A DNA stretch of 26,829 bases from Megamonas hypermegale (GTDB lineage: Bacteria > Bacillota > Negativicutes > Selenomonadales > Selenomonadaceae): positions 1 through 26,829 of the forward strand of contig DCFC01000001.1 of NCBI GenBank assembly GCA_002314325.1, given 5' to 3'. Position numbers and translations under genes: made by a program. Below the pieces are notes generated by a model, which was not told where the DNA came from, ran no database searches, and worked only from the letters and a program-made list of their open reading frames with translations. Below are positions 1 through 26,829 of the stretch, in pieces. Each line of letters begins with the position of its first letter. Within the stretch, counting starts at the first letter, position 1.

Positions 1-20
1 TTATAATAATGATTTTCCAA

Positions 21-90
21 AGCAGTATAATAGTTTATATTTAGTGAGGTCAAGTGACAACAGGCAGCGAATATAACCTATTATACTGCT
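21..90. repeat. Imperfect 21-bp inverted repeat
   Basis: The arms at 21-41 and 70-90 match at 20 of 21 positions as reverse complements and begin AGCAGTATAATAG on the left. They are separated by 28 bases. A smaller hairpin, GCTAG/CTAGC at 98-102 and 111-115, lies next to it. The structure sits downstream of the minus-strand membrane protein gene, so it could act in its 3' end as RNA. It has no U-run, so it is not a standard terminator. It could also be the end of a small dispersed repeat that continues outside the window. Confidence 0.6.
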
Positions 91-139
91 GGTTCAGGCT
101 AGATGTTTTACTAGCACAACGGGTATTTTATAAATATAG

Positions 140-655
140 TTATACTAATTTTAATGTAAATTCTTTTATTAAAAAAAATATAACTTGAAGAACAACAGTC
201 AATATACACATAAAAGATGTAGCAAATATTAAAAGCAGTATATCCGTAAACATTCGTTCCAAATAAATGAAAGGATATTCTGCGAAGTTAAAAAAGTAGT
301 ATTTGTAATAAATGTTCATCAAGGAAACTGCCATATCATGTAATGGTATTTTTTCAACTACATATGAAGTAATTATTTCCTCATTAATACTCATTAATAT
401 ATTAAAAGATAATAAAAGCCATCTTTTCTTTAAAGGAACGAACGTTATCAAAACAAGCCACGTGTAAAACAGTATATCCGCCCAAAATCCGATTTGATTT
501 TCCGGCACACCTGACGGATAAAAAATCCTATTCTCTAAATTTATATATTCATTACTGTATAAAATCATCTGTAATATTAAACAGCAAATAAATATATAAT
601 TTAGATATTTTCTCGGTAATGTTATGAAATTTATCTTTCTTAAATAATTATTCAA
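140..655 (-). CDS. Small multipass membrane protein of unknown function
   Basis: The 171-residue product has about four hydrophobic segments, at roughly residues 17-35, 58-75, 78-92 and 135-165, and few recognisable motifs. I do not recognise the family. The start is TTG, with GAGGT six bases upstream in the minus direction. No ATG near the N-terminus has a better site. The gene is divergent from the 95-aa gene at 740 and has no operon partner in the window. Composition is strongly AT-rich compared with the catabolic genes further along. The call as a real gene rests on length, hydrophobic pattern and the SD site. Confidence 0.6.
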   Translation of the reverse strand: MNNYLRKINFITLPRKYLNYIFICCLILQMILYSNEYINLENRIFYPSGVPENQIGFWADILFYTWLVLITFVPLKKRWLLLSFNILMSINEEIITSYVVEKIPLHDMAVSLMNIYYKYYFFNFAEYPFIYLERMFTDILLLIFATSFMCILTVVLQVIFFLIKEFTLKLV

Positions 656-695
656 ACCTGTACCTCACTGCTAAATATCTTAATAACCCGCATTG

Positions 696-704
696 TGTTA
701 TACT
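696..704 (+). promoter_or_regulatory. Extended -10 promoter for the 95-aa gene
   Basis: TG-T-TATACT at 696-704 fits an extended -10 element about 36 bases before the ATG at 740. No good -35 hexamer is visible, as is common with extended -10 promoters. Confidence 0.4.
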
Positions 705-739
705 ATAACAGTATAATTCATTTTAAGGAAGTGCTATTC

Positions 740-1027
740 ATGAACGTGAAAATCACCGGCTATTACAAACTGCCGAATGAGCTTGAACCCCAATTAATAG
801 AGTTTGACAAAGTATTCGATATTTCCTTTATGCGCCGCTACACAAAATATAAAACCTTCGCCAAATTTCTCTCCGGCGGCAAATTCAACATCACTTGCCA
901 GAAAGATTTTGAAGACTTGCCGGAGGAACTGATGGACAGACATGTCGCCAAAAATACGCAGTTCAATTCGTGGCAAGAAATGCTCGACTTCGCCACAGAC
1001 AGATATATCATGCGCCGCGCCAAATAA
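740..1027 (+). CDS. Hypothetical 95-aa protein
   Basis: This is a small soluble protein of 95 residues, rich in charged and aromatic residues, without a signal peptide or membrane segment. I chose ATG 740 because AAGGAAGTG ends eight bases upstream. The in-frame GTG at 695 has no such site. The gene is followed directly by a bidirectional terminator, so it is a single-gene unit convergent with the mannitol operon. I do not recognise a family and give no function. Confidence 0.6.
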   Translation: MNVKITGYYKLPNELEPQLIEFDKVFDISFMRRYTKYKTFAKFLSGGKFNITCQKDFEDLPEELMDRHVAKNTQFNSWQEMLDFATDRYIMRRAK

Positions 1028-1032
1028 AAAAG

Positions 1033-1065
1033 AAGCACAGCTAAGTTCTGCTTAACTGTGCTTTT
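1033..1065. terminator. Bidirectional intrinsic terminator
   Basis: AAGCACAG pairs with CTGTGCTT and an inner TAAG pairs with CTTA. The stem is flanked by an A-run on the left and T-rich sequence on the right. It lies between convergent genes (95-aa gene on plus, mtlD on minus) and can serve both. Confidence 0.75.
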
Positions 1066-1118
1066 CACATTTTATATTTTATCTAGGATAGGGATAACGT
1101 TGTTGTACTTATGGAAAA

Positions 1119-2273
1119 TTAAGCTTTGATAGCTTTGTAAGCGTCGATTACTTTCTGATACAAAGCATCTGCTTCTGTAAGACCGGAATATTTTTCAACA
1201 GCTTTTTCAATGCCGTTTTCGGCAATATAATTCTGAATTTCTACAGCCTGTTCGTCTTCTTTAAAGTCGAAAGCGTAGCCTGTTGCAATGGCTTTTGCCA
1301 GATGGCTGTTGTCCAGTCCGTACTGCTGCGCCAAAAGTGCCGGACCTACAAGACGGTCTTTAGCATTGAGTTTTCTGATTGGCGAACGGCCTACGCGGAC
1401 AACTTCATCATGCAGTGCTTCCAAGGAAATACGTTTGATGATTTTGTCGATATAAGCCACTAAATCTTCAAATTTAAACGGATATTTTTTCGTCATTGCC
1501 ATAGCCGATTCTTTCATAACAGCGATTACGTCAGCTTTGATTTCCGGCACTTCCAGTGCATCGAAAATCATTTCTTTGCCGTTGTGGTAACCGAAATATG
1601 CCGTTGCCGCATGGCCGCAGTTGAATACATACAGTTTGCGTTCCAGATACATACCGAGATTTTCTACATATTCAGCGCCTTTAATCGGCTGAGCAGCCGG
1701 GTCAACCATTTTGTCTTTTTCGATAACAAGTTCGAATGTAGACTGAATTTGCGGTATTCTTACACCGTTCACAGTAGTGCTCAGCGCAATTCTGTCTACG
1801 GCAACGTTCGGGAATGCGCCGATTTTATCGAGTTCTTCTTCTGTAATAGGAGCTTTTTTATTTTCCAGCAATGCTTTTTTCAGCATATCCGTTGCATAGA
1901 AAGCATTTTCACATGCCATTACATTGACTTTGCTGCCGCCGCGGTTTAAGCGTTCTTTTAAACCTTTTGCCAGCGTAGGCGCGATTTTGTCCAGATTGTC
2001 CACGCAAACGGAAGTTGTAATAATATCAGCTTCGCAAATAGCTTCTACAGCAGCCGGTTCGTCAGTTATGGAAGAAACAGCTTTTACGTTTTCTATAACT
2101 TTCTTTTCGTAATTATTATCGATGATATACATTTCATAGCTGTGATTTTCGTTGATATAATCAATTATCGGCTGAACAACATCAATAAAAGTCGTTTCAA
2201 AACCAGATTCAAATAATAATTCACCGATAAAGCCTCTGCCGATATTGCCGGCGCCAAAATGTGCTGCTTTCAT
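1119..2273 (-). CDS. mtlD: Mannitol-1-phosphate 5-dehydrogenase
   Basis: The enzyme oxidises mannitol 1-phosphate to fructose 6-phosphate with NAD in the cytoplasm, the step after PTS uptake. The 384-residue length matches the family (about 380). The N-terminal NAD-binding loop GAGNIGRG is at residues 7-14. The polyol-dehydrogenase catalytic pattern K-x4-N-x2-H is seen as K213, N218 and H221. The gene is the last of the minus-strand operon mtlR-mtlA-mtlD. It is separated from mtlA by 146 bases that contain a long hairpin, so its expression may be partly uncoupled from mtlA. The start ATG has a G-rich SD (GGGGGT) upstream. The identification is secure. Confidence 0.96.
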   Translation of the reverse strand: MKAAHFGAGNIGRGFIGELLFESGFETTFIDVVQPIIDYINENHSYEMYIIDNNYEKKVIENVKAVSSITDEPAAVEAICEADIITTSVCVDNLDKIAPTLAKGLKERLNRGGSKVNVMACENAFYATDMLKKALLENKKAPITEEELDKIGAFPNVAVDRIALSTTVNGVRIPQIQSTFELVIEKDKMVDPAAQPIKGAEYVENLGMYLERKLYVFNCGHAATAYFGYHNGKEMIFDALEVPEIKADVIAVMKESAMAMTKKYPFKFEDLVAYIDKIIKRISLEALHDEVVRVGRSPIRKLNAKDRLVGPALLAQQYGLDNSHLAKAIATGYAFDFKEDEQAVEIQNYIAENGIEKAVEKYSGLTEADALYQKVIDAYKAIKA

Positions 2274-2337
2274 CTAAAATACCCCCATTTTACTTTTAAA
2301 TCAAATAAATCAAAATTTATACCATTGTATCCGCCGG

Positions 2338-2379
2338 CAATAAAACAGTCTGCAAAATCAAGCGCAGACTATTTTATTG
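2338..2379. terminator. Long hairpin between mtlA and mtlD
   Basis: The 16-base arms at 2338-2353 and 2364-2379 pair throughout with one G-U wobble, around a 10-base loop. In the mtlA-to-mtlD direction the 3' arm ends in a U-rich stretch (UUUUAUUG) rather than a clean U-run. It may be a leaky terminator or a processing or stability element that lowers mtlD relative to mtlA. That role is inferred; the pairing is seen directly. Confidence 0.65.
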
Positions 2380-2419
2380 TCAGTCGGATTTATTAATCTT
2401 TTCTTCAATCAGTCTTTAA

Positions 2420-4345
2420 TCAGTCGTTCGATTTCGTAAACAAAGTGTACAGTGCTTCTTTGTCCGTAGTGTTGAAGAATTCTTCCATCTGTTCGTCGCT
2501 GTATTCGTCAAGTGCGATGGCGATGTTGGCAAGAATTGCCAGATGTTCGTCGCCTTTGCCTGCAATACCGATTACGAGATGAGCCGTACCTGTGCCGAAG
2601 TCTACGCCTTTCGGGAACTGGAGAACAACGATACCGGATTTTTTAACGCTGTCTTTTACGGCGTTTTCACCGTGCGGAATGGCGATGCCGCGGCCCATGA
2701 ATGTGCTTACGTCTCTTTCGCGTGCAAGCATACCGTCAATGTATTCTTTGCCTACATAGCCGCTTTCATATAACAGAGTACCTGCCATTTTAATTGCTTC
2801 TTCTTTGGATACGCTGTCTAAGCCCAGTTTGATATTAGCGCGTTTCAGCACCGTTTCTTCTGCAGCGCTCTGCGGTTCCGGAGCTTCCTGCGCCGGTTTT
2901 TCTTCCACTTTGGCTTCTACATTCTGATTTTGCAGTTTCGCTAAAATAATATCGAATACATCATTTTTGATGAAATCCTGTACGAAGATATGTTCTGCCT
3001 GCGGCGAATCTTCCATAGCGCGTTCAGCCAGTTTTTCATGCGAAACTACGAGCTGCGTATCTTTCGGAATATTGCCGATTGCACAGTTTTTAACGGAAAT
3101 GTAACCGTAACCTGCTTTTTTGAGTTTGTTTCTAAGTGCACTTGCACCCATTGCAGAAGAGCCCATGCCGGCATCGCAAGCGTACATAATGCGTTTGAGT
3201 TCGCTGCCGCTTACAACTACATTGTCTTTCGGAAGGGAAGCACTGCCTGCTTCGCCTTTGCTGCGAGCTTTCATGTCTTTCATGTTCTGCTGAGCAGCTT
3301 CTAAGGAAGTGCCGTCATCTTTGGATGCTTTCAATACGGCGGAGGAAATTACAAAGGATACTGCTGTTGCCACTACAACGGCTGCAATGTTGGCAAAGTA
3401 TGCACCTTTCGGAGTCATGGCGAGTATTGCCAGGAAGCTACCCGGAGATGCAGGCGCGATAAGACCGCCGTTTAAGAAATTAAGTGTGAATACACCGCAC
3501 ATGCCGGCCGGAATTACTGCGAGCAATAATGCCGGTTTCATGAGTACGTACGGGAAGTAAATTTCATGGATACCGCCTAAGAAGTGAATGATTGCTGCGC
3601 CAGGTGCGGAGCTTTTTGCCATGCCTTTGCCAAATAAGCAGAAAGCAAGCAGCATACCGAAACCAGGACCAGGGTTGGATTCAATCATGAAGAAGATGGA
3701 TTTGCCGACTTCCTGCGATTCCTGAATACCGATAGGACTGAATACACCGTGGTTGATGGCGTTGTTGAGGAACAAAATCTTCGCCGGTTCAACCAGTATG
3801 GATACGAGCGGAATAAGACCGATAGCCACGATTGTTTCAACGCCTTCGCGCAGAAGTTCACTAATCGTGCTTACAACCGGACCTACAACGGCATAAGCGA
3901 GAATTGCCAAAATACCGCCTAAGATACCGGCCGAGAAGTTGTTGACGAGCATTTCAAAACCTGTCGGGATTTTATCCTGGAATGCATCGTCGAATTTTTT
4001 GATAATCCAGCCGCCGAACGGACCGGCAATCATTGCACCGAGGAACATCGGGATTTCCGAACCGGCGATGATACCTGCCGTCGTGATGGCACCAACGACA
4101 CCGCCGCGGTGCTGATACACAATACTACCGCCGCTGTAACCGATGAGCAGCGGAATTAACCATTTGGACATCGGCGCACCTGCCGCCGCCAAATATTCAT
4201 TAGGAAGCCAACCTGTCGGAATAAATAAAGCTGTGAGTAAGCCCCATGCAATGAACGCGCCGATATTCGGCATTACCATCGCACTCAGAAATCTACCGAA
4301 TTTCTGCATTTTTTCTTGAGCTGCACTTGTTTTCGCTTCACTCAT
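2420..4345 (-). CDS. mtlA: PTS mannitol-specific EIICBA permease
   Basis: This 641-residue membrane protein imports mannitol and phosphorylates it to mannitol 1-phosphate, taking phosphate from HPr. It carries all three domains in one chain, as in E. coli MtlA (637 aa). EIIC spans about residues 15-345, with the GGIHE motif at 257-261. EIIB has the phospho-cysteine C390 in YACDAGMGSS. EIIA has the phospho-histidine H558 in GIAIPHG. A linker of about 30 residues rich in Glu, Ala and Pro (about 477-500) joins EIIB to EIIA. Because EIIA is fused, no separate mtlF is needed. The ATG lies three bases after the mtlR stop codon, and its SD (GGAGGG) lies inside the end of mtlR, so the two genes are probably translationally coupled. 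Confidence 0.97.
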   Translation of the reverse strand: MSEAKTSAAQEKMQKFGRFLSAMVMPNIGAFIAWGLLTALFIPTGWLPNEYLAAAGAPMSKWLIPLLIGYSGGSIVYQHRGGVVGAITTAGIIAGSEIPMFLGAMIAGPFGGWIIKKFDDAFQDKIPTGFEMLVNNFSAGILGGILAILAYAVVGPVVSTISELLREGVETIVAIGLIPLVSILVEPAKILFLNNAINHGVFSPIGIQESQEVGKSIFFMIESNPGPGFGMLLAFCLFGKGMAKSSAPGAAIIHFLGGIHEIYFPYVLMKPALLLAVIPAGMCGVFTLNFLNGGLIAPASPGSFLAILAMTPKGAYFANIAAVVVATAVSFVISSAVLKASKDDGTSLEAAQQNMKDMKARSKGEAGSASLPKDNVVVSGSELKRIMYACDAGMGSSAMGASALRNKLKKAGYGYISVKNCAIGNIPKDTQLVVSHEKLAERAMEDSPQAEHIFVQDFIKNDVFDIILAKLQNQNVEAKVEEKPAQEAPEPQSAAEETVLKRANIKLGLDSVSKEEAIKMAGTLLYESGYVGKEYIDGMLARERDVSTFMGRGIAIPHGENAVKDSVKKSGIVVLQFPKGVDFGTGTAHLVIGIAGKGDEHLAILANIAIALDEYSDEQMEEFFNTTDKEALYTLFTKSND

Positions 4346-4348
4346 AAT

Positions 4349-6430
4349 TTAACCCTCCATTACCTTTTTATATTTTTCTTTAAAGTAGTTAGTATATATT
4401 TTCTCCAGCTCACCATATATTTCCTTCGATGAACCTTCATATAAAATATCTAATAAATTCAAACTCTCCAGTAAACTTTCCGATACGTACCCTATCGTCT
4501 CCAACGCCGCCTGTTCAGCATTGTCAGGCGCTAAAAGCACCAGTATCGTGGAAATATTCTCCTTGTTCAGCACGTATTCATTTTGCAGTTTTATCACACC
4601 GACATGCAGCGACTGCACCGCTTTTGATTTCGTATGCAAAATCATCAACTTGTTTAAAACCGTGCTGCCCTTACTCTCTCGATTTTTCAAGTCATGATAT
4701 AAAAGCTCTCTCTCTAACTCTCCTGATATAACATGGCTCGTCTTGGCGCAAAGCTCATCGATATCTTTTATTTCTATGTACTCATCATAGAAGAAATTGG
4801 TCAAAACTTCGTGTATATATTTTATATACCGGTCAATTCTCTCCAGCCTGTATATAAGTTTGTAATTGACTTTTACACGCTCAACGTTCTTCTTTAAAAC
4901 GGTCGAAATATTCATCTGATGAATAATATTCGTCTTATCGTTTTCGTTGAGCATAAAGTCAACTACCACTACCGGAAATTTTGCATTTTCTATCGGCACT
5001 GTAGATATGATAAACTCTACATTTTCATGTTTGTAGAAATCATAATCGACATTCACGGCCGACACGATTGCCACAATCTCCAAATTGGAAAACTCTCTTT
5101 TCAGCTGCGTAGCCAGCAGTTTGGAAGTTCCTATACCCGTAGGACAAGCTACCAAAATCTTAAAATACTGCTCCTGCATGTTGGCTTCTTCCAATGCAGC
5201 CCCCAAGTGCATTGCCAAGTAAGCAATCTCCGCTTCGGGCAGAGGCGTTTGCAGCTCTTCTTCCAACGGCCTTGCCGCTTTTTTTGCCAATGTCATCCAT
5301 TTGGGATATTTTTCCTTCATTTCCTGCAGCAGCGGATTTCTTATCTCCATTTTCATCTTTATGCGCATGACAGCCGGTTTCAAATGTTTATAAAGACCAA
5401 TCAAAAGTCGGCTTTTCTTTAGCAGCGAAATACCGCTCTCCTGCTGGGCAATCTTCACTATGTCCTTGGCAATCCTGATTAAATGAAAACTGCTGTACTG
5501 AATATCCACATCCTGCTCGTAATTGTTTCGCGCTCCCAAAAGATGCATTGTGATATAAGCTGTTTCTTCTTCGGGAATTTTCACCTGGAAAACTTTTTCG
5601 ATATTCTCGCCAATGTTTTCGGCTAGTTCAAATTCCTTTTTCTGCTTTATTTTCCCTAAAAAAGCAGCATCAATCTTAATTGTTTCTCCCTTTAAAAGTC
5701 TTTGTACCGCCAGTGTCAGATGCACAACAAGTCCGGAAAAAGCATTCATGGACAAGCTGCTTTTTTGCTGCTGCATGGTTGCCTTTACAGCTTCTTCCAC
5801 TTTCTGGATAATATTTTTATCTACCAAATCTAGTAAAAATTTATCGGCATCGCTTGTAAGCTCATTTGTCTTTTTTTTCTTACTGTAAAGTAAATTCAAA
5901 ATATCCTGCTCGTGAATGTTTTCGTAAATATGACTGATTATCGCCTTGCGTATATCTTTCTCTAAACCCTCTAAATAAACCCCCAAGCCAGGCTTTCTAA
6001 CCAGGTTCATATTCATTTTCCGTATCCACGGCTCGATTTTATCCAAATCGTTGCTGATGGTTGCATCCGTTACATTTAAAAGCTGCGACAGCGCTATGAG
6101 CTTTATCGGCTCCTGCGATTTCAAAAGCTGGCTCAAAATGATGTTGCAGCGCTCTGCCGGTGAATATTCATGTCTTGTATTCACCTTTTCGGCAATCAGG
6201 CTGAGCAGCCTTTCCTTATCCTCCGGCGCGCCTATCACCCGCATTCCCCTGCCGGTCTTGCGCTCCAGCGACAGATTGTGCTGAACCAGAATTTTCTCCA
6301 CGCTGCCAAGCTGTCTGACCACCGTCTTATTGCTCACCTTCAATTTTTCGGCAATTTCGCTGGCGGTAATGTAATTTTCTGTTTGTATAAGCTTATTAAT
6401 TATAAATTTTGAACGTTCATTTATTTTCAT
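4349..6430 (-). CDS. mtlR: Mannitol operon regulator, PRD/BglG-MtlR family
   Basis: This is a 693-residue cytoplasmic transcription activator controlled by PTS phosphorylation. The domains in order are an N-terminal winged HTH (about 1-65), a second HTH (about 95-155), PRD1 (about 200-305, with H237 and H296), PRD2 (about 315-415, with H349 and H408), an EIIB-like domain with C429 in VACPTGIGTS, and an EIIA-like domain with H599. All expected phosphorylation sites are present. In Firmicutes, MtlR of this architecture binds DNA upstream of the mtl operon and senses mannitol through its EIIB/EIIA domains. Here it is the first gene of its own operon, so it is likely autoregulated. It is divergent from the Fis-type regulator at 6605. 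Confidence 0.93.
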   Translation of the reverse strand: MKINERSKFIINKLIQTENYITASEIAEKLKVSNKTVVRQLGSVEKILVQHNLSLERKTGRGMRVIGAPEDKERLLSLIAEKVNTRHEYSPAERCNIILSQLLKSQEPIKLIALSQLLNVTDATISNDLDKIEPWIRKMNMNLVRKPGLGVYLEGLEKDIRKAIISHIYENIHEQDILNLLYSKKKKTNELTSDADKFLLDLVDKNIIQKVEEAVKATMQQQKSSLSMNAFSGLVVHLTLAVQRLLKGETIKIDAAFLGKIKQKKEFELAENIGENIEKVFQVKIPEEETAYITMHLLGARNNYEQDVDIQYSSFHLIRIAKDIVKIAQQESGISLLKKSRLLIGLYKHLKPAVMRIKMKMEIRNPLLQEMKEKYPKWMTLAKKAARPLEEELQTPLPEAEIAYLAMHLGAALEEANMQEQYFKILVACPTGIGTSKLLATQLKREFSNLEIVAIVSAVNVDYDFYKHENVEFIISTVPIENAKFPVVVVDFMLNENDKTNIIHQMNISTVLKKNVERVKVNYKLIYRLERIDRYIKYIHEVLTNFFYDEYIEIKDIDELCAKTSHVISGELERELLYHDLKNRESKGSTVLNKLMILHTKSKAVQSLHVGVIKLQNEYVLNKENISTILVLLAPDNAEQAALETIGYVSESLLESLNLLDILYEGSSKEIYGELEKIYTNYFKEKYKKVMEG

Positions 6431-6473
6431 AAAATTAATCCTTATTGAATAACCGGTTTCAACTTACATGTTT

Positions 6474-6503
6474 ATTATATCGGTTTTACTGCATAAATTT
6501 CAA
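6474..6503 (-). promoter_or_regulatory. Promoter of the mtlRAD operon
   Basis: On the minus strand TTGAAA (6498-6503) is followed after 18 bases by TATAAT (6474-6479). The SD AAGGA lies eight bases before the mtlR ATG. An 8-bp palindrome AACCGGTT at 6451-6458 lies in the leader. Confidence 0.6.
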
Positions 6504-6564
6504 GTTTAAGATATATTATTAAGTCTTTAACGCTTTTGGACAAAATTAAATAGCCCTGTTTTTA

Positions 6565-6573
6565 TGTTATAAT
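6565..6573 (+). promoter_or_regulatory. Extended -10 promoter for the Fis-type regulator
   Basis: TG-T-TATAAT at 6565-6573 is a perfect extended -10. No -35 at standard spacing is evident. The ATG at 6605 follows about 30 bases later. This promoter is divergent from the mtlR promoter. Confidence 0.5.
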
Positions 6574-6604
6574 TGTATTAACCAATTAGAACTTGAGGGA
6601 TATT

Positions 6605-7213
6605 ATGAAAAGTTTATTACAACAAATTCAACCTATCGTACAAAATACGGCAAATGCCATTGCTAAAGTAATTCAAATGGAAGTAGAAGTCGCCGACAAT
6701 AATTTTATACGCATTGCCGGAACAGGTAAATACGCTGAAAATATCGGTGAACTGATGAACGCCGGTTTTGTATATCATCATGTGCTTCAAACGGGCGACA
6801 TCATCATGATTGAGCATCCCGGATTTCACGTTCTGTGTAAACCGTGCCCGTTTTATCAAAACTGTCCTGAAGATACGGAACTGGCGGCACCCATAAAATT
6901 CGGCGAAAAAACCATCGGCGTTATCGGACTTGTAAGTTTCAACAAAACGCAGACAGAGCACTTCATAGCCAACAAGGAATGGATGATACAGTTTATTCAG
7001 AAAATGGCGGAACTCATCGCGTTCAATCTAAGCGACATAACACAAGATGAACCGTACGGAACTTCACTGCAGCTGGCTCAACTGGAACGCAATGCCATAA
7101 AAAAAGCACTGGAGCTCGTCAGCGGCAAAACGAGCAAAGCCGATAGAGCAGCAAAACTTCTCGGCATAAGCCGGGCGACACTGTATCGAAAAATAAAAGA
7201 ATATGATTTATAA
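6605..7213 (+). CDS. Fis-type transcription regulator without an AAA+ domain
   Basis: The 202-residue protein has an N-terminal sensor-like region (about 1-140, PAS/GAF-like in pattern) joined to a C-terminal Fis/NtrC-type HTH (about 158-202, ending in the GISRATLYRKIKEY region). Both parts resemble the two ends of sigma-54 activators, but the central AAA+ ATPase, about 230 residues, is absent. The join is in frame and no remnant is visible. Cysteines C78, C81 and C87 form a C-x2-C-x5-C cluster that could bind a metal or Fe-S centre or act as a redox switch (inference). I chose ATG 6605, with TTGAGGG five bases upstream, over the TTG at 6593 inside that SD. It lies immediately upstream of the ygeX operon and is the likely regulator of it. 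Confidence 0.75.
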   Translation: MKSLLQQIQPIVQNTANAIAKVIQMEVEVADNNFIRIAGTGKYAENIGELMNAGFVYHHVLQTGDIIMIEHPGFHVLCKPCPFYQNCPEDTELAAPIKFGEKTIGVIGLVSFNKTQTEHFIANKEWMIQFIQKMAELIAFNLSDITQDEPYGTSLQLAQLERNAIKKALELVSGKTSKADRAAKLLGISRATLYRKIKEYDL

Positions 7214-7221
7214 AATTCATA

Positions 7222-7258
7222 TTGACTTTTATCTCATTTTGAGATATTATTATCTCAT
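7222..7258 (+). promoter_or_regulatory. Sigma-70 promoter with embedded operator-like palindrome
   Basis: TTGACT (7222-7227), a 17-base spacer and TATTAT (7245-7250) make a near-consensus promoter. The spacer carries a perfect palindrome, ATCTCA-TTT-TGAGAT (7231-7245), and another ATCTCAT half-site follows at 7252-7258. A regulator bound here would overlap both promoter elements. The Fis-type protein encoded just upstream is the obvious candidate (inference). Confidence 0.7.
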
Positions 7259-7273
7259 AACAAGACAAGCAAT

Positions 7274-7315
7274 GGTGCTTAGAAAACTGACACGTTTTTT
7301 AAGCACCTTTTTAAT
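7274..7315 (+). terminator. Leader terminator / possible attenuator before ygeX
   Basis: The 14-base arms GGTGCTTAGAAAAC and GTTTTTTAAGCACC pair fully (one G-U) around the loop TGACAC, followed by TTTTTAATATTTTT. This intrinsic terminator lies downstream of the strong promoter at 7222 and upstream of the ygeX SD at 7322. It can end the regulator transcript, but it would also stop transcripts from the operon promoter unless bypassed. Confidence 0.75.
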
Positions 7316-7333
7316 ATTTTTAGGAGAGATTTT

Positions 7334-8527
7334 ATGCAGATAACACTAATTTTTTCCAATGATAAAAAATATGATGACATAAGTTTTCTGGATTTATTCC
7401 ATGTGCAGAAAGTGAGCGCTTTTCATCAGTCTTTCCCGCAGTATGAAAAAACGCCTCTCGTCGAACTAAAAAATCTTGCTCAGAAATTACACCTAAAAAA
7501 TTTTTTCGTAAAAGACGAATCGTATCGTTTCGGCCTTAATGCCTTCAAAGTTCTGGGCGGAAGCTTCGCTATCGGAAAATACATTGCTCAAAAGCTAAAT
7601 TTAAATATAGAAGATTTATCATATGAAAAACTGATTTCACCAGAATTACGCCAAAAAATCGGCGACATCACCTTCGTAACGGCGACGGACGGAAATCACG
7701 GCCGCGGTGTGGCCTGGACCGCCAACCAGCTGATACAGAAATCCGTCGTCTATATGCCGAAGGGAAGCAGTCCGGAACGTCTTAAAAATATTCAGGCGGA
7801 AAATGCCGATGCTTCCATTACGGAGCTGAACTACGACGATGCCGTCCGTCTGGCAAATGCCAATGCCGAAAAATACGGCTGGGTCGTCATTCAGGATACG
7901 TCGTGGCCGGGCTATCAGGACATTCCCCGCTGGATTATTCAGGGTTACAGCACCATGGCCTATGAAGCATACAGCCAGATTACGCAGCGGCCTACACATA
8001 TTTTCATTCAGGCAGGCGTCGGCTCTCTGGCGGCTTCCGTAACGGGCTTTTTTGCCAATATCTATAAAGACGATAAACCTATCATAACAGTCGTCGAACC
8101 GGATACGGCCGACTGTATTTTCCGCACCGCCCAGGCAAATGATGAACAGCTCCATTTTGTCAAGGGCAGTATGCCGACAATAATGGCAGGTCTTGCCTGC
8201 GGTGAACCGTGCGATATCGGCTGGAACATTCTCAAAAATCATGCCGATTTTGCTCTGACCTGTGCTGATAATATTTCGGCAAAAGGAATGCGTATACTTG
8301 GCGCTCCGCTGAAAGGAGACAGACGCGTAATCTCCGGCGAAAGCGGTGCCGTAACGAGCGGTCTTGTAGCCGAGCTTATGACAAATAGCCGATATGAAGA
8401 TATCCGCAGAAAATTACGGCTCGATGAAAATTCCGTCGTTCTCTGCTTCAGCACGGAAGGCGCTACCGACAGAAAAAATTATGAAGATATCGTTTGGAAC
8501 GGCAAGTTCAGCAGTTTGGAAAATTGA
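7334..8527 (+). CDS. ygeX: 2,3-diaminopropionate ammonia-lyase
   Basis: This PLP enzyme converts 2,3-diaminopropionate to pyruvate and two ammonia, in the cytoplasm. The 397-residue length fits the family (E. coli YgeX is about 398). The PLP lysine is K72 in the NAFK motif after SYRFGL. The substrate loop ATDGNHGRGVAW and the later glycine-rich GAVTSG phosphate-binding segment are present. The SD AGGAGAG at 7322-7328 fixes ATG 7334. It is the first gene of a plus-strand cluster and is followed after 12 bases by ygeY, the same order as in E. coli. Related threonine synthase / cysteine synthase fold enzymes are less likely, given the close match along the whole chain. Confidence 0.93.
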   Translation: MQITLIFSNDKKYDDISFLDLFHVQKVSAFHQSFPQYEKTPLVELKNLAQKLHLKNFFVKDESYRFGLNAFKVLGGSFAIGKYIAQKLNLNIEDLSYEKLISPELRQKIGDITFVTATDGNHGRGVAWTANQLIQKSVVYMPKGSSPERLKNIQAENADASITELNYDDAVRLANANAEKYGWVVIQDTSWPGYQDIPRWIIQGYSTMAYEAYSQITQRPTHIFIQAGVGSLAASVTGFFANIYKDDKPIITVVEPDTADCIFRTAQANDEQLHFVKGSMPTIMAGLACGEPCDIGWNILKNHADFALTCADNISAKGMRILGAPLKGDRRVISGESGAVTSGLVAELMTNSRYEDIRRKLRLDENSVVLCFSTEGATDRKNYEDIVWNGKFSSLEN

Positions 8528-8539
8528 AGGTGATTACCC

Positions 8540-9721
8540 ATGAATGAAACATTTAAACAGGAAGTTATCGATTTATGCCAGCGTCTTATCCGGCAGAAAA
8601 GTTATTCCGGTCAAGAAGGCGGTGTCGCCGCCGTTTTAAAAGACTATATGCGGAAAAATAATTTCGATACAGTAACAACTGATAAATACGGCAATGTGAT
8701 AGGCTGCATTAAAGGGAACCGCCGCGGCCCGAAAATTTTATTCGACGGCCATATCGACACCGTGCCCGTCGCCAATGAAACAGAATGGACGTATCCTCCT
8801 TTCGCTGCGGAAATTCATGACGGCAGAATATACGGCCGCGGTGCTTCCGATATGAAAGGCGCCGTTGCCGCCATGACCGTTGCCGCAAAATATTTCAAAG
8901 CAGATTACGGCAGTGATTTTGCCGGAGAAATATATATTGCAGGTGTCGTTCACGAAGAATGTTTCGAAGGCGTCGCTTCACGCGAAATCAGCAGAGCGGT
9001 CCGTCCCGACTACGTCATAATCGGTGAAGCCTCCAATCTCAATCTAAAAATCGGTCAGAGAGGACGGGCGGAAATCATTGTTGAAACATTCGGCAAATCG
9101 TGCCATTCCGCCAATCCGGAAAAAGGTATAAATGCCGTCTATAAGATGGCGGATGTTATTTCGTCCATTCGTACACTCGTTCCGCCGCATCATGCAGTTC
9201 TGGGCGACGGCATTTTGGAGCTGACGGATATAAAATCCTCTCCGTATCCCGGAGCTTCCGTCGTGCCGGATTATTGCCGCGCAACGTATGACCGCCGCCT
9301 TTTAGTGGGCGAAACGAGAGCCGGCGTCCTAAAGCCTATTGAAAAACTTCTTAACGAAATGATGAAGAAAGACCCCGATTTAAAAGCAACAGTTTCCTAC
9401 AGCAAGGGCAAGGAAAAATGCTATACAGGCAATGAAATCATCGGCGAACGCTTCTTCCCGGGCTGGCTCTACGACAAAACCGACGATTTCGTCCAGAAAG
9501 TTTACACTCAGCTGAAAAACAGCGGATTTAATCCGCAGATTACGCAGTACAATTTCTGCACGAACGGCAGCCATTATGCCGGCGAAGCAAGAATTAAAAC
9601 ATTCGGTCTGGGTCCGTCAAGAGAAAATCTGGCTCATACCGCTAACGAATATATTGAAATAGAACAGCTTACCAAAGCCGTTCAATGCTATTACAGTGTC
9701 GATACGGCATTTTTAAAATAA
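8540..9721 (+). CDS. ygeY: YgeY-family M20 metallohydrolase
   Basis: This 393-residue protein is a di-zinc amidohydrolase of the M20 peptidase/deacylase family. Metal and catalytic residues are visible: H71 and D73 in GHIDT, D104 in SDMKG, the E139-E140 pair after VVH, E163 in GEAS, and H366 near the C-terminus. YgeY homologues accompany ygeX in anaerobic purine clusters, and their exact substrate is not settled from sequence. The same M20 fold includes L-N-carbamoyl amino acid amidohydrolases. Since no separate carbamoylase is present, YgeY could remove carbamoyl or acyl groups to give 2,3-diaminopropionate (inference). It starts 12 bases after ygeX with AAGGTG upstream. Confidence 0.88.
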   Translation: MNETFKQEVIDLCQRLIRQKSYSGQEGGVAAVLKDYMRKNNFDTVTTDKYGNVIGCIKGNRRGPKILFDGHIDTVPVANETEWTYPPFAAEIHDGRIYGRGASDMKGAVAAMTVAAKYFKADYGSDFAGEIYIAGVVHEECFEGVASREISRAVRPDYVIIGEASNLNLKIGQRGRAEIIVETFGKSCHSANPEKGINAVYKMADVISSIRTLVPPHHAVLGDGILELTDIKSSPYPGASVVPDYCRATYDRRLLVGETRAGVLKPIEKLLNEMMKKDPDLKATVSYSKGKEKCYTGNEIIGERFFPGWLYDKTDDFVQKVYTQLKNSGFNPQITQYNFCTNGSHYAGEARIKTFGLGPSRENLAHTANEYIEIEQLTKAVQCYYSVDTAFLK

Positions 9722-9739
9722 AATGAATTGCAGCAATGA

Positions 9740-9796
9740 AGCTGGAAGAATTTTTTCCCATTCGAAAAAAGGAAAAGTCTTCTGGCTTTTTTATTT
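9740..9796 (+). terminator. Intra-operon stem-loop with U-run
   Basis: AGCTGGAAGA (9740-9749) pairs with TCTTCTGGCT (9778-9787), with two adjacent G-U pairs. A second inner pairing (TTTTTTC with GAAAAAA) lies inside, and the 3' arm is followed by TTTTTTATTT. It lies between ygeY and the symporter gene and could reduce read-through into the distal genes. Confidence 0.55.
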
Positions 9797-9808
9797 GGAG
9801 GAAAACAT

Positions 9809-11269
9809 ATGGCTACTTCTTATATCGTAATTGCCATCGTCATAGCTTATATGGCAATTATGCTTTTTATCGGCTGGTATTCGAAAAATATGATATCCAG
9901 CAATAAAGATTTTATGGTTGCAGGCAGAAGGCTCGGACCTATCTTAATGGCAGGCACGCTCGCCGCTACGGAAATCGGCGGCGGCAGTTCTCTGGGCGTC
10001 GTCCAGCAGGGCATGGACAAATTCGGTATCAGTGCCGCTTGGTACGTTATCACAATGGGTTTTGCCTTTGTGATTTTAACATTTTTGGCACCTAAATTCC
10101 GCGCTTCCACCGTAAAGACCGTTCCCGAATATTTTCGCCGCCGCTACGGCAAAGTACCGGGTTTTATTACGGCTGTCATCATGTTTTTACCGCTTATCGG
10201 TCTGACGGCCGGTCAGATGATAGCCTCCGCCGTCATTTTATCCACGATGATTGGCGTTTCATTCCAGATTGCCGTCATTGCTATCTGTGTAATCGTAACC
10301 GCTTATTCCGTAATGGGCGGACTGTGGAGCGTAACCTTAACCGATTTTATTCAGGTATTCTTCATCATATTCGGCATGGCTGTTGCTATTCCGTACGCTT
10401 TTGATTTGGCCGGCGGCTGGCAGAATATCGTAAACAACGTCCCACCGGAAACATTCGATTTATTCCACGGTTATGATGTACTGGATATTATTTCCCTCAC
10501 AATCATGTATATAACGACATTCACCGTAGGACAGGAAGCCGTTTCCCGCTACTATGCCGCCCGCGACGGAAAAGCCGCTCAGCAGGGTTCTGTTCTGGCA
10601 GCAATCATAAATTTCGTCTACGGTTTCATTCCCGCCATTTTAGGCGTAAGTGTTCTCGCTTTAATCAACATGGGTTCATTCGACGCTTCACTGTTCAGTG
10701 AAGTCGGCTCCCGCTATGCCCTGCCGGTACTGGCCGTTCATGCCATGCCGCCTGTTGTCTGCGGCATACTGTTTGCCGGTGTCATCTCCGCCACCATGTC
10801 CAGTGCCAGCTCCGATTTGCTCGGCGCAGGTTCCATATTCGCCAACGATATCTATCGCCAGTTCATCAAACCGGAAGCAACCGATGACGAAGTTATGAAA
10901 ATCGCCCGCCTCATCATGGTTTTAAGCGGTCTTTTATCTCTCATGGTTGCACTTTTCAACACGTCCAGCATTATTGCTATCTTGATGTTTTCCTTTTCAC
11001 TGCGTGCAGCCGGAGCCTTCTTCCCTTACGTGCTGGGACTTTACTGGAAAGGTTCTTCCTTTGCCGGTACAATCGCTTCGCTTATCTGCGGCACAATCGT
11101 CGTCGTATACGTTGAACATATATCTCACGGCTTACTGTTCGGCATTAAAATAGGTCAACCGATTTTGCCGGGACTTGTAGCCGGACTGATATCGTTTATA
11201 GTCTTCTCCAAACTGTTTCCGCCGAAGGAAGCTACTACTCAACTTGCACCAGATGAACATGAATCGTGA
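9809..11269 (+). CDS. Sodium:solute symporter (SSS family)
   Basis: The 486-residue protein has about 13 hydrophobic helices, with a short N-terminal helix starting at residue 4, and matches the SSS family in length and pattern. The substrate cannot be read from sequence. SSS members carry sugars, amino acids, pantothenate, urea or organic acids. Its place between ygeY and a D-aminoacylase homologue suggests uptake of an amino acid derivative or ureide used by this cluster. The strong SD GGAGG (9797-9801) fixes ATG 9809. It is preceded by a possible leaky terminator, so its level may be set separately from ygeXY. Confidence 0.9.
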   Translation: MATSYIVIAIVIAYMAIMLFIGWYSKNMISSNKDFMVAGRRLGPILMAGTLAATEIGGGSSLGVVQQGMDKFGISAAWYVITMGFAFVILTFLAPKFRASTVKTVPEYFRRRYGKVPGFITAVIMFLPLIGLTAGQMIASAVILSTMIGVSFQIAVIAICVIVTAYSVMGGLWSVTLTDFIQVFFIIFGMAVAIPYAFDLAGGWQNIVNNVPPETFDLFHGYDVLDIISLTIMYITTFTVGQEAVSRYYAARDGKAAQQGSVLAAIINFVYGFIPAILGVSVLALINMGSFDASLFSEVGSRYALPVLAVHAMPPVVCGILFAGVISATMSSASSDLLGAGSIFANDIYRQFIKPEATDDEVMKIARLIMVLSGLLSLMVALFNTSSIIAILMFSFSLRAAGAFFPYVLGLYWKGSSFAGTIASLICGTIVVVYVEHISHGLLFGIKIGQPILPGLVAGLISFIVFSKLFPPKEATTQLAPDEHES

Positions 11270-11293
11270 TTTTTTCATACGGAGGTAATCGAA

Positions 11294-12898
11294 TTGAAAA
11301 TACTATTGAAAAACGGACTTATCGTGGACGGCAATAAGACAAAACCGTATACAGGCAATGTCCTTATTAAAGATGAATTTATCCGCGGCGTCGGCGATGT
11401 CGAAATTCATGACGCTGATAAAATCATAGACCTTGGCGGATTGGCAGTTTCTCCCGGATTTATCGATACGCACAGCCACAGCGATTTGGAAATTCTGACC
11501 AAACCTGAGGTAATGCCGAAAATCATGCAGGGCATTACAACGGAAATACTGGGGCAGGACGGTATCTCCATGGCGCCACTGCCGGAGCAGTATATCAGCC
11601 CATGGCGCAAAAATCTTGCCGGGCTGGACGGCGAGAGCAATGAAATAAACTGGAATTACCGGACTACAGAAAATTATCTGCACATGATACAAAAAGTCAA
11701 ACCTGCTCCAAATGAATGTTATCTGGTACCGCACGGCAACATTCGCATAGAAGCCATGGGACTTAGCAATCGTCAGCCTACCGCAAAAGAAATGCAGAAA
11801 ATGTGCGCTATAACCGAACGCGAATTGACGAGCGGCGCTATTGGTCTTTCCACCGGATTAATTTATATGCCGTGCGCCTACAGCAAAACGGAAGAACTCA
11901 TTGAGCTTTGCAAAGTCGTCGCCGAACATGACGGAATTTTCGTCGTTCATCAGCGCAGTGAAGCTGATACCATAATCCAATCCATGCAGGAAATCATTGA
12001 TGTCGGTAGAAAATCCGGCGTCAAAATCCATTTTTCCCATTTCAAGGTATGCGGCAAGAAAAACTGGCAGTATGTCGACCGGATGCTTCAGCTTCTCGAC
12101 AGTGCTGAGCAGGACGGTATCAGAATTTCCTTTGACCAGTATCCGTATGTCGCCGGCAGTACCATGCTGGGCGTCATCCTGCCGCCATGGGTTCACGACG
12201 GTGGTACGAATAAAGTCATCGAGCGATTAAAAGATGAAAAACTGCGACAAAAAATGATTTACGATATACAGCACGGAATTGACGGCTGGGATAACTTCAT
12301 CGACTTTGCCGGATTAGACGGAATTTACATCACCAGTGTCAAGCACAAACAGAACGAAGACGCCGTCGGTCTGAACCTTGTCGAACTCGGCAAATTAAAA
12401 GAAAAAAATCCGTATGATGCCACTTTCGATTTACTGCTGGAAGAAGAAAACGCCGTCGGCATGGTGGATTTTTACGGAACAGAAGAACACGTAAAGAAAT
12501 TTCTCTGCCGACCTGAAATGAACGCCTGCACCGACGGACTGCTCAGCGGTAAGCCTCATCCCAGAGTTTACGGTACATTCCCCCGCATTTTGGGAAAATA
12601 CGTACGCGAAGAAAAAACACTTTCACTGGAAGATGCCGTTTATAAAATGACGAAAAGACCGGCCGAAACGTTTCGCCTTGCCGGTCGCGGTCAATTGAAA
12701 GCAGGTTTTTATGCCGATATTACCGTCTTTGATAAAGACACGATTATCGACAAGGGTACATTCACCAATCCCATTCAGTATCCGGAAGGTATCTGTTACG
12801 TATTCGTCAACGGACAGATGATTGTTGACAATAAAAAATACACTGGTGCCCGCTGTGGAAAAGTATTACGCAAACAGGGAACCGGTGTGAAAGATTAA
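11294..12898 (+). CDS. D-aminoacylase / N-acyl-D-amino acid deacylase family amidohydrolase
   Basis: The 534-residue protein belongs to the amidohydrolase superfamily, D-aminoacylase branch. Visible residues are H60 and H62 in the HSHSD motif, H219 in VVHQR, H249 in HFSHFK, and D414 in TDGLLSGKPHPR. The position of the family's metal-bridging Cys (NCG in characterised D-aminoacylases) is D89 in GQDG here, so the metal site is altered or belongs to a subfamily. Start is TTG with GGAGG eight bases upstream. The expected reaction is hydrolysis of an N-acyl or N-carbamoyl amino acid, with the substrate unknown. It closes the GC-richer half of the cluster. The next gene is clearly more AT-rich. 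Confidence 0.85.
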   Translation: MKILLKNGLIVDGNKTKPYTGNVLIKDEFIRGVGDVEIHDADKIIDLGGLAVSPGFIDTHSHSDLEILTKPEVMPKIMQGITTEILGQDGISMAPLPEQYISPWRKNLAGLDGESNEINWNYRTTENYLHMIQKVKPAPNECYLVPHGNIRIEAMGLSNRQPTAKEMQKMCAITERELTSGAIGLSTGLIYMPCAYSKTEELIELCKVVAEHDGIFVVHQRSEADTIIQSMQEIIDVGRKSGVKIHFSHFKVCGKKNWQYVDRMLQLLDSAEQDGIRISFDQYPYVAGSTMLGVILPPWVHDGGTNKVIERLKDEKLRQKMIYDIQHGIDGWDNFIDFAGLDGIYITSVKHKQNEDAVGLNLVELGKLKEKNPYDATFDLLLEEENAVGMVDFYGTEEHVKKFLCRPEMNACTDGLLSGKPHPRVYGTFPRILGKYVREEKTLSLEDAVYKMTKRPAETFRLAGRGQLKAGFYADITVFDKDTIIDKGTFTNPIQYPEGICYVFVNGQMIVDNKKYTGARCGKVLRKQGTGVKD

Positions 12899-12935
12899 AA
12901 GTTCTGTTTTCTGAGATATATAAGAGGTGTCCTAT

Positions 12936-14360
12936 ATGTTCGATATTATTATAAAAAACGGTAATGTAGTTTCCCCTTCTTCCACAATTCGTTGCGATAT
13001 TGCTATAAAAGATGAAAAAATCGTTTCTCTCGGTAATTTTACAGATGAAAACGCTGCAAGAATAATCGATGCTACTGATAAATACGTACTGCCCGGCGTA
13101 ATCGAGGCTCATATGCACTGCATGGCACCATTTCAGGGATGCCTCGGAGCAAACGATTTTTTTGAACAAAGTGTGAGCGGTGCTTTTGGCGGAGTTACGA
13201 TGTTTATGGACTTTGCCAACATGAGTAAAGGCTGCTCACCGTATAAACAGGCTATTGCTCGTGCGGATGAAATGAAAATCTCGGCTATTGACTACAGTGT
13301 TCATGGAAAAATTGTCGAATCCACCACCCAAGCATTAAACGACATAAAAACCATGATAGAAAACGGCATACCTACTTTTAAAATGTTCATGACATATAAA
13401 AAAGAAGACGTCATGTCTGATGATGAAACGCTTTTAAAAACGTTCAAGCAAGCTAAACAGTTCGGCGGTATGCCTATGCTTCACTGCGAAAGCAATTCCA
13501 TAGCTGAAACCAATATCGAAGAATGTATAAAAAAAGATGATTTGAGTTGGAAAAACTTCGCCAAATGCAAACCAGTTTTATGTGAGGTGGAAGCATTTGC
13601 CCGCGCTGTTTGTCTGGCCCGATATATAGGCAGTGCTCTTATAATCGTACATACGACGAATGGTGCGGCACTGGATATAGCTCGCAAAATCCATGAAGAA
13701 AATTTTCCGTTATATGTGGAAACAGGTCCTCATTATATGACTTTGTTCGATGACCTGTATGAAAAAAATGACGGCTATCTGGCAATCTGTTCACCACCTT
13801 TGCGAACTCCTAAAGAAGCAAACGAATTATGGCAGGGCATTATGGATGATACCATAAGTCTAACTGGTTCTGATGACTGCACTTTTGATGTCGATGAAAA
13901 ATCCTGTTTCCTTGAAAAAAATCCCGATAATACATTCAAAGAGGATTTTACCAAAGTTGTAAACGGAATTTCAGGTTTGGAAACACGGTTACCATTACTC
14001 CTTTCAGAAGGAGTTTCTAAAGGCCGTATTTCTATAAATAAAGTCTGTGCGCTCACCAGTACAAATATCGCCAAAGTATACGGCTGTTATCCTCAAAAAG
14101 GAATTATTGCGCCGGGAAGCGATGCCGATATCGTCATTGTTGATATGAATAAGGAAGTTACTTTATCAAAAGATATTCTTCATAACAATATCAGTTATTG
14201 TCTGTACGACGGTTTTAAGATAAAAGGATATCCTGTAATGACTATTGCCCGTGGAAAAATTATTGTTGAAAATGGTGAATTTAAAGGTAAAAAATCAGCA
14301 GGACATTTTATCAAACGCAAAATAAATCCTTACTATCTGAATAAATTCGATTTGAATTGA
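12936..14360 (+). CDS. Dihydropyrimidinase / hydantoinase, copy 1
   Basis: The 474-residue cyclic amidohydrolase opens hydantoin or dihydropyrimidine rings to N-carbamoyl amino acids. The binuclear metal ligands are all present: H59 and H61 in AHMH, the carboxylated lysine K149 in FKMFM, H183 in LHCES, H239 in IVHTT, and D313. The residue after the metal Asp is D314, where most family members have His (TDH or SDH). This may shift substrate range. ATG 12936 is chosen because AAGAGGTG ends six bases before it. The GTG at 12927 overlaps that SD. The gene is followed closely by an NCS1 transporter, a racemase and a second hydantoinase, forming an AT-richer block. Confidence 0.88.
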   Translation: MFDIIIKNGNVVSPSSTIRCDIAIKDEKIVSLGNFTDENAARIIDATDKYVLPGVIEAHMHCMAPFQGCLGANDFFEQSVSGAFGGVTMFMDFANMSKGCSPYKQAIARADEMKISAIDYSVHGKIVESTTQALNDIKTMIENGIPTFKMFMTYKKEDVMSDDETLLKTFKQAKQFGGMPMLHCESNSIAETNIEECIKKDDLSWKNFAKCKPVLCEVEAFARAVCLARYIGSALIIVHTTNGAALDIARKIHEENFPLYVETGPHYMTLFDDLYEKNDGYLAICSPPLRTPKEANELWQGIMDDTISLTGSDDCTFDVDEKSCFLEKNPDNTFKEDFTKVVNGISGLETRLPLLLSEGVSKGRISINKVCALTSTNIAKVYGCYPQKGIIAPGSDADIVIVDMNKEVTLSKDILHNNISYCLYDGFKIKGYPVMTIARGKIIVENGEFKGKKSAGHFIKRKINPYYLNKFDLN

Positions 14361-14375
14361 CAAAGGAGGTTCATC

Positions 14376-15875
14376 ATGAATATGTATCAACGTCAAATAG
14401 GTGATATTGTAGAATTAACCGATGAAGGTTTAAAAGCAATAAAAAATTATCCCAACAACTATACAGACAACACACGCCCCGTTCCAGTCAAAGAACGCAA
14501 CTGGTCTGCCATAAGTATAACTAATCTGTGGGTTGGAATGCTTGTTTCAATCGCTGTATATCAAGTAGCAAGTGGTTTAATCGTTGCGGGTATGTCATGG
14601 TGGCAGGCTTTGTTCACAATAGTGCTCGGTCATTCTCTTGTAATGTTTTTTGCAGTTGTTTTGGGTCATTTCGGTACAAGATACGGCGTAACGTATCCTA
14701 TGTTATGTAAATTCATATTCGGCAGTAAAGGAACAATCGTTCCGTCCATAGTAAGAGGCGGTCTCGGCTGTTTCTGGTTCGGTGTACAAGCATGGATTGG
14801 CGGTCAGGCATTAAATGCCATTTTTGAAGTGCTATTTCCTTCCTTTGCCAATGAAACATTCTTGAGCTATTTTATTTCGTTTATTATCTTTTGGGCAATA
14901 AACGTCTATATCGCTTCTTCTGGTTCCAATGCAATTAAAGCCCTGGAAAATTATTCTGCACCTTTGCTGATAGTTTTAAGTTTCATTGTTATTATATGGG
15001 GCCTTTATACAGCAGATTGGAGTATTTATACTTTACTGTCGGTTCCGGCACTTCAGGGAAATCCTGACAAAAACTTCTGGGATTTATTTTTCCCCGCATT
15101 ATCCGCAATGATTGCCTTTGACGGCGGTATTGCTCTTTCCATGGCAGATTTCACGCGTAACTGCAAAACTCAGAAAGCACAAATCATTGGACAGCTGACG
15201 GCAGCTCCCATCATGACAGCATTTATTTCCTTTGTCGGCATTTGCGGTACCGGCGGAGCTTTTCTAGCATTCAATGAAGCAATCTGGGAACCGGCAGTAT
15301 TGGTAAGTAAGTTCAATAATCCTTTTATTGTAATAATTTTCTCCGTATTTATCATAATGGCTGTCTTGACTACAAATGTAGCAGCTAATCTGGTTCCGCC
15401 TACAAACGTTATATCTACTTTATTTGCAAAAAAAATATCGTATAAAGCAGCGGCTATCATAGCAGCCGTACTGGCTTTATTCGCTCAACCATGGAATGCT
15501 TTATCCAGTGCGTATACGTTAATTTTCAATGTATGCGGTATTTTGGGTGCTTTATTAGGTCCTATTTCCGGATTATACGTCGTTGCATATCTGATTGAAC
15601 ATCGATGCAAAGTCAATCTCGTAGACCTTTATCGTGAGGACAATAACAGTCAGTATTACTATTATAAAGGCTGGAACGTAGGAATAATTTCCATCTTTAT
15701 TTTATCCAGTATCATTATTTTAATTGGAAAGTTCGTTCCTTCGCTTGAATTTGTCTTCAATAATTCCTACGTTATCGGCAGCATAGGCGCTGGAGTTCTA
15801 TACTATTTTTATTTAAAAATGAATTTTTCCTACGAAAAAAAGGATTTATCTTATGAAAAAAATATTAATAATTAA
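14376..15875 (+). CDS. NCS1-family nucleobase/hydantoin/allantoin transporter
   Basis: The 499-residue membrane protein has about 12 transmembrane helices and the N-terminal PVPVKERNWS region typical of NCS1 permeases (PucI, CodB, Mhp1 relatives). The stretch FWFGVQAWIGGQ near residue 128 corresponds to the helix-3 substrate region, with its aromatic residues. NCS1 members import cytosine, purines, allantoin or hydantoins with Na+ or H+. Lying between a hydantoinase and a hydantoin racemase, this one is most likely a cyclic ureide importer (inference). The ATG has AGGAGG upstream. Its 3' end overlaps the racemase gene by 23 bases, indicating coupling. Confidence 0.9.
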   Translation: MNMYQRQIGDIVELTDEGLKAIKNYPNNYTDNTRPVPVKERNWSAISITNLWVGMLVSIAVYQVASGLIVAGMSWWQALFTIVLGHSLVMFFAVVLGHFGTRYGVTYPMLCKFIFGSKGTIVPSIVRGGLGCFWFGVQAWIGGQALNAIFEVLFPSFANETFLSYFISFIIFWAINVYIASSGSNAIKALENYSAPLLIVLSFIVIIWGLYTADWSIYTLLSVPALQGNPDKNFWDLFFPALSAMIAFDGGIALSMADFTRNCKTQKAQIIGQLTAAPIMTAFISFVGICGTGGAFLAFNEAIWEPAVLVSKFNNPFIVIIFSVFIIMAVLTTNVAANLVPPTNVISTLFAKKISYKAAAIIAAVLALFAQPWNALSSAYTLIFNVCGILGALLGPISGLYVVAYLIEHRCKVNLVDLYREDNNSQYYYYKGWNVGIISIFILSSIIILIGKFVPSLEFVFNNSYVIGSIGAGVLYYFYLKMNFSYEKKDLSYEKNINN

Positions 15876-16587
15876 CCCGAATACATCGCCTGAAATGACA
15901 AATGATATCCGCTCTACCATAGAACATATCAAAGACGAAAATATTGATACCGTTACGATTTGTCCTGATTTTGGCTCTCCGTCTTTAGAATCTTTTTATG
16001 ATTACAATCTAGCTTCATTTGCTGTAATACGATTGCTTAATAAATTAAATAAATCCGGTCAGCATTTTGACGGAATTTTAATTTCCTGTTTTGGAGACCC
16101 CGGATTATATGCAATTAAGGAAATATCAAATGTTCCCGTCATCGGTATTGCCGAAGCCTCTATGGCTGTTTCTCTGTTAATGGGACAAAAATTCAGCCTA
16201 TTAGTAGCTTCAAAAAAAGCTGTTCCTATGATGAAAGATATGGTCAATCAATACGGACTTACATCTCGCTTGGCTTCTATTGAAAGTATGAATGCCAATG
16301 TATTAGATGTCGAGCAGGATAAACAGAAATTTATTAATAAATCAATTCTAATTGGTGAAAAAGCTATAGCCAAAGGTGCTGAAGTTTTGATTTTAGGCTG
16401 TGCCGGTATGACGAATATGCAGACAAAAATAAAAGAAGCATTAAATATTCCTGTTATTGACCCTGTTGTATACGGTTATAAAACTTTAGAAATGATGGTT
16501 GAAAATAATTTTCCTATTTCCAAAATCGGTTTATATAAAACACCTTATTCTAAAAAAATCTTAAAAGAAAATCTGCTTTATATGTGA
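15853..16587 (+). CDS. Asp/Glu/hydantoin racemase family protein
   Basis: The 244-residue cytosolic racemase has the two catalytic cysteines of the family, C79 in ISCFGDPG and C183 in LGCAGMT, and the N-terminal INPNTS motif. These features point to the hydantoin or allantoin racemase branch rather than glutamate racemase for cell walls. It would interconvert enantiomers of a 5-substituted hydantoin so that stereospecific hydantoinases can use both. It starts inside the end of the transporter gene, with AAGGAT upstream of ATG 15853. Placement between the transporter and the second hydantoinase supports this role. Confidence 0.88.
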   Translation: MKKILIINPNTSPEMTNDIRSTIEHIKDENIDTVTICPDFGSPSLESFYDYNLASFAVIRLLNKLNKSGQHFDGILISCFGDPGLYAIKEISNVPVIGIAEASMAVSLLMGQKFSLLVASKKAVPMMKDMVNQYGLTSRLASIESMNANVLDVEQDKQKFINKSILIGEKAIAKGAEVLILGCAGMTNMQTKIKEALNIPVIDPVVYGYKTLEMMVENNFPISKIGLYKTPYSKKILKENLLYM

Positions 16588-16615
16588 AATTACCCTATAA
16601 AAGGAGGTATACTTC

Positions 16616-17992
16616 ATGAAAATGCTCTTAACAGGTGGAACTGTAGTTTCTGGTAGCGGTTGTTTTTTGGCCGATATTCTCATCGAAAACGAAAAAATCA
16701 CAGCCGTTGGTAATACAAATACCTTATCACATATGATAGACAGCAATACCGTGAATTTTGATGTATCTGGTAAATTGCTTTTTCCCGGTTTTGTCGATGC
16801 TCATACGCATTTTGATTTACATGTTGCTGGAACCGTAACTGCTGATGATTTTGCTACAGGCACAAAAGCCGCCATAAAAGGCGGGACTACGACGATAATA
16901 GATTTTGCTACGCAATATCCCGGAGAAAGTTTATCACAAGCTCTAAAAAACTGGCATAATAAAGCTGATGGAAAATGTTCTTGTGATTACAGTTTTCATA
17001 TGTCCATAAGTGAATGGAACTCTACCATTTGTCAGGAAACTCAAAAAATGATAGATGAAGGTATTACTTCTTTTAAGTTATATATGACTTATGATACCAT
17101 GGTAGATGATAAAACAATCTTTCAAATACTGTACAGGTTAAAACAAATTCACGGTATAGCCGGTGTTCATTGCGAAAATGACGGCATTATTGCCGCTCTT
17201 AGAGAAAATGTTTCATCTCGTCAAGATGTGTCCAATCATTATAAAACACGTCCTGATGTTGTTGAAGCTGAAGCAATCAATCGTCTGTTGTCAATTGCTG
17301 AAATTATTGATATTCCTGTAATTATTGTGCACCTCACCTGTAAAAAAGGATACGATGTAATTACAAATGCAAGAAAACGCGGACAAAAAATATATGTTGA
17401 AACTTGTCCGCAGTATCTGCTATTGGATAATCATTTTTATAATCAGCCCTATAATGAGGCTTCTAAATATGTATGTGCACCACCACTGCGAACAAAAGAC
17501 GACCAAAAATACTTATGGAAAGGTTTATCTAACGGAACTATTCAAACCATATCCACAGACCATTGCAGTTTTACTACGTTTCAAAAAAATTGGGACAAAA
17601 ACGATTTTACGAAAATCCCTGGTGGTGTACCCGGAGTAGAACACAGAGGAAATCTCATTTATTCGTATGGTGTTACAAAAAAACGAATTACGCTTGAAAC
17701 AATGTGTCGTGTCCTGTCAGAAAATCCGGCTAAATTGTACGGTATATATCCAAAAAAAGGAATTATCGCTCCTGGCAGTGATGCCGATATTGTAATCCTA
17801 AATCCTGCTGTGAATGAAAAAATCACAGCTGCAAATCAAATACAGCATGTTGATTATACACCATATGAAGGTATCTCTCTTTCTTCTAGAATTGAGGATG
17901 TGTTCCTGCGCGGACAACATGTTGTAAAAAACAGTCAAGTAGTTGCAGAAAAAACAGGTATATTTCTTAAAAGAAATACTTACAATCTATAA
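16616..17992 (+). CDS. Dihydropyrimidinase / hydantoinase, copy 2
   Basis: This second cyclic amidohydrolase has 458 residues and a complete metal site: H63 and H65 in AHTHFD, carboxylated lysine K154 in SFKLYM, H185 in VHCEN, H239 in IVHLT, and D315 followed by H316 in STDHCSF. It retains the usual TDHC motif that copy 1 has changed. Both copies share the C-terminal KKGIIAPGSDADIVI segment and are paralogues. Having two suggests two substrates or two enantiomers. SD AAGGAGG precedes ATG 16616 and a bidirectional terminator follows, so this is the last gene of the cluster. Confidence 0.9.
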   Translation: MKMLLTGGTVVSGSGCFLADILIENEKITAVGNTNTLSHMIDSNTVNFDVSGKLLFPGFVDAHTHFDLHVAGTVTADDFATGTKAAIKGGTTTIIDFATQYPGESLSQALKNWHNKADGKCSCDYSFHMSISEWNSTICQETQKMIDEGITSFKLYMTYDTMVDDKTIFQILYRLKQIHGIAGVHCENDGIIAALRENVSSRQDVSNHYKTRPDVVEAEAINRLLSIAEIIDIPVIIVHLTCKKGYDVITNARKRGQKIYVETCPQYLLLDNHFYNQPYNEASKYVCAPPLRTKDDQKYLWKGLSNGTIQTISTDHCSFTTFQKNWDKNDFTKIPGGVPGVEHRGNLIYSYGVTKKRITLETMCRVLSENPAKLYGIYPKKGIIAPGSDADIVILNPAVNEKITAANQIQHVDYTPYEGISLSSRIEDVFLRGQHVVKNSQVVAEKTGIFLKRNTYNL

Positions 17993-18000
17993 AACGAAAA

Positions 18001-18028
18001 AACTGCCGCATAATTATTTGCGGCAGTT
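18001..18028. terminator. Bidirectional terminator after the hydantoinase cluster
   Basis: AACTGCCGCA (18001-18010) pairs perfectly with TGCGGCAGTT (18019-18028) around an 8-base loop. An A-run lies on the left and a T-rich stretch on the right, between convergent genes. Confidence 0.85.
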
Positions 18029-18038
18029 CTATTTCTAC

Positions 18039-18365
18039 TTATAACTCTTTCAAGCTGCGGATGCCGTTTTTCACATAATCCACCGGACGGCTCCAGTCCA
18101 CATGCACGTCGGTCGTTTCCCACAGACGCGTCAGTGCCAGCTGCAGACTGTCCAGATTTTCCAGCGGTTTAATCGTAACAGTCGTGAAATCATGCAGCGT
18201 TTCATGCGGTATCTGTATCGTCAAATCCGTATGTAAAAATTCTTCCACACGTTTTTTGGCTTCATCGTTGGCAAGCGTGATTTCTGCCGTTTTCGTATTT
18301 TCATCGTATTCTAAATAACCTAAATCGCTATGGCACGAAATGGCTACACTGTATTTATTTTCCAT
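18039..18365 (-). CDS. Hypothetical 108-aa protein
   Basis: This is a small acidic soluble protein with no signal peptide or membrane segment. I do not recognise the family. I chose the ATG whose first base is at 18365, because AAGGG lies seven bases upstream on the minus strand. The in-frame TTG at 18371 is only one base from that SD. A good minus-strand promoter lies upstream and a shared terminator lies downstream, so it is transcribed alone. Confidence 0.65.
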   Translation of the reverse strand: MENKYSVAISCHSDLGYLEYDENTKTAEITLANDEAKKRVEEFLHTDLTIQIPHETLHDFTTVTIKPLENLDSLQLALTRLWETTDVHVDWSRPVDYVKNGIRSLKEL

Positions 18366-18400
18366 AAACAATCCCTTCTTTAATCAATAACGTTATATTT

Positions 18401-18429
18401 ATTTTAACTGAGGACATTATTATCTGCAA
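18401..18429 (-). promoter_or_regulatory. Promoter of the 108-aa gene
   Basis: On the minus strand TTGCAG (18424-18429) is followed after 17 bases by TAAAAT (18401-18406), about 35 bases before the ATG. Confidence 0.5.
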
Positions 18430-18482
18430 GCTATTTCTGTTTATATACTCCCAGAATACCACATACAATATCCGTTAAAACC

Positions 18483-18511
18483 TTGCATAGATTTCATCTT
18501 TATGCTATTAT
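18483..18511 (+). promoter_or_regulatory. Promoter of the probable 6S RNA
   Basis: TTGCAT (18483-18488), a 17-base spacer and TATTAT (18506-18511) put the start near A18518. No open reading frame with an SD follows, which fits an RNA gene. Confidence 0.6.
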
Positions 18512-18517
18512 ATTATC

Positions 18518-18715
18518 AGTTGATAACGGAATATGCCTGCAATGTGCGTAAGTCTTTCATTATTGTCTAACCTTACTCTTTATTAAACGGGAATCTGGCA
18601 AGTGATTCCAGGGATGCTGAATCGTCTCCGAGCGAATAGCAAAACTGAAGTCCAGGATACCCACCTGCACACGCAGGTCTAGGCAGATAAAAGATAACGG
18701 CATTATGGGCATATT
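18518..18715 (+). ncRNA. ssrS: Probable 6S RNA
   Basis: A gene-free stretch has its own promoter, about 198 transcribed bases and a strong terminator. The ends close with AATATGCC (18530-18537) pairing with GGCATATT (18708-18715). Inside, CCTGC-AA-TGTGC (18536-18547) can pair with GCACA-C-GCAGG (18667-18677). The middle contains a block reading TCTCCGAG, then AAAACTG about 11 bases later, which resembles the TCCGAG...AAAACTG element near the apical side of the E. coli 6S central bubble. A local hairpin, ACCTGC/GCAGGT, lies on the 3' side, as in other 6S RNAs. Length and layout fit 6S RNA, which sequesters sigma-70 RNA polymerase. The call rests on recalled consensus and needs a covariance-model test. 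Confidence 0.6.
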
Positions 18716-18764
18716 AAAGAAGCATTGTTTTACTGTTCAGTAAGACAATGCTTCTTTAGTTTTT
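18716..18764 (+). terminator. Terminator of the 6S-like RNA
   Basis: AAAGAAGCATTGT (18716-18728) pairs perfectly with ACAATGCTTCTTT (18745-18757). The stem extends inward to 19 pairs with one T-G around a 4-base loop and is followed by a T-rich run. Confidence 0.85.
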
Positions 18765-18787
18765 GGTAAAAATCTTGTAAAAAATTC

Positions 18788-18796
18788 TGCTATATT
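18788..18796 (+). promoter_or_regulatory. Possible extended -10 promoter for the two-component operon
   Basis: TG-C-TATATT at 18788-18796 fits an extended -10 and is the best candidate upstream of the leader peptide and response regulator. No matching -35 is convincing. Confidence 0.35.
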
Positions 18797-18854
18797 ATTG
18801 TTATAAATATCAAAAACTTTTATACTAATTATACATATTAAAGAGGTGTTCCTA

Positions 18855-18941
18855 TTGCTCCTCTCGAAAAAAATTACAGTTGCTGTAACGGTACAGCAAC
18901 TAAATCATATCTATTTATTTTGGAAGGATGTGTTTATTTGA
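18855..18941 (+). CDS. Possible 28-aa leader peptide before the response regulator
   Basis: A TTG codon at 18855 has AGAGGTG six bases upstream and opens a 28-codon frame (MLLSKKITVAVTV...). Its TGA stop overlaps the response regulator ATG as TGATG. A perfect 10-bp hairpin (18878-18901, loop ACGG) lies inside it, and AGAGG of its SD can pair with CCTCT at 18860-18864. This arrangement fits translational coupling or a regulatory leader. No conservation evidence is available, so it stays a candidate. Confidence 0.4.
   Translation: MLLSKKITVAVTVQQLNHIYLFWKDVFI
18878..18901 (+). promoter_or_regulatory. Perfect hairpin in the leader of the two-component operon
   Basis: AGTTGCTGTA (18878-18887) and TACAGCAACT (18892-18901) are perfect reverse complements around ACGG. 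No U-run follows, so it is not a terminator. It could be an RNA element or an operator for a dimeric protein. Confidence 0.55.
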
Positions 18942-19636
18942 TGAAAAAAATTTACTGTGTCGAAGACGATGAAAGCGTCCGCGAACTCGTTATCTACGCT
19001 TTGCAGTCATCAGGATTTGAAGCGCACGGATTTATAAATGCGGAAGAATTCTTCGCCGCCATGAAAGACAATATGCCCGATTTGGTACTGCTGGACATCA
19101 TGCTGCCGGGTATCAGCGGCATCGACATCTTAAACGAACTGCGCCAAAATCCCCAGACGGAACATCTGCCGGCCATTATGCTGACGGCCCGCGGCAGTGA
19201 ATACGATAAAATCACAGGGCTCGACAGCGGAGCAGACGATTATGTAACAAAACCGTTCGGTGTCATGGAGCTGATTGCCCGCATCAAAGCCGTACTGCGC
19301 CGCAGCAATAAAATAATGCCCGCCGCTGCTACCGACAGCAGCGATTTGTCAGCCGGCAACGGTTTATTAAAATTGAACTACGATTTTCATAAAGTATATG
19401 TAAACGACGACGAAGTTACTTTGACACTGAAAGAGTTTGAACTGCTGTATTACCTGCTGAAAAACAAAAATATCGTAATCTCCCGCGATAAAATCATGGA
19501 CGAAGTCTGGGATTACAATTACGCGGCAGAAACGCGGACGGTTGACGTACACATCAAAACACTGCGCCATAAACTCGGTCCTGCCAGCAAGTTAATCGAG
19601 ACCATTCGCGGTGTCGGTTATAAAATAGTGGACTAA
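18941..19636 (+). CDS. OmpR/PhoB-family response regulator
   Basis: The 231-residue DNA-binding response regulator has a receiver domain (about 1-120) with the acidic pair D9-D10, phospho-acceptor D52 in LLDIMLPG, and the conserved Lys in DDYVTKPFG. A winged-helix output domain (about 135-231) ends in the TRTVDVHIKTLRHKLG recognition region. ATG 18941 is preceded by AAGGA 12 bases upstream, which is long. TTG 18938, one codon earlier, would give better spacing. The start may depend on coupling to the leader frame that ends here. The sensor kinase follows after four bases. PhoB-like by overall pattern, but the regulon is unknown. Confidence 0.93.
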   Translation: MKKIYCVEDDESVRELVIYALQSSGFEAHGFINAEEFFAAMKDNMPDLVLLDIMLPGISGIDILNELRQNPQTEHLPAIMLTARGSEYDKITGLDSGADDYVTKPFGVMELIARIKAVLRRSNKIMPAAATDSSDLSAGNGLLKLNYDFHKVYVNDDEVTLTLKEFELLYYLLKNKNIVISRDKIMDEVWDYNYAAETRTVDVHIKTLRHKLGPASKLIETIRGVGYKIVD

Positions 19637-19640
19637 TCGC

Positions 19641-21323
19641 ATGAATATGAAAAAGAAAATCTTCCACTACATGTGCTTTCTCATCTCTCTTTCCGTTGTC
19701 TGCACATTTATACTCACGCTCACACTGTGCTATCCTTTATTTTTCGAGCATACCAAACAGGAAGTCAAGGATGAAGCCGTATACTTGACTTACGTATTCA
19801 ATCACAATCTAAGCGACCCACTGAAGCTTCTGCACAATGCTCATACACAGACGCGCATCACCTGGATTGACATCAACGGCAACATCCTGTTTGACAACAG
19901 CGCCGAAGCCGCCCATATGGAAAATCATATATTGCGTCCGGAAATCCAGTCGGCGCTTGATATCGGCATCGGCGAAGCTTACCGTATTTCCACCACGCTC
20001 GGCAGCAACACGTATTATTATGCGGTTAAATTAAACGACGGCACTATATTGCGCCTGTCCCGCACCAATATCAGCGCTTACGATATGCTACGCGGGTCAC
20101 TGCCGATTTTATTCGCCATGATGCTCGCTATTTACGTCATAGCGCTTTTGGCGGCCCGCCGTATGGCCCGCAATATAATTGCACCGATAAACGCCATCAA
20201 TCTTGAGCATCCAATAATGAACGACCTTTACGAAGAACTAAATCCCATGTTATTACGACTAGAAAATCAGAATGAACAAATCAGACAGCAAATGAAAAAA
20301 TTAAAGAACCAACAACGTGAATTTACAACAATCATTAACAATATTGAAGAAGGACTAATTCTCATTAATCATTCCTACAAAATTCTCTCAGTCAATTTCA
20401 GTGCACTGGAGATTTTGAATGCCGATAGAAAAATCAATTACATCGACAAAAATCTGTTTACTTTAGTAAACAACGATGCTTTATACCAGGCAACCCAGTC
20501 CGTCATGAAAGGCGAGCGGCAGGAATTCTATCTGCCGATGGGAAGCAAGACGTATCAGATTATCGCCAGTCCTGTAACGAAAAACGATAAAGTAAAAGGC
20601 GCTGTAATCCTGTTCGTCGATATCACGGAAAAACGCATGGCGGAAAAAATGCGCCAGGAATTTTCCGCCAATGTTTCCCACGAACTGAAAACGCCGCTCA
20701 CTTCCATTTCCGGCTTTGCCGAACTGTTGCAGAATAATATGGTGCGTCCTGCTGATGTGCCGCTGTTCGCCGGCAAAATCTACAAGGAAGCACAGCGTCT
20801 AATCAATCTGGTACAGGACATCATCAAAGTATCGCAGCTGGATGAAAAAAACAGTTCCTTCATGAAAGAACCGATAAATCTGGCCTCCGTATGCAAGCAA
20901 ACCGTACTGTATCTCAACGATAAAGCACTGAAAAAACAGATAAAGCTCAATTTCTCCGCTGAGCCGGGCTGCGAAATAACGGCTGTACGCCAGCTTATCG
21001 ACGAACTCGTATTCAATTTGATTGAAAACGCCATAAAATACAACAAGCCGAACGGACAAGTCAATATCTCCCTGAAAAGAAAACCAACGCATATTGCACT
21101 ATCCGTCAAAGATACGGGCATCGGTATTTCCGAAGAGGACCTGCCGCACGTATTCGAGCGCTTTTACCGCGCCGATAAATCCCGCTCGCAAATCAATGTG
21201 GAGGGAACGGGGCTCGGTCTTGCCATCGTAAAACACATTGCCGAATACCATCACGCCCAGCTTACTATTACCAGTAAAATAAATAAGGGGACGACGATTA
21301 CCATCAAATTCCCGCTGGTATAA
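19641..21323 (+). CDS. PhoR-type membrane sensor histidine kinase
   Basis: This 560-residue kinase partners the response regulator just upstream. Its order is transmembrane helix 1 (about 9-34), an extracytoplasmic sensor of about 115 residues, transmembrane helix 2 (about 153-172), a short linker and coiled stretch, a PAS domain (about 225-330), HisKA with H347 in VSHELKTPL, and HATPase with ENAIKY, DTGIGIS, ERFYRADKSRS and GTGLGLAIV boxes. All catalytic boxes are intact. This architecture is typical of Firmicutes PhoR/WalK-like kinases. The phosphate signal is not proven, because no pst or phoU genes are present. It is followed by an intrinsic terminator. Confidence 0.93.
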   Translation: MNMKKKIFHYMCFLISLSVVCTFILTLTLCYPLFFEHTKQEVKDEAVYLTYVFNHNLSDPLKLLHNAHTQTRITWIDINGNILFDNSAEAAHMENHILRPEIQSALDIGIGEAYRISTTLGSNTYYYAVKLNDGTILRLSRTNISAYDMLRGSLPILFAMMLAIYVIALLAARRMARNIIAPINAINLEHPIMNDLYEELNPMLLRLENQNEQIRQQMKKLKNQQREFTTIINNIEEGLILINHSYKILSVNFSALEILNADRKINYIDKNLFTLVNNDALYQATQSVMKGERQEFYLPMGSKTYQIIASPVTKNDKVKGAVILFVDITEKRMAEKMRQEFSANVSHELKTPLTSISGFAELLQNNMVRPADVPLFAGKIYKEAQRLINLVQDIIKVSQLDEKNSSFMKEPINLASVCKQTVLYLNDKALKKQIKLNFSAEPGCEITAVRQLIDELVFNLIENAIKYNKPNGQVNISLKRKPTHIALSVKDTGIGISEEDLPHVFERFYRADKSRSQINVEGTGLGLAIVKHIAEYHHAQLTITSKINKGTTITIKFPLV

Positions 21324-21339
21324 AAATTAAAAATTCATT

Positions 21340-21366
21340 AAGCCTCTTGCAAAAGGGGCTTTTTTT
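21340..21366 (+). terminator. Terminator of the two-component operon
   Basis: AAGCCTCTT pairs with AAGGGGCTT (one T-G) around GCAA and is followed by an uninterrupted T-run. Confidence 0.88.
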
Positions 21367-21386
21367 ATTGTTTATTAAATAGTTTT

Positions 21387-21442
21387 TGATATAATAATAT
21401 TAAGTGATTTTCGCTTATCTTTATTCCATTTATGGATAAGCG
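21387..21442 (+). promoter_or_regulatory. Extended -10 promoter and inverted repeat before the secreted protein gene
   Basis: TG-A-TATAAT at 21387-21395 is a clear extended -10. Just downstream, CGCTTATC (21412-21419) and GATAAGCG (21435-21442) form a perfect 8-bp inverted repeat spaced by 15 bases. It could be a regulator site or a leader hairpin. Confidence 0.5.
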
Positions 21443-21476
21443 ACTTTAGACTAATTTTGTGAATGAAGGTGCTTTT

Positions 21477-22487
21477 ATGCGATTATTGAAAAGTGTAATC
21501 TGTTTGGCTGTTTTAATGGTTTTCAGCTTAATTCACTCTTCCGTCTCCTTTGCTGACGACTCCGAATGGTACTGGATTAGTTCCGATGACAAATACAGTA
21601 AATATTTCTCCATGACCCGTATCACAACTGTATCCAGTCAGAAAAACATTCCGACCTGCATTGAGGACTGGATAAAAACCGGCTATGCACCGGGCGGTGC
21701 CGCTGAAGCAATCAGCAATATGAAGCTGCCGATTGACGACCCGAATAAACTGAGCTACAGTCTCGCCCGCATCCAAATCAATCCGCAGGAACGTACACTG
21801 CGCTACATGGAAGAAATTTTCTATGATAAAGACGGTACAGCTCTTTACACCCTGAAATACACCAACCCGGTCATCAAAGACATCAATTCCCAATCATTCG
21901 ACGAAAAATTCTATGCGATGATTGTCGACCGTGTATTCAATAAAGGTGAAGGCGGCAGACTCATTTCCAAAGAACGCTGGCTCACTTTATGGGATAACGC
22001 CTCCGGCGACAGTGCCGCTGATACGGCCACCATGCGCCAGATAAACAACGATATCTTCGTCTGGATTTGGCAGGAAAACAAAGACAGTAGCGGCAACGTT
22101 TCTTCCATTCAGTTCATGAAAAAGCAGTACAATGTCAAATCCTTGACGGCGCAGACTTTAAAATATCATTTCTGGTCTGCTCAAACAGGCTGGATTGACC
22201 AGACTGCCAGCGTGGAAGGAATTCATTCCATCATTCCTGAAAGCACGGAAGACGTGGAATTCGGCAAAATAAAAGAATACGCAGCGAAAAATCCGTCGTG
22301 GGTATTCCGCTATCAGCTGAACAATCCTGTTTCGGCCAATAATACGGCCAAAACCGCCGCACCGGCAGCCAGCACAGCAACCAGTGCGTCAGCGCCGGTA
22401 GCAGCAACTGCAACTTCACCGGCAGCAACCGGCGTTGCCAATCCAATCGGCTCAGTCGGCCCCATCGGTGCGCCGATTAATAATTAA
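21477..22487 (+). CDS. Secreted protein of unknown function with Ala/Thr/Pro-rich tail
   Basis: The 336-residue product has a classical signal peptide: positive start MRLLK, a hydrophobic core and probable cleavage after SFA at about residue 27. The mature part (about 28-285) is rich in Trp, Tyr and charged residues and begins EWYWISSDD. From about residue 288 the tail is low-complexity, with runs of Ala, Thr, Ser and Pro, and ends PIGAPINN. No lipobox, LPXTG or membrane anchor is visible. I chose ATG 21477, with GAAGGTG upstream, over GTG 21459. I do not recognise a named family. Confidence 0.8.
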   Translation: MRLLKSVICLAVLMVFSLIHSSVSFADDSEWYWISSDDKYSKYFSMTRITTVSSQKNIPTCIEDWIKTGYAPGGAAEAISNMKLPIDDPNKLSYSLARIQINPQERTLRYMEEIFYDKDGTALYTLKYTNPVIKDINSQSFDEKFYAMIVDRVFNKGEGGRLISKERWLTLWDNASGDSAADTATMRQINNDIFVWIWQENKDSSGNVSSIQFMKKQYNVKSLTAQTLKYHFWSAQTGWIDQTASVEGIHSIIPESTEDVEFGKIKEYAAKNPSWVFRYQLNNPVSANNTAKTAAPAASTATSASAPVAATATSPAATGVANPIGSVGPIGAPINN

Positions 22488-22489
22488 AG

Positions 22490-22518
22490 TTGCCACATGA
22501 TTATAATTGTGCTAGAAT
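22490..22518 (+). promoter_or_regulatory. Promoter of tRNA-Arg
   Basis: TTGCCA (22490-22495), a 17-base spacer and TAGAAT (22513-22518) precede the mature tRNA start by about 16 bases. Confidence 0.6.
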
Positions 22519-22534
22519 TTAGCTTAGTTGCTTT

Positions 22535-22611
22535 GCGGCTGTAGCTCAGACGGATAGAGCATTCGCCTCCTAAGCGAAGGGTCGCGTGTTCGACTCACGC
22601 CAGTCGCACCA
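22535..22611 (+). tRNA. tRNA-Arg (anticodon CCU)
   Basis: The full cloverleaf can be drawn. The acceptor stem GCGGCTG/CAGTCGC has one G-U, the D stem is GCTC/GAGC, the anticodon stem TTCGC/GCGAA closes loop CTCCTAA (anticodon CCT), and the T stem GCGTG/CACGC closes loop TTCGACT. The discriminator A and CCA are encoded. It reads AGG codons. Its last 26 bases are repeated exactly at 23347-23372, on the far side of the dinJ-yafQ genes. Confidence 0.96.
22586..22611 (+). repeat. Left att-like direct repeat (within tRNA-Arg)
   Basis: This is the 3' 26 bases of tRNA-Arg, identical to 23347-23372. Identity stops exactly at both edges (C versus T before it, C versus T after it). Confidence 0.9.
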
Positions 22612-22624
22612 CAAATATAAAAAC

Positions 22625-22657
22625 AAAGGAATGTAGCCAATATCGCTACATTCCTTT
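22625..22657 (+). terminator. Terminator directly after tRNA-Arg
   Basis: AAAGGAATGTAGC (22625-22637) pairs perfectly with GCTACATTCCTTT (22645-22657) around a 7-base loop and runs into further T residues. It lies inside the repeat-bounded unit, so it probably came with the insertion. Confidence 0.88.
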
Positions 22658-22713
22658 TTTATGTTTTATTAAATACAAATAACGAAATTATAGTTAAATT
22701 TTTATACATTATA

Positions 22714-22759
22714 TTGTTTTCTTCGTGCAAATAAAATATAATATAATTAATAGCACGAA
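22714..22759 (+). promoter_or_regulatory. dinJ-yafQ promoter and putative autoregulation operator
   Basis: TTGTTT (22714-22719) and TATAAT (22737-22742) are spaced by 17 bases. TTCGTGC (22722-22728) and GCACGAA (22753-22759) form a perfect inverted repeat flanking the -10. The second arm runs into the SD. Such repeats are the usual binding sites of the antitoxin's ribbon-helix-helix domain. Confidence 0.6.
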
Positions 22760-22772
22760 AGGAGATGATTTT

Positions 22773-23051
22773 ATGGCTGGCTCTACTACAAATATCAGTA
22801 TTCGAATGGACGCTGACCTCAAAGCACAGGCTGACGCATTGTTCAACGAACTGGGAATGAACCTTTCCACTGCGTTCAATATCTTTGTCCGCCAGTCTCT
22901 CCGGGAAGGCAGAATACCCTTTAACATTTCTCTAAATCAGCCCAACAAGGAAACGATTGCCGCCATGTTGGAAGCAGAAAGGATTGCAAAGGACCCATCC
23001 GTGAAAGGCTATACCAATCTGAATGAGCTGTTTGCGGATTTGGAAAAATGA
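22773..23051 (+). CDS. dinJ: RelB/DinJ-family antitoxin
   Basis: This 92-residue antitoxin has an N-terminal ribbon-helix-helix DNA-binding part (about 1-48, from TTNISIRMDADLK onward) and a C-terminal toxin-binding tail (about 55-92). It would neutralise YafQ and repress its own promoter. ATG 22773 has the strong SD AAAGGAGATG. The TGA stop overlaps the yafQ ATG (ATGA), the standard coupling in these operons. It lies between the two att-like repeats. Confidence 0.9.
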   Translation: MAGSTTNISIRMDADLKAQADALFNELGMNLSTAFNIFVRQSLREGRIPFNISLNQPNKETIAAMLEAERIAKDPSVKGYTNLNELFADLEK

Positions 23052-23338
23052 CAAAAACAAAGTATATTGTCAAAACCACAACACAATTCAAAAAGGACTA
23101 TAAACTGGCAGTCAAGCGCGGATTAAAAATCGGTCTGTTAAAGGATATTGTTGCAGCTCTGGCTATGGGTAAGACACTTCCTGAAAAAAACAAAGACCAT
23201 GCACTTACCGGAAACTGGGTAGGACATCGTGAATGTCATATCCTTCCAGATTGGCTGCTTATTTATCGCATTGAAGATGATGTATTAGTACTGACATTGA
23301 CCAGAACCGGCAGTCATAGTGATTTATTCGGAAAATAA
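23048..23338 (+). CDS. yafQ: YafQ-family mRNA interferase toxin
   Basis: The 96-residue RelE-superfamily toxin cuts mRNA on the ribosome when free of antitoxin. Residues matching the E. coli YafQ active site are visible: H51 in DHALTG, H64 and D68 in the RECHILPDW segment, and H90 with F94 in RTGSHSDLF. The protein therefore looks intact and active. It overlaps the antitoxin gene by four bases. Its stop codon is only eight bases before the second 26-bp tRNA repeat, so it fills the island to its right edge. Confidence 0.92.
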   Translation: MTKTKYIVKTTTQFKKDYKLAVKRGLKIGLLKDIVAALAMGKTLPEKNKDHALTGNWVGHRECHILPDWLLIYRIEDDVLVLTLTRTGSHSDLFGK

Positions 23339-23346
23339 ATATTCAT

Positions 23347-23372
23347 GTGTTCGACTCACGCCAGTCGCACCA
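23347..23372 (+). repeat. Right att-like direct repeat (tRNA-Arg 3' fragment)
   Basis: This is an exact 26-base copy of the tRNA-Arg 3' end, including CCA. No acceptor 5' half, D arm or anticodon arm precedes it, so it is not a tRNA gene. It marks the far junction of the dinJ-yafQ insertion. Confidence 0.9.
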
Positions 23373-23386
23373 TATTTGAATGCAAT

Positions 23387-23421
23387 AAAGGATATACCTG
23401 AATATTTTCGGTATATCCTTT
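23387..23421 (+). terminator. Terminator after the right repeat
   Basis: AAAGGATATACC (23387-23398) pairs perfectly with GGTATATCCTTT (23410-23421), followed by further T residues. It lies 15 bases past the right repeat, where the tRNA's own terminator would be before insertion. Confidence 0.85.
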
Positions 23422-23580
23422 TTCTGTTATGCAGGATTTTATAGTTTTGGCATGAAATTTATCATGTAAGCTTTAAACATCAATATTTATTTATTTCAAT
23501 TTTTACAGAATATTAAAGGTATTTTAAGACAGAAATTCTTATAATATACATAGAAAGCAATTTATCGGGAGGAATAAACC

Positions 23581-24507
23581 ATGACTATGAATATATGCGG
23601 CGCACCGTGCTGCTGGGGCGTCGATGATGTAAAAAATCCGTATCTGCCGAAATGGCAGACCGTTTTGAAAGAAGCAGGACTTGCCGGCTACAGAGCTATC
23701 GAACTCGGACCGTACGGCTATCTGCCGATTGATATTGACCTTGTTTCCGCCGAACTTGCCAAAAACAATCTCGCCATCGTTGCCGGAACAATTTTTGACG
23801 ATTTAGTGAGTGAAGATAACTATAAAAATATCATGCGCCAGACGGAAGATATCTGCTCACTGATTACGAAACTGCCGCCGTTGCCGGTGCACGAAGGACA
23901 ACATTTCCCGACTCCGTACATGACGATTATGGACTGGGGACACGACGAACGCGACTACGCCGCCGGTCACAGCGACAGAGCACCGCGCCTTTCTAAAGAT
24001 GAATGGGATAAAATGATAGAACATATCATCGGCATCTGCAAAAAAGCGGCTGAATACGGCGTGCGTCCCGTAATCCATCCTCATGCCGGCGGCTACATCG
24101 AGTTCGCTGACGAAATCGAAGCCGTTATGCGCGATATTCCATATGAAATCGCTGGTCTTTGTCTTGATACAGGCCATCTGTATTATTCCGGCATGAACCC
24201 GAGCCAATGGCTCAAAAAATGCGCCGACCGCCTCGATTACGTTCATTTCAAAGATGTGAACGAAACTGTATACAAACAGGTTCTGTCGGAGCATATCCGC
24301 TTCTTCGAAGGCTGCGGCAAAGGTTCCATGTGCCCAATCGGCAAAGGCTGCCTCGATTATCCCGCTATTAAAAAGACACTCGAAGAAATCGGCTACAGCG
24401 GCTATATAACAATCGAACAGGAACGCGACCCGCGCAATGTGGCTACAAGTCTTAGAGATGTGAAGGAAAGCGTTACGTATTTAAAAAGCGTAGGCTATGA
24501 AATTTAA
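23581..24507 (+). CDS. IolE-like sugar isomerase/dehydratase (TIM barrel)
   Basis: The 308-residue protein belongs to the xylose-isomerase-like TIM-barrel family and is closest in pattern to inosose dehydratase IolE. Likely metal ligands are E174 (after HPHAGGYI), D196 with H199 in CLDTGHL, H222 in YVHFKD, and E279 in TIEQE. The start ATG has GGGAGG upstream. A second ATG at 23587 is possible. It is paired with an IolH-like gene 21 bases downstream, but no iolG, iolC, iolD or iolB is in the window. The substrate could be an inosose or a related keto-sugar. The exact reaction is uncertain. Confidence 0.8.
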   Translation: MTMNICGAPCCWGVDDVKNPYLPKWQTVLKEAGLAGYRAIELGPYGYLPIDIDLVSAELAKNNLAIVAGTIFDDLVSEDNYKNIMRQTEDICSLITKLPPLPVHEGQHFPTPYMTIMDWGHDERDYAAGHSDRAPRLSKDEWDKMIEHIIGICKKAAEYGVRPVIHPHAGGYIEFADEIEAVMRDIPYEIAGLCLDTGHLYYSGMNPSQWLKKCADRLDYVHFKDVNETVYKQVLSEHIRFFEGCGKGSMCPIGKGCLDYPAIKKTLEEIGYSGYITIEQERDPRNVATSLRDVKESVTYLKSVGYEI

Positions 24508-24528
24508 TAAATTGAGGAGGTTATTTTT

Positions 24529-25449
24529 ATGAAAATCGCATTTGACGTCGATGTTTTGGCAAAACAGATGAGCATCAATGACATGGTGCATAAAGTTGCC
24601 GACTGGGGTTACAAATACATCGAACAGTCCCCGCATCCGCGCATCAATCCATTCTATAAACATCCCCTGTTTTCCAAAGAATGTGAAGATGAATACAGAA
24701 AAGCCCTGAAAGAAACGGGCGTGGAAATTTCTTCCTTTATCTGTGTATACCGCTGGTCCGGCCCGACGGAAGAACAGCGCCAGCACGCTGTTGCCAACTG
24801 GAAAAAACTGATTGAAATCGCTGTAAATATGGGCGTTCCTGTAATCAATACGGAACTTTCCGGCGACCCTAATCAGCAGGAAATCTGCAATGGCATGTGG
24901 TTCCGCTCCATGGAAGAACTGCTGCCGATTATTGAACGCGAAGGTCTGCGCGTGGAAATCCAGTCCCATCCGTACGATTTCTGCGAATTGAATAATGAAA
25001 CATGCGACATGGTAAAATCGTTCCGCTCCAAAAATCTCGGCTACGTATATTCCTCACCGCACGGCTTCTTCTATGACCAGGGCAAAGGCGATGTCCGCTC
25101 CATGCTCCGCTATGCCGGCGATGAACTGACGCACGTTTTATTTGCTGATACATTCAATCAGACGCTCGATTGCCGTTATATCTTAAATCCGCCGTTTTTG
25201 AATGCACGCAGCAGAGCTGACGCTACAATTCACCAGCACCTTGCTATGGGCGAAGGCGAAGTTGATTTTGACGGCATTTTCGAAACACTGCGCGAAATGA
25301 ATTTTGCCAATAAACAATTAAAACCGGATGCACCGAAAGTAGGCGGTGACAACATTGCCTGCGTATCGTACTTCGGCTTCCCGGAAAAAATGGACCAGCA
25401 GGCTCCGTTGGCACTCGAACGCATTAAACACGAATTACTCGATAAATAA
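24529..25449 (+). CDS. IolH-like sugar phosphate isomerase/epimerase
   Basis: The 306-residue TIM-barrel protein resembles Bacillus IolH over most of its length, as far as I recall it (the MKIAFDVDVL start, KYIEQSPHPRINPF, INTELSGDPNQ and VEIQSHPYDFCELN segments). IolH is found in inositol catabolic operons, and its step is poorly defined. SD GAGGAGG lies before ATG 24529. It is co-transcribed with the IolE-like gene and followed by a terminator, so these two form a complete bicistronic unit. Confidence 0.82.
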   Translation: MKIAFDVDVLAKQMSINDMVHKVADWGYKYIEQSPHPRINPFYKHPLFSKECEDEYRKALKETGVEISSFICVYRWSGPTEEQRQHAVANWKKLIEIAVNMGVPVINTELSGDPNQQEICNGMWFRSMEELLPIIEREGLRVEIQSHPYDFCELNNETCDMVKSFRSKNLGYVYSSPHGFFYDQGKGDVRSMLRYAGDELTHVLFADTFNQTLDCRYILNPPFLNARSRADATIHQHLAMGEGEVDFDGIFETLREMNFANKQLKPDAPKVGGDNIACVSYFGFPEKMDQQAPLALERIKHELLDK

Positions 25450-25471
25450 TAAATAGATTGCACCCTCTTTC

Positions 25472-25509
25472 AGGATATCAAATATTTCACTCTGTTTGAT
25501 ATCCTTTTT
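25472..25509 (+). terminator. Terminator after the iolE/iolH-like pair
   Basis: AGGATATCAAA (25472-25482) pairs perfectly with TTTGATATCCT (25495-25505) around a 12-base loop and is followed by T residues. Confidence 0.88.
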
Positions 25510-25546
25510 CTTGTACTATGAACAATATTTATGAGGAGGAGCATCA

Positions 25547-26425
25547 TTGCTTAAAACAACCACCAATCAGCAATTAAATCTCGTATTCAAAAACGGCATC
25601 CTGCCTACCATGGTCTATATCAACAGACAGGAATGCGGCCGCAATAAAATCGAACGGCCGCTACACAAACACGATACCGTCTGCGAAATAGTCCTCGTCT
25701 ACAAGGGCAGCGGTACATATATGATAAACAACAAAAAATACACACTGCATGAAGGCGATATCGCTTTTTACAATCAAGGCGACCTGCACGAAGTTTCTTC
25801 CGCTTCCGATACGGAAATCGGCGATTACTGCATCGGTCTGACCAATCTGAACCTGAAAAATCTTCCCTACAATCATTTAATAGCAGCAAATGAAGCCTAC
25901 GTGCGCCAATCCGGCAATATGTTTGCCACGCTCAAGGAACTTTGCGAGCAGATGTACACACTCGGCAAGCTGAATGAACACAGCAATCTGACTTCACAGC
26001 TTCTGTGCACCTCATTCATCATCATCGCCACTTCCCTATCGTCTTTCACTGATTACGAAAATAATATCGAAAAAGACAAACAGTTCATGAACCGCATTTT
26101 AAATTATCTTGACGAACATTTCACCGAAGATATTTCCATTAACAAAGTAGCCGACCATCTGGGCTGTTCCAATTCCTATATATCGCATTTATTCAAAAAA
26201 TCACTCGGCATCACGCCCATGCAGTACGTCATAAAACGGCGCATAGGCCTTGCCCAGACACTGCTCATCTCCACCGATTTATCCGCCACCCAGATTGCCA
26301 CTATGGTCGGTTACGACAACGCTAATTATTTTATAAATTCCTTCACCAAAATCATCGGCATAACACCAATCCGCTACCGCAATTTCTACCTTAAAGAACT
26401 GCGCGGCAACCGCCATCAATCATAA
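25547..26425 (+). CDS. AraC-family transcription regulator
   Basis: The 292-residue regulator has an N-terminal cupin-like sensor (about 15-120, with LHKHDTVCEIVLVYKGSG and LHEGDIAFYNQGDLHEV segments) and a C-terminal double HTH of AraC type (about 188-287, with SNSYISHLFKKSLGITP and the final GYDNANYFINSFTKIIGITP signature). Start is TTG with GAGGAGG seven bases upstream. It follows the iolE/iolH-like pair on the same strand after a terminator and probably controls that pair in response to a sugar or polyol (inference). Confidence 0.9.
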   Translation: MLKTTTNQQLNLVFKNGILPTMVYINRQECGRNKIERPLHKHDTVCEIVLVYKGSGTYMINNKKYTLHEGDIAFYNQGDLHEVSSASDTEIGDYCIGLTNLNLKNLPYNHLIAANEAYVRQSGNMFATLKELCEQMYTLGKLNEHSNLTSQLLCTSFIIIATSLSSFTDYENNIEKDKQFMNRILNYLDEHFTEDISINKVADHLGCSNSYISHLFKKSLGITPMQYVIKRRIGLAQTLLISTDLSATQIATMVGYDNANYFINSFTKIIGITPIRYRNFYLKELRGNRHQS

Positions 26426-26429
26426 AAAG

Positions 26430-26829
26430 TTAGTTTATGTTCATTTTTCTTTGACGCAAAGAAAAACGAACCAAAAAGAAACTTTTAACGTTTCGCTGAC
26501 GCTGCACTGGGCGGGCCCTCGTAGCTCTTCTAAAAAAACAAACGGTACAACGGGCTCGAAACGTTTGGAATTTGGCTCATGCCTTCCAGTTCCAGCAGAA
26601 ACTCAAATTGAGCTGTTACTACCGAAGTTTGCTAATCATGCTAAAACTTTATTACACTTTTGAGATTTTCACGGTAGCGTAAGCTATTAAAAAGAAAAAT
26701 TTTTAGATATGGTTTTAGTTTAAATGTTTGAGCGTAGCGAGTTTTTAAACGTTATAGCTAAAAATTTTTCTTTTTAAAGTGAAAATCTCTAGTGGGCTAC
26801 GAACTCAGGCACTTTTAAGATAGCTCTTG
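26430..26829. repeat. Gene-free region rich in inverted repeats, probable dispersed repeat
   Basis: About 400 bases hold several nested inverted repeats and no convincing gene. TTTTTCTTTG/CAAAGAAAAA lies at 26444-26466. GAGATTTTCAC (26662-26672) matches GTGAAAATCTC (26779-26789). A perfect 20-bp pair lies at 26687-26706 and 26758-26777, with GTTTAAA/TTTAAAC nested inside. Sequence runs past the window edge. The structure suggests a multi-copy intergenic element of this genome, which cannot be checked here. Confidence 0.55.

Follow-up and report, generated by a model that had tools for sequence, protein, structure and literature searches.

How does a toxin-antitoxin (TA) pair come to lie, with no recombinase beside it, between two exact copies of the 3' end of a tRNA gene? 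The locus that raises this question occurs in a stretch of 26,829 nucleotides (hereafter the window) from Megamonas hypermegale (contig DCFC01000001.1), where a dinJ-yafQ pair occupies the 3' side of a tRNA-Arg gene with the anticodon CCU (Table 1). Elements without integration and transfer genes that nevertheless have attL and attR are known as CIMEs (PMC5704250), and Dehalococcoides ssrA islands, bounded by repeats of the 3' end of that RNA gene with crossover near the T loop, include 15 without integration modules that were suggested to be CIMEs (PMC3146451). TA modules are described as stabilising integrated elements, as in SXT, SGI1 and, through HipAB, a Shewanella island (PMC2654960, PMC5006074, PMC8978831). 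In openly licensed literature on Megamonas, on integrative and mobilizable elements of Selenomonas or at tRNA-Arg, and on dinJ-yafQ with att sites or islands, no description of the present system is apparent among the papers listed; the elements treated in PMC12904643 insert largely in small protein genes, and the main text of that paper has no word beginning with tRNA.

Table 1. Features of the tRNA-Arg(CCU) locus in the window, with the basis of each assignment.
Feature	Position	Strand	Basis
tRNA-Arg (anticodon CCU; CCT in DNA), intact, insertion target	22535..22611	+	tRNA call
Left core copy, T arm to CCA, 26 bp	22586..22611	+	repeat search
Left terminator, probably brought by the insertion	22622..22660	+	terminator scan and analogy with G163
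AT-rich spacer, about 57 bases, tandem arm-like repeat not detected	22661..22717	.	sequence scoring
dinJ-yafQ upstream region	22718..22772	+	DNA homology with MT836380.1 starts at 22718
Inverted repeat within the upstream region, putatively operator-like	22722-22734/22747-22759		
dinJ, RelB/DinJ antitoxin, 92 aa	22773..23051	+	RelB PF04221, TIGR02384
yafQ, YafQ-family toxin, 96 aa	23048..23338	+	PF15738 and structure matches
Right core copy, 26 bp, without the anticodon-side part present in family elements	23347..23372	+	repeat search
Right terminator-like hairpin, candidate for the native terminator of the tRNA	23387..23421	+	inverted repeat

The two copies of the 26-mer that forms the 3' end of tRNA-Arg(CCU) stand 761 bp apart, start to start, are identical at 26/26 positions, and are the only matches with up to three mismatches in the whole window (0/100 shuffles); on both sides, identity between them ends at exactly 26 bp. 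The genes of the 761-bp unit are dinJ and yafQ alone; integration and transfer genes are absent, as are the integrase or mobilisation functions of its own that an IME would have, no tyrosine integrase was found with a home-made HMM in the open frames of at least 80 aa in the window, and no recombinase was found between the copies. The first-pass annotation had described exact tRNA-end copies around nothing but a TA pair, with no integrase and with yafQ ending eight bases before the right copy, and both statements are borne out: the two genes are intact, and the toxin gene stops at 23338, eight bases short of the copy that begins at 23347. Duplication of a transposon target was considered as a source of the repeat and rejected, as the repeat ends exactly at CCA and the unit has no transposase gene.

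The start of yafQ (23048) overlaps the end of dinJ (23051), and a RelB/DinJ antitoxin followed by a YafQ-family toxin is the gene layout of DinJ-YafQ type II TA systems. The toxin falls in PF15738 (E 7e-37) and also matches YafQ proteins of solved structure (4ml2, E 2.5e-17); its scores for the equivalog model NF008412 and for TIGR00053 lie below their cut-offs. Among the best 120 of 7999 YafQ homologs, those with 94-99% identity are unnamed, and the best named ones, from Ruminococcus sp. CLA-AA-H200 (91%) and a Butyricicoccus (89%), both belong to Clostridia; Ruminococcus and Butyricicoccus are gut bacteria. For the window's own family a set of 189 genomes was reached with its upstream gene as anchor, of which 101 were matched by the YafQ query, the top identity among the matches listed being 69%. 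A human-faecal contig labelled phage (MT836380.1) has 74.7% DNA identity to the window from 22718 to the end of yafQ, thus across the upstream region and both genes, and YafQ relatives at 51-59% occur in viral contigs at three loci. Because the closest named YafQ proteins are clostridial, because the family reaches at most 69% among the matches listed, and because of the DNA homology with MT836380.1, the pair was probably acquired horizontally. It may be kept in the chromosome simply as an ordinary addiction module, and by analogy with the published cases of SXT, SGI1 and the Shewanella island it is plausible that it resists loss.

The two genomes of the nearest genus (G041 and G042) carry the tRNA at 100% and 97% identity, and their upstream genes stand in the window's order with nucleotide identities of about 70% and 77%; in both (2/2) the 26-mer occurs as a single copy at up to two mismatches. 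YafQ is absent from both (0/2, with the query that matched 101/189 family genomes), and neither has PF00589 at tRNA-Arg(CCU), with 13 matches elsewhere. As their downstream genes differ from those of the window, they are only approximate, species-level empty sites, not clean ones; the comparison proposed in the first-pass annotation, for relatives with an empty site, thus gave one copy and no yafQ in both genomes, but no clean junction. A first scan of genome contigs yielded no relative; a second, with a profile of the window protein aligned with 26/39 homologs, reached only 32-46% relatives of the upstream protein, and the window 26-mer was found in none of these. To the right of the repeat, at 23581-26425, the window holds two xylose-isomerase-like TIM-barrel genes and an AraC regulator, a block that may itself have been gained recently, given that neither G041 nor G042 has an ortholog of the first TIM-barrel gene.

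Within the same family, tRNA-Arg(CCU) is a real insertion site. Four genomes have a tyrosine integrase of one clade next to it. The integrase of one of them, G162, was matched in 140 of the 189, and its relatives in G163 (97%), G186 (78%) and G127 (74%) all lie beside tRNA-Arg(CCU); the next match, in G046 (51%), is on a contig different from that of the G046 tRNA match. In G163 (L246, C9:16800-36700) a whole mobilizable element of about 18.1 kb stands at this tRNA, with both cores, arm-like repeats at both ends, an integrase, a relaxase, a type I restriction-modification system and a Schlafen/AlbA_2 protein, and only DinJ-like fragments are left in it, about 2 kb from the far core. The G162 element reads, from the tRNA, integrase, relaxase, regulators, restriction-type genes, dinJ and yafQ, the last two being diverged from those of the window (51/87 aligned residues shared in YafQ, 27/86 in DinJ). 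The relaxases of G162 and G163 were assigned by Pfam, a Mob_Pre protein is encoded on the other contig of G127, and the gene immediately ahead of a core on a second G127 contig encodes an MmeI-type enzyme. Starting 37 bp past the G162 yafQ, a 66-bp stretch matches the far end of the G163 element at 88% identity; the arm-like pair there is not intact, and the contig (L148, C34) stops 238 bases past yafQ, before any core. A second G162 core lies on another contig (L213, C12), preceded by Schlafen/AlbA-like gene pieces 93% and 84% identical to those of G163. The G162 dinJ-yafQ pair thus lay next to an element end, which may be other than the one at the second core. That G162 has two far-end-like sequences, one past yafQ and one before the second core, with contigs that break between them, suggests tandem elements or a rearrangement. 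Together with the single copy in G041 and G042 (2/2), the integrase-bearing elements at this tRNA give good support to the first-pass proposal of an insertion at the tRNA 3' end that restored the tRNA.

Integrase-free islands share the target. A degenerate 26-base pattern matched 144 of the 189 genomes, and twice or more in ten: in G010, G017 and G018 (3/10) the second match corresponds in sequence to a different tRNA-like site, G153, G127 and G162 have their two matches on separate contigs, and in G008, G012, G020 and G022 both are on one strand of one contig. The loci examined, 65 in all (L089, L090 and the 63 regions L126-L188), include some short contig ends, one locus without a core (L188) and a few second pattern matches that are not tRNA-Arg(CCU); repeats of at least 20/26 bases occur in 4/65, and one exact 15-base match to the locus's own tRNA lies downstream in seven further ones (L152, L154-L157, L161, L163). 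The islands are a 3.7-kb unit with an MmeI-type restriction-modification enzyme in G008 (L126); a 10.4-kb island in G012 with a HipA-like protein and a large surface protein, both named by eye; a tandem array in G020 (L128, C10, 73-6107) with three core copies, whose 3.9-kb unit has genes of RelB and ParE type as well as a serine resolvase and whose 2.1-kb unit carries a HigBA-type pair; and an 8.4-kb island in G022, where the full tRNA stands at the end of another contig and the left boundary is one we infer. For the G012 island, G011 provides a clean empty site, the right-flank sequence lying directly 3' of its single copy. No tyrosine integrase was found in these four islands with the HMM, nor PF00589 on their contigs. 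A regular expression for integrases had missed 12 of 20 controls and was replaced by the HMM, which was built from those same 20 controls (20/34 PF00589 places) and so recovers them by construction; run over the 65 loci and the window, it found one integrase, that of G162. The MmeI-type single-protein enzyme of G008 adjoins the far core, and one of the same type stands at the far end of the G127 element (L249, G127:C41), on the opposite strand relative to the tRNA. The second core of G022 (L129) and the third of G020 (L128) are preceded by about 150 bp of similar sequence and by different cargo, which suggests that end modules were exchanged between these elements.

Two properties set the window apart from these relatives, the extent of its core and its flanks. 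The repeat extends further left than the window's by exactly 19 bases in G008, G020 and G022, to the anticodon loop, and by 15 in G012, and the G162 and G163 repeats likewise begin at the anticodon loop; the window has a T-arm core only, its right copy lacking the anticodon side, and none of the integrase-bearing elements found among the family genomes has a core of that kind. Arm-like sequence was scored as two 9-base repeats 10-16 bases apart at 17 element ends, in stretches chosen by eye. The full score of 9/9 was reached at 12/17, comprising 7/7 ends of integrase-bearing elements and 5/10 island ends (a score that 0-3 of 200 shuffles attain); three island ends scored 8/9 (13, 20 and 56 of 200 shuffles), and two, the right end of G008 and the left end of G022, have no such repeats (180 and 198 of 200). 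None was detected on either side of the window unit, with scores of 7/9 and 6/9 (187 and 189 of 200 shuffles). One pair occurs in 3/189 genomes, each time adjoining a core of tRNA-Arg(CCU), and we read these pairs as putative integrase arm sites. Viral contigs contained none of the sequences sought there (the 26-mer, a 23-base piece, the Anaerovibrio-type core and the arm repeat, all 0).

The terminators would fit an insertion that supplied its own. The terminator scan reports the left one at 22625-22657 (two rows, one per strand; shuffle mean 0.7), and the right one, found as an inverted repeat (23387-23398/23410-23421, followed by T5), has an 11-nt loop that exceeds the limits of the scan, where it is unlisted. 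In G163 the terminator beside the tRNA resembles its counterpart in the G162 element, and the one 3' of the right copy is different, which is the arrangement envisaged in the first-pass annotation: a rebuilt tRNA with a new terminator, and another terminator past the right copy. Its further claim, that each window copy has a terminator, holds to the extent that both structures are present; on which of them is native, the alignments disagree, G041 favouring the right one (z about 4.2 vs 2.6) and G042 the left one (z about 2.9 vs 1.1).

On balance, and with moderate confidence, we regard the window unit as a recent, decayed and probably immobile remnant of an integrative element of tRNA-Arg(CCU), similar to a CIME. 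Such an element would insert into the 3' end of the tRNA by tyrosine-integrase recombination, rebuild the tRNA with its own end copy and its own terminator, and leave the second copy at its far end; the integrase, the mobilisation genes and other cargo would then have been deleted, the losses also taking the arm sites and the anticodon-side part of the far core, so that dinJ-yafQ remained beside the far copy in a stub that could probably no longer move. The insertion would be recent because the copies are identical (26/26). We infer the parent by analogy, since no integrase element with a T-arm core was found in the family and no PF00589 lies at the tRNA of G041 or G042. The right end of G008 and the left end of G022, likewise devoid of arm repeats, favour a remnant. 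Against it, the core of the family elements starts near the anticodon loop and that of the window in the T arm; it is weakened further by the G162 contig that carries yafQ and ends without a core, by the other G162 core, which follows Schlafen/AlbA-like pieces and not yafQ, by the DinJ-like fragments that are all G163 keeps of the pair, by the divergence of the G162 YafQ and DinJ from those of the window, and by the differing downstream sequence of G041 and G042. The short repeat would also be accounted for by an integrase of another class whose core is the T arm, but the lack of space for an arm next to yafQ would not.

The same features bear on the suggestion, made alongside that of a residue in the first-pass annotation, of a minimal satellite-like cassette: a non-autonomous 761-bp circle with a tRNA 3'-end core, moved in trans by the integrase of another element. 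Integrase-free units do recur at this tRNA (G008, G012, G020, G022), half of their scored ends (5/10) keep a perfect arm-like pair, one pair of this kind adjoining a core of this tRNA in each of the 3/189 genomes that have it, the 2.1-kb HigBA-type unit of G020 sits in tandem, and the window copies are identical; but no tandem arms were detected on either side of the window unit, the 8 bp between yafQ and the core leave no space for a separate right arm, and the 26-mer and the 23-base piece are absent from viral contigs. With no arm-like repeats detected on either side and a right copy that lacks the anticodon half of the core, a residue fits better, and we consider the cassette unlikely. Improbable to much the same degree is that the repeats form part of a longer tandem array, in which the right copy would be an internal junction and the two TIM-barrel genes and the AraC regulator would belong to another element, with its outer core past the end of the window. 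The first TIM-barrel gene (matched only partially, at 31%, at another place in G041 and not at all in G042), the array in G020 and the possible two far ends of G162 speak for it; no third copy was found, however, in the 3.4 kb to the window end at up to three mismatches, and the GC content of the downstream genes (0.44-0.48) is like that upstream (0.44-0.47). A wider proposal, which we hold doubtful, is that Selenomonadaceae have a cassette system at tRNA-Arg(CCU), without a tyrosine integrase of its own, in which TA pairs and single-protein restriction-modification enzymes, each with its own tRNA end, terminator and arm sites, would be mobilised by IME integrases of one clade acting in trans; the window unit would then be its smallest, still mobile member, and an addiction module by itself could be an integrative element. 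Duplications of this kind are known, but that it is left from an old tandem tRNA gene degraded in place, or from a small duplication, with dinJ-yafQ fallen in by chance, is very improbable, as identity stops directly left of that copy, where yafQ sits, G041 and G042 have a single copy, and an old fragment under no selection would be expected to have diverged from 26/26 identity.

Returning to the remnant, its likeness to CIMEs as defined in PMC5704250 lies in the absence of integration and transfer genes. It differs in being far smaller, in having no arm-like sites detected, and in that accretion with a helper is not seen in the window; attL and attR may be represented by the two 26-bp core copies that are kept, the right one short, and as to decay from an ICE or IME, integrase-bearing elements occur at the same tRNA in the family and a direct parent was not found. 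With the Dehalococcoides ssrA islands, as described in PMC3146451, it shares 3'-end repeats of an RNA gene and the lack of an integrase, whereas those islands are larger, belong to a serine recombinase system and carry reductive dehalogenase cargo. Like SXT, SGI1 and the Shewanella island with HipAB, as their reports describe them, it presents a TA pair on a chromosomal island, but those are large elements whose excision has been studied, and here the pair stands alone as a putative stabiliser. Closest are the elements of G162, G163, G186 and G127, with the same target tRNA, a terminator beside it and, in G162, dinJ-yafQ ahead of sequence like the far end of G163; they differ in keeping an integrase, arm repeats and an anticodon-loop core. 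One bacterial family thus displays the proposed stages, from a complete integrase-bearing element through integrase-free islands with and without arm repeats and a tandem array to a 761-bp TA stub. On such material, whether decaying islands lose their TA genes last becomes a matter of counting, and an integrase clade and an att architecture that use tRNA-Arg(CCU) are pointed to. Elsewhere in the window, at 11294-17992, amidohydrolase/dihydropyrimidinase-like genes, a permease and a racemase-like gene, as read by eye, perhaps form a cluster for hydantoin or ureide use.
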